DNA of 64,000 nucleotides from Streptomyces sp. NBC_01775 (GTDB lineage Bacteria > Actinomycetota > Actinomycetes > Streptomycetales > Streptomycetaceae). Where the stretch lies: assembly GCF_035917675.1 (NCBI RefSeq), contig NZ_CP109104.1:7006001-7070000 (forward strand), written 5' to 3'. The notes beneath the pieces are model-generated. The model searched no databases and had not been told where the DNA came from. It saw only the letters and a list, made by a program, of their open reading frames with translations. The position numbers were made by a program, and so were the translations under genes. Numbering within the stretch: position 1 is the first letter of the stretch; each line of letters begins with the position of its first letter. Of this stretch, positions 1-64,000 are shown one piece after another.

Positions 1-1406
1 CCATCACCGGCGGACGGCAACACGACATAACGGACCCGGAAGCGCGGATCACCGGGCCTGTGGTGATCGACTCCCGGGAGGCAGGCCCCGGCACGCTTTT
101 CGCGGCCTTCGACGGTGAGCACGTCGACGGCCACGACTTCGCCGAGGGCGCCGTCGCCTCCGGCGCTGTCGCCGTGCTCGCCACCCGGCCCGTCGGCGTC
201 CCCGCGATCGTCGTGGACGACGTCACCACCGCCCTCGGCGCCCTCGCCCGCCATTCCGTCCACGCGCTCGGTACCCAGGTCATCGCGCTGACCGGCTCCA
301 GCGGCAAGACGAGCACCAAGGACCTGATCGCCCAGCTCCTGGAGCGGCTGGGGCCGACGGTCTGGACGCCGGGCTCCCTCAACAACGAGATCGGGCTGCC
401 CCTGACCGCGCTGCGCGCGGACGAGAGCACCCGGCACCTCGTGCTGGAGATGGGCGCCCGGGGCATCGGCCACATCCGATACCTCACCGAGCTGACGCCG
501 CCGCGGATCGGCGTGGTGCTGAACGTGGGCACCGCGCACATAGGAGAGTTCGGCGGCCGGGAGCAGATCGCCCAGGCCAAGGGCGAGATGGTGGAGACGC
601 TGCCGGCGGCCCGGGACGGCGGGGTCGCGGTGCTGAACGCCGACGACCCGAACGTCCGCGCCATGGCGGCGCGCACCAGCGCCGCCGTCCTCCTCTTCGG
701 CGAAGATCCCGAAGCGGACGTTCGCGCTGAAAACGTCCGACTCACGGAGCACGGCACCCCCGCTTTCTCCCTTCACACCCCTACCGGGTGCGGTGACGTG
801 ACCATGCGGCTGTACGGTGAGCACCACGTGTCGAACGCGCTCGCCGCGGCGGCCGTCGCCCACCAACTCGGCATGCCCGCCGGGGACATCGCCGAGGCGC
901 TCTCCTCAGCCGGCACGCTGTCGCGTTGGCGGATGGAGGTCACCGAGCGCGCCGACGGTGTCACGGTCGTCAATGACGCCTACAACGCCAATCCCGACTC
1001 CGTGCGGGCCGCGCTGCGTGCGCTCTCCACCATGGGGGAGGCAGCGAAGGCCAGGGGGGGCCGGACCTGGGCGGTGCTGGGCAAGATGGCCGAGCTGGGC
1101 GACGATACGTTCGCCGAGCACGACGCGATCGGGCGGCTCGCCGTCCGGCTCAACGTCAGCAAGCTCGTGGCGGTCGGTGGCCGGGAGGCCGCCTGGCTCG
1201 ACATGGGCGCCAAGAACGAGGGTTCGTGGGGTGAGGAGTCGGTGCACGTGTCCGGCGCTGAGGCAGCCGTCGACCTGTTGCGCGGGGAACTGCGCGCGGG
1301 GGATGTCGTACTGGTGAAGGCTTCCCGTTCGGTCGGCCTGGAGAAGGTGGCTGCCGCTCTCCTTGACGAGAGTGCGAACTCCGGCGACGGGGGCGCCGCC
1401 CGATGA
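1..1406 (+). CDS. murF: UDP-MurNAc-tripeptide:D-Ala-D-Ala ligase MurF, 5'-truncated by the window edge
   Basis: MurF adds D-Ala-D-Ala to UDP-MurNAc-tripeptide, the last cytoplasmic step in making the peptidoglycan pentapeptide precursor. The frame stays open to base 1. The residues before the first in-window start codon at 60 read ITGGRQHDI and then PVVIDSRE, which is typical MurF N-terminal sequence, so the true start lies left of the window and 60 is not the start. The ATP-binding loop TGSSGKTS is encoded at 291-314. [12 protein letters not shown] motif follows in the central Mur ligase domain, and [12 protein letters not shown] lies near the C-terminus. The stop overlaps the mraY ATG by four bases, so the two genes are probably translationally coupled. 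Confidence 0.96.
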
Positions 1407-2467
1407 GGCAGATCCTTATCTCCGGGGTCATCGGACTGTTCCTGTCCCTGATCGGGACCCCGCTGCTGATCAAGCTGCTGGCGTCCAGGGGCTACGGCCA
1501 GTTCATCCGCGACGACGGCCCGCAGAACCACCACAGCAAGCGCGGCACCCCCACCATGGGCGGTATCGCCTTCATCCTGGCGACCCTGCTCGCCTATGTG
1601 CTCACCAAGCTGATCACGGGTGAGCCGCCCTCCTTCTCCGGCGTCCTGGTGCTCTTCCTGTTCGCCGGCATGGGCCTGGTCGGCTTCCTGGACGACTACA
1701 TCAAGATCGTCAAGCAGCGCAGCCTCGGCCTGCGCGCCAAGGCGAAGATGTCGGGCCAGCTCATCGTCGGCATCGCCTTCGCGGTCCTCGCGCTCAGCTT
1801 CGAGGACGCGCGCAAGCTGACCCCGGCCTCCAGCAAGCTCTCCTTCACCCAGGACTTCGGCTGGGCACTGCCGCCGGTCATCTTCGTGGTCTGGGCGCTG
1901 TTCATGATCCTGGCGATGTCCAACGGCGTGAACCTGACGGACGGTCTGGACGGGCTGGCCACCGGCGCCTCGGTGATGGTCTTCGGCGCCTACGTCTTCA
2001 TCTGCGTGTGGGAGTACCAGGAATCCTGCGCCCACATCGCCACCGCGGGCCCCGGATGCTACGAGGTACGAGATCCACTCGACCTCGCCGTCGTCGCGGC
2101 GGCCTTGATGGGCGCCTGTTTCGGCTTCCTGTGGTGGAACACGTCGCCCGCCAAGATCTTCATGGGTGACACCGGCTCCCTCGCCCTGGGCGGCGCGCTC
2201 GCGGGTCTGGCGATCTGCTCGCGCACCGAGCTGCTGCTGGCCATCCTCGGCGGCCTCTTCGTCCTGATCACCATGTCCGTCGTCATCCAGGTCGGCTCCT
2301 TCCGGCTCACCGGTAAGCGCGTCTTCAAGATGGCGCCGCTCCAGCACCACTTCGAACTCAAGGGGTGGTCGGAAGTCCTTGTGGTGGTCCGCTTCTGGAT
2401 CATCCAGGGCATGTGCGCCATCGTCGGCGTCGGCATCTTCTACGCGGGCTGGGCGGCGAGCAATTGA
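1403..2467 (+). CDS. mraY: Phospho-MurNAc-pentapeptide transferase MraY
   Basis: MraY transfers phospho-MurNAc-pentapeptide to undecaprenyl phosphate and makes lipid I at the inner face of the membrane. The 354-residue length fits the family. The protein is hydrophobic throughout with about ten membrane segments. The family's polar loops are present: the [12 protein letters not shown] region at residues 43-54, DDYIK at 97-101 (catalytic aspartates) and [12 protein letters not shown] at 174-185. A further loop [11 protein letters not shown] and the late [11 protein letters not shown] histidine motif are also visible. The ATG start overlaps the murF stop as ATGA, and the 3' end overlaps murD by four bases. 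Confidence 0.97.
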
Positions 2468-3954
2468 GCACCGCGGACGGTACGGACTTCCAGGACCTCA
2501 AGGAGCTTGCGGGCCGCCGGGTGACCGTCGCCGGGCTCGGCGTCAGCGGGATGCCGGCGGCCAAGGCGCTGCACGGCCTCGGCGCCCGCGTCACAGCGGT
2601 CAACGGCGGTGACGGAGAGGGCCCGCGCCGCCAGGCCGCCGAGCTGGAGGCCCTGGGGATCACGGTACGGCTCGGAGACGACCGCACCCTGCCTCCGGGC
2701 ACGGATCTGATCGTCACCACGCCCGGCTTCAAGCCCGACAGCCCGCTGTTCCAGGCGGCGGCCGAGGCCGGCGTGCCCGTGTGGGGCGATGTCGAGCTGG
2801 CGTGGCGGCTGCGCGGCCCCGAGAGCCCGCCCTGGCTCGCGGTGACCGGCACCAACGGCAAGACCACCACCGTCCAGATGCTCGCCAGCATCCTGCGCGC
2901 GGCCGGACTGCGCACGGCGGCCGTCGGCAACATCGGCGTCTCCCTCATCGACGTCGTCCTGGAGCAGGAGCCCTACACCGGGCTCGACGTGCTGGCAGTC
3001 GAGCTGTCCAGCTACCAGCTCCACTGGGCGCCCAGCCTGCGCCCGCACTCCGCCGCCGTACTCAACCTCGCCCCCGACCACCTCGACTGGCACGGCTCGA
3101 TGGAGGCGTACGCCGCCGACAAGGGCCGGATCTACGAGGGCAACCAGGTCGCCTGCGTCTACAACGCCGACGACGCCCCCTCCGACGAGAGTGCCGGCCC
3201 CCGGACCGAGGACCTCGTGCGCGCCGCCGACGTCGTCGAGGGCGCCCGCGCCATCGGCTTCACCCTCGGCGCCCCCGCTCCCTCCCAACTGGGCGTGGTG
3301 GACGGCGTCCTGGTCGACCGCGCTTTCGTGCCCGCCCGGCACCAGCAGGCCCAGGAGCTGGCCGAGACCGGTGACGTACGCCCGGCGGCCCCGCACAACA
3401 TCGCCAACGCCCTGGCGGCGGCGGCCCTGGCCCGCGCCTTCGGCGTCCAGGCCACCGCCGTACGCGACGGGCTGCGGGCCTTCACCCCGGACGCCCACCG
3501 CATCACCCACGTCGCCGACACCGGCGGCGTCGCGTGGGTGGACGACTCCAAGGCCACCAACACCCACGCGGCCGAAGCCTCCCTCGCCGCCTACGACCCG
3601 ATCGTGTGGATCGCGGGCGGCCTCGCCAAGGGCGCGTCCTTCGACGAGCTGGTCGCCGCCTCGGCGCCCCGGCTGCGCGGCGTCGTGCTGATGGGCGCCG
3701 ACCGGCACCTGATCAGGGAAGCGCTGGCGCGACACGCCCCTGATGTGCCGGTCACCGACCTGGACCGCACCGACACTGGGGCGATGGCGGAGGCCGTCCG
3801 CGCGGCGAAGTCCCTGGCGCGTCCGGGCGATACCGTACTGCTTGCCCCCGCGTGCGCCTCCATGGACATGTTCGTCAACTACAACGCGCGGGGTGACGCG
3901 TTCGCCGAGGCGGTCAGAGCACTCGCGTCCGCCGAAGGCCACAGCGAGGAGTAG
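2464..3954 (+). CDS. murD: UDP-MurNAc-L-alanine:D-glutamate ligase MurD
   Basis: MurD adds D-glutamate to UDP-MurNAc-L-Ala in the cytoplasm. I chose the TTG at 2464, which overlaps the mraY stop at 2465-2467, giving 496 residues. The open frame extends upstream to 2365, but that part only duplicates the mraY 3' end in another frame. A GTG at 2521 is a possible alternative, though it would start right at the nucleotide-binding fold. The N-terminal Rossmann motif VAGLGVSGM is at residues 22-30, the Mur ligase P-loop TGTNGKTT at 128-135, and VELSSYQL and [11 protein letters not shown] follow. DDSKATN begins the C-terminal ligand-binding domain. The overlap with mraY suggests coupled translation. 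Confidence 0.93.
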
Positions 3955-4004
3955 CCCCGCAGTCCCCGCCGACCGAGGACGCGGGTGAGACGGAGGGGAA
4001 ACGG

Positions 4005-5405
4005 ATGACGGCGCGATCCGCCAAACCGCCCACGGCACGGCGCGCGAGCGGCCGGCCCGCGCCCGTGCGTCCGCCCCGGCGCCTCGGTACGCCTCGGGGC
4101 CCCTCCGGACCGCAGCGGCTCTTCGAGCGCGCCAAGCGCACCTGGGACCGGCCGCTGACGGCCTACTACCTGATTCTCGGCGGCAGCCTGCTCATCACCG
4201 TGCTCGGCCTCGTGATGGTCTTCTCCGCCTCCCAGATCCAGGCCCTCCAGTCGGGCCTGGCCTCCACCTACTTCTTCCGCAAACAGCTGGTGGCCGCCCT
4301 CCTGGGCACCGTCTTGCTGTTCGCCGCCATGCGGATGCCCGTACGGCTGCACCGGGCGCTTGCCTATCCGCTGCTGATCGCCTCCGTCTTCCTGATGTGC
4401 CTCGTCCAGGTCCCCGGCATAGGGCAGGAGGTGAACGGCAACCAGAACTGGATCTATCTGGGCGGCCCCTTCCAGCTCCAGCCCAGCGAGTTCGCCAAGC
4501 TCGCGCTCGTCCTGTGGGGCGCCGACCTGCTCGCCCGCAAGGGCGAGAAGAAGATGCTCACGCAGTGGAAGCACATGCTGGTGCCGCTGGTGCCCATGGC
4601 GCTGCTGCTGCTCGGGCTGATCATGCTGGGCGGCGACATGGGCACCGCCATCATCCTCACGGCCGTCCTGTTCGGACTGCTGTGGCTGGCGGGCGCTCCC
4701 ACCCGGCTGTTCGCCGGCGTGCTCGCGGTAGCGCTGACCGTGGGTGCGTTTCTCATCACATCCAACCCGAACCGGATGTCCCGGCTCGCCTGCATCGGCG
4801 CCACCGACCCCGGCGCGGACGACCAGTGCTGGCAGGCCGTGCACGGCATCTATGCGCTGGCCTCGGGGGGCTGGTTCGGTTCCGGGCTCGGTGCGAGTGT
4901 GGAAAAATGGGGTCAACTTCCTGAACCGCACACCGACTTCATCTTCGCCGTGACCGGGGAGGAACTCGGTCTGGCGGGGACACTGTCGGTGCTCACTCTC
5001 TTCGCGGCTCTAGGCTATGCGGGTATCCGCGTGGCCGGACGCACGGAGGACCCCTTCGTGAGGTATGCCGCGGGAGGCGTGACCACCTGGATCACTGCCC
5101 AGGCAGTGATCAACGTAGGTGCGGTGCTCGGTCTGCTGCCGATCGCCGGTGTCCCGCTCCCGCTGTTCTCCTACGGGGGATCCGCCCTGCTGCCGACGAT
5201 GTTCGCCGTCGGACTGCTGATCGCTTTCGCGCGCAGCGACCCGGCGGCGCGCGCTGCCCTGGCCGTGCGGCAGCCCGCCTTGCGGCAGCGCACGTCAGGG
5301 GGAGGGCCGGCAGGGGTGCTGCGAATCCCGGGGGGCGCTCCCCGCCGGAAGAGAGAGAAGACGATGAGACGGCGCGCTTCACGGCCGCCGTCCGGAGAGC
5401 GGTGA
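4005..5405 (+). CDS. ftsW: Septal peptidoglycan glycosyltransferase FtsW
   Basis: FtsW is a SEDS-family polymerase that builds septal glycan strands from lipid II with a partner class B penicillin-binding protein. The 466 residues start with a basic, Pro/Arg-rich cytoplasmic tail of about 45 residues, followed by about ten membrane segments. Family signatures include the PSEFAKLALVLW loop, the HTDFIFAVTGEELG segment in the large extracytoplasmic loop, and PLPLFSYGGSALL near the last helices. The C-terminal tail is long, basic and probably disordered. The ATG at 4005 follows a GGAGGGGAAACGG ribosome-binding region. In sporulating streptomycetes FtsW serves sporulation septa. The murG start lies six bases past the stop. 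Confidence 0.95.
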   Translation: MTARSAKPPTARRASGRPAPVRPPRRLGTPRGPSGPQRLFERAKRTWDRPLTAYYLILGGSLLITVLGLVMVFSASQIQALQSGLASTYFFRKQLVAALLGTVLLFAAMRMPVRLHRALAYPLLIASVFLMCLVQVPGIGQEVNGNQNWIYLGGPFQLQPSEFAKLALVLWGADLLARKGEKKMLTQWKHMLVPLVPMALLLLGLIMLGGDMGTAIILTAVLFGLLWLAGAPTRLFAGVLAVALTVGAFLITSNPNRMSRLACIGATDPGADDQCWQAVHGIYALASGGWFGSGLGASVEKWGQLPEPHTDFIFAVTGEELGLAGTLSVLTLFAALGYAGIRVAGRTEDPFVRYAAGGVTTWITAQAVINVGAVLGLLPIAGVPLPLFSYGGSALLPTMFAVGLLIAFARSDPAARAALAVRQPALRQRTSGGGPAGVLRIPGGAPRRKREKTMRRRASRPPSGER

Positions 5406-5411
5406 ATCAGC

Positions 5412-6506
5412 GTGCACGTCGTACTCGCCGGTGGGGGGACCGCCGGCCATATCGAGCCCGCGCTCGCCCTCGCGGACGCCCTGCGCAGGCAGGACCCGAC
5501 CGTGGGGATCACGGCGCTCGGTACGGAGCGCGGACTGGAGACGCGGCTCGTGCCGGAGCGCGGCTACGAACTGGAGCTGATCCCAGCGGTCCCGCTGCCC
5601 CGTAAGCCCACCCCCGAGCTGATCACCGTGCCCGGTCGGCTGCGCGGCACCATCAAGGCGGCCGAGCAGGTTCTGGAGCGCACCAAGGCGGACTGCGTGG
5701 TCGGCTTCGGCGGCTATGTGGCGCTGCCCGCCTATCTGGCCGCCAAGCGCGTCGGGGTGCCCATCGTGGTCCACGAGGCCAACGCCCGCCCCGGCCTCGC
5801 CAACAAGATCGGCTCGCGCTACGCCTATTCCGTCGCCGTCTCCACCCCCGACAGCAAGCTGCGCGGTGCCCGCTACATCGGCATCCCGCTGCGCCGCGCC
5901 ATCGCGACGCTCAACCGCGGCGCCGTACGCCCCGAGGCACGCGCCGCGTTCGGGCTGTCGCCGAACCTGCCCACGCTGCTCGTCTCCGGCGGCTCGCAGG
6001 GGGCGCGCCGCCTCAACGAGGTCGTCCAGCAGGCCGTCCCGCACCTCCAGCGCGCCGGTATCCAGATCCTGCACGCCGTCGGTCCCAAGAACGAACTCCC
6101 CCACGTGGACCACATGCCCGGAATGCCGCCGTATGTGCCGGTATCTTATCTGGACCGGATGGACCTCGCGTACGCGGCGGCCGACATGATGCTCTGCCGC
6201 GCGGGCGCGATGACCGTAGCGGAGCTGTCGGCCGTCGGGCTGCCCGCCGCCTACGTCCCACTGCCCATCGGCAACGGCGAACAGCGGCTGAACGCCCAGC
6301 CGGTCGTCAAGGCGGGCGGCGGACTGCTCGTCGACGACGCGGAGCTGACGCCGGAGTGGATCCAGAGCAACGTGCTCCCGGTCCTCGCCGACCCGCAGCG
6401 GCTGACCGGCATGTCGCGGGCGGCGGCCGAGTTCGGCCGCCCGGACGCCGACGAGCTGCTGGTCGGAATGGTGTACGAGGCGATCGCCGCACGCGGCCAG
6501 GGCTGA
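5412..6506 (+). CDS. murG: UDP-GlcNAc:lipid I GlcNAc transferase MurG
   Basis: MurG adds GlcNAc to lipid I and forms lipid II at the cytoplasmic membrane face. The 364 residues start at GTG 5412. The first glycine-rich loop GGGTAGH is at residues 7-13, a second loop [12 protein letters not shown] opens the C-terminal domain, and the UDP-GlcNAc-binding region contains [10 protein letters not shown] and [10 protein letters not shown]. The gene follows ftsW by six bases. In many bacteria murC sits between murG and ftsQ. Here it does not, and murG is followed directly by ftsQ. Confidence 0.97.
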
Positions 6507-6553
6507 CCCGGCGCGGGCGCGGAGCGGCGGCGGAGAGAGAGCAGGGTGGTCCC

Positions 6554-7408
6554 GTGGCAAGAGGCGTCAAAGCTGCCAGAGCGACCGAGGCGACCGACGC
6601 CGCAGGACCGGAGAGGACCACCGGCCGGGGCGTGCGCGACAGCGCCCGCCCCGGCACCCGCACGGAGCCCGGCGACCCGCCCGGGGGCCGGGACTCACGG
6701 TGGACCCGCCTGCCGCGACGGCTCGTCGTGCTGCTCGTCCTCGTCCTGGCCGCCCTCCTCGGCGGCTTCGTCACCTGGGCGCTGTACGGCTCACCCTGGC
6801 TGCGGGTCGAGCAGATCGGGGTCCAGGGCAACAGTGTGCTCCACAAGAAGGAGATCGTGCGTGCCGCCGCCGTCTCGAAGGGCGCTCCGCTTGTGACGGT
6901 GGACAAGGCGGCGGTACAGCGCCGCGTGCGATCCGCGCTGCCGCGCGTCCGCGAAGTGACGGCCGAACGCTCCTGGCCGCACGGCGTCGTGCTCACCGTG
7001 ACCGAAAGGCGGCCACATCTGGTCATGGAGAGCGCGGGAAAGTACGTCGAAGTGGACCGGCGGGGCGTCCGGTTCGCCACCGTCGTGAAGCCCCCGAAGG
7101 GGGTTCCGCTTCTCGTGCTGGACCGCGGCTCACGCGCGGCGCACTTCTCCCCGGCCCGCCTTCGCAGAGAAGCCGGGCGCGCGACCGAGGCACTCCCGTA
7201 TTCCGTACGCCGGGACACCCGCACCGTGCGGGTCCGTTCCTATGACAACATCACGATGGAGCTGACCGGGGACCGAGAGGTGCGATGGGGGAGTGCCGAG
7301 CGCGGCAAGGCGAAGGCCAAGAGCCTCAGCGCCCTGATGAAAGCCGCCAAGGGAGCGGAGCACTTCGACGTCTCCGTTCCCAGCGCCCCGGCGGCATCGG
7401 ACAGTTGA
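6554..7408 (+). CDS. ftsQ: Cell division protein FtsQ (DivIB)
   Basis: FtsQ is a bitopic divisome scaffold that links early and late division proteins. The open frame extends upstream into murG, but the GTG at 6554 is the likely start. It lies just after the murG stop, downstream of a purine-rich GGAGAGAGAGCAGGG stretch, and gives 284 residues. The protein has a charged cytoplasmic tail (1-55), one membrane anchor at about 57-78, then a POTRA-type domain (about 80-150, starting WLRVEQIGVQGNSVL) and the FtsQ beta domain (WPHGVVLTVTERRPHLV and onward). The stop is followed by the long ftsZ promoter region. Confidence 0.92.
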   Translation: MARGVKAARATEATDAAGPERTTGRGVRDSARPGTRTEPGDPPGGRDSRWTRLPRRLVVLLVLVLAALLGGFVTWALYGSPWLRVEQIGVQGNSVLHKKEIVRAAAVSKGAPLVTVDKAAVQRRVRSALPRVREVTAERSWPHGVVLTVTERRPHLVMESAGKYVEVDRRGVRFATVVKPPKGVPLLVLDRGSRAAHFSPARLRREAGRATEALPYSVRRDTRTVRVRSYDNITMELTGDREVRWGSAERGKAKAKSLSALMKAAKGAEHFDVSVPSAPAASDS

Positions 7409-7750
7409 CACCCCGTCTTCCCACGCGCTCCACCCGGAAGTCATCCCCGCGCCGCGGACCCGCCCCCGGCGTTGGGGTGCTCTCACCATTTGGGTGGGCC
7501 GTGTCAGTTGACGCGCATACGTGCTGGTGAGCACCCTGGATGGCTACTGCTTGGCCTGATCACATAGGGTGAAAAGAAAAACGGGAGGTTCGGCGTGTTC
7601 GTTGAACACCCACCACTTGTCGACTTAGTGTCCGTTGCGAAGAGTCCAAGTAAGACAGGCACTGGTAACCCTAAACTTCAGACTTAGGGTTCGGGTCGGC
7701 GTTCGAACCGCCCCACAGGGATACGTAACTCGAGGCGAGAGGCCTTCGAC
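7409..7750 (+). promoter_or_regulatory. ftsZ upstream regulatory region with candidate promoters and an inverted repeat
   Basis: This 342-base stretch holds no gene. One candidate promoter has TTGAAC at 7602-7607 and TAGTGT at 7626-7631 with an 18-base spacer, which fits the Streptomyces housekeeping pattern. A second -10-like TAGGGT lies at 7565-7570 with a weak -35. A perfect 8-base inverted repeat, AACCCTAA (7667-7674) and TTAGGGTT (7684-7691), lies about 60 bases before the start and downstream of the first promoter. A palindrome GTTCGAAC lies at 7701-7708. GACAC or its complement, the core reported for WhiA sites, occurs at 7407-7411, 7501-7505 and 7629-7633. Multiple promoters with a sporulation-induced one are known for ftsZ in Streptomyces; assigning them here is inference. 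Confidence 0.6.
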
Positions 7751-8971
7751 GTGGCAGCACCGCAGAACTACCTCGCAGTCATCAAGGTCGTCGGTATTGG
7801 CGGCGGTGGCGTGAATGCCATCAACCGGATGATCGAGGTCGGTCTCAAGGGCGTCGAGTTCATCGCGATCAACACTGACGCGCAAGCCCTGTTGATGAGC
7901 GACGCCGACGTCAAGCTCGATGTGGGCCGCGAGCTGACTCGCGGCCTCGGCGCAGGCGCGAACCCGGATGTCGGCCGCAAGGCCGCCGAGGATCACCGCG
8001 AGGAGATCGAGGAGGTCCTCAAGGGGGCCGACATGGTCTTCGTGACCGCGGGTGAGGGCGGCGGCACCGGCACCGGTGGCGCCCCGGTCGTGGCGAACAT
8101 CGCCCGCTCGCTCGGCGCCCTCACGATCGGCGTCGTCACCCGCCCGTTCACCTTCGAGGGGCGCCGTCGCGCCAACCAGGCGGAGGACGGCATCGCCGGC
8201 CTGCGCGACGAGGTCGACACCCTGATCGTCATTCCGAACGACAGGCTGCTGTCCATCTCCGACCGTCAGGTGAGCGTGCTCGACGCGTTCAAGTCGGCCG
8301 ACCAGGTACTGCTCTCCGGCGTGCAGGGCATCACCGATCTCATCACCACCCCCGGCCTCATCAACCTCGACTTCGCCGACGTCAAGTCCGTGATGTCCGA
8401 GGCGGGCTCCGCGCTGATGGGCATCGGCTCGGCCCGTGGCGACGACCGCGCGGTGGCCGCTGCCGAGATGGCGATCTCCTCCCCACTGCTGGAGGCGTCC
8501 ATCGACGGAGCACGAGGCGTGCTGCTGTCCATCTCGGGCGGCTCGGACCTCGGTCTGTTCGAGATCAACGAGGCGGCCCAGCTCGTGAGCGAGGCGGCAC
8601 ACCCCGAGGCGAACATCATCTTCGGCGCGGTGATCGACGACGCGCTCGGCGACGAGGTCCGTGTCACCGTCATCGCGGCGGGCTTCGACGGCGGCCAGCC
8701 GCCGTCCAAGAAGGGCGAGAAGGCACTCGGCTCCTCCGCGCCCTCCTCGTCCGCGTACAAGGACGAGCCCTCCGAGCCCGAGCCCGAGCGGCCCTCGTTC
8801 GGCGGCCTGGGCGCGCTCACCCCGCGCGAGGAGGACAAGCCGCTCCGTGCCGAGCCCGCGCCCGTCGGCGAGGTGCCGCCGCCCCCGGCCACCACCCCGC
8901 AGGTGCCGCCGGCCCGTCCGTACACGGACAGCCAGGCGGAAGAGCTGGACGTGCCGGACTTCCTGAAGTGA
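7751..8971 (+). CDS. ftsZ: Cell division GTPase FtsZ
   Basis: FtsZ is the tubulin-like GTPase that polymerises into the division ring, including the ladders of sporulation septa. The 406-residue protein starts at GTG 7751. The nucleotide-binding loop [12 protein letters not shown] is at about residues 16-27, and the tubulin signature GGGTGTG at 103-109. [11 protein letters not shown] contributes the catalytic T7 region. A Pro/Glu-rich disordered linker precedes the conserved tail DVPDFLK, which binds partners such as SepF. There is no ftsA beside it, as expected in actinomycetes, where SepF anchors the ring. The gene is a single-copy marker and has its own promoter region. Confidence 0.98.
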
Positions 8972-8987
8972 TGCCGGGCCTTCCGAA

Positions 8988-9719
8988 GTGATAGCGAGGC
9001 AAGAGACGGTCAGCGGCGCCCACTTCGCCTTCACCGACAGGTGGGGCGGGGTGAGCGCCGCTCCGTATGAGGAGCTGAATCTGGGCGGCGCCGTCGGCGA
9101 CGACCCCGAGGCCGTACGGACCAACCGGCTGCGCAGCGCGCGTGCGCTCGGACTGCCACCCGGCGAAGTGGTGTGGATGAACCAGGTCCACGGGCGCGAT
9201 GTCGCCGTCGTGGACGCCCCGTTCGGCGCGGACGCACCGGCGGTCGACGGAGTGGTGACGGCGCGGCGCGGGCTCGCGCTCGCCGTACTCACCGCCGACT
9301 GCACTCCGGTGCTGCTGGCCGACTCCGTGGCGGGTGTCGCCGGTGCGGCGCACGCCGGGCGGCCCGGGGTGCTGGCGGGGGTGACGGGCGCGACGGTGGA
9401 GGCCATGACGAAGCTGGGTGCCCGCCCGGAGCGGATCGTCGCCCGAACAGGGCCTGCCGTGTGCGGCCGGTGCTACGAGGTGCCCGAGGCGATGCGCGCC
9501 GAGGTCGCAGCCGTTGTTCCCGAGGCGTACGCGACGACCCGGCAGGGGACTCCGGCCGTCGACATGGCCGCCGGAGTGCGCGCTCAGCTCGCCCAAGCGG
9601 GTGTCACAAGATGGGAACAGTCTTCCGTATGCACCCTGGAATCGGCTGATCACTTCTCGTACCGGCGGGACAAGGCCACTGGGAGGCTTGCGAGTTATGT
9701 CTGGATCGAGGGGGAATGA
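8988..9719 (+). CDS. pgeF: Peptidoglycan editing factor PgeF (YfiH/YlmD, DUF152 family)
   Basis: PgeF-type enzymes hydrolyse misincorporated amino acids on UDP-MurNAc precursors in E. coli. Relatives were earlier described as copper-dependent polyphenol oxidases. The 243 residues begin at GTG 8988, sixteen bases after the ftsZ stop. The metal or catalytic triad is visible: His68 in NQVHG, Cys105 in TADCTPVLL and His122 in GAAHAGRPG. A later CGRCYEVPEAM segment is also typical. Its place directly after ftsZ is conserved in actinobacteria and fits a role in wall precursor quality control. The ribosome-binding site is weak, so coupling to ftsZ translation is likely. Confidence 0.92.
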   Translation: MIARQETVSGAHFAFTDRWGGVSAAPYEELNLGGAVGDDPEAVRTNRLRSARALGLPPGEVVWMNQVHGRDVAVVDAPFGADAPAVDGVVTARRGLALAVLTADCTPVLLADSVAGVAGAAHAGRPGVLAGVTGATVEAMTKLGARPERIVARTGPAVCGRCYEVPEAMRAEVAAVVPEAYATTRQGTPAVDMAAGVRAQLAQAGVTRWEQSSVCTLESADHFSYRRDKATGRLASYVWIEGE

Positions 9720-9722
9720 GCC

Positions 9723-10472
9723 GTGACAGCTGAAGCGGCGCCGGAGCCCCCCGAGGCGGCTCGCAAGGCGGAGCTGAGCGAGAACCTCGCCCGGGTGGAG
9801 GAGCGCATCGGGAGCGCTTGTCTCGCGGCGGGGCGTAAGCGCGAGGACGTGACTCTCGTCGTGGTCCCCAAGACCTACCCCGCCGGTGACGTACGGCTGC
9901 TGGCCGAGCTGGGGGTGCGGCATGTCGCGGAGAACCGGGACCAGGACGCGGCGCCCAAGGCGGCGGCCTGTGCGGACCTGCCGCTCACGTGGCACTTCGT
10001 GGGACAGCTCCAGACCAACAAAGCCCGTTCGGTGGCTGGTTATGCCGATTTCGTGCACTCTGTGGACCGTGTCCGGCTCGTCTCGGCGCTCTCGGTCGCC
10101 GCGGTGCGCGCCGAGCGCGAGCTGGGGTGTCTGATCCAGGTGGCTTTTGACGCGGAGTCAGGTTCGGTCGCCGCGCGGGGCGGTACGGCGCCCGACGGGG
10201 TGGCGGCGCTGGCGGAGGCGGTGGCCGGTGCCCAAGGGCTGCGGCTGGACGGAGTGATGGCGGTGGCTCCGCTGGAAGGGCCCTTCTCGGGCCGTCCCGG
10301 CGGGGCTTTCGAGCAGCTGGGGGAAATCTCAACCAGCCTGCGAGCGGCGCATCCTGCTGCCACCATGGTTTCGGCTGGGATGAGCTCGGATCTCGAAGAG
10401 GCGGTGCAGGCCGGTGCGACACATGTGCGCGTCGGCAGCGCGGTGCTCGGAGAGCGACCCCGGCTCGGGTAA
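9723..10472 (+). CDS. ylmE: PLP-binding protein of the YggS/YlmE family
   Basis: This is an alanine-racemase-like, fold-type III pyridoxal phosphate protein. The family has no firm catalytic activity and is involved in PLP homeostasis and amino acid balance. Of 249 residues, Lys50 in VVVPKTYPAGD is the expected Schiff-base lysine. HVAENRDQDAAPKA and the WHFVGQLQTNKAR motif follow, and GMSSDLEEAVQAGATHVRVG near the C-terminus binds phosphate. The GTG start is three bases after pgeF. Conserved linkage between ftsZ and sepF suggests a link to division or wall amino acids, but deletion effects in the family are usually mild. Confidence 0.92.
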   Translation: MTAEAAPEPPEAARKAELSENLARVEERIGSACLAAGRKREDVTLVVVPKTYPAGDVRLLAELGVRHVAENRDQDAAPKAAACADLPLTWHFVGQLQTNKARSVAGYADFVHSVDRVRLVSALSVAAVRAERELGCLIQVAFDAESGSVAARGGTAPDGVAALAEAVAGAQGLRLDGVMAVAPLEGPFSGRPGGAFEQLGEISTSLRAAHPAATMVSAGMSSDLEEAVQAGATHVRVGSAVLGERPRLG

Positions 10473-10609
10473 CGTCGCCAAACAAGTTGGACCACAGCAG
10501 AATATATGGTCATTTCCGCCGGGAAAGACCGGTCGGAGAGGCTGCGTGGATCCAGGGCCACCGGTGACGGTGACGGAGTCGATCCACCACAGAGCGGAGG
10601 ACGCAGAGA

Positions 10610-11248
10610 ATGGCCGGCGCGATGCGCAAGATGGCGGTCTACCTCGGCCTCGTGGAGGACGATGGGTACGACGGCCGGGGATTCGACCCCGACGACGAGT
10701 TCGAGCCCGAGCCCGAGCCCGAGCGGGACCGTCGGAGGTACCCGTCGGAACAGTCGCACCACTCCCTCCAGAAGACCGAACCCGACGAGCCGGTGAGGGT
10801 CGTTCACCCCCCGGCACAGCGTGAGCGGGAGCAGGAACCGTCTGTGGCGGTTGCTGCCGAAAGCGGACGACCCGGGAGAATTGCTCCGGTGTCATCCATC
10901 ACACCTGAACGCCAGAACGTGGAGAAGAGCGCACCGGTGATCATGCCCAAAGTTGTGTCCGAGCGGGAGCCGTACCGGATCACCACGCTGCACCCCCGGA
11001 CCTACAACGAGGCCCGTACCATCGGGGAACACTTCCGTGAGGGCACTCCGGTGATCATGAATCTGACGGAGATGGACGACACCGATGCGAAGCGACTTGT
11101 CGACTTTGCGGCTGGTCTGGTCTTCGGTCTGCACGGCAGTATCGAGCGGGTGACGCAGAAGGTGTTCCTGCTGTCTCCTGCTAACGTCGATGTCACGGCG
11201 GAGGACAAGGCCCGCATCGCAGAGGGCGGGTTCTTCAACCAGAGCTGA
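10610..11248 (+). CDS. sepF: FtsZ membrane anchor SepF (YlmF)
   Basis: SepF binds the FtsZ C-terminal tail and tethers the ring to the membrane, replacing FtsA in actinobacteria. The 212 residues start at ATG 10610 behind GGAGGAC. The N-terminus ([14 protein letters not shown]) fits the family's amphipathic membrane-binding helix. An acidic Glu/Pro and charged linker runs to about residue 115, and the conserved SepF core follows with [28 protein letters not shown] and the dimer region [11 protein letters not shown]. It lies 137 bases after ylmE. That gap includes an AT-rich AATATATGG patch near 10500, so a separate promoter is possible. Confidence 0.95.
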
Positions 11249-11311
11249 GACGCAGGACCTAGGAAGAGGCCGTGAGGCCGCACGTAGCACCCAGGGGAGA
11301 GGGACGCGTAG

Positions 11312-11596
11312 ATGAGAACCGCAGTGGACGTGGTCCAAATCGCGCTGTACTGCTTCCTGCTCGTGCTGATCTTCCGGCTGGTGATGGACTACGTCTTTCA
11401 GTTCGCCCGCTCATGGCAACCCGGCAAGGCGATGGTGGTCGTTCTGGAGGCCACCTACACTGTTACCGATCCGCCACTCAAGCTTCTGCGGCGGTTCATC
11501 CCACCGCTGCGCTTCGGGGGCGTGGCGCTCGACCTGTCCTTCTTCGTGCTCATGATCATCGTCTACATCCTGATCAACGTCGTGGCCAGGCTGTGA
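11312..11596 (+). CDS. ylmG: YggT/YlmG family membrane protein
   Basis: This is a small integral membrane protein of 94 residues with two hydrophobic segments: about 9-27 (IALYCFLLVLIFRLVMDYV) and about 70-92 (VALDLSFFVLMIIVYILIN). Between them is the family loop TDPPLKLLRRFIPP. YggT-family proteins sit next to sepF in many Gram-positive bacteria and in cyanobacteria and plastids, where they affect nucleoid or division organisation. The biochemical function is unknown. A GGGGAGAGGGA ribosome-binding site precedes the ATG. The gene lies between sepF and divIVA. Confidence 0.92.
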   Translation: MRTAVDVVQIALYCFLLVLIFRLVMDYVFQFARSWQPGKAMVVVLEATYTVTDPPLKLLRRFIPPLRFGGVALDLSFFVLMIIVYILINVVARL

Positions 11597-11648
11597 ACGA
11601 TCGAAATGGTCTTGCCGATATGCCGACGACTTACGTTGAGGTGAAGAG

Positions 11649-12845
11649 ATGCCCCTGACCCCCGAGGACGTGCGGAACAAGCAGTTCACGACCGTCCGTC
11701 TCCGTGAAGGCTATGACGAGGACGAGGTCGATGCCTTCCTCGATGAGGTCGAAGCAGAGCTGACCCGTCTGCTGCGGGAGAACGAAGACCTGCGTGCCAA
11801 GCTGGCAGCGGCGACTCGCGCAGCCGCCCAGAACCAGCAACAGGGCGGGATGCGAAAGCCTCCTGAACCTCAGGACCGGCAGCAGCAGCAAGGCGGGGCT
11901 CCTGTGCCCGCCGCCATATCTGGACCGCAGCCCGTCCCGCCCCAGCAGCAGGGCATGGGCGGTCCGCCGCAGCTTCCCGGTGGCCAGCCGCAGCTGCCCG
12001 CCGGTCCCGGTGGCCCGGGTGGGCCCGGTGGTCCCGGCCCCCAGCAGGGCGGCCCGATGGTCCCCGGTGGTCACCCCCAGCAGGGCGGCCCCATGGGACC
12101 TGGCGGTCCCGGTGGGCCTGGCGGCCCCGGTGGTCCCGGCGGCCCGCAGGGTGGTCCGCCCCAGATGCCCGGCCAGAACAACGACAGCGCCGCACGCGTG
12201 CTGTCGCTGGCGCAGCAGACCGCCGACCAGGCGATCGCGGAGGCCCGTTCGGAGGCCAACAAGATCGTCGGCGAGGCGCGCAGCCGCGCCGAGGGTCTGG
12301 AGCGCGACGCCCGGGCCAAGGCCGACGCGCTGGAGCGGGACGCACAGGAGAAGCACCGCGTGGCGATGGGCTCGCTGGAGTCCGCTCGCGCCACGCTGGA
12401 GCGCAAGGTCGAAGACCTGCGCGGCTTCGAGCGTGAGTACCGCACGCGGCTGAAGTCGTACCTGGAGAGCCAGCTGCGTCAGCTGGAGAACCAGGCGGAC
12501 GACTCGCTCGCTCCGCCGCGGACTCCCGCGACCGCCTCGCTGCCGCCGTCGCCCTCGATGGCCACGGCCGGTGCGGGGGCTCCCGCGGGGGCCGGTGCGG
12601 CCGGCGCCGGGTCCATGGGAGGACACCAGTCCATGGGCGGCAACGGGCACTCCATGGGCGGCCACGGTGGCCCGGCGGGTGCTCCGCACACCCAGGGCGG
12701 GCAGCAGTCCTATGGCGGGCAGCAGCAGATGTCGCCCGCGATGACGCAGCCGATGGCTCCCGTGCGGCCCCAGGGCGGGCCGCAGCCGGCGCAGCAGGCG
12801 CCTTCGCCGATGAGGGGCTTCCTCATCGACGAGGATGACAGCTGA
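11649..12845 (+). CDS. divIVA: Polar growth determinant DivIVA (Wag31)
   Basis: DivIVA is a coiled-coil scaffold that assembles at negatively curved membrane and directs hyphal tip growth in Streptomyces. The 398 residues begin with the lipid-binding DivIVA domain ([19 protein letters not shown], then [14 protein letters not shown]). An unusual Gln/Pro/Gly-rich linker spans about 62-176 and includes a GGP-type collagen-like run at about 119-170. A long coiled coil follows at about 180-285, rich in Ala, Glu and Arg. A Gly/Met/Gln-rich tail ends in FLIDEDDS. The linker is low-complexity and likely disordered. The gene ends the division cluster and is followed by a strong terminator. Confidence 0.96.
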
Positions 12846-12861
12846 CGCTGTCGCTTCTTCA

Positions 12862-12907
12862 CGGGCCGGGCCCGAGAGCTTCTCGCTCTCGGGCCCGGCC
12901 CGTTTTT
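12862..12907 (+). terminator. Rho-independent terminator after divIVA
   Basis: A perfect 18-base-pair stem (12862-12879 with 12885-12902) closes a five-base loop and is followed by TTTTT at 12903-12907. The T-run lies on the plus-strand side, so it mainly terminates the division cluster. The same hairpin lies just beyond the ileS stop on the other strand, but without a U-tract in that direction. Confidence 0.93.
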
Positions 12908-12931
12908 GGCTCCCCGTCCCCGGGGGGCCTG

Positions 12932-15900
12932 CTACTGCTTGCGGAGGCGGAACTTCAGGGAGAGGGGCTCGTCCTCGAAGGTGGGGCCTTCCAGCTCTTC
13001 CGGGGAGCCCTGGGTGAAGTCCGCGGCCAGGACCTCCTCGGCGATGAGGGCCGTGTGCTCGGACAGCGCCTGGGTGACTTCCTCGTCGGCCGACTGCCAG
13101 CGCAGCGTGATGCGGTCGGCCACATCCAGGCCCGAGTTCTTGCGGGCCTCCTGGATGAGGCGGATGGCGTCGCGGGCCAGGCCCGTGCGCCGCAGCTCGG
13201 GAGTGATCTCCAGGTCGAGAGCGACCGTGGCGCCCGGGTCGGAGGCCACCGACCAGCCCTCGCGGGGCGTTTCGGTGATGATGACCTCCTCGGGGGACAG
13301 CGGCACCGTCTCGCCGTCCACCTCGACCGTCGCGGTGTTCTCGCGCAGGGCGACGGAGAGCGCCGCCGCGTCCGCCTCGGCGATGGCCTTGGCGACGGCC
13401 TGGGTGTTCTTGCCGAAGCGGCGGCCCAGCGCGCGGAAGTTGCCCTTCGCCGTGGTGTCCACCAGCGAGCCGCCGTCCGCCGGACCGGCGGAGGCTTCCG
13501 TGAGGGAGGCCAGCTCCGCGACGTTCAGCTCCTCGGTGATCTGGGTCCGCATCTCCGGGGAGAGGGTCTCGAAGCCCTGGGCCGCGATCAGCGCGCGGGT
13601 CAGTGGCTGGCGGGTCTTGAAGCCGGATTCCGCGCGGCTCGCGCGGCCCAGCTCGACCAGGCGGCGCACCAGCAGCATGTCCTGGGACAGCTCCGGGTCG
13701 ATCTTGCCGAGGTCGGCCTCGGGCCAGGCGGCCAGGTGGACCGAGTCGGGGGCGCCGGGGGTGACGGGAACGATCAGGTCCTGCCACACGCGCTCGGTGA
13801 TGAAGGGGGTCAGGGGGGCCATCAGCTTGGTGACCGTCTCGACCACCTCGTGCAGCGTGCGCAGCGCGGCGGGGTCGCCCTGCCAGAAGCGGCGGCGGGA
13901 GCGGCGTACGTACCAGTTGGACAGGTCGTCCACGAAGGTGGACAGCAGCTTGCCGGCGCGCTGGGTGTCGTAGCCGTCCAGCGCGATGGTGACCTGGTCC
14001 ACCAGGGCGTGCAGCTCGCTCAGCAGCCAGCGGTCCAGCAGCGGGCGCTTGCCCGGCGCCGGGTCGGACCCGGAGGGGGCCCAGTCGGACGTACGGGCGT
14101 AGAGGGCCTGGAAGGCGACCGTGTTCCAGTACGTCAGCAGGGTCTTGCGGACGACCTCCTGGATGGTGCCGTGGCCCACCCGGCGGGCCGCCCAGGGTGA
14201 GCCGCCGGCCGCCATGAACCAGCGCACCGCGTCGGCGCCGTGCTGATCCATGAGCGGGATGGGCTCCAGGGTGTTGCCCAGGTGCTTGGACATCTTGCGG
14301 CCGTCCTCGGCGAGGATGTGGCCGAGGCAGACGACGTTCTCGAAGGAGGACTTGTCGAAGACCAGGGTGCCGACCGCCATCAGCGTGTAGAACCAGCCGC
14401 GGGTCTGGTCGATGGCCTCGGAGATGAACTGGGCCGGGTAGCGCCCCTCGAACAGCTCCTTGTTCTTGTACGGGTAGCCCCACTGCGCGAAGGGCATCGA
14501 GCCCGAGTCGTACCAGGCGTCGATGACCTCGGGGACGCGGTGGGCCGTCAGCTCGCAGCCGTCCTGGGGGCAGGCGAAGGTGACCGCGTCGATGTACGGG
14601 CGGTGCGGGTCCAGGGCCGACTGGTCGGTGCCGCTCAGCTCGCTCAGCTCGGTCAGGGAGCCGACACAGGTGAGGTGGCTCTCCTCGCAGCGCCAGATGG
14701 GCAGCGGGGTGCCCCAGTAGCGGTTGCGGCTCAGGGCCCAGTCGACGTTGTTGTCCAGCCAGTCTCCGAAGCGGCCGTTCTTGACCGAGTCGGGGAACCA
14801 GTTCGTCGCCTCGTTCTCCCGCAGGAGAGCTTCCTTGATCTGGGTCGTACGGATGTACCAGGAGGGCTGCGGGTAGTAGATGAGGGCCGTGTGGCAGCGC
14901 CAGCAGTGCGGGTAGCTGTGCTCGTAGGCCACGTGCCGGAACAGCAGGCCGCGTGCGTCCAGGTCGGCGACGAGGTCCTCGTCGGCCTTCTTGAAGAACT
15001 GGCCTCCGACGAGGGGAACGTCCGCCTCGAAGGTGCCGTCGGGGCGGACGGGGACGACCACCTCGATGCCGTTGGCACGGGCCACCCGGAAGTCGTCCTC
15101 ACCGAAGGGCGCGATGTGCACCATGCCGGTGCCGTCCTCGGTGGTCACATAGGTGTCGTTGACGACGAAGTGGGCGCCGGGGATGTCGACCAGGTCGAAC
15201 GGGCGCTGGTAGCTCCAGCCCTTCATCTCCGCTCCGGTGAAGCGCTGCCCGGTGGCGTGCCAGCCCTCGCCGAGTGCCTGCTCCACCAGCGGCTCGGCCA
15301 CGACAATCTTGTCGGTGCCGTCGGTGGCGACGACGTAGGTGACGTCCGGGTGCACGGCCACCGCGAGGTTGGCCACCAGCGTCCAGGTCGTGGTCGTCCA
15401 GATCATCAAGGACGCCTCGCCCGCCAGTGGGCCGGAGGTCAGCGGCATGGTGACATAGACGGAGGGGTCGACGACCGTCTCGTAGCCCTGCGCCAGCTCG
15501 TGGTCGGACAGGCCGGTGCCGCAGCGGGGGCACCAGGGCGCGACGCGGTGGGACTGGACGAGCAGGCCCTTGTTGAAGATCTCCTTCAGCGACCACCAGA
15601 CCGACTCGATGTACTCGGGGTTCATCGTGCGGTAGGCGTCGTCCAGATCGACCCAGTAGCCCATCCTGGTCGTCAGCTCGGCGAAGGCGTCGGTGTGCCG
15701 GGTCACCGACTCGCGGCACTTGGCGTTGAACTCCGCGATGCCGTAGTTCTCGATGTCCTGCTTGCCGTTGAAGCCCAGCTCCTTCTCGACCGCCAGCTCC
15801 ACCGGGAGGCCGTGGCAGTCCCAGCCGGCCTTGCGCGCCACGTGGTAGCCGCGCATGGTGCGGAAGCGGGGGAAGACGTCCTTGAAGACCCGGGCTTCGA

Positions 15901-16078
15901 TGTGGTGGGCGCCGGGCATGCCGTTGGCGGTGGGCGGGCCCTCGTAGAAGACCCATTCGGGGCGGCCCTCGGACTGTTCGAGGCTGCGGGCGAACACCTT
16001 GCTCTCGCTCCAGAAGTCGAGCACCGCGCGCTCCAGCGCTGGTAGGTCGACCTGGGCGGGCACCTGGTTGTATTGCAT
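12932..16078 (-). CDS. ileS: Isoleucyl-tRNA synthetase
   Basis: This class I synthetase charges tRNA-Ile and edits valine. The frame is open upstream to 16309, but the ATG at 16078 gives the expected 1048-residue protein starting MQYNQVPAQVDLPAL and has a GGAGGAAG ribosome-binding site. The upstream part is the T-box leader. The HIGH-equivalent GAHH is at residues 56-59 after PPTANGMP, and KMSKHLGN is the KMSKS loop. A CP1 editing domain, the anticodon-binding domain and a long C-terminal extension complete the protein. The size and the HIGH variant resemble the eukaryote-like IleRS2 class, which often tolerates mupirocin; this subclass call is inference. Confidence 0.95.
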   Translation of the reverse strand: MQYNQVPAQVDLPALERAVLDFWSESKVFARSLEQSEGRPEWVFYEGPPTANGMPGAHHIEARVFKDVFPRFRTMRGYHVARKAGWDCHGLPVELAVEKELGFNGKQDIENYGIAEFNAKCRESVTRHTDAFAELTTRMGYWVDLDDAYRTMNPEYIESVWWSLKEIFNKGLLVQSHRVAPWCPRCGTGLSDHELAQGYETVVDPSVYVTMPLTSGPLAGEASLMIWTTTTWTLVANLAVAVHPDVTYVVATDGTDKIVVAEPLVEQALGEGWHATGQRFTGAEMKGWSYQRPFDLVDIPGAHFVVNDTYVTTEDGTGMVHIAPFGEDDFRVARANGIEVVVPVRPDGTFEADVPLVGGQFFKKADEDLVADLDARGLLFRHVAYEHSYPHCWRCHTALIYYPQPSWYIRTTQIKEALLRENEATNWFPDSVKNGRFGDWLDNNVDWALSRNRYWGTPLPIWRCEESHLTCVGSLTELSELSGTDQSALDPHRPYIDAVTFACPQDGCELTAHRVPEVIDAWYDSGSMPFAQWGYPYKNKELFEGRYPAQFISEAIDQTRGWFYTLMAVGTLVFDKSSFENVVCLGHILAEDGRKMSKHLGNTLEPIPLMDQHGADAVRWFMAAGGSPWAARRVGHGTIQEVVRKTLLTYWNTVAFQALYARTSDWAPSGSDPAPGKRPLLDRWLLSELHALVDQVTIALDGYDTQRAGKLLSTFVDDLSNWYVRRSRRRFWQGDPAALRTLHEVVETVTKLMAPLTPFITERVWQDLIVPVTPGAPDSVHLAAWPEADLGKIDPELSQDMLLVRRLVELGRASRAESGFKTRQPLTRALIAAQGFETLSPEMRTQITEELNVAELASLTEASAGPADGGSLVDTTAKGNFRALGRRFGKNTQAVAKAIAEADAAALSVALRENTATVEVDGETVPLSPEEVIITETPREGWSVASDPGATVALDLEITPELRRTGLARDAIRLIQEARKNSGLDVADRITLRWQSADEEVTQALSEHTALIAEEVLAADFTQGSPEELEGPTFEDEPLSLKFRLRKQ

Positions 16079-16360
16079 CGTCGGGGCTTCCTCCGGCGGA
16101 CATCGAGAAGATGCTGGTCTTCGTCTTCCGTCGGAGGGACGAGGCGGCTGCCCTTCCGGCAGCGGACCCGCGGTACCACCCTCCTTGGCGGTGGGCTGTG
16201 CCCTCCGCCCCCTCATTGGGACGGCGCTGCCGGGTCTACTCGCTCCGGGGAGCTTTCTTCCGGCGGCTCCGGGGTGATCTTCACATCGCGCTCGCCCCCG
16301 GGCTTCCACCGTCCCCGGGTCGCTCCTGGCCGCACACGGACGCTACTCGTCCCCTTCATA
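16079..16360 (-). promoter_or_regulatory. T-box riboswitch leader of ileS, translational type
   Basis: On the minus strand the leader carries the T-box core AGGGTGGTACCGCG at 16182-16169, which binds the uncharged tRNA acceptor end. An ATC (isoleucine) codon at 16278-16276, in GAAGATCACC, is the likely specifier. Downstream, CCTCCGACGG (16137-16128) can pair with CCGCCGGAGG (16099-16090) with one mismatch, hiding the ileS ribosome-binding site. The GTCCCT beside the first arm can instead pair with the T-box AGGG. There is no terminator with a U-run. Uncharged tRNA-Ile should therefore free the start site. Translational T-boxes upstream of ileS are known in actinobacteria. The 5' boundary is approximate. 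Confidence 0.9.
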
Positions 16361-16459
16361 GCCTCTCGCCGCCCCCAGTGTACGGGGCTTCGCGGGCCGC
16401 GGCGGAGCGGTTTTCGGGCGGCCGGGCGGGGCACAACGCTTGCAGACCGGCGTGCCCCG

Positions 16460-16488
16460 TTGCCGAGCGCCTGAAGTCGATTTATCGT
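16460..16488 (+). promoter_or_regulatory. Candidate promoter of the DksA-type gene
   Basis: TTGCCG at 16460-16465 and TATCGT at 16483-16488 are 17 bases apart, a good match to a housekeeping promoter. It lies about 50 bases upstream of the start at 16539 and reads away from the ileS leader. Confidence 0.45.
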
Positions 16489-16538
16489 TCCGGACACGTT
16501 TCGCGAGCAAGATCACAAAATGTGAAGGGGCCGCGGTC

Positions 16539-17357
16539 ATGGTGGCGAGAGAGAGCGCCGCGAAGAAGACGGCAGCAAAGAAGACCACACACAAGGCCGC
16601 GGAAGCGAAGAAGGTCCCCGGCGAGGCGGCACCGGCCAAGAAGACCGCAGCCAGGGCGGCACCGGCCAAGAAGGCGGTGGCGAAGAAGACGGCGGCCAAG
16701 AAGGCTCCGGCCAAGAAGGCCGCCGAGGCGGAGGGGGCGGCGACGTCCGAAGGGACGGCGCAGTCCGAAGCGACAGCTCGGGTGGAGGAGCCGGGTCGGG
16801 CGCCGGAGGCTGCTTCGGCGTCACAGAAAGCGAAGCCGGCCCGGAAGCAGACGGCGGCGAAGAAGACGACGGGAGCCAAAACGGTGGCTGCGAAGAAGAC
16901 TCCGGCGGCGGCGAAGGCCGAGGCGGTGCCCCCGGCACGGAACGCCGGAGAGCCGGTGCCCCCCGGCGAACTGGCGGTACGTCCGGGCGAGGATCCCTGG
17001 ACGGCGGATGAGGTCGAGGAGGCCCGCGCGGGGCTGCACGCGGAGGTCGAACGGCTCCGCGCGGAGATCACGAGCTCCGAGGAGGCGCTCAACGGTCTGA
17101 TGCGGGACTCGGGGGACGGCGCGGGGGACGACGACGCCGACACCGGGACCAAGAACATCACGCGCGAGCACGAGATGTCGCTGGCCGCCAACGCGCGCGA
17201 GATGCTCTACCAGACCGAGCGGGCGCTGGAGCGGCTGGACGCCGGGACCTACGGGCTGTGCGAAAACTGTGGCAAACCGATCGGAAAGGCCAGAATGCAG
17301 GCGTTCCCCCGGGCCACGCTGTGCGTTGAGTGCAAACAGAAGCAGGAGCGCCGCTGA
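16539..17357 (+). CDS. Lys/Ala-rich protein with DksA/TraR-type C4 zinc finger
   Basis: I use the ATG at 16539 (272 residues), preceded by GAAGGGG; a GTG one codon later is also possible. The first roughly 145 residues are low-complexity repeats of the AAKKT/APAKKA kind, like histone H1 tails and likely DNA- or RNA-binding. A coiled coil follows ([19 protein letters not shown]). The C-terminus has the DksA/TraR zinc finger, with cysteine pairs in CENC and CVEC. DksA proteins act in the RNA polymerase secondary channel, but the acidic coiled-coil tip of true DksA is not evident here. A transcription or nucleoid role is inference. The gene lies 44 bases upstream of lspA. Confidence 0.85.
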
Positions 17358-17401
17358 CCACCGGTGAACCGTGCCGTACGTGTGTGCCGTACCCTCAAGG
17401 C

Positions 17402-18007
17402 GTGACTGAGGTGGAGCGGCCCATCGGCACGCCCGATGACGGTGCGGACGGCAAGGACGGCACCTCGGGTGCCGAGGGCACCGAGGGGGAGAGCGCTGAG
17501 GACGTTCCGGCGGCCGGCGAGCGCAAGCGCCGGATCAGTGTGCTGGTCGCGGTCGCCGGTCTTGCCTTCGTGCTGGATCTGGTCAGCAAGCTGATCGTCG
17601 TCGCGCGGTTGGAGGACCACGCGCCGATCGACCTGATCGGCTCCTGGCTGCGGCTGAACGTGATCCGCAATCCGGGGGCGGCCTTCGGCATCGGCGAGGC
17701 GCTGACCATCTTGCTGACGGTGATCGCCGCCGTCGTCGTCATCGTGATCGTGAGGATCGCGCGCAAGCTCTACAGCACCCCGTGGGCGATCGCGCTCGGG
17801 CTGCTGCTGGGGGGTGCCTGCGGGAATCTGACCGACCGGATCTTCCGCTCGCCCGGCGTCTTCCAGGGCGCGGTGGTCGACTTCATCGCGCCCAAGTACT
17901 TCGCGGTCTTCAACCTCGCGGACTCGGCGATCGTGTGCGGCGGCATCCTGATCGTGCTGCTGTCCTTCCGCGGCCTCGACCCTGACGGGACCGTCCACCG
18001 GGACTGA
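17402..18007 (+). CDS. lspA: Lipoprotein signal peptidase LspA (signal peptidase II)
   Basis: LspA cleaves signal peptides from diacylated prolipoproteins in the membrane. I chose the GTG at 17402, after CTCAAGG, giving 201 residues. The first 43 residues form an acidic, probably disordered cytoplasmic extension ([10 protein letters not shown]). Four membrane segments follow. Conserved signatures are [20 protein letters not shown], and the catalytic aspartates expected at Asp160 (in [10 protein letters not shown]) and Asp174 (in FNLADSAI). An upstream in-frame GTG at 17384 is less likely. Its partner enzyme gene lgt begins at the right end of the same window. Confidence 0.95.
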
Positions 18008-18070
18008 CCGGCCGGTTCTCGGTCCGGCACCGTCCCTCGGTCCGCCGATTTTTCGGTCCGGCGCCGCTTC

Positions 18071-19384
18071 TCAGCGTGAGTGGCCGCCGTCCGCGTGGTG
18101 TTCGCCGGGCATGTGGAGCAGGACGCGGTAGCCGGAGCCGTCGGCCTGGTGGACCTCGACCCGTACGCCGTCCCGGAAGGTGTGGCTCTCCCCGGGCGCG
18201 AACGGGGCGTCCGACATCTCGGCCAGCTCGCTCGGCAGCCGGTCGGCGCAGTCCATGCCGCCGCTGCTGCGGGGCCGGGAGTCGACGACGCGGACGGGGC
18301 CCTCGCCGGTGGGGACGCGCGAATCGACGGTGTACAGGAGTACTCCCTCCGCGCAGATGTCCCGGTCGAGTCCCGAGCGGGAGCGGGCCTCGGCGACGAT
18401 CGCGCGGTGCCGGCCCGTCCGGATGACGGCGATGTTGGCGCCCTCGTCGCTGATGGGGGAGAGGGTGTGCTCGGTGGTGCCCGGTGCGGTGACGCAGTTG
18501 ACGCGGGCACGGGAGAGCCAGCCGAACTTCCACTTGTGCCAGCCGAGCAGGTCGGAGATCCCGGCCATGCTCATGGTGTCCCAGCCGCCCGCGTACTCGA
18601 CCGAGGCGCCCTCGGCGACGTTGTAGAGGTCGGGGAGCCCGTAGAGGTGGTTGGCCTCGTGGACGAAGTTGCCACGCTGCCACAGGGCCGCGTCGTCCGC
18701 GCGGCCGAATATCAGGGCCGCTCCGCCGACTCGGGTGCCGCCCGCCCGCAGGCCTTCGAAGGTGTGGGCCTGTGAGACGGTCGGCGCCGCGGGGATATTG
18801 GTGTCGGCGACGACGAAGACCAGGTCAGCGCCCTTCACGTCGGTGCCCTGCCGCTCGGCGGCGTCCAGCGCGTCCTGGACGTAGCCGCGCATCACGCTGG
18901 TGGGTATGCCGCGGGTGATCCGGTAGGAGGCCCAGGGCCGGGGCATGCGTATCCAGTCGTCACTGGGCTGGACGTCGAGGCGGTACTTGCCGAAGGAGGC
19001 CCGGTTCAAGAAGCGGTCGCCGTATCCGGAGAAGAACCCCGCGCGGTCGGTGGCCCGGGTGGTGGCGGGCAGGTCGCTGAAGTCGACCATCAGCATGAGG
19101 GCCCGCTTGTGGCCCTGCGGGTGGACGTAGGCCGGGCCGAGGGGCCCCTCGTCGGTGCCGGACCCGGCGGCTATGGCGCAGGGGCCCGCTATGCCCTCGG
19201 CCGCCGCCACGTTGACGGGTGCGAGGGTGAGGCAGGCCGTGGCGAGGGCCGTGGCAACGGCGAGAGCGGGGCGGTGTGCGGCGGGGCGGCGCGCGGGTGC
19301 TGCCGGACGGGGGCGCCGGGGGGAGCGCGGATGGCGGTGCCGAGGGCCTCGCGGTGGCTCCTGCGGTGTTCTGCGCGGCGTCAT
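18071..19384 (-). CDS. Secreted M6-like metalloprotease
   Basis: The ATG at 19384 has a strong GGAGGGAC ribosome-binding site and gives 437 residues; the frame open further upstream lacks support. The N-terminus is a long Arg/Pro-rich region (1-38), then a hydrophobic stretch (about 40-60) and a likely signal-peptidase site after NVAAA, so secretion is expected. The zinc motif HEANH is at residues 242-246 and continues HLYGLPDLYN, the extended signature of M6/immune-inhibitor-A-type proteases. MLMVDFSDLPA near residue 97 is also typical of the M6 domain start. The substrate is unknown. The gene converges with lspA and diverges from rluD. Confidence 0.85.
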   Translation of the reverse strand: MTPRRTPQEPPRGPRHRHPRSPRRPRPAAPARRPAAHRPALAVATALATACLTLAPVNVAAAEGIAGPCAIAAGSGTDEGPLGPAYVHPQGHKRALMLMVDFSDLPATTRATDRAGFFSGYGDRFLNRASFGKYRLDVQPSDDWIRMPRPWASYRITRGIPTSVMRGYVQDALDAAERQGTDVKGADLVFVVADTNIPAAPTVSQAHTFEGLRAGGTRVGGAALIFGRADDAALWQRGNFVHEANHLYGLPDLYNVAEGASVEYAGGWDTMSMAGISDLLGWHKWKFGWLSRARVNCVTAPGTTEHTLSPISDEGANIAVIRTGRHRAIVAEARSRSGLDRDICAEGVLLYTVDSRVPTGEGPVRVVDSRPRSSGGMDCADRLPSELAEMSDAPFAPGESHTFRDGVRVEVHQADGSGYRVLLHMPGEHHADGGHSR

Positions 19385-19515
19385 TCGGCGTCCCTCCGCT
19401 TTCCTCGCTCTCCCCCGGGGCGTAGTCACACCGTCGTGCGGGTGAGGGGGCGTCGCACTCCGGGGTGGGCCGCGCGGGTGAGGGTCGAAGGGGGATGTCC
19501 TGCATACTCGATCAG

Positions 19516-20457
19516 GTGAGCACGCTTCCTGAGACCCGCACCCTGCCCGTACCGGACGGCCTTGAAGGCGAGCGCGTCGATGCCGCGCTCGCCCGCATGT
19601 TCGGTTTCTCGCGTACCAAAGCGGCCGAGCTGGCCTCCGGCGGGAAGGTGTCGCTGGACGGAGAGCCCGCGGGCAAGTCCGACCGGGTCCAGGGCGGTGC
19701 GTGGATCGAAGTCGAGATGCCGGGGCAGCCACAGCCCGTACGGATCGTCGCGGAGCCGGTCGAGGGCATGGAGATCGTCCATGACGACAGCGACATCGTG
19801 GTGATCAACAAGCCCGTCGGGGTGGCCGCGCACCCGAGCCCCGGCTGGAGCGGCCCGACCGTCATCGGCGGGCTGGCCGCGGCCGGGTACACCATCGCCA
19901 CCTCGGGCGCCGCCGAGCGCCAGGGCATCGTGCACCGGCTGGATGTGGGCACCTCGGGGCTGATGGTCGTCGCCAAGTCCGAACGGGCCTACACCCTGCT
20001 CAAGCAGCAGTTCCGGGAGCGCACCGTCGACAAGCGCTACCACGCGCTCGTCCAGGGCCACCCCGACCCGCTCAGCGGCACCATCGACGCGCCCATCGGG
20101 CGCCACCCGCAGCACGACTACAAGTGGGCGGTCATCGCCGAGGGCAAGCCGTCGGTGACCCACTACGACCTGATCGAGGCGTTCCGCGCCGCCAGCCTGC
20201 TCGACATCAAGCTGGAGACCGGGCGCACCCACCAGATCCGGGTGCACATGGCCGCGCACCGCCACCCCTGCGCCGGGGACCTCACCTACGGTGCCGACCC
20301 GAAGCTGGCCAAGCGGCTGAAGCTGGAGCGGCAGTGGCTGCACGCCGTACGGCTGGGCTTCGAACATCCGGGCGACGGCGAGTGGGTCGAATACGAGAGC
20401 GCCTACCCGGAGGACCTCCAGCGGGCGCTGGATACGGTGCGTGGGGAGAGCGCCTGA
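19516..20457 (+). CDS. rluD: Large-subunit rRNA pseudouridine synthase, RluD family
   Basis: RluD-type enzymes convert specific 23S rRNA uridines to pseudouridine. I chose the GTG at 19516 (313 residues). An ATG at 19495 sits directly behind AAGGGGG but too close for a normal ribosome-binding distance. An S4 RNA-binding domain covers about residues 14-75 ([22 protein letters not shown]). The catalytic motif HRLDVGTSG is at 140-148 with Asp143 as the nucleophile, and [14 protein letters not shown] and HAVRLGF are the usual later motifs. The location after lspA is conserved in many bacteria, although here the protease gene has been placed between them. Confidence 0.93.
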
Positions 20458-20460
20458 TTC

Positions 20461-22083
20461 ATGGACCAGCTCGCACTCTTCTTCGCACTGCTGCTGGCCG
20501 CTGTTCTGATGGTTCCGCTGGGGGACAAGCTCGGGTTGCCCGCGCCCGTGCTGATGACCATCTTCGGCGGGGTCCTGGCGCTGATCCCGTCCATCCCGAA
20601 CGTCTCGCTGCCGCCGGAGTTCATCCTGCCGCTGGTGCTGCCGCCGCTGATCTACGCCGCGGCCCAGCGGACGTCCTGGCGGCAGTTCGCGGCGAACAAA
20701 CGGCCGATCTTCCTGATGGCGGTGGCGCTCGTCTTCGTGACGACCGCCGTGGTCGCCGCCGTCGCCAACGCGCTGGTGCCGGGCCTGGGAGTGGCGGGCG
20801 CCGTGGCGCTGGGCGCGCTGGTGGCGCCGCCCGACCCGGTCGCCGCCACCGCCGTCGCGGGCAACGTCGGGCTGCCCCGGCGGCTGGTGTCCGCGCTGGA
20901 GGGCGAGGGCCTGTTCAACGACGTCACCGCGATCACCCTCTACCACGTGGCCATAGCCGCTGCCGTGACCGGGACCTTCTCGCTGCCCCACGCGGCGGGC
21001 GAGCTGGTGTTGTCCGCCGTGGTGGCCGTGGCCGTGGGGCTCGGGCTGGGCTGGGTGGCCAACAAGCTGATGACCTACCTGGGGGACGCCACGCTCCAGA
21101 CCGGCCTGACGCTGCTGGTGCCGTTCGCCTCCTACGTGCTGGCCGAGGAACTGCTGGGCTCCGGCGTCCTGGCCGTACTGACCACCGCGCTCTACCTCGC
21201 CTCCGGGCACGCCGTGGACGCCGACGACGTGCAGGGGCGGCTGGCGGGGCAGACCTTCTGGTCGATCGTGGACACGCTGGTGACCGGGATCGCCTTCGGG
21301 CTGATCGGCCTGGAGCTGCACACCATCTTCGGGACCGTGCGCCACGAGTGGCAGCACCTGCTGCCCGCAGCGCTCGCCGTGGTCGGCGTCGTGGTGATCG
21401 TCCGGCTGCTGTGGCTGCTGCCGACCGCCTGGCTGGCGCAGCGCCTGCACAAGAAGAAGGACCTGGACGAGGACATCCCGCGCAACTGGCGCGAGACGGT
21501 CGTCGTGTGGTGGTCGGGAATGCGCGGGGTGGCCTCGGTCGCGCTGGCGCTCGCCGTGCCGCTGGCGGTGGAGCCCGAGGCCGGCGGCGGTCACTTCCCC
21601 GGCCGTGAGGCGATCATCTTCATTGCCTTCGCCGTGGTGATCGTCACCCTCATCTTCCAGGGACTGACGCTCCCGTGGCTGGTCAAGCGGCTGAACGTCC
21701 AGGTGGACAGCGCCGCCGAGCGGGAGCTGGAGCGGCAGCTGGCCGTACGGGTCGCCAAGGCGGGGCGTCGGCGGCTGAAGGAGATCGAAGAGGTCGAGGA
21801 TCTTCCCGAGGAGGTCTCCGAGGCGCTGCTCCGCAGGACCTGGGACGTCGGAGCACGGATCTCGCCGGACATCGTGAGCGACGAGCGGCGGGCCGCGCAC
21901 AGCCAGCGCGTGGCCCGGCTCCAGAAGATGCGCAGGCTCCAGGGCGAGCTGCTGTCGGCGGCCCGGCACGAGGTGCTGGCGGCCCGGGGCGAGCCGGGCG
22001 TGGACCCCGAAGTGGTGGACCGCGTACTCCACCAGCTCGACCTGCGCAGCTACCCGGTGCCCGAGCCGCCGCAGGTGCGGTGA
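20461..22083 (+). CDS. CPA1-family Na+(K+)/H+ antiporter
   Basis: This 540-residue membrane protein starts three bases after the rluD stop and has about twelve membrane segments in its first 410 residues. The ion-binding signatures of the CPA1/NhaP class are clear: LVAPPDPVAATAVAG and EGEGLFNDVTAITLY, plus WWSGMRGVASVALALAVPL late in the core. The C-terminal 130 residues are hydrophilic and helical (ERELERQLAVRVAKAGRRRL and onward), probably a regulatory cytoplasmic tail. It should exchange monovalent cations for protons and support pH or salt homeostasis. The particular cation cannot be read from the sequence. Close spacing suggests co-transcription with rluD. Confidence 0.93.
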   Translation: MDQLALFFALLLAAVLMVPLGDKLGLPAPVLMTIFGGVLALIPSIPNVSLPPEFILPLVLPPLIYAAAQRTSWRQFAANKRPIFLMAVALVFVTTAVVAAVANALVPGLGVAGAVALGALVAPPDPVAATAVAGNVGLPRRLVSALEGEGLFNDVTAITLYHVAIAAAVTGTFSLPHAAGELVLSAVVAVAVGLGLGWVANKLMTYLGDATLQTGLTLLVPFASYVLAEELLGSGVLAVLTTALYLASGHAVDADDVQGRLAGQTFWSIVDTLVTGIAFGLIGLELHTIFGTVRHEWQHLLPAALAVVGVVVIVRLLWLLPTAWLAQRLHKKKDLDEDIPRNWRETVVVWWSGMRGVASVALALAVPLAVEPEAGGGHFPGREAIIFIAFAVVIVTLIFQGLTLPWLVKRLNVQVDSAAERELERQLAVRVAKAGRRRLKEIEEVEDLPEEVSEALLRRTWDVGARISPDIVSDERRAAHSQRVARLQKMRRLQGELLSAARHEVLAARGEPGVDPEVVDRVLHQLDLRSYPVPEPPQVR

Positions 22084-22219
22084 GCCGGAGCTCTCAGCAG
22101 CTCGCCCGGTGCGGCCTCCTTGCGCTCGCTCCGGGCGGCCTGGTGGCGCTCTGCCCGGGGTGACCTGGCAGCGCTCGGCCCGGGTGACCTGGCAGCTGCC
22201 CTGGAGGGGCCATTCCGGC

Positions 22220-23260
22220 TCAGACCTGCTTTTCCTCCGGCTGGTTGACGCGGATGCGCGGCAGCGCCTCGGGGTGGTGGTGCTTGAGCCAGGTGAACAG
22301 CTGCTCGCGCAGTGCGCACCGCAGGGTCCACAAGTCGTCCGAGGAGCGCGCGGTCACCGCGACGCGTACCTCGATCGTGCTGGGCGTGCTGTCGGTCACC
22401 ACCAGGCTCCAGCTCCGGCCGTCCCACTCGTCGCTGGCCCGCACCAGCTCCTCCGTCTTGGCCCGCAGCTCCTCGACGGGCGCGCAGTGGTCGAGCTGGA
22501 GGAAGACGGTGCCGGTCTGCTGGGGGCCGCCGCGGGACCAGTTCTCGAACGGCTTGCTGGTGAAGTAGGAGACCGGCATGGTGATGCGGCGCTCGTCCCA
22601 GGTGAGCAGGACGAGGTAGGAGACGGTGATCTCGTCCACCGTGCCCGACTCGCCGTCCACCACCACCTCGTCCCCGATGCGCACCATGTCGCCGAAGGCG
22701 ATCGACAGCCCGGCGAACAGGTTGCCCAGCGTGGACTGGGCCGCGATACCGGCGACGATGCCCAGCACACCGGCCGAGGCCAGCATCGAGGTGCCGAACG
22801 TCTTCATGCCGGGGAACTGGAGCAGCACGGCGGAGACCGCGATGACCGTGACCACGGCCGTGACCATCCGCTGGATCAGCGTGAGCTGGGTGCGCACCCG
22901 CCTGCCGCGCGCCGGATCGTGGGTGGAGCCCGCGTAGCGCGAGGCCAGCGTCTCCGTGACGGCCGCGACGAGCCGCAGGATCAGCCAGGCCGAGGCGCAG
23001 ATCAAGATGATCGTCAGCCACAGGTCCACGCCCTTCCTGTGGTCCTTGGCCAGGTGGGTGTGGTCGAAGAAGCCGCTGACCAGCGCGACGAACAGCACGG
23101 CCTGAAGCGGTACGCGACCTCGCCGGAGCAGCTCCCACATCGGGGTCTCGGGGTGCCGGACGTCGAGGCGCACCAGCAGCCGGTCGACGGCCCAGGCGAG
23201 CACGTACGAGATCACGATCGCGCCGCCGAACACGATGACCGGCCGCAGGACGTTCTCCAT
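22220..23260 (-). CDS. Mechanosensitive channel of the MscS family
   Basis: The 346-residue protein has four predicted membrane segments, starting at VIVFGGAIVISYVLAWAVD. The last is the pore-lining MscS helix, with an Ala/Gly pattern in SAGVLGIVAGIAAQSTLGN. A beta domain follows (GDMVRIGDEVVVDGESGTV) and then the mixed C-terminal domain (LLTWDERRITMPVSYFTSK), where MscS relatives carry PN. Such channels release solutes on hypo-osmotic shock. The gene has a GAGGAG ribosome-binding site. It converges with the antiporter gene across 136 bases that hold a short direct repeat, and diverges from the hydrolase gene. Confidence 0.93.
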   Translation of the reverse strand: MENVLRPVIVFGGAIVISYVLAWAVDRLLVRLDVRHPETPMWELLRRGRVPLQAVLFVALVSGFFDHTHLAKDHRKGVDLWLTIILICASAWLILRLVAAVTETLASRYAGSTHDPARGRRVRTQLTLIQRMVTAVVTVIAVSAVLLQFPGMKTFGTSMLASAGVLGIVAGIAAQSTLGNLFAGLSIAFGDMVRIGDEVVVDGESGTVDEITVSYLVLLTWDERRITMPVSYFTSKPFENWSRGGPQQTGTVFLQLDHCAPVEELRAKTEELVRASDEWDGRSWSLVVTDSTPSTIEVRVAVTARSSDDLWTLRCALREQLFTWLKHHHPEALPRIRVNQPEEKQV

Positions 23261-23411
23261 GGTCGTCTCTCTCCTCGGGACTCATCGGGGCTCTCGGGGA
23301 CGGCGACCTCATCAGGGCCGCCCGGGGCCACCGATGACCGTACCTGGCACCATATGGAGGGACCGGCTCCAGGGGACTCGCCAGGGGCTCATTGTGAAGG
23401 ATGTGACATCA

Positions 23412-23990
23412 GTGGCACCGGTAACGATCGTTCTGTTCCACTCCGTGTGCGGACTGACGGCCGATGTACGCTCCGCAGCCGACCGGCTGCGCGAGGGCGG
23501 GCACGAGGTGCACACCCTCGACCTGTTCGACGGGCGCACGGCGGCCTCCGTCGAGGAGGGCATGAAGCTGCGCGAGGAGTTCGACCGCGACGAGGTGCTG
23601 CGGCGCGCGATCGCCGCGGCGGCGCCGCTCTCCGAGCGCGGGCTGGTCTACGCGGGCTTCTCCTTCGGCGCGGCCGTCGCGCAGAACCTCGCGCTGGCGG
23701 ACGCGAAGGCACGGGGTCTGCTGCTGTTCTCCGGCACCTCCGACATCGCCGAAGACGCCGCCGTGGACGAGCTGCCGGTCCAGCTGCACGTGGCCGACCC
23801 GGACCCCTTCGAGCCGCACGACTGGCTGACGGCGTGGTACCTGCGCATGGGCCGGGCGGGCGCCGACGCGGAGGTCCACCGCTACCCCGCGGCGGGGCAC
23901 CTCTACACCCACGCCGAGCTGGACGACTACGACGAGGAGGCGGCCGAGCGCACCTGGCAGACCGCGCTGGCCTTCTTGGAGACGCTGTAG
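23412..23990 (+). CDS. Dienelactone-hydrolase-like alpha/beta hydrolase
   Basis: I chose the GTG at 23412 (192 residues), about ten bases after GAAGGA. GTGs at 23403 and 23394 are alternatives, and the longer open frame back to 23235 lacks support. The fold follows the dienelactone hydrolase pattern: a strand VTIVLFHSVCGL, the nucleophile elbow GFSFGA with Ser84 where classical family members have cysteine, an acidic site in HVADPDPF (near residues 129-131), and His163 in PAAGHLYTH. The serine points to a general esterase rather than a true dienelactone enzyme. The substrate is unknown. The coding 3' end begins a small 22-base repeat that continues past the stop. Confidence 0.85.
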   Translation: MAPVTIVLFHSVCGLTADVRSAADRLREGGHEVHTLDLFDGRTAASVEEGMKLREEFDRDEVLRRAIAAAAPLSERGLVYAGFSFGAAVAQNLALADAKARGLLLFSGTSDIAEDAAVDELPVQLHVADPDPFEPHDWLTAWYLRMGRAGADAEVHRYPAAGHLYTHAELDDYDEEAAERTWQTALAFLETL

Positions 23991-24032
23991 GGCGAGTGCT
24001 GTAGGGCGAGCTTGGAGACGTTGCAGGGCGAG
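23975..24032. repeat. Imperfect 22-base direct repeat spanning the hydrolase stop codon
   Basis: The unit CTTGGAGACGCTGTAGGGCGAG (written in part) occurs at 23975-23996, partially at 23999-24010, and again at 24011-24032 with two changes. The first copy contains the hydrolase stop codon, so the repeat has duplicated the end of the gene into the spacer before the kinase gene. Confidence 0.7.
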
Positions 24033-24079
24033 CTTGGCGACGCCGGTGAGGGACCAGGCGCGGAGCCGGTCCGGGGGCC

Positions 24080-25687
24080 TCAGCGCTCGCAGCGGCCGGT
24101 GCCCCGGACCTGGCCCTGGCCCTTGCTCGGGGTGCAGATGAAGTTGCGGTCCGCGGCGGCGTGGCTGACGTAGCGGCCGAAGCACTGGCCGCCGTCGGAC
24201 AGGTCCTTCGTGGCGCACCATTTGGCGGCGGCGTGGCCGTTGGGGAAGCCGTCGGAGGGGCCGGAGCTGTAGAACGTCCAGTATCCGGGCTTCAGCGAGG
24301 CGAACCGGTCGCCGTCGACCCAGCGCACGTCGTCGTTCTCGCGGTTCAGCTCGGCGGCCATATCATCCCGGGCCTTGATGCCCCTCGACTTGGCGATTGA
24401 TCCGAGCTGCGCCACCCAGGCGTTGTTGGGCACGGGGCGATGGCCCCCCGGATTGCCCTTCGTGGGCTGTTTCGGCTCGTTGCCGCTCGTCCGGCCGCCG
24501 TCGGCCGCGTTGTCCGGGCCACCGTTCCCCTTCGCCAGATAGGTGCCGCCTGTGATGAGCAGCGCTGCGGCTACGACGGCGCCCACCACGGTGAGCACCA
24601 TCCGGCGGCGCCGTTTCCTGCCGTCGTTCGGCTGGTGCGGTGCGGGCGGGGTGCCGAACGCGCCCGGAGGCTGCCCGTATCCGCCCGTGGCGGGCCCGGC
24701 CTGAAGGGCCTGGGACCCGGTCAGGGGCTGAAGGGGCTGGGACCCGGCCAGGGTCGCGGGATGGGTCTGCACGGGCGCCTGTACGGCCATCGCCGGCTGC
24801 GTCGGCAGGTGCGGCACGGGCGCCCGGCCCTCCGCGACATCGGCCAGCAACTCCGCGAGCTGCTCGGCGCCGGGCCGGGCCCCGCTGTCCCGTACCAGCA
24901 CGCTCTCCAGCACCGGGCCGAGCGCGCCGCTGCGCACCGGCGGCGGCACCGGGTCGTCCAGTACGGCGGCCAGCGTGGCCAGGGTGTTCGCGCGGCGCAT
25001 CGGGTTGTGCCCCTCGGTGCACACGTACAGCGTCAGCGCCAGTGACCACAGGTCGCTCGACGGGTCGTCGTCGATGCCCCTGATCCGCTCGGGTGCGATG
25101 TACTCGGGGGAGCCCAGGAACTCACCGGTGGCCGTCACGCTCGTCGAGCCCTGGAGCGCGGCGATGCCGAAATCGGTGAGCACCGCAGAACCGTCTTCGC
25201 GCAGCAGTACGTTGCCCGGCTTCACATCGCGGTGCTGGATGCCGGCGGCGTGCGAGGTGCGCAGTGCGGCCAGCACCTCGCGGCCGACCCTGGCCGCCTC
25301 GTGCGGCGCCAGCGGGCCCTCTGCGAGCCGCTGCTCAAGGGAGGGGCCGCGAACCAGCTCCATCACCAGCCACGGATACGGGCCCTCGTCCGCGATCTGA
25401 TAGATCGTCACCACATGGGGGTGGCTGAGCCGGGCCAGCGCGCGGGCCTCGCGCAGCACCCGCTCGCGCCGCGCACGCGCACTCCCGGACGGCTCCCCGC
25501 CCTCGCCCTCGGGCAGCTCCCCGGGTTCGGCGGCGGGGGGACGGACCTCCTTGAGCGCCACCTCGCGGTGCAACGCGCTGTCCCGGGCCCGCCATACGGT
25601 GCCCATCCCACCTGCGCCGAGCCGCTCCAGCAACTCGAAGCGCCCATCGACGATCTGTCCGCGGTATCCATGTGTGCGCCCGGTCAT
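24080..25687 (-). CDS. Membrane-anchored Ser/Thr protein kinase (Hanks type) with a cysteine-bearing external domain
   Basis: This is a eukaryotic-type kinase of 535 residues. The glycine loop GAGGMG is at 24-29, the ATP lysine at Lys46 (VALKEV), HRDVKPGN at 152-159, DFG at 172-174 and APE at 198-200, so all catalytic motifs are present. A Pro/Gln-rich juxtamembrane linker (about 295-355), a basic patch RKRRRR and one membrane segment (about 363-383) follow. The external region of about 150 residues has four cysteines (in KWCA, GQCFG, FICTP and GRCER), suggesting two disulfides. It has no PASTA repeats, so it is not PknB-like. Ligand and targets are unknown. The start lacks a strong ribosome-binding site. 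Confidence 0.93.
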   Translation of the reverse strand: MTGRTHGYRGQIVDGRFELLERLGAGGMGTVWRARDSALHREVALKEVRPPAAEPGELPEGEGGEPSGSARARRERVLREARALARLSHPHVVTIYQIADEGPYPWLVMELVRGPSLEQRLAEGPLAPHEAARVGREVLAALRTSHAAGIQHRDVKPGNVLLREDGSAVLTDFGIAALQGSTSVTATGEFLGSPEYIAPERIRGIDDDPSSDLWSLALTLYVCTEGHNPMRRANTLATLAAVLDDPVPPPVRSGALGPVLESVLVRDSGARPGAEQLAELLADVAEGRAPVPHLPTQPAMAVQAPVQTHPATLAGSQPLQPLTGSQALQAGPATGGYGQPPGAFGTPPAPHQPNDGRKRRRRMVLTVVGAVVAAALLITGGTYLAKGNGGPDNAADGGRTSGNEPKQPTKGNPGGHRPVPNNAWVAQLGSIAKSRGIKARDDMAAELNRENDDVRWVDGDRFASLKPGYWTFYSSGPSDGFPNGHAAAKWCATKDLSDGGQCFGRYVSHAAADRNFICTPSKGQGQVRGTGRCER

Positions 25688-25803
25688 GGGATCAGCCTAC
25701 GGGTGGCCCCGGCGCCCGCCGACAGGCTTCGGGCGGAGAACGCCGACCGGCAGGCCGGAAGAATTCCGGCCTGCCGGTCAGCGGTGCGTCGCGTGCGCCC
25801 CGG

Positions 25804-26565
25804 CTACTGCTTCTTGTCCTTGCCGGCGTCCAGCTTGACGCCCATCTTGTCGAGCTGGCTCGCCAGTTCCTGCGGCTCGGTCTTCTTGCCGTCGATCTTG
25901 ATGGTGGGGGTGCCCTGGATCTCGGCGCCGTTGAAGCTGGCGATCATGTCCTTGGCCCACTTGTTGTACTTCTTGCCCTTGACGGCCTTCTGGAACTTGG
26001 CGTTGTTCTTGAGCGCGTCCACCTCGTCCGCCACCTTGAGCAGGTACTTGTTGTCGGCGAACTTGTCGTCCTGCTCCGGCGGGTGGAACTTCTTGGAGTA
26101 CAGGAGCTTGTGGTATTCGGTGAACGCGTCGACGTTCACGGCCTTGGCGGCCCCCAGCGCGCGGGCCGCGTTCTTGGAGCCCTTGCCGCCCATGTTGTCG
26201 TCGATGATCGAGCCGAGGTGGATGCGCAGCTTGTACTTGCCGTCGTCGGCGCCCTTCTGGAGGGCCGCGCCCATCGTCTGCTCGAACTGCGCGCACGCCG
26301 GGCAGCGCAGGTCCTCGTAGACGTCGATGGTCTTCTTGGCCTTGGCGCCGCCGGTGGTGACGGCCATGTCCTCGCCGCTGGAGTCCTTGTCGTTCATCTT
26401 CGCGACGGCGACCCCGATGCCGCCCACCACCGCGAGCACCGCCACCACGGACACTCCGACGAGGAGTTGCCGCCGGGTGCGCTCCTTCTTGGCCTGCTTC
26501 TCCCGCTCGGCGCGCAGCCGCTCGCGGGCGGCGCGCTTGGCTTCCTGGTTGTTGCGCTTGCTCAT
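25804..26565 (-). CDS. Membrane-anchored DsbA-like thioredoxin-fold protein
   Basis: The 253 residues start with a very basic tail (1-32, KRAARERLRAEREKQAKKER), a membrane anchor (34-55) and then an extracytoplasmic thioredoxin-fold domain. The redox motif CPAC is at 88-91 in VYEDLRCPACAQFE, and the cis-proline loop is in IQGTPTIKIDG. The family (DSBA/Thioredoxin_4) oxidises or isomerises disulfides in exported proteins. It closely resembles a second protein in this window at 63112-63849, with CPAC at the same residue positions. The gene is 43 bases downstream of a membrane-protein gene on the same strand and is probably co-transcribed with it. Confidence 0.92.
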   Translation of the reverse strand: MSKRNNQEAKRAARERLRAEREKQAKKERTRRQLLVGVSVVAVLAVVGGIGVAVAKMNDKDSSGEDMAVTTGGAKAKKTIDVYEDLRCPACAQFEQTMGAALQKGADDGKYKLRIHLGSIIDDNMGGKGSKNAARALGAAKAVNVDAFTEYHKLLYSKKFHPPEQDDKFADNKYLLKVADEVDALKNNAKFQKAVKGKKYNKWAKDMIASFNGAEIQGTPTIKIDGKKTEPQELASQLDKMGVKLDAGKDKKQ

Positions 26566-26608
26566 GACTGTTCTTCTCCGTTGCTGCGTACGCGAATTCG
26601 GACCGTGC

Positions 26609-27307
26609 TCAGACCGCGGGAACGGCGAGCGCGGGCGGACCGCGACGGTGCACGGAGTGCGTCAGCAGCGGCAGCGCGGCGGGTGTGCGCACCGACGGTG
26701 TCCGCGGCGCCGGGGCGGGGCCCGTGGCGCCGGGAGAGGTGTGGCAGACGGCGACCGCCAGCCGCAGCGGGCGGAAGGCCGTGGCCGCGACGGCGCGCAG
26801 CAGCCCGGCCAGCGCGGCCTCGCCGCGCCGCAGCCAGGCGGCGGCCAGCAGCCCCACACAGATGTGCGCGGCCAGCAGCAGCCAGGGCACGGCGGGCGCC
26901 AGCGCGCCGTGCGCGCCCACCGGGAGTGCGCCGGCCTCGCCACCGCGCGCCGCCATCCGGGCCAGCGGGGTGCCGACGCTGCCGCCGCCGCACAGCAGGT
27001 CGAAGCCGACCGAGCGCAGCGGCCCGGCGACGGGGCCTCCGGCGCGGCCGTAACAGGCGTGCTGGCCGGTGGTGAAGACCGTGTCGGCGGCCAGCTCCAG
27101 CGGGATCAGCAGTGAGGCGATCCGGGTGAAGCCGCGCTCCCGGCCCGCCAGCGCGAAGGCCAGCAGGAAGACGCCCGCCGAGATCGCGACGAGGGGCGGC
27201 AGCGGTACGGGCGAGCCGGACAGCAGGACATGAGCGCCGGCGGACAGCGTGACGCAGAGCGCGGTGAAGACCGCCGCCCTCGCTGTCCGTATGCCTGCCG
27301 CTCCCAT
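26609..27307 (-). CDS. Integral membrane protein of unknown function upstream of the DsbA-like gene
   Basis: I do not recognise a named family. The 232-residue protein has about five hydrophobic segments, the clearest being FTALCVTLSAGAHVLL, PLVAISAGVFLLAFALAG and VPWLLLAAHICVGLLAAAWL. The C-terminal 55 residues are Pro/Ala/Arg-rich and likely cytoplasmic. Cysteines occur in QHACYG and DLLCGGG but no CxxC pair is present, so it is not a CcdA or VKOR electron carrier as written. It precedes the DsbA-like gene by 43 bases on the same strand, so a supporting role in envelope thiol chemistry is possible but unproven. Confidence 0.75.
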   Translation of the reverse strand: MGAAGIRTARAAVFTALCVTLSAGAHVLLSGSPVPLPPLVAISAGVFLLAFALAGRERGFTRIASLLIPLELAADTVFTTGQHACYGRAGGPVAGPLRSVGFDLLCGGGSVGTPLARMAARGGEAGALPVGAHGALAPAVPWLLLAAHICVGLLAAAWLRRGEAALAGLLRAVAATAFRPLRLAVAVCHTSPGATGPAPAPRTPSVRTPAALPLLTHSVHRRGPPALAVPAV

Positions 27308-27529
27308 GCCCTGCGTCCCCTAGCCGTGTGATCGAATGCCGGCCGATCGGCCGAGTGCCGCGCCGGGGCGCGTTCGGCCGAGCGGGTCCCGGCGGGCCGG
27401 CCTGCCGGGGCAGTCCTGCCGCATGCCTATCGCGGCCCGAGTCTGCCATGGGTCCGCGTAAGCGGTCCCTAAAGGGCCCGAACTCGTGGGATGGCAGCCC
27501 GTGAATTCTCCCGTACGCCCCGTATTCGG

Positions 27530-28882
27530 CTACACCCCCGCGATCCGGCCGTTGCGGAACAGGTCGACGAAGATCTGGTGGTCCCGGCGGGCGGTGGAGC
27601 CGTAGGAGTGCGCGAAGTCGACCAGCATCTCGGCGAAGCCGTCCTCGTCGGCGGAGATGGCCGCGTCGATGGCGCGCTCGGTCGAGAACGGCACCAGGCT
27701 GTGCCCGCTCTCCGCCTCGTCGGCCGCCGCGTGCATGGTGGCCGTCGCCCGGCCCAGGTCGGCTGTGACCTGCGCGATCTCGTGGGGGTCCGACAGATCG
27801 CTCCAGTCCAGGTCGACGGCGTAGGGGGAGACCTCGGCCACCAGCTGGCCCGCGCCGTTCAGCTCCGTCCACCCCAGCCAGGGGTCGGCGTGCGACTGGA
27901 GGGCGCGCTGCGAGATGACCGTGCGGTGGCCCTCGTGCTGGAAGTAGTCGCGCACGGCCTGGTCGGTGATGTGCCGGGAGACGGCCGGAGTCTGGGCCTG
28001 CTTCATGTAGATGACCAGGTCGTTCTCCAGCGCGTCGCTGTGACCCTCCAGCAGGATGTTGTACGAGGGCAGGCCGGCGCTGCCGATGCCGATGCCGCGC
28101 CGTCCCACCACGTCCTTGACCCGGTGGGCGCCGTGCCGCTCGCGGCCCTCGCCGCGCGGGAGGGTCTCCAGATAGGCGTCGAAGGCGTCCAGGACGGTGG
28201 CCCGGGTGTCCTTGTCCAGCTCTATGGAGCCGCCGCCGGAGGTGAAGCGGCGCTCCCAGTCGCGGATCTCGGTCATGGTGCTCAGCAGCCCGAAGCGGGT
28301 GTTGGCCCGGGCGGCGCGCAGCGCGGCGAGCACGGGGCCGCGCGCGGTCTCCAGGGTGAGTGCCGGCGGCTCGGTCTCCGGCGCACCGGATGCCAGGGCG
28401 CGGATGCGGTCGCGGTAGGCGGCGGCGTAGGTGGTGACCAGCGAGGTGATCTGCTCGTCGCTGAGCGCCTTGCTGTGTCCGAGCAGCGCGACGGAGGCGC
28501 TGAAGCGCTTGAGGTCCCACGTGAAGGGACCGACGTACGCCTCGTCGAAGTCGTTGACGTTGAACAGCAGGTGACCGTTTGCGTTCATGTACGTGCCGAA
28601 GTTCTCGGCGTGCAGATCGCCGTGTATCCACACCCGGCTCGTACGCTCGTCCTGGAAGCGGTCCGTGTCCCGCGACCTCGTCCCGTAGGGGCCCTCGGGG
28701 GCGGTGAGGTCCGCGTAGAAGAGGCAGGCCGTGCCGCGGTAGAAGGCGAAGGCCGAGGCGGCCATCTTGCGGAACTTCGTCTGGAAGGCCGCCGGGTCGG
28801 CGGCGAGGAGGTCACCGAAGGCGGTGTCGAAGACCTGGAGGATGGTCTCGCCGCGTTCCTGGTCCGGGCCTGCCTTGGTCAT
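27530..28882 (-). CDS. DUF2252 family protein
   Basis: The ATG at 28882 follows CGGAG and gives 450 residues; the frame open further upstream is antisense to the dnaE start and is not used. The motifs match DUF2252: FYRGTACLFYADL at about 48-60, then HGDLHAENFG at 87-96 and NDFDEAYVGPFTWDLKR from 110. HGDxHxxN followed by DFD resembles the catalytic and metal-binding loops of aminoglycoside and choline phosphotransferases, so a kinase-like phosphotransfer activity is a reasonable inference. No substrate is known. A 222-base gap separates it from the membrane protein gene downstream. Confidence 0.88.
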   Translation of the reverse strand: MTKAGPDQERGETILQVFDTAFGDLLAADPAAFQTKFRKMAASAFAFYRGTACLFYADLTAPEGPYGTRSRDTDRFQDERTSRVWIHGDLHAENFGTYMNANGHLLFNVNDFDEAYVGPFTWDLKRFSASVALLGHSKALSDEQITSLVTTYAAAYRDRIRALASGAPETEPPALTLETARGPVLAALRAARANTRFGLLSTMTEIRDWERRFTSGGGSIELDKDTRATVLDAFDAYLETLPRGEGRERHGAHRVKDVVGRRGIGIGSAGLPSYNILLEGHSDALENDLVIYMKQAQTPAVSRHITDQAVRDYFQHEGHRTVISQRALQSHADPWLGWTELNGAGQLVAEVSPYAVDLDWSDLSDPHEIAQVTADLGRATATMHAAADEAESGHSLVPFSTERAIDAAISADEDGFAEMLVDFAHSYGSTARRDHQIFVDLFRNGRIAGV

Positions 28883-29138
28883 GTGTGAGCTCCGTTGTGC
28901 GTTCGGTGTCCGAGAGGCTTTACGGGTGCCTAACGTACGCCGCCCCGCGGTGGTGCCAGGGCCCGCCGGGCCCCCGGCGTGGGCTCTCGCGTCGGGGGCC
29001 GGGCGCGTCGGGGGCCCGGGGTGCGGCGGGCATCGGGTGCGACGGGGGCCTCGGGCTGCGGGCGTCCGGCTGTTGTCAGTGGCGGGTCGTAGACTCCTCA
29101 CTCGCCCTGAAGATCCGCGCCCGGAGGTGGCCTTCGTC

Positions 29139-32100
29139 GTGAGTGAGCAGCCCTTCACGCATCTGCATGTGCACACGCAGTATTCGCTGCTCGACGGAGC
29201 GGCGAGGCTCAAGGACATGTTCAACGCCTGCAACGAGATGGGCATGTCGCATATCGCGATGACCGACCACGGCAATCTCCACGGGGCCTACGACTTCTTC
29301 CATTCCGCGAAGGACGCGGGCGTCACGCCGGTCATCGGCATCGAGGCGTATCTGGCCCCCGACCACCGCAGGAACACCCGCCCGGTCAAGTGGGGCACCC
29401 CCCACCAGAAGCGCGACGACGTCTCCGGCAACGGCGCCTACACCCACATGACGATGTGGGCGCGCAACGCGACAGGGCTGCACAACCTCTTCCGAGCCCA
29501 GTCCCGGGCCAGCCTGGAGGGCTTCTTCCGTAAGCCCCGGATGGACCGCGAGCTGCTGGCCGAGTACGCGGACGGGCTGATGGCCACCACGGGCTGCCCC
29601 TCCGGCGAGGTCAGCACCAAGATCCGCCTGGGGATGGAGGACGAGGCCCTCCAGGCGGCGGGGGAATACCAGGACATCTTCGGCAAGGAGAACTTCTTCG
29701 TCGAGCTGATGGACCACGACATCCAGATCGACAAGCGGGCACGGGACGGTCTGGAGCGCATCGCCCGCAAGATCGACGCCCCGTTCGTGGTCACCAACGA
29801 CTCGCACTACACGTACGCGAGCGAGTCCGCGGCGCACGACACCCTGCTGTGCATCCAGACCGGCAGCAATCTCTCCGACCCGGACCGCTTCAGCTTCGAC
29901 GGCTCGGGCTACTACCTGAAGTCGGCCGAGGAGATGTACGCCATCGACTCCTCGGACGCCTGGCAGGAGGGCTGCCGCAACACCCAGCTCCTGATCGCCC
30001 AGCGGGTCGAGACGGAGGGCATGTTCGAGCCGAAGAACCTGATGCCGAAGTTCGACGTGCCCGAGGGCTTCGACGAGGTGTCCTGGTTCCGGGAGGAGGT
30101 GCGGCGCGGTATGGACCGCCGCTATCCCGGCGGCGTCCCGCAGGACCGCCAGGAGCTGGCGGACTACGAGATGAAGGTCATCATCGACATGGGCTTCCCG
30201 GGGTACTTCCTCGTGGTCGCCGACTTCATCATGTGGGCCAAGGACAACGGCATCGCGGTGGGCCCGGGGCGTGGCTCGGCGGCCGGCTCGATCGTGTCGT
30301 ACGCCATGGGCATCACCGACCTCGACCCCGTCACCCACGGGCTGATCTTCGAGCGGTTCCTCAACCCCGAGCGCATCTCCATGCCGGATGTCGACATCGA
30401 CTTCGACGAGCGCAGGCGCGGTGACGTGATCCGCTACGTCACGGAGAAGTACGGCTCCGACAAGGTCGCCATGATCGGCACCTACGGCACCATCAAGGCC
30501 AAGGCCGCCATCAAGGACGCCTCCCGCGTGCTCGGCTACCCGTACGCGATGGGTGACCGCATCACCAAGGCCATGCCCGCCGATGTGCTCGGCAAGGGCA
30601 TCCCGCTCTCCGGCATCACCGACTCCAAGCACCCGCGCTACAGCGAGGCGGGCGAGGTCCGGGCGATGTACGAGAACGAGCCGGACGTCAAGAAGGTCAT
30701 CGACTCGGCCATGGGCATCGAGGGCCTGGTGCGCCAGATGGGCATGCACGCCGCCGGCGTGATCATGTCCAGCGAGCCGGTCATCGACCACGCCCCGATC
30801 TTCTCGCCGAAGAACGACGGCACGGTCGTCACGCAGTGGGACTACCCCAGCTGTGAGTCGCTCGGCCTGCTGAAGATGGACTTCCTGGGGCTGCGCAACC
30901 TCACGATCATGGACGACGCGGTCAAGATGATCCGCAAGAACAAGGACGTCGACCTCAAGCTCCTCGATCTGCCGCTGGACGACGCCAAGACGTTCGAGCT
31001 GCTGTGCCGGGGCGACACCCTGGGCGTCTTCCAGTTCGACGGCGGTCCCATGCGCTCCCTGCTGCGCATGATGAAGCCCGACCACTTCGAGGACATCTCC
31101 GCGGTCTCGGCGCTGTACCGCCCGGGCCCGATGGGCATGAACTCGCACATCAACTACGCCCTGCGCAAGAACGGCCAGCAGGAGATCACTCCGATCCACC
31201 CGGAGCTGGAGGAGCCCCTCAAGGACGTCCTCGACATCACCCACGGCCTGATCGTCTACCAGGAGCAGGTGCAGAAGGCCGCCCAGGTGCTGGCCGGATA
31301 CTCGCTGGGGCAGGCCGACCTTCTCCGGCGTGCGATGGGCAAGAAGAAGAAGGAGGTTCTCGACAAGGAGTTCGTGAACTTCCAGAAGGGCATGCGCGAG
31401 CGGAACTACTCCGACGCGGCCGTCCAGGCCGTGTGGGACGTGCTGGTGCCGTTCGCCGGGTACGCGTTCAACAAGGCGCACTCCTCCGCGTACGGTCTGG
31501 TCACCTACTGGACCGCGTATCTGAAGGCCAACTACCCAGCCGAGTACATGTCGGCCCTGCTCACCTCGGTGCGCGACGACAAGGACAAGTCGGCGGTCTA
31601 TCTCAACGAGTGCCGCAAGATGGGCATCCAGGTCCAGCCGCCGAACGTGAACGAGTCGGAGGCGAACTTCACCTCGAAGGACGACTCCACGATCGTCTTC
31701 GGTCTCACCGCGGTCAGGAACGTCGGCCAGAACGTGGTCGACTCGATCGTGAAGTGTCGCAAGGCGAAGGGGAAGTACACCTCCTTCCCCGACTTCCTGG
31801 ACAAGGTCGAGGCCGTCGTCTGCAACAAGCGCACGGTCGAGTCCCTGATCAAGGCCGGCGCCTTCGACGAGCTGGGCCACACCCGCAAGGGCCTGACCGC
31901 CCAGTTCGAGCCGATGATCGACAACGTCGTCCAGGTCAAGCGGAAGGAGGCCGAGGGCCAGTTCGACCTCTTCGGCGACCTCGGCGGGGACGACGCGGCG
32001 GACTCGGGCCCCGGCTTCGGGCTGGACGTGCAGTTCTCCGAGGAGGAGTGGGAGAAGACCTATCTGCTGGCCCAGGAGCGCGAGATGCTCGGCCTGTACG

Positions 32101-32684
32101 TCTCCGACCACCCCCTCTTCGGCCTGGAGCACGTCCTCAACGACAAGGCGGACGCGGCCATCGCCCAGCTCACCGGGGGCGACTACTCGGACGGCTCCAT
32201 CACCACCATCGGCGGCATCATCTCCGGCCTCCAGCGCAAGATGACCAAGCAGGGCAACGCCTGGGCGATCGCCACCGTCGAGGACCTGGCCGGCTCCATC
32301 GACTGCATGTTCTTCCCCGCCACCTACCAGCTCGTCTCCACCCAACTGGTCGAGGACGCCGTGGTCTTCGTCAAGGGCCGGCTGGACAAGCGCGAGGACG
32401 TGCCCCGGCTGGTCGCGATGGAGCTGATGATCCCCGACCTGAGCGAGGCGTCCTCGAACGCGCCGGTCACCATCACCATCCCCACGGTGAAGATCACCCC
32501 GCCCCTGGTCGAGAAGCTGGGATACGTACTGACGCAGCACCGGGGGGCGAGCGAGGTGCGGGTGCGGTTGCAGGGCGCCCGCAAGACGACGGTGCTCCGG
32601 CTGGACCGGCACCGGGTGACGCCGGATCCCGCGTTGTTCGGAGACCTGAAGGAGCTGCTGGGGCCCGCCTGCCTCGCGGGCTGA
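29139..32684 (+). CDS. dnaE: DNA polymerase III alpha subunit DnaE1
   Basis: This is the replicative polymerase. The GTG at 29139 behind CCGGAGG gives 1181 residues, the usual actinobacterial DnaE1 length. The PHP domain begins immediately (THLHVHTQYSLLDGAARL). The polymerase core has GPGRGSAAGSIVSYAMGI, and the PDVDIDFDERRRGDVI motif places catalytic Asp residues at about 417, 419 and 421. Later segments include the fingers (ELLCRGDTLGVFQFDG), a helix-hairpin-helix region (FPDFLDKVEAVVCNKRTVE) and an OB-fold (ITTIGGIISGLQRK). In M. tuberculosis the DnaE1 PHP domain is the proofreading exonuclease; the metal-ligand histidines appear kept here. The 256 bases upstream contain no gene. Confidence 0.97.
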   Translation: MSEQPFTHLHVHTQYSLLDGAARLKDMFNACNEMGMSHIAMTDHGNLHGAYDFFHSAKDAGVTPVIGIEAYLAPDHRRNTRPVKWGTPHQKRDDVSGNGAYTHMTMWARNATGLHNLFRAQSRASLEGFFRKPRMDRELLAEYADGLMATTGCPSGEVSTKIRLGMEDEALQAAGEYQDIFGKENFFVELMDHDIQIDKRARDGLERIARKIDAPFVVTNDSHYTYASESAAHDTLLCIQTGSNLSDPDRFSFDGSGYYLKSAEEMYAIDSSDAWQEGCRNTQLLIAQRVETEGMFEPKNLMPKFDVPEGFDEVSWFREEVRRGMDRRYPGGVPQDRQELADYEMKVIIDMGFPGYFLVVADFIMWAKDNGIAVGPGRGSAAGSIVSYAMGITDLDPVTHGLIFERFLNPERISMPDVDIDFDERRRGDVIRYVTEKYGSDKVAMIGTYGTIKAKAAIKDASRVLGYPYAMGDRITKAMPADVLGKGIPLSGITDSKHPRYSEAGEVRAMYENEPDVKKVIDSAMGIEGLVRQMGMHAAGVIMSSEPVIDHAPIFSPKNDGTVVTQWDYPSCESLGLLKMDFLGLRNLTIMDDAVKMIRKNKDVDLKLLDLPLDDAKTFELLCRGDTLGVFQFDGGPMRSLLRMMKPDHFEDISAVSALYRPGPMGMNSHINYALRKNGQQEITPIHPELEEPLKDVLDITHGLIVYQEQVQKAAQVLAGYSLGQADLLRRAMGKKKKEVLDKEFVNFQKGMRERNYSDAAVQAVWDVLVPFAGYAFNKAHSSAYGLVTYWTAYLKANYPAEYMSALLTSVRDDKDKSAVYLNECRKMGIQVQPPNVNESEANFTSKDDSTIVFGLTAVRNVGQNVVDSIVKCRKAKGKYTSFPDFLDKVEAVVCNKRTVESLIKAGAFDELGHTRKGLTAQFEPMIDNVVQVKRKEAEGQFDLFGDLGGDDAADSGPGFGLDVQFSEEEWEKTYLLAQEREMLGLYVSDHPLFGLEHVLNDKADAAIAQLTGGDYSDGSITTIGGIISGLQRKMTKQGNAWAIATVEDLAGSIDCMFFPATYQLVSTQLVEDAVVFVKGRLDKREDVPRLVAMELMIPDLSEASSNAPVTITIPTVKITPPLVEKLGYVLTQHRGASEVRVRLQGARKTTVLRLDRHRVTPDPALFGDLKELLGPACLAG

Positions 32685-32706
32685 CGCCTGCGTCGAGCCG
32701 ACATGA

Positions 32707-32736
32707 GTGAGGGCGCCCGATGCCGGGCGCCCTCAC
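32707..32736 (+). terminator. Hairpin terminator after dnaE
   Basis: A perfect 13-base-pair stem (32707-32719 with 32724-32736) with a four-base loop starts 22 bases after the dnaE stop. It is followed by CCCCTT rather than a clear T-run, as is usual for high-GC actinomycete hairpins. Confidence 0.75.
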
Positions 32737-32836
32737 CCCTTGGTGCTTCCACCGGTTGCGACGGGTCCGGCACGGCCGGTCACGTCCGTCGTGGGACGCG
32801 CCGTCGCGGCCGGGAAATTGGTGGGACCGCGTAGCG

Positions 32837-32880
32837 ACTAGTGCCGCGACGGGGCAAAGCTTGCCGGGAGGGGCACTAGT
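32837..32880 (-). terminator. Nested hairpin overlapping the stop of the 54-aa basic protein gene
   Basis: ACTAGTGCC at 32837-32845 is complementary to GGCACTAGT at 32872-32880. Inside the loop, GGCAA and TTGCC form a second small stem around AGC. On the minus strand the outer arm begins inside the final codons of the gene at 32876-33040 and includes its TAG stop, so it probably ends that transcript. There is no U-run. Confidence 0.6.
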
Positions 32881-33040
32881 TGTGGCCGAAGCGGCGCTCG
32901 CGGCCCTTGCGGGCTACGTCCGCCGGGCTGGCGATGCGCTGGTCGGCCGTCGAGCCCTTGCCCTGCTCGCGCTGCTGGGTCTGCTCCTCGGCCGACCGGT
33001 CCTGTCGCTGCTTGTCGCGCTTGCTCTTGTTCTTGGCCAT
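32876..33040 (-). CDS. Small basic protein of unknown function, 54 aa
   Basis: I do not recognise a named family. The ATG at 33040 is preceded by a strong AGGAGG site seven bases away, which decides the start and supports that the gene is real. The 54 residues are Lys/Arg/Gln-rich (MAKNKSKRDKQRQDRSAEEQ), with no hydrophobic core, and end in RKGRERRFGHN. It has no membrane segment or cysteine. The composition suggests a disordered, nucleic-acid- or ribosome-associated protein, which is inference. A hairpin that overlaps the stop codon likely terminates it. It stands alone, with gaps of about 190 bases downstream and 260 bases upstream. Confidence 0.7.
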   Translation of the reverse strand: MAKNKSKRDKQRQDRSAEEQTQQREQGKGSTADQRIASPADVARKGRERRFGHN

Positions 33041-33299
33041 GATCGCCTCCTGGGGACGCGCTGGACAATTGGCCGCGACCAGCCTTACACGCTCGGACAT
33101 AGCGCGCATTTCGGGTAGTTACCGTATGTAGGCAGCTGCGCCCGCTCCGTGCCCGTAACGTGCTCGGTGTCGACGGGGACGCCACGCCGATGATCGAGTT
33201 CGGGCTGATAACCCCCGCGCGGTCGGGCAGACTCGAAAGACACGGGGAATAAACGGGAAAAACGGCCGGCACGCGAGGGCACAGCCTCGGCTGTACGTC

Positions 33300-34676
33300 A
33301 TGACCGAGAGTGGGTGGAACGTCGTGGACCGCTGCGTCGTGCTTGTGGACGCCGGCTACCTGCTGGGCGCCGCCGCCAGCTTGCTGGCAGGGGAGCCGAC
33401 CCGCTCCCGTATCACCGTCGATCACGCCGGGCTGATCCAGGCCCTGCGCCGACAGGCCGAGGCCGACACCGAGCGCTCGCTGCTGCGGATCTACTGGTTC
33501 GACGGAGCGCCCGACCGCGTGCCCCAGCCCGAGCACCGCAGGCTGCGCGTGATGCCCCGGGTCACGGTGCGCCTGGGCGCCCTGACCCGCAGCGACGGCC
33601 GCTGGGCACAGAAGGGCGTGGACGCCGCCATGCACGCCGAACTGACCGAACTGGCCCGCAACCGCGCCTGCTCCGACATCGTGCTCGTCACCGGCGACGG
33701 CGACCTCCTGCCCGGGCTGATGTCCGCCAAGGAGCACGGCGTCGCCGTCCATCTGTGGGCCGTCCAGGCCGCCGACGGCGACTACAACCAGTCCGAGGAC
33801 CTGGTCGCCGAGGCCGACGAGCGCCGCGTCCTCGACCGCACCTGGATCACGCCGGTCGTCCACGCCAAGGACCTCACCGGCGTCTGCTCGCCGGCGCCCG
33901 TGCCCCGCCCCGAGATCGCCGCGATCTTGTCCGCGCCCCTTCCCGAGACCGCCAAGAACGGCGACGGCGTCCAGCACGGTCCGGCTCGGCCCCCGCAGCC
34001 CCCCGGCCGTCCGGCCACGCCCGCGGGCTCGCACTCGGCACCGGACGACGGCACGGGCACGGTCACCGGCGCCCGCCCCGGCCCCGGAGCCGGGGGCAAG
34101 GAGGGCGCGGGCGAGGACGAGTCACCCGCCGCGAGAGGCGCCCACGGCACCTCCGCGCAACGCACCGAGGGCGCCGGGGTGCCCACCCCCAAGGACCTGG
34201 CGGGGCTGGGACGTCCGGGCCCCGGGGTCGGCGCCACCGCCGGGCCGCCGGGCGCCACCTTGCGCTGGTCCTCCGACCGGGGCTGGGTCGAGCGCGCGGC
34301 CACCGGCGAGGCGCCCGAGACGGCGTCGCTGCCGATGCTCGCCCAGCTCACCACCGCCGAGCAGCGCTGGGCCGACCGCGAGGAGGACATCACCGCCGTC
34401 AGCGGCGACCCCTTCGAGGTCGGCCAGGTCTTCGCGCGGCGCTGGATCGAGCGGCTCACCACCGGCGGCCATCTCGGACAGCTCTCCGGTGAGTACCCGC
34501 GCATCCCGCACCGCATCGACGGCGAACTGCTGCGCTATGCCGCCAGGTTCGGGCTGCTCGCGCACAAGGACGACCAGATCGACGAGCACGACCGCTACGC
34601 GATCCGCGCCGGGTTCTGGCGCGAGGTCGACGCGCGCACCGGCTCCTCCGCGGAACACGCCCCGGCGGGTGACTGA
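33300..34676 (+). CDS. NYN-domain (PIN-like) protein, putative RNase
   Basis: NYN domains are PIN-like nucleases. Here the N-terminal domain (about 10-185) has the expected acidic residues: Asp17 in VVLVDAGYLLG, Asp108 in AQKGVDAAMHAEL, and Asp133/Asp135 in VTGDGDLLPG. Residues about 200-350 are a Gly/Pro-rich disordered linker. The C-terminal 90 residues (FEVGQVFARRWIERL and onward, including LRYAARFGLLAHKDD) form a separate helical domain that may be OST-HTH/LOTUS-like, a guess from pattern only. The ATG at 33300 lacks a ribosome-binding site. A GTG at 33324, behind GGTGGAAC, is a good alternative and would begin MDRCVVLVDAG. The RNA target is unknown. Confidence 0.87.
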   Translation: MTESGWNVVDRCVVLVDAGYLLGAAASLLAGEPTRSRITVDHAGLIQALRRQAEADTERSLLRIYWFDGAPDRVPQPEHRRLRVMPRVTVRLGALTRSDGRWAQKGVDAAMHAELTELARNRACSDIVLVTGDGDLLPGLMSAKEHGVAVHLWAVQAADGDYNQSEDLVAEADERRVLDRTWITPVVHAKDLTGVCSPAPVPRPEIAAILSAPLPETAKNGDGVQHGPARPPQPPGRPATPAGSHSAPDDGTGTVTGARPGPGAGGKEGAGEDESPAARGAHGTSAQRTEGAGVPTPKDLAGLGRPGPGVGATAGPPGATLRWSSDRGWVERAATGEAPETASLPMLAQLTTAEQRWADREEDITAVSGDPFEVGQVFARRWIERLTTGGHLGQLSGEYPRIPHRIDGELLRYAARFGLLAHKDDQIDEHDRYAIRAGFWREVDARTGSSAEHAPAGD

Positions 34677-34725
34677 CAGGGCCCAGACTCAGGTACGCGA
34701 AGCCGGACGCGTACCCTCATAGTTC

Positions 34726-35790
34726 GTGAGAACGGGCACTCGGCAGGCGGTGGACAGCTCGGTGGACAGTGTGGAGACACCGAAGCGGGCCGCCGCACGC
34801 GCCGTGCGCGTCGAGGGCCTGGTCAAGACCTACCCTTCCGTTCGCGCCCGGCGCGGCACCGCGGCGGCGCCCGCCATCCGCGCCAGCGACGCCATCAGCC
34901 TCGATGTGCGCCAGGGCGAGATCTTCGGCCTCCTCGGGCCGAACGGCGCCGGCAAGTCCACCCTCGTACGCCAGCTCACCGGGTTGCTGCGCCCCGACGC
35001 CGGGTCCGTCGAGGTCCTCGGCCACGACGTGGTGCGCCATCCGGAGCGCGCCGCCCGGCTGCTGGCCTACCTGGGCCAGGAGTCGAGCGCGCTGGACGAG
35101 CTGTCGGTGGCGCTGGCCGCCGAGACCACCGCGCGGCTGCGCGGCATGGAGACGGCGGCGGCACGCACCGCCCGCGACGAGGTGCTGGGCGAACTGGGAC
35201 TGGAGGATCTGGCGGGACGGCCGCTCAAGAAGCTCTCCGGCGGCCAGCGGCGCCTGGCGTGTGTGGCCTCGGCCCTGGTGGGCGACCGGCCGCTGTTGGT
35301 CCTGGACGAGCCGACCACGGGCATGGACCCGCACGCGCGCCGCGCCGTATGGGCCGCCGTCGACCGTAGGCGGGCCGAGTGCGGGACGACGGTGCTGCTG
35401 GTGACGCACAACGTGATCGAGGCGGAGACCGTCCTCGACCGGGTCGCCGTCCTCGACCGGGGCCGGGTCATCGCCTGTGACAGCCCCGGCGGGCTGAAGG
35501 CGAAGGTCGGCGACGAGGTGCGCCTGGAGCTGGTCTGGCGCGAGCGCGCGCCCCTGGGGATCCCGGAGGTCGCCGCGCTCGCCGCGGGCGCCGGGGTGAC
35601 CGGCCGCCGCTGGACGCTGCGGCTCTCGCCCGAGGAGGCCAGGGAGGCGGTGGCGCTGGTCACCGAGGGACCTGCCTTCGCGGCGCTCGACGACTTCCGG
35701 CTGGCGACACCCAGCCTGGAGGACGTCTACGTGGCCCTGGGCGGACGCGCGGCGGGCAAGGACGGCGCCGAGGGCCTGGTGAAGGCGTGA
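34726..35790 (+). CDS. ABC transporter ATP-binding protein
   Basis: The 354-residue ATPase has Walker A GPNGAGKST at 71-79, the ABC signature LSGGQRR at 170-176, Walker B LLVLDEP at 190-196 and the H-loop in LLVTHNVIEAE. It is of the DrrA/CcmA type used by exporters, with a C-terminal extension of about 90 residues. The GTG start lies very close to TACCCT at 34712-34717 with no ribosome-binding site between, which suggests a leaderless transcript. The partner permease follows after 139 bases of GC-rich repetitive sequence. The substrate cannot be predicted. Confidence 0.92.
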   Translation: MRTGTRQAVDSSVDSVETPKRAAARAVRVEGLVKTYPSVRARRGTAAAPAIRASDAISLDVRQGEIFGLLGPNGAGKSTLVRQLTGLLRPDAGSVEVLGHDVVRHPERAARLLAYLGQESSALDELSVALAAETTARLRGMETAAARTARDEVLGELGLEDLAGRPLKKLSGGQRRLACVASALVGDRPLLVLDEPTTGMDPHARRAVWAAVDRRRAECGTTVLLVTHNVIEAETVLDRVAVLDRGRVIACDSPGGLKAKVGDEVRLELVWRERAPLGIPEVAALAAGAGVTGRRWTLRLSPEEAREAVALVTEGPAFAALDDFRLATPSLEDVYVALGGRAAGKDGAEGLVKA

Positions 35791-35929
35791 GGGCGCGCGA
35801 CGACAGGAAGGCGTACGACGGCGTGACGGCGCGTGACAGCGCGCCGGCGCAGGACGGAGCGAGGGTGCGCGGCGGCGTGAAGGCGTCCCACCGCGCCAGG
35901 GCGCGGGACCGGGTGAGGGGCGGAGTCGG

Positions 35930-36841
35930 GTGAGTACGGCGGCGGAGAGAGGCACGGCGGTCGTGGAGGCGCCGTCCGGCGTGCGGGCGCGCACGCGGGG
36001 CGCGGCGGCCACGAGCGCGGCCCTTCAGGACAGCCAGAACAGCCAGAACAGCCAGGGCAGCCGGAACAGCCGGGACGGCAGGGACGCTGCCCCGCTGGCC
36101 CCCAGGGCGAGGCTGTGGCCCTCGCTGTGCGCCGTCTACCGCGCGCAGCTCTCCCGGGCCCGGGTGGCGAGGATCCCCCTGCTGTTCGTGGCCACCTTCC
36201 AGTCGCTCGGGATCATGGTCCTCATGCGCGGTGTCGTGGACGGGGGCGACGAGGCGCGGGCCGTCGTCGCCGGGTCGAGCGTGCTCGTGGTCGCCTTCGT
36301 CGCGCTCAACCTGCTGGCCCAGTACTTCGGCCAGCTCCGGGCCAGCGGAGGCCTGGACCACTACGCCACGCTGCCGGTGCCCGCCGCCTCCGTCGTGCTG
36401 GGCGCCGCCGCCGCGTACGCCTCCTTCACCGTGCCGGGCGTGGCGGTGACGGCGGTCGCGGGAAGCCTGCTCTTCCAGCTGCCGATGGGCGGACTGTGGG
36501 TGCTGATCGCCGTGATCCCGCTGGCCGGCGCCGCGCTCGCCGGGCTGGGCGCGGCACTCGGACTGCTCGCGCCACGCCCCGAACTGGCGACGCTGGGCGG
36601 CCAGTTGGGCATGTCGGCGGCGCTGCTCCTGGGTGTACTGCCGGCCGGGGGCATGCCGCTGCCCGTCCAGTGGGTGCGTGATCTGCTGCCGTCCACCTAC
36701 GGCGTGGAGGCCTTCGCCCACACGTTCGCCGCCCGGCCCGACTGGGGCGAGGTCGTCCTCGACCTGGGCGTCTGCGCCGCCGTCGGCGTGCTCTCGCTCG
36801 CCGTCGCCACCCGCGCCTACCGCTGGGCGGCCACCCGCTGA
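35930..36841 (+). CDS. ABC transporter permease, ABC-2 type
   Basis: The 303-residue protein has a disordered N-terminal tail and then about six membrane segments (PLLFVATFQSLGIMVLM to LGVCAAVGVLSLAVA). The order and spacing suit ABC-2 exporters. The tail carries six degenerate copies of a nine-base unit at 36031-36084, giving DSQNSQNSQGSRNSRDGRD. The GTG at 35930 follows GGGGCGGAG. The ATPase at 34726-35790 is the obvious partner. The region between them is rich in GGCGTGA-like words but shows no gene. Confidence 0.88.
   Translation: MSTAAERGTAVVEAPSGVRARTRGAAATSAALQDSQNSQNSQGSRNSRDGRDAAPLAPRARLWPSLCAVYRAQLSRARVARIPLLFVATFQSLGIMVLMRGVVDGGDEARAVVAGSSVLVVAFVALNLLAQYFGQLRASGGLDHYATLPVPAASVVLGAAAAYASFTVPGVAVTAVAGSLLFQLPMGGLWVLIAVIPLAGAALAGLGAALGLLAPRPELATLGGQLGMSAALLLGVLPAGGMPLPVQWVRDLLPSTYGVEAFAHTFAARPDWGEVVLDLGVCAAVGVLSLAVATRAYRWAATR
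36031..36084 (+). repeat. Nine-base tandem repeat inside the permease gene
   Basis: Six copies of CAGCCAGAA-like units (the later ones diverged to CAGCCGGAA and CGGCAGGGA) run in frame and encode a Ser/Gln/Asn tract in the cytoplasmic tail of the permease. Confidence 0.85.
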
Positions 36842-36887
36842 GAGGGTCGGGGCCCGAGCCCTGGCGGGGGCCTGGCACGATGGCGGA

Positions 36888-37592
36888 GTGACCGTACCGA
36901 CGCCCTCCTCACACAATCCGGATCCCTCGCACTCGTCGCCGTCCTCGGCGTCGTCCCCCGTGGACGGCGTGCCCGGAGGGCCCGAGGGCGCCGGCCCCTC
37001 GGCCCCGCCGCCGATTTCCTACCCGGGCGGGGCGGACCAGGGCCACGGCAGCGGCTTCGGACACGGCGACGGGCTGCTCGTGCGGCGGGAGCTGCGGGAC
37101 GGCGTGGTGTGCGCCGTGGCGGTCGCCGTCGTCGGCGTGCTGCTGGGGCTGTTGTGGCTGTGGCTGGCGCCCCGCGTGCCGCTGTTCACGGACGGCAAGG
37201 CCGTCTATCTCAAGGACCCCGAGGGCGAGGAGTCCGTCGGCGCCGACGGCACCTTCACGCTGCTCGGCCTCGCCTTCGGCCTGGTGGCCGGGATCGTCGT
37301 CTTCCTGTGCCGCAAGAAGGGCGGCGTCGGCCTCGTCGTCGGCCTGACCGTGGGCGGACTGCTCGGGTCGCTGCTGGCGTGGCGGGTCGGCGTCTGGCTC
37401 GGGCCCGAGACGGACCTGGTCGCCGCGGCGAAGGCGGCGGGCAAGAACGCGACGTTCGACGCGCCGCTCAAGCTCCAGGCCAAGGGAGCGCTCCTGGCCT
37501 GGCCGCTGGCCGCCATCGTCGTCCACCTCGTGCTGACAGGGTTCTTCGGCCCCCGCGATCCGGATCCGGAGCCCGAGCAGCCCCTGTGGTGA
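36888..37592 (+). CDS. Membrane protein, probably DUF2567 family
   Basis: The GTG at 36888 gives 234 residues; the open frame upstream overlaps the permease gene and is not used. The first 65 residues are Ser/Pro/Gly-rich and disordered. Four membrane segments follow: VCAVAVAVVGVLLGLLWLWL, TLLGLAFGLVAGIVVFLC, GLVVGLTVGGLLGSLLAW and LLAWPLAAIVVHLVLTGFF. An extracytoplasmic loop VPLFTDGKAVYLKDPEGEE lies between the first two. The pattern resembles the actinobacterial DUF2567 family, which I assign tentatively. No function is known. It lies 46 bases after the ABC permease gene. Confidence 0.75.
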   Translation: MTVPTPSSHNPDPSHSSPSSASSPVDGVPGGPEGAGPSAPPPISYPGGADQGHGSGFGHGDGLLVRRELRDGVVCAVAVAVVGVLLGLLWLWLAPRVPLFTDGKAVYLKDPEGEESVGADGTFTLLGLAFGLVAGIVVFLCRKKGGVGLVVGLTVGGLLGSLLAWRVGVWLGPETDLVAAAKAAGKNATFDAPLKLQAKGALLAWPLAAIVVHLVLTGFFGPRDPDPEPEQPLW

Positions 37593-37622
37593 GCCCTGGA
37601 CCGGATCCGGCCCGGGTCGGGA

Positions 37623-37697
37623 TCAGGCGGGCCGTCTCCCGTGGTTGGCGCGTCGCTTCTTGATCCGCCACTTCCGCTTGCGGGTGCGCTTCGACAT
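37623..37697 (-). CDS. Ribosomal protein bL37 (AURKAIP1/COX24-domain mini-protein), 24 aa
   Basis: The minus-strand frame from ATG 37697 to TGA at 37625-37623 encodes 24 residues that begin MSKRTRKRKWRIKKRRAN and continue with HGRRPA. This length, the high Lys/Arg content and the terminal ANHGxRP motif match bL37, the actinobacterial ribosomal protein found in mycobacterial 50S structures. Databases often name it AURKAIP1/COX24-domain protein. It should bind 23S rRNA. It lies between the membrane protein gene and the YbaK gene. No good ribosome-binding site is visible (CTACGACTGACCC precedes the ATG). Confidence 0.85.
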   Translation of the reverse strand: MSKRTRKRKWRIKKRRANHGRRPA

Positions 37698-37870
37698 GGG
37701 TCAGTCGTAGCGCCGTACGGCGAAGCTGGGAAGCCCCGCCGCACCGGTCCGTCACCGGCTGCGGGCGGGACGTCGGCCACGCCCTGTCCGGCGGATCTTT
37801 CCGGTGCCCTCTTGCCTGGTGCTGAGCAGGGGCTGCGGCTGCCTGTGCTTGGCAGAGTGCCAGTTCGTCG

Positions 37871-37910
37871 TGGCTGGTCGCGCAGTTCCTCGCGCCCCTT
37901 TGGGGCTCCG
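37871..37910 (-). repeat. Streptomyces dispersed terminator-like repeat
   Basis: On the minus strand this reads GAGCCCCAAAGGGGCGCGAG and then GAACTGCGCGACCAGCCAC. It is a near copy of a short sequence repeated many times in Streptomyces genomes, usually just downstream of genes. The GCCCC/GGGGC stem can fold as a hairpin. It begins about eight bases beyond the stop of the YbaK gene at 37918 and probably ends that transcript. Confidence 0.75.
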
Positions 37911-37917
37911 CCAGGCC

Positions 37918-38418
37918 CTACGTGCGGGCGACGGGGGCCACTGTGGCGTCGGTGAGGGCCGCCAGGTCCCCCGGGGCCAGCTCGATCTCCAGGCCGCGGC
38001 GGCCCGCCGAGACACACACCGTCGCCTGCTCGGTGGCCGAAGCGTCCAGCACCGTGGGCAGCTTCTTGCGCTGTCCCAGCGGGGAGATGCCGCCGCGCAC
38101 ATAGCCCGTGGTGCGCTCGGCCGCCGCCGGATCGGCCATCGTGGCGCGCTTGCCGCCCACGGCGGAGGCCAGCGCCTTCAGGTCGAGCGAGGCGGACACC
38201 GGCACGACCGCCACCGTCAGGGCGCCGTCCACCTCGGCGACGAGGGTCTTGAAGACCTGCTCGGGCGCCACCCCGAGAGCCTCGGCCGCCTCCAGGCCGT
38301 AGGAGGGCGCGGCCGGGTCGTGCTCGTAGGCGTGGGTGGTGAACTCCACACCGGCCCCGCTCGCGGCGACGATCGCGGGGGTCGCGGAGCCCGACTTCTG
38401 CTTGCTCTTCTTCGCCAA
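37918..38418 (-). CDS. ybaK: Cys-tRNA(Pro) deacylase, YbaK/EbsC family
   Basis: YbaK removes cysteine mischarged onto tRNA-Pro. The 166 residues have the family features: THAYEHDP near 28-35, a Lys in VFKTLVAEVDGALTVAVVPV at the editing pocket, TGYVRGGISPLGQRKKLPTV and the C-terminal AGRRGLEIELAPGDL. The start is a TTG at 38418 (LAKKSKQKSGSATPA); no better start is present and the ribosome-binding site is weak. The gene lies downstream of the LON-domain gene across 128 bases that hold a 20-base tandem repeat. Confidence 0.92.
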   Translation of the reverse strand: MAKKSKQKSGSATPAIVAASGAGVEFTTHAYEHDPAAPSYGLEAAEALGVAPEQVFKTLVAEVDGALTVAVVPVSASLDLKALASAVGGKRATMADPAAAERTTGYVRGGISPLGQRKKLPTVLDASATEQATVCVSAGRRGLEIELAPGDLAALTDATVAPVART

Positions 38419-38488
38419 CGTTCGCTGCCTTGTCCGCCGGGGATGTCTCGTTCGCCGGGATGTTCCGGTCGGCCGCCGGGCCGCCCCG

Positions 38489-38528
38489 TTCGCCCGGGAC
38501 GCCTCGGCTTCGCCCGGGACGCCTCGGC
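38489..38528. repeat. Perfect 20-base tandem duplication
   Basis: TTCGCCCGGGACGCCTCGGC is present twice back to back (38489-38508 and 38509-38528), in the spacer between the LON-domain gene and ybaK. Further partial copies (GTTCGCCGGGATG) occur just to the left, so this looks like recent slippage in a GC-rich spacer. Confidence 0.9.
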
Positions 38529-38546
38529 CGCCTCGGGTGCGCGGCC

Positions 38547-39356
38547 TCAGTTGGGGCTGGTCGGCTTGCGGGTCAGATCCGCCGCAGGGAGCGAGGGGAG
38601 CTTGCCGATGACCGAGGTCTCGCGGCGCAGCACCTTCAGCTCGTCCGCGAGCCGTGTGGCCGTGTCCGGCGCCTGGAGGAGCCGCTGCTTGGCGGGGGTG
38701 TCCAGCACGGTCGCCGCGGCCACCAGGTAGGACACCACGGAGGGGTCGTCCGGCAGGTCCTGGTCCTGGCCCGCCGCGATCGTCCGCTCGCGGGCGCCGG
38801 CCAGCCGCTTCTGGTACGCGCGGAAGGCCCGCAGCACCCCGGAGGCCAGCGCTCCGGCGCCGTCGCCCTCCTCTTCGGGCAACTCCTCGATCTCCCCGGT
38901 CAGATACGGCCCGGAGGCGTCCACCGACAGCAGGCGGAAGCGGGTGGTGCCGGTGGCCATGACCTCGTAGCCGCTCGTGCTCGTACGGGCATCGGCGCCC
39001 GTGGTGCCCTCCTGCGGCGCGTCCGCGGCCTCGGGGGCGCCGCCGGTGCGCTCGCGGATGGTGGAGGCGTCGGCCACACAGCCCACCGTGTAGAACGACT
39101 TGATCGGGTCGGGCCCGAACCCGGCCGTGGGGTCGGCGCCCGGCGGCGGCACCGAGTCCGGCATCCCGGTGGCGGTGGGCGCCACCTCACGGCCGTCCCG
39201 GATGGCTACGACGCCGAACCGGCGGGGCGCATCCTCGGGCAGTTCCAGCAGGTCACGCATGAGCGCGCGGTACCGCGCCTCGAAGATGTTCAGCGGCAGC
39301 ACCAGGCCAGGGAACAGCACCGAGTTGAGCGGGAAGAGCGGGAGCGCGGTCGTCAC
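38547..39356 (-). CDS. LON substrate-binding (PUA-like) domain protein
   Basis: The 269-residue protein starts at GTG 39356 with LPLFPLNSVLFPG, then LPLNIFEARYRAL, the signature of the stand-alone Lon N-terminal domain. A strand GYEVMATGTTRFRLL and the helical part AFRAYQKRLAGARERT follow. There is no ATPase or protease domain, so this is not Lon itself. Single LON-domain proteins are widespread, but their role is unknown and may involve binding unfolded peptides. A low-complexity insertion (about 100-122) lies between the strands. Confidence 0.9.
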   Translation of the reverse strand: MTTALPLFPLNSVLFPGLVLPLNIFEARYRALMRDLLELPEDAPRRFGVVAIRDGREVAPTATGMPDSVPPPGADPTAGFGPDPIKSFYTVGCVADASTIRERTGGAPEAADAPQEGTTGADARTSTSGYEVMATGTTRFRLLSVDASGPYLTGEIEELPEEEGDGAGALASGVLRAFRAYQKRLAGARERTIAAGQDQDLPDDPSVVSYLVAAATVLDTPAKQRLLQAPDTATRLADELKVLRRETSVIGKLPSLPAADLTRKPTSPN

Positions 39357-39405
39357 AACCGGTAAGCCTAAAGCCTCCGGGCGCCCCTTCGCGGCCCGGT
39401 GCGCC

Positions 39406-41052
39406 CTACTGGCGCCGCAACAGCCGTGTGGCCCCTGCGGCGACGGTGGTGGCGAGGACCCAGCCGAGCAGGATCATCACCGCCGCGATCCACTGGTAGA
39501 CCCCCACCGGATCCCACGAGAGGTCCTGGCCGAAGGTGATGACGGGCAGCAGCAGATCCAGCGTGTACAGCGCCGCGTTCCACTGCGGGGCCTCGTCGCC
39601 CTTGAGCGCGGGCGGCCGGTGCGCGTCGAACAGCAGCGAGCCGGTCAGCCACAGCACGGCCATCCACAGCGCGGCCTGCCCGGGGCGGTAGCCGTAGGCG
39701 ACCGTCCAGTCCTGGATGACGCCCCACAGCTTGCCGGGCAGCGGCAGCGTCTCGCGGCGGCGGCGCTGCTTGGCCAGCAGCACGATGCGCGCGTTGGTGT
39801 CCTCGCCGCTGTTGCGGTACATCGCCGAGAGCTGCTCATACGGCTCGGGCGCGTACTCCGCCGTCGCCGCCGTGACCCACTGGAGGCGCTCGCGGACGTT
39901 GAAGTGGCCCTCCTTGGGGATGGCGTGCAGGTAGGTGAAACCCGCCATCCACAGCCGGTGGTCGCGCGGCCAGCTCGACGCCCTGTCCATCAGCTTCTCG
40001 ACGCTGGCCCCCGACAGCACCACCAGGCCGCGCTCGGGCAGCTGCGGGGTGAAGGACAGCTCCGGGGTGGTGATGCGGCGCAGTGACAGCTCCTGGTCGC
40101 GCTGCATCTCCAGCCGGGCGTTCTCGATCACCAGCGAGGAGCCGAACCGTCCGTCGTCCAGCACGATCCCGCCCGTGCACTCGAAGTGCTTGGTGCGCCA
40201 GCGGGCGCCCACGCCCGCGTCGGCACGGGGTCCGCCGGCGGCCGAGGCCAGGTCGTAGCGGGTGCCGGTCGGTGGCGTGGTGGCGTAGATCTGCGGGGCG
40301 CTGCCACGGCCCGCGTCGGCGAAGCTGGCGACCTGCTCCACGGTCATCTGCGGCGCGTACAGCGCGAAGCGGCCCCGCGGGTTGCGCAGCACGGTGCCGA
40401 ACATGTGCAGCGAGCTGCCGACCGTCGCGCCGCGCAGGCTCACCTGGCCGTCGGTGACCAGCAAGCTGGCCTGAAGCTCCTGGGAGACGGTGATCCCGTC
40501 CGCGGCGATGGCGCGGGTCCTGCGCCCGCTGCCGACCGTCGCCTCGTTGAGCAGCAGGTCCGTGCCGATGGTGGCGTCCGTCAGCTTGATGCCCTCGGGC
40601 AGGCTGCACCGGGGCAGGTGCAGATCGCCCTCGGTCGTCAGCCGCGCGGCCTCCAGCCGGGGCAGGTAGCAGTCAACGAAGCGCGCGGTGTTCACCCGCG
40701 CCTCCGGCAGCCGCACCTCCTGCTCGAAGCGGCACTGGCGCAGCTCGAAGTAGGGCTCGACCACGCCGCCGGCCATGTCGAGGCAGCCGGTGACGTACGC
40801 GCCGGTCAGGTGGAGCGAGGCGACCCGGCCCAGCAGCGCGGGCGGGCCGTGCAGCAGCAGGAGCGCGATGATCCGGGCGCGTACGGAGCGCTCGGGGCCC
40901 CACAGATGATCTCCGTTCGGGTCGTCCAGTTCGGGCTCCCGGCTGCGCAGATCGTGCTCGCTGCCGTTGCGGAACGCCTGCCACAGCCCCCACTCCGCAG
41001 TGGTCAGCTGCAAACCCGGAGGCGGCTCACCAGTGTCCACTGGCTCGCTCAC
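39406..41052 (-). CDS. Membrane-anchored beta-helix-like protein of unknown function
   Basis: The GTG at 41052 sits behind GGGGGAGGAAGC and gives 548 residues. Relatives in Streptomyces are often labelled membrane-associated oxidoreductase, but I see no nucleotide-binding or redox motif. Residues about 55-360 have short alternating strands resembling pentapeptide or right-handed beta-helix proteins (LHLTGAYVTGCLDMAGG, VRLPEARVNTARFVD, DLHLPRCSLPEGIKL). A helical region (YEQLSAMYRNSGEDTNARI) follows, then two or three membrane segments (ALWMAVLWLTGSLLF and QWIAAVMILLGWVLATTVAAG) at the C-terminus. The large domain is probably cytoplasmic. It is divergent from hisD. Confidence 0.75.
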   Translation of the reverse strand: MSEPVDTGEPPPGLQLTTAEWGLWQAFRNGSEHDLRSREPELDDPNGDHLWGPERSVRARIIALLLLHGPPALLGRVASLHLTGAYVTGCLDMAGGVVEPYFELRQCRFEQEVRLPEARVNTARFVDCYLPRLEAARLTTEGDLHLPRCSLPEGIKLTDATIGTDLLLNEATVGSGRRTRAIAADGITVSQELQASLLVTDGQVSLRGATVGSSLHMFGTVLRNPRGRFALYAPQMTVEQVASFADAGRGSAPQIYATTPPTGTRYDLASAAGGPRADAGVGARWRTKHFECTGGIVLDDGRFGSSLVIENARLEMQRDQELSLRRITTPELSFTPQLPERGLVVLSGASVEKLMDRASSWPRDHRLWMAGFTYLHAIPKEGHFNVRERLQWVTAATAEYAPEPYEQLSAMYRNSGEDTNARIVLLAKQRRRRETLPLPGKLWGVIQDWTVAYGYRPGQAALWMAVLWLTGSLLFDAHRPPALKGDEAPQWNAALYTLDLLLPVITFGQDLSWDPVGVYQWIAAVMILLGWVLATTVAAGATRLLRRQ

Positions 41053-41170
41053 GCTTCCTCCCCCTCGACTTCATCGATGTGCTGGTCATGTTCGAATGCG
41101 GTGGTCGTACCGCTTCCCATTCCCGCTCCGTGACCGGATGAACGCGCGAGGCGACGATCGTCTGGTGTGA

Positions 41171-41193
41171 CCCGTATCAGCCTCTGATACGGG
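41171..41193. promoter_or_regulatory. Perfect 10-base inverted repeat upstream of hisD, candidate operator
   Basis: CCCGTATCAG (41171-41180), CCT and CTGATACGGG (41184-41193) form an exact palindrome with a three-base centre. It ends 38 bases before the hisD start, in the 179-base gap between two divergent genes. No transcript runs into it, so a terminator is unlikely. The symmetry and length suit a dimeric regulator. I cannot name the regulator. Confidence 0.65.
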
Positions 41194-41231
41194 CGGCCGG
41201 AGCGCCGGACGGGTCTGAGAGACTTGGGTGT

Positions 41232-42575
41232 GTGATCTCCCGAATCGATCTGCGTGGTTCCGCGTCCGCCGGCCCGGCCTCAGTGCCGGCGGCGACCGGG
41301 ACCGACCGCGACCTGCTGCCCCGTGCCGAGCTGGACGTCGAAGCCGCCCTGGAGAAGGTGCGGCCCCTGTGCGAGGACGTACGGCATCGTGGCACAGCCG
41401 CTGTGATCGAGGCCACGGAGAAGTTCGACGGCGTACGGCTGGAGCGCCTGCGGGTGCCCGCCGAGGCGCTGAGCAGGGCGCTGGAGGAGCTGGACCCCGC
41501 CGTACGCGCGGCGCTGGAGGAGTCCATCCGCCGTGCCCGCCTCGTCCACCGTGACCAGCGGCGCACCGACTCGACGGTGCGGGTCGTCCCGGGCGGCACC
41601 GTCACCGAGCGCTGGGTGCCCGTCGAGCGGGTGGGCCTCTACGTGCCGGGCGGCCGGGCCGTCTACCCCTCGTCGGTCGTGATGAACGTGGTGCCCGCGC
41701 AGGAGGCCGGCGTCGAGGCGCTGGCCGTCTCCTCGCCGCCGCAGCCCGACTTCGACGGCCTCCCGCACCCCACGATCCTCGCGGCCTGCGCCCTGCTGGG
41801 CGTCGACGAGGTCTACGCGGCCGGCGGGGCCCAGGCCGTCGCCATGTTCGCGTACGGCACCGAGGAGTGCGCCCCCGTCCAACTGGTGACGGGGCCGGGC
41901 AACATCTACGTCGCCGCCGCCAAGCGCCTCCTCAAGGGCGTCATCGGCATCGACTCCGAGGCGGGCCCGACCGAGATCGCGATCCTCGCCGACGACACCG
42001 CCGACGCCGTCCACGTGGCAGCCGACCTGATCAGCCAGGCCGAGCACGACGTGGTGGCCGCCGCCGTCCTGGTCACGCCCTCCGAGGCGCTGGCCGAGGC
42101 GGTCGAGGCCGAGCTGAAGACGCAGGTGCCCGCCACCAAGCACAGCGAACGCATCGCCGAGGCGCTGGGCGGACGGCAGTCCGGCATCGTCCTGGTCGAC
42201 TCGCTGGAGCACGGCCTCGCCGTCGTCAACGCCTACGCCGCCGAGCACCTGGAGATCCAGACCGAGGACGCCGCGTCCTGGGCGGCCCGGGTGCGCAACG
42301 CGGGCGCCGTCTTCGTCGGCCCCTACGCCCCGGTCTCGCTCGGCGACTACGCGGCCGGCTCCAACCACGTGCTGCCCACCGGCGGCTGCGCCTGCCACTC
42401 CTCGGGGCTGTCGGTGCAGTCCTTCCTGCGCGGCATCCACGTCGTGGACTACACCAAGGAAGCGCTCGCCGAGGTCACCCACCACGTGGTGACCCTCGCC
42501 GACGCGGAGGACCTGCCGGCACACGGCGACGCACTGCGGGCGAGGTTCGGGTGGGAGGTGCCGGAAAGCCTGTGA
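41232..42575 (+). CDS. hisD: Histidinol dehydrogenase HisD
   Basis: HisD oxidises histidinol to histidine in two NAD-dependent steps. The 447 residues from GTG 41232 carry the family motifs: [61 protein letters not shown], and the zinc and catalytic region [16 protein letters not shown] with [30 protein letters not shown] is near the C-terminus. It is the first gene of an operon in which all junctions overlap. No clear ribosome-binding site precedes the GTG. Confidence 0.97.
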
Positions 42576-43723
42576 GCACTCCCAGCACCCTGGACGAGCT
42601 CCCCATCCGGGACGAGCTGCGCGGCAAGTCCCCGTACGGCGCGCCCCAGCTCGACGTGCCCGTGCGGCTCAACACGAACGAGAACCCCTACCCGCTGCCC
42701 GAGGAACTGGTCGAGCGCATCGCCGAGCGGGTCGCCGAGGCGGCGCGCGGGCTGAACCGCTACCCGGACCGGGACGCGGTCGAGCTGCGCACCCGGCTCG
42801 CGGACTATCTCTCGCGCACGGCCGGGCACACCGTCGGCCGCGAGCAGGTGTGGGCCGCCAACGGGTCCAACGAGGTGCTCCAGCAGCTCCTCCAGGCGTT
42901 CGGCGGCCCCGGCCGCACCGCGCTGGGCTTCGACCCCTCGTACTCGATGCACGCGCTCCTGGCGCGCGGCACCGGCACCGGCTGGATCTCCGGGCCGCGC
43001 AACGAGGACTTCACCATCGACGTCGAGGCCGCCCGCCGCGCCATCGCCGAGCACCGCCCCGACGTGGTGTTCATCTGCTCGCCCAACAACCCCACGGGCA
43101 CCGCCGTCTCGGAGGAGACGGTGCTGGCGCTGTACGAGGCCGCGCAGGCGGCCCGCTCAGGCCGCCATGAACACGGTGCGCTGGTGGTGGTGGACGAGGC
43201 GTACGGCGAGTTCTCGCACCACCCCTCGCTGCTGCCGCTCATCGAGGGGCGGCCGGCTCTGGTGCTCTCGCGCACCATGTCCAAGGCGTTCGGCGCCGCC
43301 GGGCTGCGGCTGGGCTATCTGGCCGCCGCGCCCGCCGTGGTCGACGCCGTCCAGCTCGTCCGGCTGCCGTACCACCTCTCGGCCGTCACCCAGGCCACGG
43401 CGCTGGCCGCGCTGGAGCACACCGATACGCTGCTCGGCTACGTCGAGCAGCTCAAGACCGAGCGCGACAGGCTGGTGAGCGAGCTGCGGTCCATCGGCTG
43501 CCAGGTCACCGAGTCCGACGCGAACTTCGTCCAGTTCGGCCGCTTCGACGGCGCCGCCGGCTCGCACGCCGTGTGGGAGGCGCTGCTGGCGCGGGGTGTC
43601 CTGGTCCGGGACAACGGAGTGCCCGGCTGGCTGCGGGTGTCGGCGGGGACGCCGGAGGAGAACGACGTGTTCCTCGACGCGGTGCGAGCCGTGACGAAGG
43701 AACTGAAGGAGAAGAGCGACTGA
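42572..43723 (+). CDS. hisC: Histidinol-phosphate aminotransferase HisC
   Basis: HisC transfers the amino group from glutamate to imidazole-acetol phosphate. The GTG at 42572 overlaps the hisD stop (GTGA), giving 383 residues; the open frame extending left to 41867 runs inside hisD and is not used. PLP fold-type I motifs are [42 protein letters not shown] and [11 protein letters not shown]. The PLP lysine is in [17 protein letters not shown]. The C-terminal [13 protein letters not shown] binds phosphate. The stop shares one base with the hisB start. Confidence 0.96.
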
Positions 43724-44313
43724 TGACGCGCAAGGGCCGCGTGGAGCGCACCACGAAGGAGACCTCGGTGGTGGTCGAGATCGATCTCGACGGCGCCGGC
43801 AAGGTCGATGTGTCGACAGGTGTGGGCTTCTACGACCACATGCTCGACCAGCTCGGCCGCCACGGCCTGTTCGACCTCACGGTCAAGACCGAGGGCGACC
43901 TGCACATCGACAGCCACCACACCATCGAGGACACCTCGCTGGCGCTGGGCGCCGCCTTCAAGCAGGCGCTCGGCGACAAGCGCGGCATCGTGCGGTTCGC
44001 CAACGCCTCGGTGCCGCTGGACGAGTCGCTGGCCCAGGTCACCGTAGACCTGTCGGGCCGCCCGTACCTGGTGCACACCGAACCCGAGGGCCTGGCGCCG
44101 ATGATCGGGGCCTACGACACGACGATGACCCGCCACATCCTGGAGTCCTTCGTCGCCCAGGCCCAGGTCGCGCTGCACGTCCACGTCCCCTACGGGCGCA
44201 ACGCGCACCACGTCGTGGAGTGCCAGTTCAAGGCCCTGGCCCGCGCTCTGCGGTACGCCAGCGAGATCGACCCCCGCCAGACCGGCATCCCCTCCACCAA
44301 GGGCGCGCTGTGA
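43723..44313 (+). CDS. hisB: Imidazoleglycerol-phosphate dehydratase HisB
   Basis: HisB dehydrates imidazole glycerol phosphate. The ATG at 43723 overlaps the hisC stop by one base (TGATG) and gives 196 residues, the size of the monofunctional enzyme. The duplicated metal motifs are [14 protein letters not shown] with DSHHTIEDT in the first half and [14 protein letters not shown] in the second, supplying His and Glu ligands to manganese. There is no N-terminal phosphatase domain, so histidinol phosphatase must be encoded elsewhere. The stop overlaps the next small gene by four bases. Confidence 0.96.
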
Positions 44314-44474
44314 GTGGCCTTTCGGCGATTCTCATCTTCGTCGGGCTCTTCCTGGCCGGCGGCGCGGTCTCCTTCTGGAAGCAGAAGCTGCCCACCGGCG
44401 TGATCGTGCTGCTGGGACTCGGCTCCGCGCTGGCGCTGCTGGCCGGAATCCTGCGGCTGGAGTGGTGGTCATGA
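44310..44474 (+). CDS. 54-aa two-helix membrane protein embedded in the his operon
   Basis: I do not recognise a named function. The GTG at 44310 overlaps the hisB stop (GTGA), and its TGA overlaps the hisH ATG (ATGA), so it is translationally coupled on both sides; this strongly supports a real gene. The 54 residues form two membrane helices, [19 protein letters not shown] and [21 protein letters not shown], joined by KQKL and ending in RLEWWS. There are no charged residues inside the helices and no catalytic residues are apparent. It may be a membrane tether or regulator for the pathway, which is speculation. Confidence 0.85.
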
Positions 44475-45118
44475 GCGCCGGGAACAAGAAGAAGGTCGTC
44501 GTCTTCGACTACGGCTTCGGGAACGTACGCTCCGGCGAGCGCGCCCTCGAACGCGCGGGCGCCGAGGTCGAGATCACCCGCGACTACGACAAGGCGATGG
44601 CCGCGGACGGCCTGCTGGTCCCCGGTGTGGGCGCCTTCGCCGCCTGCGTCGAGGGCCTGCGCGCCGCGCGCGGCGACTGGGTCATCGGCCGCCGGCTGGC
44701 GGGCGGGCGCCCCGTCCTGGGGATCTGCGTCGGGATGCAGATCCTCTTCGCGCGCGGCATCGAACACGGCGACGAGGCCGAGGGCATGGACGAGTGGCCG
44801 GGCACCGTCGGCCCGCTCAGGGCGGAGGTCGTCCCGCACATGGGCTGGAACACCGTCCAGGCGCCCGCCGGCTCCCAGCTCTTCGCGGGCCTGCCCGCCG
44901 ACGAGCGCTACTACTTCGTGCACTCCTACGCCGTGCACGACTGGGAGCTGGAGTCGGGCAACTCCGCGATGCGGGCACCTGTCGTGAGCTGGACGACGCA
45001 CGGGCAGCCGTTCGTCTCCGCCGTGGAGAACGGCCCGCTGTGGGCCACGCAGTTCCACCCCGAGAAGTCCGGCGACGCCGGAGCGCAACTCCTCTCCAAT
45101 TGGATCGGAACCCTTTGA
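44471..45118 (+). CDS. hisH: Imidazole glycerol phosphate synthase, glutaminase subunit HisH
   Basis: HisH hydrolyses glutamine and passes ammonia to HisF. I chose the ATG at 44471 (215 residues), which overlaps the preceding stop. A GTG three codons upstream is possible. The class I glutamine amidotransferase triad is visible: the nucleophile in [11 protein letters not shown] and the His-Glu pair in [12 protein letters not shown]. The oxyanion strand region [16 protein letters not shown] and [16 protein letters not shown] also fit. Its partner HisF is three genes downstream. Confidence 0.96.
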
Positions 45119-45837
45119 GTAAGCTCGAACTCCTCCCCGCCGTGGACGTCCGTGACGGCCAGGCCGTGCGCCTCGTGCACGGCGAGTCCGGCTCCGAGAC
45201 CTCCTACGGAGACCCGATGGACGCCGCGCTGGCATGGCAGCGCGCGGGCGCCGAGTGGCTGCATCTGGTGGACCTGGACGCCGCGTTCGGCACCGGCGAC
45301 AACCGGCAGCGCATCGCCGAGGTCGCCGCCGCCATGGACCTCAAGGTCGAGCTGTCCGGCGGTATCCGCGACGACGCCTCGCTGGCCGCCGCGCTCGCCA
45401 CCGGCTGCACCCGGGTCAACCTGGGCACCGCCGCGCTGGAGACCCCCGAGTGGGTCGCCAAGGTCATCGCCGAGCACGGCGAGCAGATCGCCGTCGGCCT
45501 GGACGTACGCGGCACCACGCTGCGCGGACGCGGCTGGACTCGCGACGGCGGCGACCTGTACGAGACCCTCGCCCGGCTCGACGAGGAGGGCTGCGCCCGC
45601 TACGTCGTGACCGACATCGCCAAGGACGGGACCCTCCAGGGCCCCAACCTGGAGCTGCTGCGCAACGTGTGCGCGGCCACCGACCGGCCGGTGGTGGCCA
45701 GCGGGGGAGTCTCATCCCTTGACGATCTGCGGGCGATCGCGACCCTGGTACCGGAGGGTGTCGAGGGTGCCATCGTCGGCAAGGCCCTTTACGCCAAGGC
45801 GTTCACCTTGGAAGAGGCGTTGGAGGCGGTTGGCTGA
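45115..45837 (+). CDS. priA: Bifunctional HisA/TrpF isomerase PriA
   Basis: PriA isomerises both ProFAR (histidine) and PRA (tryptophan). The TTG at 45115 overlaps the hisH stop and gives 240 residues beginning [14 protein letters not shown], the standard PriA start. The barrel motifs are [11 protein letters not shown] (Asp11), [14 protein letters not shown] and [12 protein letters not shown]. The second catalytic Asp is in [14 protein letters not shown], and [15 protein letters not shown] binds phosphate. No separate trpF is seen in the window's trp genes, as expected if PriA covers both. The stop shares one base with the ridA start. Confidence 0.97.
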
Positions 45838-46244
45838 TGAGCGGTATACACCGGGTTGCGTCCGATGTTCCCTGGGAGGAGACCTACGGCTACTCCCGCG
45901 CCGTGGAGCTGCCCAACGGCCTGGTGCTGGTGGCCGGTTGCACCTCGGTGGTCGACGGAGTGGTCACCGAGGGAGGCCCTTATGAGCAGGCCCTCAACGC
46001 CTTCGGAGTCGCGCTGGAGGCGCTGAAGGGGCTCGGGCTCGGCGCCGACAGCGTGGTGCGTACGCGGATGTACGTCACCCACGCACGGGACGTGGAGGAG
46101 GTCGGCCGCGCCCACAAGGAACTGTTCGACGCGGTCCGCCCGGCCGCTTCGATGATCATCGTCTCCGGCTTCATCGACCCCAGCCTGGTCGTGGAGGTCG
46201 AGGTCGAGGCGTACAGAGACGCAGAAGGAGCAGACACCGCATGA
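45837..46244 (+). CDS. RidA/YjgF-family protein in the his operon
   Basis: RidA-family proteins hydrolyse reactive enamines and imines made by PLP enzymes. The 135-residue protein has the fold: [55 protein letters not shown] and [21 protein letters not shown]. The substrate-binding arginine of archetypal RidA is near the RTRMYVT strand, where one Arg is present. Archetypal RidA ends with RVEVE, while this has VVEVEVEA, so it may be a subfamily with another activity. It overlaps both priA (one base) and hisF (four bases), implying a job tied to the pathway. Confidence 0.9.
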
Positions 46245-46999
46245 CCCTGGCGGTCCGAGTCATTCCCTGCCTGGACGTGGACGGCGGCCGGGTCGTCAAG
46301 GGCGTCAACTTCCAGAACCTGCGCGACGCCGGGGACCCGGTGGAGATGGCGAAGGTGTACGACGCGGAGGGCGCCGACGAGCTGACCTTCCTCGACATCA
46401 CCGCCTCCTCGGGCGACCGTGAGACGACCTACGACGTGGTGCGCCGCACCGCCGAGCAGGTCTTCATCCCGCTCACGGTCGGCGGCGGCGTGCGTACGAC
46501 GGAGGACGTCGACAAGCTGCTGCGCGCCGGCGCCGACAAGGTGGGGGTCAACACGGCGGCCATCGCCAGGCCCGAGCTGATCCGGGAGATCGCGGAGCGG
46601 TTCGGCAGACAGGTGCTCGTCCTGTCCGTGGACGCGCGGCGCACGGCCGAGGGCGGCGGCTTCGAGGTCACCACGCACGGCGGGCGGCGCGGCGCCGGCA
46701 TCGACGCCGTCGAGTGGGCGCACCGCGCCGCCGAGTTGGGGGCCGGGGAGATCCTGCTCAACTCCATGGACGCGGACGGCACCAAGGACGGCTACGACAC
46801 GGAGATGATCGCCGCGGTCCGCAAGCACGTCACCACCCCTGTGATCGCCTCCGGCGGCGCCGGGGAGCTGGCGCACTTCCCGCCCGCCATCGAAGCGGGC
46901 GCCGACGCGGTGCTGGCCGCCTCCGTCTTCCACTTCGGTGACCTGCGCGTCGGCCAGGTCAAGCAGACGCTGCGCGAGGCCGGGCACCCGGTGCGCTGA
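46241..46999 (+). CDS. hisF: Imidazole glycerol phosphate synthase, cyclase subunit HisF
   Basis: HisF condenses ammonia from HisH with PRFAR, giving imidazole glycerol phosphate and AICAR. The ATG at 46241 overlaps the ridA stop (ATGA) and the protein is 252 residues. The catalytic aspartates are in [17 protein letters not shown] (Asp12) and [15 protein letters not shown]. Phosphate-binding loops [13 protein letters not shown] and [13 protein letters not shown] are present. It is the last gene of the operon and is followed at once by a strong hairpin. Confidence 0.97.
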
Positions 47000-47000
47000 G

Positions 47001-47031
47001 CCGGATGCCCCGGGGCGGCCGGGGCATCCGG
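47001..47031. terminator. Hairpin terminator between hisF and the SIMPL gene
   Basis: CCGGATGCCCCGG (47001-47013) and CCGGGGCATCCGG (47019-47031) form a perfect 13-base-pair stem with a GGCGG loop, two bases after the hisF stop. The two genes converge, so it likely serves both. No T-run follows. Confidence 0.85.
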
Positions 47032-47039
47032 ATCCCTGC

Positions 47040-47678
47040 TCAGGCGAGGGAGAAGCCCAGCAGCACCGCGCCCTGGACGCTGACCTGGCCCGGGGCGAGG
47101 TCACCCTCGGAAGCGGGTTCGTAGCCGCCGTGGCCCCGGTAGCGGGAGGCGAGCGGGCCCTCCGGGTCGACGTCCTCGATGTGGACGACCGCGCCGAGCG
47201 TCACGCCCGCCGCCTCCGCGTACAACTCGGCCTTGCCGCGTGCGGCGCGCACCGCCTCCTTGCGGGCGCGGGCCCGCAGCGCGGGCTTGTCGCGCACGTC
47301 GAAGTCCACCCCGTCCACGCGGTTGGCGCCCGCCTCGACGGCGTCCACGAGGAGCTGCTCCAGCGAGTCCATGTCGGTCAGGGTCACCGAGAAGTCGGCC
47401 TGGCAGCGGTAGCCCTGGAACGTGCGGTTCGCGTTGTAGCCCTCCCATTCGGTGCGCAGGCCCAGCCGCGAGGAGGAGACGGCTTCCTCGGGTATGCCGT
47501 ACCGGCGGAAGGTCTGCCGCAGCGCGGTGACGCCCTCGCGGGCCGAGCTGAACGCCTGAGCGGGCGTGTCCTTGGTGCGGTCGACGGCGATGCGCAGCCG
47601 CACGGTGTCGGGAGTGGCGTTCACACTGGCGGCGCCGTAGACGCTGATGCCCCAGGGGCTGTCGATCTTCGTCTGCAT
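47040..47678 (-). CDS. SIMPL-domain (DUF541) protein without a signal peptide
   Basis: I used the ATG at 47678 (212 residues). A start six codons upstream is also open, and neither has a clear ribosome-binding site. SIMPL features: SVYGAASVNATPDTVRLRIAV at the N-terminus, RTKDTPAQAFSSAREGVTAL, LGLRTEWEGYNANRTFQGY, VTLTDMDSLEQLLVDAVEAGA and the helix ARKEAVRAARGKAELYAEAAGV. Most family members are exported; this one has no hydrophobic N-terminal segment, so it may be cytoplasmic. Function in the family is poorly known. Confidence 0.88.
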   Translation of the reverse strand: MQTKIDSPWGISVYGAASVNATPDTVRLRIAVDRTKDTPAQAFSSAREGVTALRQTFRRYGIPEEAVSSSRLGLRTEWEGYNANRTFQGYRCQADFSVTLTDMDSLEQLLVDAVEAGANRVDGVDFDVRDKPALRARARKEAVRAARGKAELYAEAAGVTLGAVVHIEDVDPEGPLASRYRGHGGYEPASEGDLAPGQVSVQGAVLLGFSLA

Positions 47679-47786
47679 CCGGGCAGTGAAACACACACCC
47701 GCGCTTCCGGTGCCGGGTTCCTCGCGAACAACTCCCGCCCGCCCGTACGGAGCTGGTCCGGTCCCTCCCCGACCGCCCGTACGGGG

Positions 47787-48572
47787 CTAGTCCGGCAGCC
47801 GGGTGCCCACCACCAGGCGGCAGCGGGGGGATCCGTCCGGGCGCAGGCCCAGCTCCGGCAGGGGGTGCAGCGTGACACCGAAGCCGGCCGCGCGCAGCTC
47901 GCGGCGGACGTCGGCCAGCGGCCAGGTGCGGTAGTACATGACGAACGGCGGGCGCCACACCGCGTTCCGCACCCGCATCGCGCTGTCGAACCCGAGCAGC
48001 GACCAGTAGGCGCGGGTGCCCGGCCGGGGCGGCGCCGCCAGGGGGAACGCGAACAGGCCACCGGGCCGCAGTACCGCCCGCACCTGCGCGAACAGACGCG
48101 GGCGCTCCTCGGGCAGAAAGTGCCCGTGGGCGCCGAAGCTGACGGCCAGGTCGAAGACGCCCCGCCCGAAGGGCAGCGCGTGAGCGTCGCCGCGCACCCA
48201 GCTCAGCGCGGGCCGCTCGCCGCCGTCGGGCCGCTCCCGGCCGTCGGGGCCGCTCGCGGCGGCCTCGGCGAGCATGCCCGCGCTGAAGTCGACGCCCACT
48301 GTCTCGTCCGCGCAGACCTCGCGGAGGACGCGGGTGCCCGCGCCGGTACCGCAGCACAGGTCGAGCCCGTTCGCGAACGGGCCGAGTCCCTTGAGGGCGC
48401 GGGCTGTCGCATCCAGGACAGCGTCCGGGGTGCGGTACGAGGTGTGGTCGAACTTCGGCGCGAGCAGGTCGTAGCCGTGCTCGACGGAGGACAGCGCCTG
48501 GACTGCCAGCTCACGGAGGGTGGGGCCCTGGGAGCGGGCGCGGAGGTGGGTACGGCTACGGGTTGCGGGCAC
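47787..48572 (-). CDS. Class I SAM-dependent methyltransferase
   Basis: The 261-residue protein has motif I DLCCGTGAGT at 71-80, an acidic end of strand 2 in VGVDFSAGMLAEA, motif II-like RGDAHALPFGRGVFDLAVS and post-motif III LRPGGLFAFPLAAPP. This is the methyltransferase 11/25 type. The C-terminal part (FVMYYRTWPLADVRRELRAAGF) is a common cap. The substrate is unknown. It starts 122 bases from the divergent DUF1707 gene and belongs to a stretch that breaks the usual his/trp neighbourhood. Confidence 0.88.
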   Translation of the reverse strand: MPATRSRTHLRARSQGPTLRELAVQALSSVEHGYDLLAPKFDHTSYRTPDAVLDATARALKGLGPFANGLDLCCGTGAGTRVLREVCADETVGVDFSAGMLAEAAASGPDGRERPDGGERPALSWVRGDAHALPFGRGVFDLAVSFGAHGHFLPEERPRLFAQVRAVLRPGGLFAFPLAAPPRPGTRAYWSLLGFDSAMRVRNAVWRPPFVMYYRTWPLADVRRELRAAGFGVTLHPLPELGLRPDGSPRCRLVVGTRLPD

Positions 48573-48694
48573 GGGCTCAGCCTAGGCGGGCGGCTGCGCC
48601 TTTCGATGTACGGGTCCCGTCGGCGATCTCGTCCGGTACGCCGAGGCCCCGGGTACGCGCCGCGTGGTCCCCTGGGCTGTGAGGAGGTGGCGCC

Positions 48695-49360
48695 ATGTCC
48701 GCACAGCCCCCGCAGAACGGGTACGGGCGCGACGGGGAGGAGGGCCGTACGCGGGCGTCCGACGCCGAGCGCGAGGCGGCCGTGGAGCGGCTGAGCGAGG
48801 CGACGGCAGAGGGCCGGCTCACTCTGGAGGAGCTGGCCGACCGCTGTGAGGCGGCCTACCTGGCCCGCTACCGGGACGAGTTGGAGCGGGTGGCCGCCGA
48901 CCTGCCGCCTCCGGTGTCCCCGGTGTCCCCGGTGTCCCCGGGGAGCGCCGGAAAGGGGAGCGGAAGCGGTGTCTACCGCGCGGGCGTCGGCGACGTCACC
49001 CAGGAGGCCCCGGCTCCCGGCCCCTCCGGCGGCATCGAGGCGCAGGCCCTGCTCGGCGATCTCACCTTGGACCTCACCCGTACCCGGATGCCGTCTTCCG
49101 GCCCGCTGCGCGTGATGGCGAAGGCGCTGGCCGGCGATGTGGTCCTGATCGTGCCCGAGAGCGTCGAGGTGCGGGTGGAGTGCCGGCGACTGGCGGGCGA
49201 CGTGCGCGACCGCAGACAGCCGCGCCCGGTACCCGAGGGAGCGCCCCGGCTGCTGGTGACGGGCACGGCGGCGCTGGGCGACATCGTCGTCAAGCACCCG
49301 CACGGCAACCGCCGTTCGCCCTGGCGCGAGTGGATCGACGCAGCCCTGAAGACGGTCTGA
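48695..49360 (+). CDS. DUF1707 (SHOCT-like) protein with a LiaF-like C-terminal domain
   Basis: An AGGAGG site precedes ATG 48695. The 221 residues contain the DUF1707 helical domain at about 21-68 (RASDAEREAAVERLSEATAEG, here abbreviated from the full domain, and ELADRCEAAYLARYRDEL). A repeat-derived VSPVSPVSPGS linker comes from three exact nine-base copies at 48911-48937. A beta-rich C-terminal domain follows (IEAQALLGDLTLDLTRTRM, then LAGDVVLIVPESVEVRVE), resembling the LiaF/YvqF cell-wall stress sensor fold. It has no membrane segment. A link to envelope stress signalling is inferred from family relatives. Confidence 0.85.
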   Translation: MSAQPPQNGYGRDGEEGRTRASDAEREAAVERLSEATAEGRLTLEELADRCEAAYLARYRDELERVAADLPPPVSPVSPVSPGSAGKGSGSGVYRAGVGDVTQEAPAPGPSGGIEAQALLGDLTLDLTRTRMPSSGPLRVMAKALAGDVVLIVPESVEVRVECRRLAGDVRDRRQPRPVPEGAPRLLVTGTAALGDIVVKHPHGNRRSPWREWIDAALKTV

Positions 49361-49388
49361 TCACGTCTTGGGCGCTCGGGCGCCGTCT

Positions 49389-50158
49389 TCAGCGCTTGGC
49401 AGCGGCGCGCAGGTACTCCCTGTTCATCGCCGCGATCGACGGCATCGGGATGCCCTTGGGGCAGGCCGTCGCGCACGCGCCCGTCAGGGTGCAGCCGCCG
49501 AAGCCCTCCGCGTCCATCTGGTCCACCATGTCCAGCACCCGGCTCTCGCGCTCCGGGGCGCCCTGCGGCAGCGAGGCCAGGTGGTTGACCTTGGCTGAGG
49601 TGAAGAGCATCGCGGAGCCGTTGGGGCAGGCTGCCACGCAGGCGCCGCAGCCGATGCACTCGGCGTGCGTGAAGGCGTTGTCGGCGGCCGGTTTGGGCAC
49701 CGCCGTCGCGTGCGCCTCCGGCGCGCTGCCGGTGGGCACGGTGATGTAGCCGCCCGCGCCGATCACCCGGTCGAACGCGGAGCGGTCCACCATCAGGTCC
49801 CGTACGACGGGGAAGGCCGCGGCCCGCCACGGCTCGATGTCGATGGTGTCGCCGTCCGAGAAGTGCCGCATGTGCAGCTGGCAGGCGGTGGTGCGCTCGG
49901 GGCCGTGCGCCTGGCCGTTGATGACCATGCCGCAGGCCCCGCAGATGCCCTCGCGGCAGTCGTGGTCGAAGGCCACCGGCTCCTCGCCGCGCAGGATGAG
50001 GGTCTCGTTGAGCGTGTCGAGCATCTCCAGGAACGACATGTCGGGAGAGATGTCCTCGATCTCGTACGTCCGCATCCCGCCCTCGGCGGAGGCGTCCGGC
50101 TGGCGCCAGATCCGCAGGGTCAGCCTCATGCTGGGGCTTGGGTTGGGGCTCGGGTCAC

Positions 50159-50162
<4 letters not shown>
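49389..50162 (-). CDS. sdhB: Succinate dehydrogenase/fumarate reductase iron-sulfur subunit
   Basis: The GTG at 50162 overlaps the sdhA stop by four bases and gives 257 residues. An ATG eleven codons later, at 50129, starts [11 protein letters not shown] and is a plausible alternative without a ribosome-binding site. The [2Fe-2S] site is [12 protein letters not shown]. The [4Fe-4S] and [3Fe-4S] cysteines are in [14 protein letters not shown] and [14 protein letters not shown]. The subunit passes electrons from SdhA flavin to the membrane anchor. The gene is last in the sdhC-sdhA-sdhB order and converges with the DUF1707 gene. Confidence 0.95.
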
Positions 50163-52153
<1,991 letters not shown>

Positions 52154-52154
52154 G

Positions 52155-52919
52155 TCAGTTCACCACTCCCGTCATGACGCCGATGGGTACGGACAGGAAG
52201 CCGGCGGTGAGGACCACCGCGAGCACATCGGCCCCGCCCTTGAGCAGCCGCGCCGCACCGGGACGGGTCACCCCGAGGGTCTGCGCCGCGCTCCAGAAGC
52301 CGTGCCTCACGTGCAGTCCGACGGCGAGCATGGCGACGATGTAGATGACGTTGGCGTACCAGTTCTGGAAGCCGGCCACGATGTTCTCGTACGGGTGCCC
52401 GGACTGGCCGCGCGGGTTGACGGTGCCGGTCGTCAGGTCCAGCACGTGCCAGACGATGAACAGCGCGAGGATGATGCCGCCCCAGCGCATGGTGCGGGTC
52501 GCGTAGTCGGTGCGGCGGCGCCGGTACTTCACGGGGCGGGCCGCGAGGTCCCGCCTGCTGAGCTGGTAGGCGCTGACCCCGTGCAGGACGACGGCGGCCA
52601 GCAGGACCACGCGGGCGATCCACAGGAACCACTCGTAGTGGAGCACGGGGCTGCCGAAGGTGCGCAGCCAGTGCGCGTAGCCGTTCATCTCGGCGGGCCC
52701 GAAGAACACCTTCAGGTTCGCGAACATGTGCACGACCAGGTAGATCAGCATCATCAGGCCGCTGACCGCCATGACCGCTTTCTTGCCGATCGTCGAGCCC
52801 CACAGGGTGCGCAGAAGGCCCCGGCGCCTGCCGGGCCCGGCAGAGGGGCCGCCCGCCGAGGGGCGCCCTGCCGGGGGGCGGGTGCGGGAGGACCGCGGGG
52901 TGCGCGTTGCCGTCGCCAT
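52155..52919 (-). CDS. sdhC: Succinate dehydrogenase cytochrome b subunit
   Basis: The ATG at 52919 gives 254 residues starting MATATRT, like other Streptomyces SdhC proteins. An ATG at 52949 would add ten residues and could be leaderless. After a disordered Pro/Arg-rich tail there are five membrane segments, beginning [21 protein letters not shown]. Candidate haem-ligand histidines lie in [27 protein letters not shown] and [11 protein letters not shown]. This single-subunit anchor (about five helices) is the Bacillus/Wolinella type and would pass electrons to menaquinone. It opens the operon, facing the LysR regulator. Confidence 0.93.
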
Positions 52920-52977
52920 GGCCCCGACGGTAGGGAGCCGGGGATGCATCAGTCCAAGACATAGAAGTGCTGCTTTC

Positions 52978-52994
52978 GATAGAGCACCGCTATC
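52978..52994. promoter_or_regulatory. LysR-type binding box between sdhC and the LysR gene
   Basis: GATAG (52978-52982), seven bases and CTATC (52990-52994) form an exact inverted repeat that contains the T-N11-A pattern (T52980 to A52992) typical of LysR regulators. Extra half-sites CATAG at 52960-52964 and CTATG at 53001-53005 flank it. It lies at the likely -35 positions of both divergent promoters, with -10-like TATGCT at 53002-53007 for the regulator and TATGTC at 52963-52958 for sdhC. Confidence 0.75.
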
Positions 52995-53013
52995 AGCTGT
53001 CTATGCTGTCCGC

Positions 53014-53904
53014 ATGCAGCTCCAGCAGCTCCGCTATTTCGCAGCCGTCGCCGACACCCGCCACTTCACCCGCGCGGCACAGCGCGAGCATGTGGCGCAA
53101 CCCTCGCTGTCCCAGCAGATCAGGGCGCTGGAGCGGGAGTTGGGCGCCGAGCTGTTCCACAGGGCGCGCGGTCACATCTCGCTCACCGACGCCGGCGAAG
53201 CCCTGCTGCCGCTGGCCCGCCGGGTGCTGGCCGACACCGAGACGGCGCGCCGCGAGGTGCAGGAGGTGGCCCAGCTGCGGCGCGGCCGGGTGCGGCTCGG
53301 TGCCCCGCCCAGCCTGTGCGCCAGCCTGGTCCCCGATGTGCTGCGGGCCTTCCACGACCGCTATCCCGGCGTCGACCTGGTGGTGCACGAGGACGGCTCC
53401 CAGGACCTGGTGCGGGTGCTGGCCGACGGCGAGCTGGACCTGGCCCTGATCATCACCCCGCTCGCCGGGGGCCCCGCGCTGACGACCTCCGAGCTGCTGC
53501 ACGAGGAACTGGTCGTGGTCTCGCCCCCCGAGGAACCCGCCCCCGTACGCCGCGCCCGCATCCGGGTCGAGGACCTGCGCGACCGCCCGCTGGCGATGTT
53601 CCGGCGCGGCTACGACCTGCGCGAGCTGACCGTCGCCGCCTGCCGGGAGGAGGGCTTCGAGCCGGTCTTCGGCATCGAGGGCGGCGAGATGGACGCGGTC
53701 CTCGGCTTCGTCCGCGCGGGACTCGGCCTGGCGGTCGTGCCCAGCATGGTCGCGGCGCGCTCGGGCCTGCGGATCACCCGCTTCGCCGCGCCGGGCCTGC
53801 ACCGCACCATCTCGGTGGCGCACCGGGGCGACGTCTCGCCGCCCCGCGCGGCCCGCGAACTCCAGCGCATCCTGACCGAACGGCTGACGGCACCGAGCGT
53901 CTGA
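53014..53904 (+). CDS. LysR-family transcriptional regulator, likely controls sdhCAB
   Basis: The ATG at 53014 gives 296 residues; the frame open to the left overlaps sdhC and is not used. The winged HTH is at about 1-60 (MQLQQLRYFAAVADTRHFTR, then VAQPSLSQQIRALERELG). The co-inducer-binding domain follows, with RLGAPPSLCASLVPDVLRAF and GFVRAGLGLAVVPSMVA. The gene is divergent from sdhC and shares a LysR box with it, so regulation of the sdh operon and itself is likely. The -10-like TATGCT ends six bases before the ATG, suggesting a leaderless mRNA. The stop lies in the first unit of a 17-base tandem repeat. Confidence 0.92.
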   Translation: MQLQQLRYFAAVADTRHFTRAAQREHVAQPSLSQQIRALERELGAELFHRARGHISLTDAGEALLPLARRVLADTETARREVQEVAQLRRGRVRLGAPPSLCASLVPDVLRAFHDRYPGVDLVVHEDGSQDLVRVLADGELDLALIITPLAGGPALTTSELLHEELVVVSPPEEPAPVRRARIRVEDLRDRPLAMFRRGYDLRELTVAACREEGFEPVFGIEGGEMDAVLGFVRAGLGLAVVPSMVAARSGLRITRFAAPGLHRTISVAHRGDVSPPRAARELQRILTERLTAPSV

Positions 53905-53955
53905 CGCCACCGAGCGTCTGACGGCATCAAGCGTCTGACGCCACCGAGCGGCTGG
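53888..53955 (+). repeat. Four-copy 17-base tandem repeat carrying stop codons
   Basis: Units at 53888-53904, 53905-53921, 53922-53938 and 53939-53955 follow the pattern CGNCACCGAGCGTCTGA. The first unit ends the LysR gene; its TGA is the stop. Copy two differs from copy one by a single base. Copies three and four have two or three changes. The array lies in the gap before the convergent hydrolase gene. Confidence 0.92.
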
Positions 53956-53973
53956 CGATCGCCCTCGGGCGGA

Positions 53974-55167
53974 TCAGCTCCCCGGCACCCCGCTCGCCGC
54001 CGCCACGATCCGCTGGCTCATGGCGGACGGGTCGGCGCCCGTCTGCGTCGGGCTGAACGACCAGACCAGCTGGCGCCGCTGGTCGCGGGTGGCGAACATC
54101 CCGCTCGCGTAGCCCTCCTGCTGGCCGGTCTTGCCCCACCAGGTGACGCCGCCCACCGTGGCCGTCTGGAGCCCGGTGCTGTAGCGGGCGGGGCTGCCGT
54201 CGAGCATCTTCACGTGCTTCGGGGGCAGCGTGAACATCTTCTGGAGCTGCCGCTCGGGCAACAGCGCCCCGGAGAACAGCGCGGCCATGAAGCGGTGCAT
54301 ATCGCCGGTGCTGGAGATGATCTCGCCGTCCGCGTGGCTGCGGGACATGTCGAACTCCGTCACATCCACCAGCGACCCGTCCGCCGCCTCCAGGCAGGCG
54401 TGCACATGCGGCCCGTGGATCCGGCGGTCGTTCCCGTCCGCCGAGGGGAAGGAGGTGTGGCCCAGCCGCAGCGGGCGCAGCAGCCGGTGCCGGATCTCCG
54501 TCCCGTACAGCCGCCCCACCACCTGCTCGATGACGAGTGCGGCCAGGACGTAGTTGATGCCCCGGTACTCCTGCTTGGTGCCCGGGGTGAACTTCAGCGG
54601 GCCGCGGGTGACCGTCGCGACGACCTGCGGGGGCGTCCACCGGTCGAAGCGGTGCCGCAGCACCTGCTCGGTGGTCTTCATCTCCGGCAGCCCGATGTGG
54701 TCGGGCAGGCCACTGGTGTGGTTGAGGAGCTGCGCCACAGTGATCGCGCCGAAGCTCTCGGGCAGCAGCTTCGGCAGATAGTGCCGCACCGGCGACTCCA
54801 GCCGCAGCCGTCCCTCGTCGGCGAGCTGGAGGACGACGGTGGCCACGAACGCCTTGGTGACGCTGCCCGCGCGCACCTTGTCGTTGAGCCCGATGGGCCG
54901 CCCGGTCGCCGGGTCGGACACCCCGGAGGTGCCGTACCAGCGCCCTGCCGAGCCGCTCACGCGCAGCTGGGCGCCGCTTGCCGCAGGGTGCTTCAGGTCG
55001 TCGATCGCGGCGCGCAGCGCCCGGGTGTCCGGCGGCGGGAGCGTCCCCGCGCCTCCGTCACGGGAGGCGTGGGCGGCGACCGGCGCGCCGACGGCGGCGA
55101 GCGCGGCGCCGGAGGCCACACCGGCGAGCAGTGTCCTGCGGCTGGGGGAGAGCGGCGTCGAAGTCAT
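53974..55167 (-). CDS. Exported serine hydrolase of the beta-lactamase/DD-peptidase class C family
   Basis: The ATG at 55167 follows GGAGG and gives 397 residues. The N-terminus SRRTLLAGVASGAALAAVGA has a twin-arginine type Tat signal with likely cleavage after AAHA, so it is exported folded. The active-site SVTK is at 102-105 (Ser102 nucleophile, Lys105) in VRAGSVTKAFVATV. The second motif, normally YSN or YAN, reads YRG at 201-203 in EYRGINYVLAA. The third motif is WGKTGQQEGY. LLNHTSGLPDH is typical of the family. It resembles D-aminopeptidases, esterases and R61-type peptidases; a true beta-lactamase role is unlikely to be deducible. Confidence 0.9.
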   Translation of the reverse strand: MTSTPLSPSRRTLLAGVASGAALAAVGAPVAAHASRDGGAGTLPPPDTRALRAAIDDLKHPAASGAQLRVSGSAGRWYGTSGVSDPATGRPIGLNDKVRAGSVTKAFVATVVLQLADEGRLRLESPVRHYLPKLLPESFGAITVAQLLNHTSGLPDHIGLPEMKTTEQVLRHRFDRWTPPQVVATVTRGPLKFTPGTKQEYRGINYVLAALVIEQVVGRLYGTEIRHRLLRPLRLGHTSFPSADGNDRRIHGPHVHACLEAADGSLVDVTEFDMSRSHADGEIISSTGDMHRFMAALFSGALLPERQLQKMFTLPPKHVKMLDGSPARYSTGLQTATVGGVTWWGKTGQQEGYASGMFATRDQRRQLVWSFSPTQTGADPSAMSQRIVAAASGVPGS

Positions 55168-55290
55168 GCCTCCACCCTCCCGGCGCCGCGGCCCCGCCTC
55201 CATCCGGGAAGACCCTGACGGCGCCCCGAGCCCTGCCCGAGGCACCTCGGGGTGCTCTCGGGGGGACTCGTCGGGGGCGGGGCCGGGGAC

Positions 55291-55923
55291 CTACAGCCCC
55301 AGCTTCGCCTCCAGGAGGCGGGTGATGGCCGGCTTCTCGCCGTCCAGCTCGACATCCGCCTGCTCCTGCCGTCCGAAGGCGAACAGCAGCAGCTCGGACG
55401 GCGCGCCGACGACGGTCACCACCGGGGTGCCACGGTTCGCCACGGCCGTCTGCCCGTTGGGCCGCCGCAGCACCAGCCCCACCGGAGCCTTGCGCCCGCT
55501 CATCCGAGCGCTCCGCTCCAGCCGGTGCCACAGGGCGTCCTCGAAGACCGGGTCCAGCTCGCGCGGTGACCAGTCCGGCTGCGCACGGCGTACGTCCTCG
55601 CCATGGACGAAGAACTCCACCGTGTTCGCCGCCTCGTCCACCTGCTTGAGCGCGAACGGTGACATCTTCGGCGGCCCGGAACGGACCAACCGGACCAGCT
55701 CGTCGTAGGGCTTGGCGACGAACTCGGCCTGCACGCGCGCCAGCCGGGACTGGAGCGGCTTGATCAGGAGTCCGCCCGCCGCGTCCGAGCGGTGCTCCCG
55801 TACGACGAGATGCGCGGCGAGGTCCCTGGTCGCCCACCCCTCGCACAGGGTCGGGGCATCGGGACCGTGGGTCTCCAACAGATCTGCGAGCAGCAGACGT
55901 TCTCGCTTGGCATGGGTCGACAT
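55291..55923 (-). CDS. Maleylpyruvate-isomerase-fold protein, TIGR03085 family
   Basis: The ATG at 55923 gives 210 residues ([20 protein letters not shown]). The N-terminal part has the DinB/MDMPI fold with [20 protein letters not shown]. The histidine in AAHLVV and others in the helical bundle ([13 protein letters not shown]) are the usual metal ligands in this superfamily. A C-terminal beta part has [20 protein letters not shown]. Mycothiol-dependent enzymes use this fold, so a thiol-transfer activity is possible, but the real reaction is unknown. It lies divergently from hisI across about 100 bases. Confidence 0.87.
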
Positions 55924-56024
55924 GCGGCAAGCGTACGGCGCGGACGGGTCGAGTGCGCGGGTGTGTCCGGTTGTGTGCGGGATGTGTTTGTCCCGTACCG
56001 CGCCGGGTGCGGGAGAATGGGGGC

Positions 56025-56381
56025 ATGCCCCAGGAGACACCCCTCGACCCAGCCGTCGCCGCCCGCCTCAAGCGCGACGCCAACGGCCTCATCCCCGCGA
56101 TCGCCCAGCAGTACGACAGCGGGGAGGTGCTGATGCTCGGGTGGATGGACGACGAGGCACTCCGCCGCACGCTCACCTCCGGGCGGGCGACGTACTGGAG
56201 CCGGAGCAGGCGCGAGTACTGGGTGAAGGGGGACACGTCCGGGCACGTGCAGTGGGTCAAGTCCGTCGCGCTCGACTGCGACGCGGACACGGTGCTCGTG
56301 AAGGTCGACCAGGTGGGTGCGGCCTGCCACACCGGTGCCCGCACCTGCTTCGACGAGGACGAGCTGACGCTCGGCGGCTGA
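56025..56381 (+). CDS. hisI: Phosphoribosyl-AMP cyclohydrolase HisI
   Basis: HisI opens the adenine ring of PR-AMP, the third step of histidine synthesis. The ATG at 56025 gives 118 residues. The signatures are [36 protein letters not shown], and the metal-binding cluster [14 protein letters not shown] with the Cys ligands in [12 protein letters not shown]. It is separated from the main his operon by about 9 kb and lies next to trpE. HisE and HisG are not in the window. Confidence 0.96.
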
Positions 56382-56458
56382 TCAGGCCCTTGCCCCGCCC
56401 CTTCACCGTTTCTTCCGGAGGCTGGGGGAGGGACCGGGGCCAAGTAGGGTGACGAGCC

Positions 56459-57982
56459 ATGATCTGCGCGCCCGACCTCGACGCATTCCGTACGCTCGCC
56501 AAGGACCGGCGGGTCATCCCCGTGACCCGCCGGGTGCTGGCGGACGGCGACACCCCCATCGCCCTCTACCGGAAGCTGGCGGCCGAACGTCCCCGCACCT
56601 TCTTGCTGGAGTCGGCCGAGAACGGCCGCACCTGGTCGCGCTACTCCTTCATCGGCGTGCGCAGCGACGCCGCGCTGACCGTCGAGGACGGCCGGGCGCA
56701 CTGGCTGGGCACCCCTCCCGTCGGCGTCCCCACCGACGGCGACCCCCTCGACGCGCTGCGCGCGACCGTCGAGGCCCTGCACACCCCGCGCGACCTGCAC
56801 CACAGCGCGGAGCTGCCGCCCTTCACCGGCGGCATGGTCGGCTACCTCGGATACGACATCGTCCAGCGCCTGGAGAAGGTCGGACGCGACAGCGACACCG
56901 TCGATGACCTGCGGCTTCCCGAGCTGACGATGCTGCTCACCTCCGACCTTGCCGTCCTGGACCACCGGGACGGCACGGTCCTGCTCATCGCCAACGCGAT
57001 CAACCACAACGACCTGGACACCGGCGTGGACGAGGCGTACGCGGACGCCGTACGCCGCCTGGACGCGATGGCCGCCGACCTCGCCCGGCCCGCGCCGGTG
57101 CCGCCGGTGACGCTGCCGGCCTCCGAACTCCCCGACGCCCTGGCCCGGTCAGCGGGCGCGACCTACCAGGGCTGGGTCGAGGACATCAAGGAGCGTATCC
57201 GCGCCGGTGAGGCGTTCCAGGTGGTGCCCTCGCAGCGGTTCGAGACGCCCTGTGCGGCGAGCGCGCTCGACGTCTACCGCGTGCTGCGCGCCACCAACCC
57301 CAGCCCGTACATGTACCTGCTGCGCTTCGACGACTTCGACATCGTCGGCTCCAGCCCCGAGGCGCTGGTCAAGGTCGAGGACGGGCGCGCGATGATGCAC
57401 CCCATCGCGGGCACCCGGCCGCGCGGCGCCACCCCGCACCAGGACAACGCGCTGGCCGAGGAGTTGCTCGCCGACCCCAAGGAGCGCGCCGAGCACCTGA
57501 TGCTCGTGGACCTGGGGCGCAACGACCTCGGGCGGGTGTGCGAGCCCGGCAGCGTGGAGGTCGTGGACTTCATGTCCATCGAGCGCTACAGCCACGTGAT
57601 GCACATCGTCTCGACCGTCACCGGCCGGCTCGCACAGGGCAGTACCGCCTTCGACGCGCTGACCGCCTGCTTTCCCGCGGGCACCCTCTCGGGCGCGCCC
57701 AAGCCGCGCGCACTCCAGATCATCGAGGAGCTGGAGCCAACCCGCCGCGGCGTCTACGGGGGATGTGTCGGATATCTCGACTTCGCCGGCGACTCCGACA
57801 CCGCCATCGCCATCCGCACCGCGCTGCTGCGCGACGGCACCGCGTACGTCCAGGCAGGCGCGGGTGTCGTCGCCGACTCCGAGCCCGTCTCCGAGGACAC
57901 CGAGTGCGCCAACAAGGCCGCGGCGGTGCTGCGCGCCGTCCATACCGCCGAACGGCTGGGGGCACCTCCCCAGGGGGCGTAG
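56459..57982 (+). CDS. trpE: Anthranilate synthase component I TrpE
   Basis: TrpE makes anthranilate from chorismate with ammonia from the TrpG subunit. The 507 residues contain the tryptophan-binding LLES motif at [17 protein letters not shown], and the chorismate-binding core with [49 protein letters not shown] and [30 protein letters not shown] ends the core. TAGGGT at 56445-56450 lies eight bases before the ATG with no ribosome-binding site between, which fits a leaderless transcript. I see no leader peptide with tandem Trp codons. The purine-rich GGAGGCTGGGGGAGGG lies further upstream. Confidence 0.96.
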
Positions 57983-58007
57983 GCCCAGGGGGCGGTAGCG
58001 TGGAGGG

Positions 58008-58688
58008 GTGACTTCCTCAACCCCCGCTCCCGACGCGGACGGCGCGCACGGCGCCGAGGGCGCTGACGCGCCGGCCCCGGCACGCTCGCGCGCGCCCCGC
58101 ACCGCGCTCGGTATCGCGCTGCTGTGCGGCGCGGTGGGCGCCGCGCTCGCGCTGGTCGCCGCAGGGCAGATCTGGAGCGAGTCGACCGCCGAGTTCGCGC
58201 AGGGCCGGGTGCCCGTGCAGGCCAAGGGCGGCGATGTCACGGGGCTGCCCAGCGCGCTCGGGCTGGTCGGCCTCGCCGCGCTCGTGGCCGTCTTCGCCGT
58301 ACGCCGCGCCACCCGCTTCATCGTCGCCGTGCTGCTCACGCTGTGCGGCGCCGGGGTCATCGCCTCGGCGCTGATCGGCGCGGACGACACCGGTGCGCTG
58401 AGCGAGCAGGCAGCCAAGACCAGTGGCCTGGCGGGCAGCACCGTGGGCGCCGTCGAGCTGACCGTCTGGCCCTACGTCTCGGCGGTCGGCGGCGCGCTGT
58501 TGCTGGTCGCGGGGCTGCTGGCGCTGCGCTACAGCCGCGTCTGGCCGTCCATGTCCGGCAGCGCCCGCTACGAGCGCGCCCCGCTGCGGCAGCGCGCCGC
58601 CCGGCCGCAGCGCTTCGACCCCGACCGGCCCGAGGACCTGTGGAAGGCGCTCGACCGCGGCGAGGACCCCACCCACGGCACCGCCTGA
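58008..58688 (+). CDS. Trp-biosynthesis-associated membrane protein, TIGR02234 family
   Basis: The GTG at 58008 has a TGGAGGG site and gives 226 residues. After a Pro/Ala-rich tail there are four membrane segments: IALLCGAVGAALALVAAGQ, ALGLVGLAALVAVFAVRR, RFIVAVLLTLCGAGVIASALI and VSAVGGALLLVAGLLALRYS. The C-terminus is basic with RPEDLWKALDRGEDPT, a motif that marks the family. The family is named from its constant position between trpE and trpC in actinobacteria, but its molecular role is unknown. It starts 25 bases after trpE and is probably in the same transcript. Confidence 0.92.
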   Translation: MTSSTPAPDADGAHGAEGADAPAPARSRAPRTALGIALLCGAVGAALALVAAGQIWSESTAEFAQGRVPVQAKGGDVTGLPSALGLVGLAALVAVFAVRRATRFIVAVLLTLCGAGVIASALIGADDTGALSEQAAKTSGLAGSTVGAVELTVWPYVSAVGGALLLVAGLLALRYSRVWPSMSGSARYERAPLRQRAARPQRFDPDRPEDLWKALDRGEDPTHGTA

Positions 58689-58906
58689 CGCCGGCTGACG
58701 CGAAGCAGCCCCGGCCGGTGCTCCGGGCCGCGCTTCCGGCCGCTGGCCCCGGAACGCTCTCCTGGCCGGCCCGAGACCCGCCAGCCCGACGGCACGCTGC
58801 CCGTACGGGCGACCCCCGTGCCGGGGCGCGGGCGCCCAAGGGGGAGAATGGGCGCTGAGCGGGCCGGGTGGCCCCATCTCACGTTGTGACTCATCAAGGA
58901 GCATTC

Positions 58907-59161
58907 ATGGCGCACAGCCACGGACACACCCCGGCCGCGTGGACCGGCGTGATCATCGTCTTCGCCGGTTTCTGTGTGGGCTCGGTCTTCATGGTGATGG
59001 CGCAGCCCCTCGGTGTGGTCGCCGGAGTGGTCCTGACCCTGGTGGGCGGCGTGGTCGGCGGCCTCATGCGCGCCGCGGGGCTGGGCCAGAAGAAGGCAAA
59101 GGGTCTGACCGCTGCGGAGTTCCAGGCCCACAAGCAGGCCCACGCCAAGGCGCACTCCTGA
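58907..59161 (+). CDS. HGxxPAAW-family small membrane protein
   Basis: The ATG at 58907 is preceded by CAAGGAG and gives 84 residues. HGHTPAAW near the N-terminus gives the family its name. Two membrane segments follow (VIIVFAGFCVGSVFMVMA and GVVAGVVLTLVGGVVGGLM), then a Lys/His/Ala-rich tail (LTAAEFQAHKQAHAKAHS). The function is unknown. It lies between the two other membrane-protein genes of the trp block, 218 bases after the previous gene, in a gap where I see no clear promoter. Confidence 0.9.
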   Translation: MAHSHGHTPAAWTGVIIVFAGFCVGSVFMVMAQPLGVVAGVVLTLVGGVVGGLMRAAGLGQKKAKGLTAAEFQAHKQAHAKAHS

Positions 59162-59184
59162 CCGAACGGCGGAACGCCACGACG

Positions 59185-59604
59185 GTGCGGCACCGGCTGC
59201 GTCACGCGGTGCCGCGTACGGCCGCGCCTCTCGGTACTCTCGCCGGGGTGGGCGCGGCCTTCGTGTATGTGGCCGCCGTCGACCCCGGCCGCCCCGGCCA
59301 CTACCCCGTCTGCCCCTTCCTGAGCGTCACGGGCCTGTACTGCCCGGCCTGCGGCGGGCTGCGCAGCGCTCACGCCGTGGCCCACGGCGACCTCGCCGCC
59401 GCGCTGGGCGCCAACGCGGCGGCGGTGCTGTTGTTCGCGGCCTTCGCCGCCTTCTGGATCCACTGGTTCACCCGCGCGGTGCGCGGCGCGGGCTACGCCT
59501 TTCCGGTACGGCTCACCGCCTGGCACGGGTGGGCGGCGGGCGCCCTGCTCCTCGCGTTCACGGTTGTCCGGAACACGCCCCTCGGTACGGCACTGGTCCC
59601 CTGA
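59185..59604 (+). CDS. DUF2752 membrane protein
   Basis: The GTG at 59185 gives 139 residues. The open frame extends further left but there it overlaps the HGxxPAAW gene. DUF2752 features: a hydrophobic N-terminal helix (APLGTLAGVGAAFVYVAAV), then the conserved CPFLSVTGLYCPACGGLRS with three cysteines, AVAHGDLAAALGANA, and two more membrane segments. The Cys cluster could bind metal or form a disulfide; this is not established in the family. No function is known. The gene is followed by about 170 bases before trpC. Confidence 0.87.
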   Translation: MRHRLRHAVPRTAAPLGTLAGVGAAFVYVAAVDPGRPGHYPVCPFLSVTGLYCPACGGLRSAHAVAHGDLAAALGANAAAVLLFAAFAAFWIHWFTRAVRGAGYAFPVRLTAWHGWAAGALLLAFTVVRNTPLGTALVP

Positions 59605-59717
59605 CCGGAGCGTGCTCACGGGATCACCGCCCTGGCGATTTGTCCCGCTATGTGGGATTAAAGTCAACCGGATGCGAGGCCTCCGTCCCTCGGCGGATAC
59701 CATCGCAGTGCCGTACC

Positions 59718-59748
59718 TGACCATCCCCCGCAGCGTTCGTGGGGGTCA
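59718..59748 (+). promoter_or_regulatory. Hairpin in the trpC leader region
   Basis: TGACC with three or four Cs (59718-59729) can pair with GGGGGTCA (59741-59748) around an 11-base loop. It lies 28 bases upstream of the trpC GTG. No Trp-rich leader peptide is visible, so attenuation of the classic kind is not supported. Confidence 0.35.
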
Positions 59749-59775
59749 GCACCCAGCCAAGAAGGGGGCCGCTCG

Positions 59776-60594
59776 GTGAGTGTGCTCGACGAGATCATCG
59801 AAGGCGTGCGGGAAGACCTCGCCCAGCGGCAGGCGCGCGTCAGCCTCGACGAACTCAAGGAGCGCGCTGCCCAGGCGCCCCCGGCCAAGGACGGGCTCGC
59901 CGCCCTCAAGGGCGACGGCTCGGCCGGGGTGCAGGTGATCTGCGAGGTCAAGCGCTCCAGCCCCTCCAAGGGCGCGCTCGCCGCCATCGCCGACCCGGCG
60001 GGGCTCGCCGCCGACTACGAGGCGGGCGGCGCCGCCGTCATCTCCGTCCTCACCGAGCGGCGCCGCTTCGGCGGTTCGCTCGCCGACCTGGAGGCCGTCC
60101 GCGCCCGGGTCGACATCCCCGTCCTGCGCAAGGACTTCATCTTCTCCTCCTACCAGCTCTGGGAGGCCCGCGCGCACGGCGCCGACGTCATCTTGCTGAT
60201 CGTCTCCGCGCTGGAGCAGGAGGCGCTCGTCTCCCTGATCGAGCGTGCCGAGTCCATCGGGCTGACCCCGCTGGTCGAGGTGCACGACGAGGAGGAGGCC
60301 GAGCGGGCGGTGGCAGCCGGGGCGAAGATCGTCGGGGTGAACGCGCGCAACCTGAAGACCCTGGAGGTCGACCGGGGCAACTTCACGCGGATCGCGCCCG
60401 AGATCCCCGACCACATCGTGAAGATCGCCGAGTCCGGGGTGCGGGGGCCGCACGACCTGATCGCCTACGCGAACGACGGGGCCGACGCCGTGCTGGTCGG
60501 GGAGTCGCTCGTCACCGGCAAGGACCCCAAGGGCGCGGTCGCCGACCTCGTCGCCGCGGGGGCGCACCCGGCCCTCCGCCACGGGCGGGGCTGA
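59776..60594 (+). CDS. trpC: Indole-3-glycerol-phosphate synthase TrpC
   Basis: TrpC closes the indole ring. The GTG at 59776 is preceded by GAAGGGGG and gives 272 residues. The TIM-barrel motifs are [16 protein letters not shown] (catalytic Lys), [61 protein letters not shown] and AVLVGESLV. It is monofunctional, not fused to TrpF; PriA supplies that activity. The stop lies six bases before trpM. It begins the trpC-trpM-trpB-trpA unit. Confidence 0.97.
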
Positions 60595-60600
60595 CGCTCC

Positions 60601-60759
60601 ATGTCCGCCCCCAAGATGTGTTCTCTCGCCCACGCGGGGCTGGCACGTGGGTGCCGGCCCCGCGGGTGCGGGGCGCCCGCGCGGCGCGTGCGGGGGCGGG
60701 CGGTTCGGTACCACATCGGGTGTGAGCCGGGCGTGGTGCGTGGCTCGCGATGGCGTTGA
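60601..60759 (+). CDS. trpM: Tryptophan biosynthesis modulator TrpM (TrpX), 52 aa
   Basis: The frame from ATG 60601 to TGA 60757-60759 encodes 52 residues. They include LARGCRPRGCGAPARRVRGR, then RYHIGCEP and a C-terminal SRWR, with five cysteines and many arginines. The place between trpC and trpB, the length and the GCRPRGCxAPARR core match TrpM (earlier TrpX) of S. coelicolor, a small modulator of tryptophan synthesis and development. It starts six bases after trpC, and no strong ribosome-binding site is seen. A second ATG is at 60616. The remaining 116 bases before trpB hold no gene that I can see. Confidence 0.82.
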   Translation: MSAPKMCSLAHAGLARGCRPRGCGAPARRVRGRAVRYHIGCEPGVVRGSRWR

Positions 60760-60875
60760 GTTTCCCCCTCCCCGCCCCTTCCCGTTCCGCCTAGCGGGCT
60801 CTGCCCCCACAGGGGCTGAGAATCGGCAGGGGCCAAGGTCATCGCGTACGCCCACACCCAAGGAGCACTGTCGGC

Positions 60876-62132
60876 ATGTCATCCGACTACTTCATTCCCG
60901 ACCCCGAAGGCAAGAGCCCCAGCGGCGCCGGATACTTCGGCGCGTTCGGCGGCAAGTTCATCCCCGAGGCCCTGGTCGCCGCCGTCGACGAGGTGGCGGC
61001 CGAGTACGAGAAGGCGAAGGCGGACCCCGCCTTCGCCGCGGAGCTCGATGAGCTGCTCGTCAACTACACGGGCCGCCCCAGCGCCCTCACAGAGGTGCCC
61101 CGCTTCGCGCGGGAGGCGGGCGGGGCCCGGGTCTTCCTCAAGCGGGAGGACCTCAACCACACCGGCTCGCACAAGATCAACAACGTGCTGGGCCAGGCCC
61201 TGCTGACCAAGCGCATGGGCAAGCCCCGCGTCATCGCGGAGACCGGCGCCGGCCAGCACGGCGTGGCCACGGCCACCGCGTGCGCCCTGTTCGGGCTCGA
61301 ATGCACCATCTACATGGGCGAGATCGACACCGAGCGCCAGGCGCTCAACGTCGCGCGCATGCGCATGCTCGGCGCCGAGGTCATCCCGGTGACCTCGGGC
61401 AGCAGGACGCTGAAGGACGCCATCAACGAGGCGTTCCGCGACTGGGTCGCCAACGTGGACCGCACCCACTACCTGTTCGGCACCGTCGCGGGCCCGCACC
61501 CGTTCCCGCAGCTGGTGCGGGACTTCCACCGGGTCATCGGCGTCGAGGCGCGCCGCCAGATCCTGGAGCGGACCGGCCGCCTGCCGGACGCCGTCGCCGC
61601 GTGTGTCGGCGGCGGCTCCAACGCGATCGGCCTCTTCCACGCCTTCCTGGGCGACGAGTCCGTGCGGCTGGTCGGCTTCGAGGCGGCGGGCCACGGGGTG
61701 GACTCGGGCGAGCACGCGGCGACGCTGACGGCGGGCGAGCCGGGCATCCTGCACGGCTCCCGCTCCTACGTCCTCCAGGACGACGAGGGCCAGATCACCG
61801 AGCCGTACTCGATCTCCGCCGGGCTCGACTACCCGGGCATCGGCCCCGAGCACGCCTACCTGAAGGACAGCGGGCGCGGCGAGTACCGCCCCGTCACCGA
61901 CGACGCGGCGATGCGCGCGCTGCGGCTGCTGTCGGAGACCGAGGGCATCATTCCGGCCATCGAGAGCGCACACGCGCTCGCGGGCGCGCTCGACCTCGGC
62001 AGGGAGCTGGGGCCCGAGGGCCTCGTGCTGGTCAACCTGTCGGGGCGCGGCGACAAGGACATGGACACGGCCGCGCGGTATTTCGGCCTGTACGACGGGC
62101 AGGGCGCCGGGGAGCAGGGGGAGAGCAAGTGA
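60876..62132 (+). CDS. trpB: Tryptophan synthase beta chain TrpB
   Basis: TrpB makes tryptophan from indole and serine. The ATG at 60876 follows AAGGAG, giving 418 residues. [15 protein letters not shown] is near the N-terminus, and the PLP lysine is Lys100 in [36 protein letters not shown] (phosphate-binding) and [12 protein letters not shown] are the other signatures. It shares a four-base overlap with trpA, as expected for the two subunits of one complex. Confidence 0.98.
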
Positions 62133-62944
62133 GCGGCAACGTCGAACTTCTGAACAAGACCCTCACGACCGCCCGGACCGAGAACCGGGCCGCGCTCGTC
62201 GGCTATCTCCCGGCCGGATTCCCCACCGTGGACGGCGGGATCGCCGCCTGCACGGCGCTGCTGGAGAGCGGCTGCGACGTGGTCGAGGTCGGGCTGCCGC
62301 ACAGCGATCCGGTCATGGACGGGCCCGTCATCCAGACCGCCGACACCGTCGCGCTGCGCGGCGGCGTGCGGATCGCGGACGTTATCCGCACCGTCCGCGA
62401 GGCGCACGCGGCCACCGGGAAGCCGGTGCTCGTGATGACCTACTGGAACCCCGTCGACCGCTACGGCGCCGAGCGGTTCGCCGAGGAGCTGGCCGCTGCG
62501 GGCGGGGCCGGGTGCATCCTGCCCGACCTCCCCGTGGAGGAGTCGGAGGGCTGGCGGAAGGCGGCGGAGCAGGCCGGGCTGGCGACGGTGTTCGTGGTCG
62601 CGCCCAGCAGCCAGGACGCGCGGCTCGCGCGGATCACCGCGGCGGGCAGCGGCTTTGTGTACGCCGCCTCCTTGATGGGCGTCACCGGGACGCGGGAGTC
62701 GGTCGGGCGCGAGGCGCGCGACCTGGTCGAACGCACCCGCGCGACGACGGAGCTGCCGGTGTGTGTCGGGCTCGGGGTCTCCAACCCCGAACAGGCCGCG
62801 CAGGTCGCTCAGTTCGCGGACGGCGTGATCGTCGGCTCCGCCTTCGTGAAGCGGCTGCTCGACGCGGGCGACGACCTGGAGGCGGGGCTCGCCGAGGTGC
62901 GGGCGCTCGCAGGCGAGTTGGCGGCCGGCGTCCGGAGGGCCTAG
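62129..62944 (+). CDS. trpA: Tryptophan synthase alpha chain TrpA
   Basis: TrpA releases indole from indole-3-glycerol phosphate and channels it to TrpB. The GTG at 62129 overlaps the trpB stop (GTGA), giving 271 residues. Catalytic Glu53 is in [17 protein letters not shown] and Asp64 in the same segment. [42 protein letters not shown] and [13 protein letters not shown] are the usual barrel loops. The frame open to the left is inside trpB. A perfect hairpin 29 bases after the stop ends the unit. Confidence 0.97.
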
Positions 62945-62972
62945 CCGCTGCTCCTTCCCCCGACTCCTTCGC

Positions 62973-63006
62973 GCCCCGGAAGGGCTGCGATCAGCCCTTC
63001 CGGGGC
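62973..63006 (+). terminator. Terminator after trpA
   Basis: GCCCCGGAAGGGCTG (62973-62987) and its exact complement (62992-63006) form a 15-base-pair stem with a CGAT loop. There is no T-run directly after it, but the stem is strong. Confidence 0.85.
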
Positions 63007-63111
63007 ACCAACAGCGGGGTGCGGGAACGGCGCCCCTGCCTCCCCTTTTTGGGTGAAATGGGGCAGGTGCGGGCGCGCGTGCGTGGGGCCGTCTCGTTGG
63101 CTCCGGGTGTG

Positions 63112-63849
63112 ATGAGCCAGAAGAACAGTGAAGGCAGGCGCTCGGCCCGCGAGCGGCTGCGGGTTGAGCAGGAGCGCCACAAGTCGGCGCAGAAGCGGCG
63201 CCGTACCCTCAAGGTCGGCGCCGTTGTCGTCGGGGTGCTGGTCGTCGCCGCGGTGGTGGGGGTGACCGTCGCCAGCCAGACGGGCGGCGGGGACGGCGGG
63301 GAGTCGGCGAAGCCGATCAGCGTGGGCCGGGCGAGCGCGCCCGCCAAGCTGACCGTCTACGAGGACTTCCGCTGCCCCGCCTGCGGTCAGTTCGAGAACA
63401 CCTACCGCGGCACGATCAAGAGCCTGGAGAAGGCGGGCAAGCTCAAGGCCGACTACCACTTGGTCACGCTCATCGACGGCAACATGGGCGGCAGTGGCTC
63501 GAAGAAGGCGGCCAACGCGGCTGCCTGTGCCCGGGACGAGGGGAAGTTCTCCCAGTACCACGACGTGCTCTACCGGAATCAGCCCGCCGAGCAGAACGAC
63601 GCCTTCGCCAGCACCAAGCGGCTGTTCCAACTGGCCGGGAAGGTCGAGGGGCTGGACAGCGCGGCCTTCCGGAAGTGCGTGACCAGCGGCAAGCACAACA
63701 AGTGGGTCAAGAGCTCCAACGCCGACTTCCGCGACTCCAAGCACCAGGCGACGCCGACCGTATTGCTGGACGGCAAGGACGTCTACGGCGACCAGTCCCA
63801 CCCGCTGACGCCCGACGAGCTGACGAAGATGGTCGAGCGGAAGAGCTGA
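63112..63849 (+). CDS. Membrane-anchored DsbA-like thioredoxin-fold protein, second copy
   Basis: The ATG at 63112 (a GTG one codon earlier is possible) gives 245 residues. A basic tail (1-33), a membrane anchor at about 34-54 and an external thioredoxin-fold domain follow. CPAC is at 88-91 in VYEDFRCPACGQFE and the cis-proline loop is in HQATPTVLLDGK. NMGGSGSKKAANAAACA parallels NMGGKGSKNAARALGAA in the protein at 25804-26565. Two further cysteines (in AAACARDEG and FRKCVTSG) are not found in that paralogue, so this one may be held by an extra disulfide. It is the gene before lgt. Confidence 0.92.
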   Translation: MSQKNSEGRRSARERLRVEQERHKSAQKRRRTLKVGAVVVGVLVVAAVVGVTVASQTGGGDGGESAKPISVGRASAPAKLTVYEDFRCPACGQFENTYRGTIKSLEKAGKLKADYHLVTLIDGNMGGSGSKKAANAAACARDEGKFSQYHDVLYRNQPAEQNDAFASTKRLFQLAGKVEGLDSAAFRKCVTSGKHNKWVKSSNADFRDSKHQATPTVLLDGKDVYGDQSHPLTPDELTKMVERKS

Positions 63850-63937
63850 CGCGGGGTGTGCGGCGATGGACGTTATGGAGCCGTTGTGCGGCCTGATTGC
63901 CGAGGTTGCGTCCAGGCACGGTAGCGTCGGGGGGGCC

Positions 63938-64000
63938 ATGGAGACCCTTGCCTTTATTCCCAGTCCCTCGGCCGGTGAGATTCACCTCGGGCCGCTCCCG
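63938..64000 (+). CDS. lgt: Prolipoprotein diacylglyceryl transferase Lgt, 3'-truncated by the window edge
   Basis: Only the first 21 codons are in the window. They read METLAFIPSPSAGEIHLGP and then LP, the usual Lgt N-terminus before its first membrane helix. Lgt attaches diacylglycerol to the lipobox cysteine, the step before LspA, whose gene is also in this window. A TAGCGT is seen at 63922-63927, with a TTGCCG upstream at a long 19-base spacing; it may be its promoter but is weak. The identity rests on a short N-terminal match. Confidence 0.8.
   Translation, partial: METLAFIPSPSAGEIHLGPLP

Follow-up and report, generated by a model that had tools for sequence, protein, structure and literature searches.

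A probable translational T-box riboswitch for isoleucine in the ileS leader of Streptomyces sp. NBC_01775, and T-box leaders in related bacteria

We analyzed a stretch of 64,000 nucleotides from Streptomyces sp. NBC_01775 (contig NZ_CP109104.1, positions 7,006,001 to 7,070,000; hereafter, the window), in which the minus strand carries an ileS gene preceded by a T-box leader at about 16370-16079. The protein encoded 3' of the leader was identified as IleS by a profile search (TIGR00392, 873.7 bits versus a cut-off of 621.4). The Rfam T-box model RF00230 aligned along model positions 1-219 with 16368-16132 of the minus strand (49.1 bits, E = 1.2e-9), and this was the sole RF00230 match in the genome at an E value of 10 or better. 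The elements of the locus are as follows, from 5' to 3'.

16377..16382, minus strand: TACACT, a likely -10 promoter element (function judged from position)
16271..16354, minus strand: Stem I, long form (RF00230 alignment; consensus fold of 31 chosen leaders)
16276..16278, minus strand: specifier ATC (isoleucine), within GTGAAG-ATC-ACC (read from the sequence)
16229..16264, minus strand: Stem II with S-turn-like motifs (GGAAGAAAG / GAGTAGACC) (RF00230 alignment, consensus fold)
16208..16223, minus strand: Stem IIA/B region, TCCC AATGA GGGG (RF00230 alignment position; short stem in the consensus fold)
16187..16209, minus strand: Stem III region, GGCGG ... CCGCC (RF00230 alignment)
16169..16182, minus strand: T-box sequence AGGGTGGTACCGCG, core AAGGAGGGTGGTACCGCGG (read from the sequence)
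16133..16184, minus strand: antisequestrator, GGAGGG 16184-16179 with CCCTCC 16138-16133, and GCG 16171-16169 with CGT 16141-16139 around the bulge
16090..16137, minus strand: sequestrator hairpin, CCTCCGACGG 16137-16128 with CCGCCGGAGG 16099-16090
16090..16094, minus strand: Shine-Dalgarno (SD) sequence GGAGG, 11 bases upstream of the start ATG
12932..16078, minus strand: ileS, isoleucine--tRNA ligase, 1048 aa, start ATG 16078-16076 (TIGR00392 and reading frame)

We searched RF00230 in 61 genomes of the genus and 99 of the order (156 different genomes), all of which exhibited some match at an E value of 10 or better. Among the 180 loci obtained, IleS was encoded downstream in 153 and absent in 27, and accordingly a T-box preceded ileS in 153 of the 156 genomes (153 loci from 153 different genomes). 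The order genomes G073, G075 and G079 had no ileS T-box match and contained other T-boxes only. In all 153 ileS loci, the core AAGGAGGGTGGTACCGCGG, the partner strand TCGTCCCT, ATC and TGGT were kept, and the strands of the antisequestrator hardly varied.

The original prediction had proposed an intact T-box core and a candidate ATC specifier, and both held: AAGGAGGGTGGTACCGCGG is present in a leader that RF00230 matches end to end, and ATC lies at 16278-16276, ahead of IleS, within a pattern (GAA, one or two bases, ATCA) found in 153/153 ileS loci. However, the consensus fold of Stems I and II, which was computed from 31 leaders hand-picked from the 153 and exhibited compensatory changes in 11 of 30 pairs, also paired two specifier columns, which would be expected to stay unpaired in a functional specifier loop. 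Stem I contains AGTA (16347-16344) and the distal loop GACGGTGGAAG (16313-16303); a distal motif was observed in 151 of the 153 loci, and the leader thus has the distal stem and loop that the ultrashort form lacks. The Stem II motif was found among the same loci in 145 (5' part) and 136 (3' part). As for Stem III, only its inner hairpin, GGGC-ACA-GCCC, formed in the minimum-energy fold. The TGGT at 16178-16175 in the T-box is complementary to the ACCA end of a tRNA, and the tRNA-Ile(GAU) of this genome ends in ACCA, as determined by a tRNA family search in which 30 of 60 tRNA matches were examined; a pattern search of the genome for tRNA-Ile gave 0 matches.

Upstream of the T-box, TACACT or TACAAT was found in 152 of the 153 ileS loci. 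Conservation of the hexamer (TACACT, 16382-16377, in the window) makes a transcript start near 16370 probable; this lies some 10 bases past position 16360, where the element had been thought to end. No conserved -35 element was recognized at normal spacing upstream of TACACT. About 31 bases before TACACT, the window carries a GAAAACCG-like motif (16415-16408). Of 150 loci inspected, 103 have such a motif, 92 of them at this distance; it is too distant from TACACT for a usual -35 box.

The gathering score of RF00230 is 93 bits, which is a database listing rule and not a biological feature. The suggested check against the Rfam model therefore returned a clear match by E value, although one below this score; with 49.1 bits falling short, no entry is returned when the window is scanned under Rfam defaults. 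The cut-off was exceeded in none of the 61 genus, 99 order or 148 class genomes sampled, compared with 2 of 14 control genomes; default Rfam annotation consequently misses these T-boxes. At an E value of 0.001 or better, RF00230 nevertheless matched 77 of the 148 genomes of the class sample. Among the best matches listed for this sample, 25 loci were new; the best hit downstream was ileS in 22 and an aspartyl-type enzyme in three, one of which was weak (L323, 87 residues).

We computed the folds available to the 3' domain. Its minimum-energy fold (-47.2 kcal/mol) contained the sequestrator, in which every SD base paired with the CCTCCGACGG arm with a computed probability of at least 0.987, whereas an enforced antisequestrator fold (-44.9 kcal/mol) lay approximately 2 kcal/mol away. 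In the computed folds the two structures are mutually exclusive and share the strand CCTCC. The GGAGGG of the T-box takes CCCTCC, and therefore the T-box and the SD sequence, both of which contain GGAGG, compete for one strand. The idea of two exclusive pairings thus stood, with corrections to its geometry: GTCCCT (16140-16135), which had been described as adjoining the sequestering arm, overlaps it by CCT, and the competing helix, described as AGGG with CCCT, is the larger GGAGGG/CCCTCC helix plus GCG/CGT across the bulge. The sequestering pairing itself was recovered between CCTCCGACGG and CCGCCGGAGG, with 9 of 10 positions paired and A16131 mismatched opposite C16096.

The folding energies were compared with those of shuffled sequences. 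The 303-nt leader folded little better than its shuffles (z = -1.29, 5/100 as good), as did the 126-nt 3' part (z = -1.73, 11/200 as good); the sequestrator hairpin formed in the minimum-energy fold of each. Taking the last GGAGG as the SD sequence, we found that it paired with the upstream arm in 104 of 105 distinct 3' segments (from the 153 loci), compared with 827 of 2100 controls in which the sequence upstream had been shuffled. In the single exception (L034), an in-loop GAAGA had been taken for the SD sequence, and a CTTCGTCG-type helix was still present in the fold. Since many shuffled controls also pair, SD pairing alone is weak evidence, and since the energies are little better than those of shuffles, the claim is carried by conservation and covariation and not by folding energy. 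Among 141 same-genus sequestrators, 59 exhibited the A-C mismatch, 53 a bulged A at the same place, 21 a GTT variant and 8 other forms; the kept mismatch or bulge (112/141) looks as though the stability of the hairpin were tuned.

We further analyzed covariation of the sequestering helix, using shuffles that ignore relatedness. In the order set (54 sequences aligned of 55 arm types, with L111 left out and L034 represented by a longer stretch of its leader), 89.2% of the cells were paired, compared with 85.2% in shuffles, and 29 cells were changed on both sides, compared with 9.3. The covariation score was 0.151 versus 0.089 (0/500 shuffles as high); five pairs exhibited two-sided change (10/500 as high) and 14 further pair types occurred (8/500 as high). 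However, 22 of the 29 two-sided cells fell in two pairs, one of which changed mainly within one clade, and two SD pairs were invariant. Of the 26 class loci, 22 were folded, leaving out the three AspRS loci and L331, which comes from a same-genus genome, and in their own best folds 19 of these 22 segments paired the presumed SD sequence with the arm (L318, L321 and L324 did not).

In the class set (27 sequences: the 22 class loci plus five from the order, with L111 and L047 excluded), 89.3% of the cells were paired versus 76.5% in shuffles, and 30 versus 8.8 cells exhibited two-sided change. The covariation score was 0.393 versus 0.171 (0/500 shuffles as high), and it was at most 0.152 in slid registers, a comparison that, unlike the shuffles, does not ignore relatedness. 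The numbers of pairs with two-sided change (109/500 shuffles as high) and of pair types (42/500) were not exceptional. The variation mostly adjoins the SD core, and covariation appears clearer in the class set than in the order set. The lack of covariation that had been named as grounds for abandoning the prediction was thus seen in neither set.

These results support the view that the ileS leader is very probably a translational T-box riboswitch for isoleucine, as had been predicted; the identity of IleS, the match of ATC and UGGU to tRNA-Ile(GAU), the occurrence in 153 of 156 genomes and the covariation all point in this direction. By analogy with T-boxes described in the literature, tRNA binding, the direction of switching and translational control might be envisaged as follows. 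By default, CCTCC would pair with the SD sequence GGAGG, and little ileS would be translated. Uncharged tRNA-Ile would bind through two contacts, its anticodon pairing with the Stem I specifier ATC and its free ACCA end with the UGGU bulge of the T-box. The bound tRNA would stabilize the antisequestrator, in which the T-box GGAGGG captures CCCTCC, so that the SD sequence would be freed and more IleS would be produced. Charged tRNA-Ile would be unable to stabilize the antisequestrator.

We also considered that this T-box acts on transcription through Rho-dependent or other non-canonical termination, the SD hairpin being secondary. RNA can become accessible to Rho when a leader blocks its translation, which would favor such an arrangement. 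However, as originally claimed, the leader contains no terminator: three terminator-like sites were found in 15900-16700, all outside the leader, and the longest T run between the T-box and ileS did not exceed 4 in any of the 153 loci. Moreover, the covarying 3' helix includes the SD sequence itself, and we regard action on transcription as improbable. The weak z-scores and the frequent SD pairing in shuffled controls would also be expected if the T-box were a relic, its hairpin a by-product of GC-rich sequence and ileS constitutive, but the two-sided changes in the hairpin and the invariance of the core, specifier, UGGU and partner strand in every ileS locus make this very improbable. The ileS frame has no stop codon as far upstream as a GTG at 16309 (ORF 12932-16309), but a leader peptide or a longer N-terminus of IleS can scarcely be entertained: the SD sequence and ATG at 16094-16076 fit, and the distance from the T-box core to IleS residue 1 ranges from 71 to 126 bases among relatives and falls in all three frames (67, 51 and 35 loci), so that there is no common extended IleS frame.

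The ileS T-boxes of Nocardia farcinica and Mycobacterium tuberculosis have a truncated Stem I. Translational control (predicted here), tRNA-Ile, the Stem II S-turn and Stem IIA/B are common to these and the present leader, as far as the available portions of two sources describe them (PMC7583486, PMC10651847). In the former review, Stem I is described as intermediate or ultrashort in most translational T-boxes and as long in a few, and a naturally truncated Stem I is noted in Actinobacteria (PMC7583486); the Stem I in the window, long and with a distal loop, differs from the latter. Compared with canonical T-box leaders (RF00230), the full-length model match is alike, whereas the present leader has no terminator and scores below the gathering cut-off. 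The mechanism is not new: according to the accessible part of a 2005 paper, candidate T-boxes precede ileS in several Actinobacteria, with hairpins that sequester the SD sequence in place of terminators (PMC1262725). The gene, the phylum and the SD-hiding proposal are the same, and relative to that part of the paper our additions are covariation across many genomes and the energies of the two folds. For the T-box database, the available part of its paper describes a search of actinobacterial reference genomes using a class II model of its own, without prediction of sequestrator stems (PMC7778990). In the limited literature collection searched, we found no Streptomyces ileS leader that had been studied experimentally. 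The element in the window is thus a well-conserved but ordinary T-box.

The 27 loci without IleS precede, as judged from reading frames, genes for aspartyl-type (21) or seryl-tRNA synthetases (6), and the specifiers read by eye were GAC in 21/21 and TCC in 6/6, respectively. Together with a further search, they are grouped as follows.

L002-L007, L031-L033, L035-L039, L046, L061, L104, L109, L113, L114, L116 and L211-L268: Asp-type T-boxes, GAC with UGGC/UGGU, before second, nondiscriminating-type aspartyl-tRNA synthetase genes
L040, L063, L102, L112, L115 and L136: Ser-type T-boxes, TCC, before second seryl-tRNA synthetase genes

Profiles confirmed the aspartyl type for L004 and L031 (aspartate--tRNA(Asn) ligase). 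The fragment at L063 was indicated as seryl type below the cut-off, and the second seryl genes passed the serS cut-off in whole genomes in 6/6 cases. A housekeeping serS was also present in 6/6 genomes tested and a bacterial-type aspS in 7/7, and the genome of the window has one serS and one bacterial-type aspS over the cut-offs. In genome G040, approximately 3 kb separates a seryl T-box from an aspartyl one. The loci L211-L268 encode relatives of one aspartyl enzyme; in 49 of these 58, a T-box core was found at most 420 bases upstream, with GAC in 48 of the 49. Sequestration of the SD sequence in the Asp-type leaders was not supported by folding (8 of 39 segments, a lower rate than the 488 of 780 in shuffles). 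In 43 of 49 Asp-type leaders (L211-L264; counted without a shuffled control), a GGATCAT that follows the T-box is complementary to ATGATCC at the start codon, and judging from the sequence a possible alternative in these leaders is sequestration of the start codon rather than of the SD sequence.

The neighbors of the spare aspartyl gene (a radical SAM gene, a sub-threshold cupin-like match, an amino acid permease and a transposase) did not settle its role, and the available part of PMC9495366 held nothing bearing on it. Neither spare AspRS genes nor a T-box at such a gene is new, because the accessible part of PMC4206432 describes extra AspRS genes in Actinomycetales and its reference list includes a T-box-controlled case in Clostridium acetobutylicum; actinobacterial T-boxes at spare aspartyl genes may be new. 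The limited literature collection searched contained no paper joining T-box, Streptomyces, seryl-tRNA synthetase and riboswitch, and none joining T-box, Streptomyces, aminoacyl-tRNA synthetase and self-resistance.

We tentatively suggest, as a picture that is conceivable yet somewhat short of probable, that the ileS switch is one of a larger, under-recorded group of long-Stem-I T-boxes in these bacteria, a group that has spread to Asp and Ser; patchily distributed second synthetase genes, perhaps inhibitor-resistant spares, may be switched on when their tRNA empties, perhaps via a hidden start codon. For Streptomyces, the present analysis gives the exact bases of a testable two-state switch. 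A default Rfam scan would list no T-box in the class sample (0/148 genomes over the cut-off), and the T-boxes with Asp and Ser specifiers suggest that in these bacteria the class extends beyond ileS.
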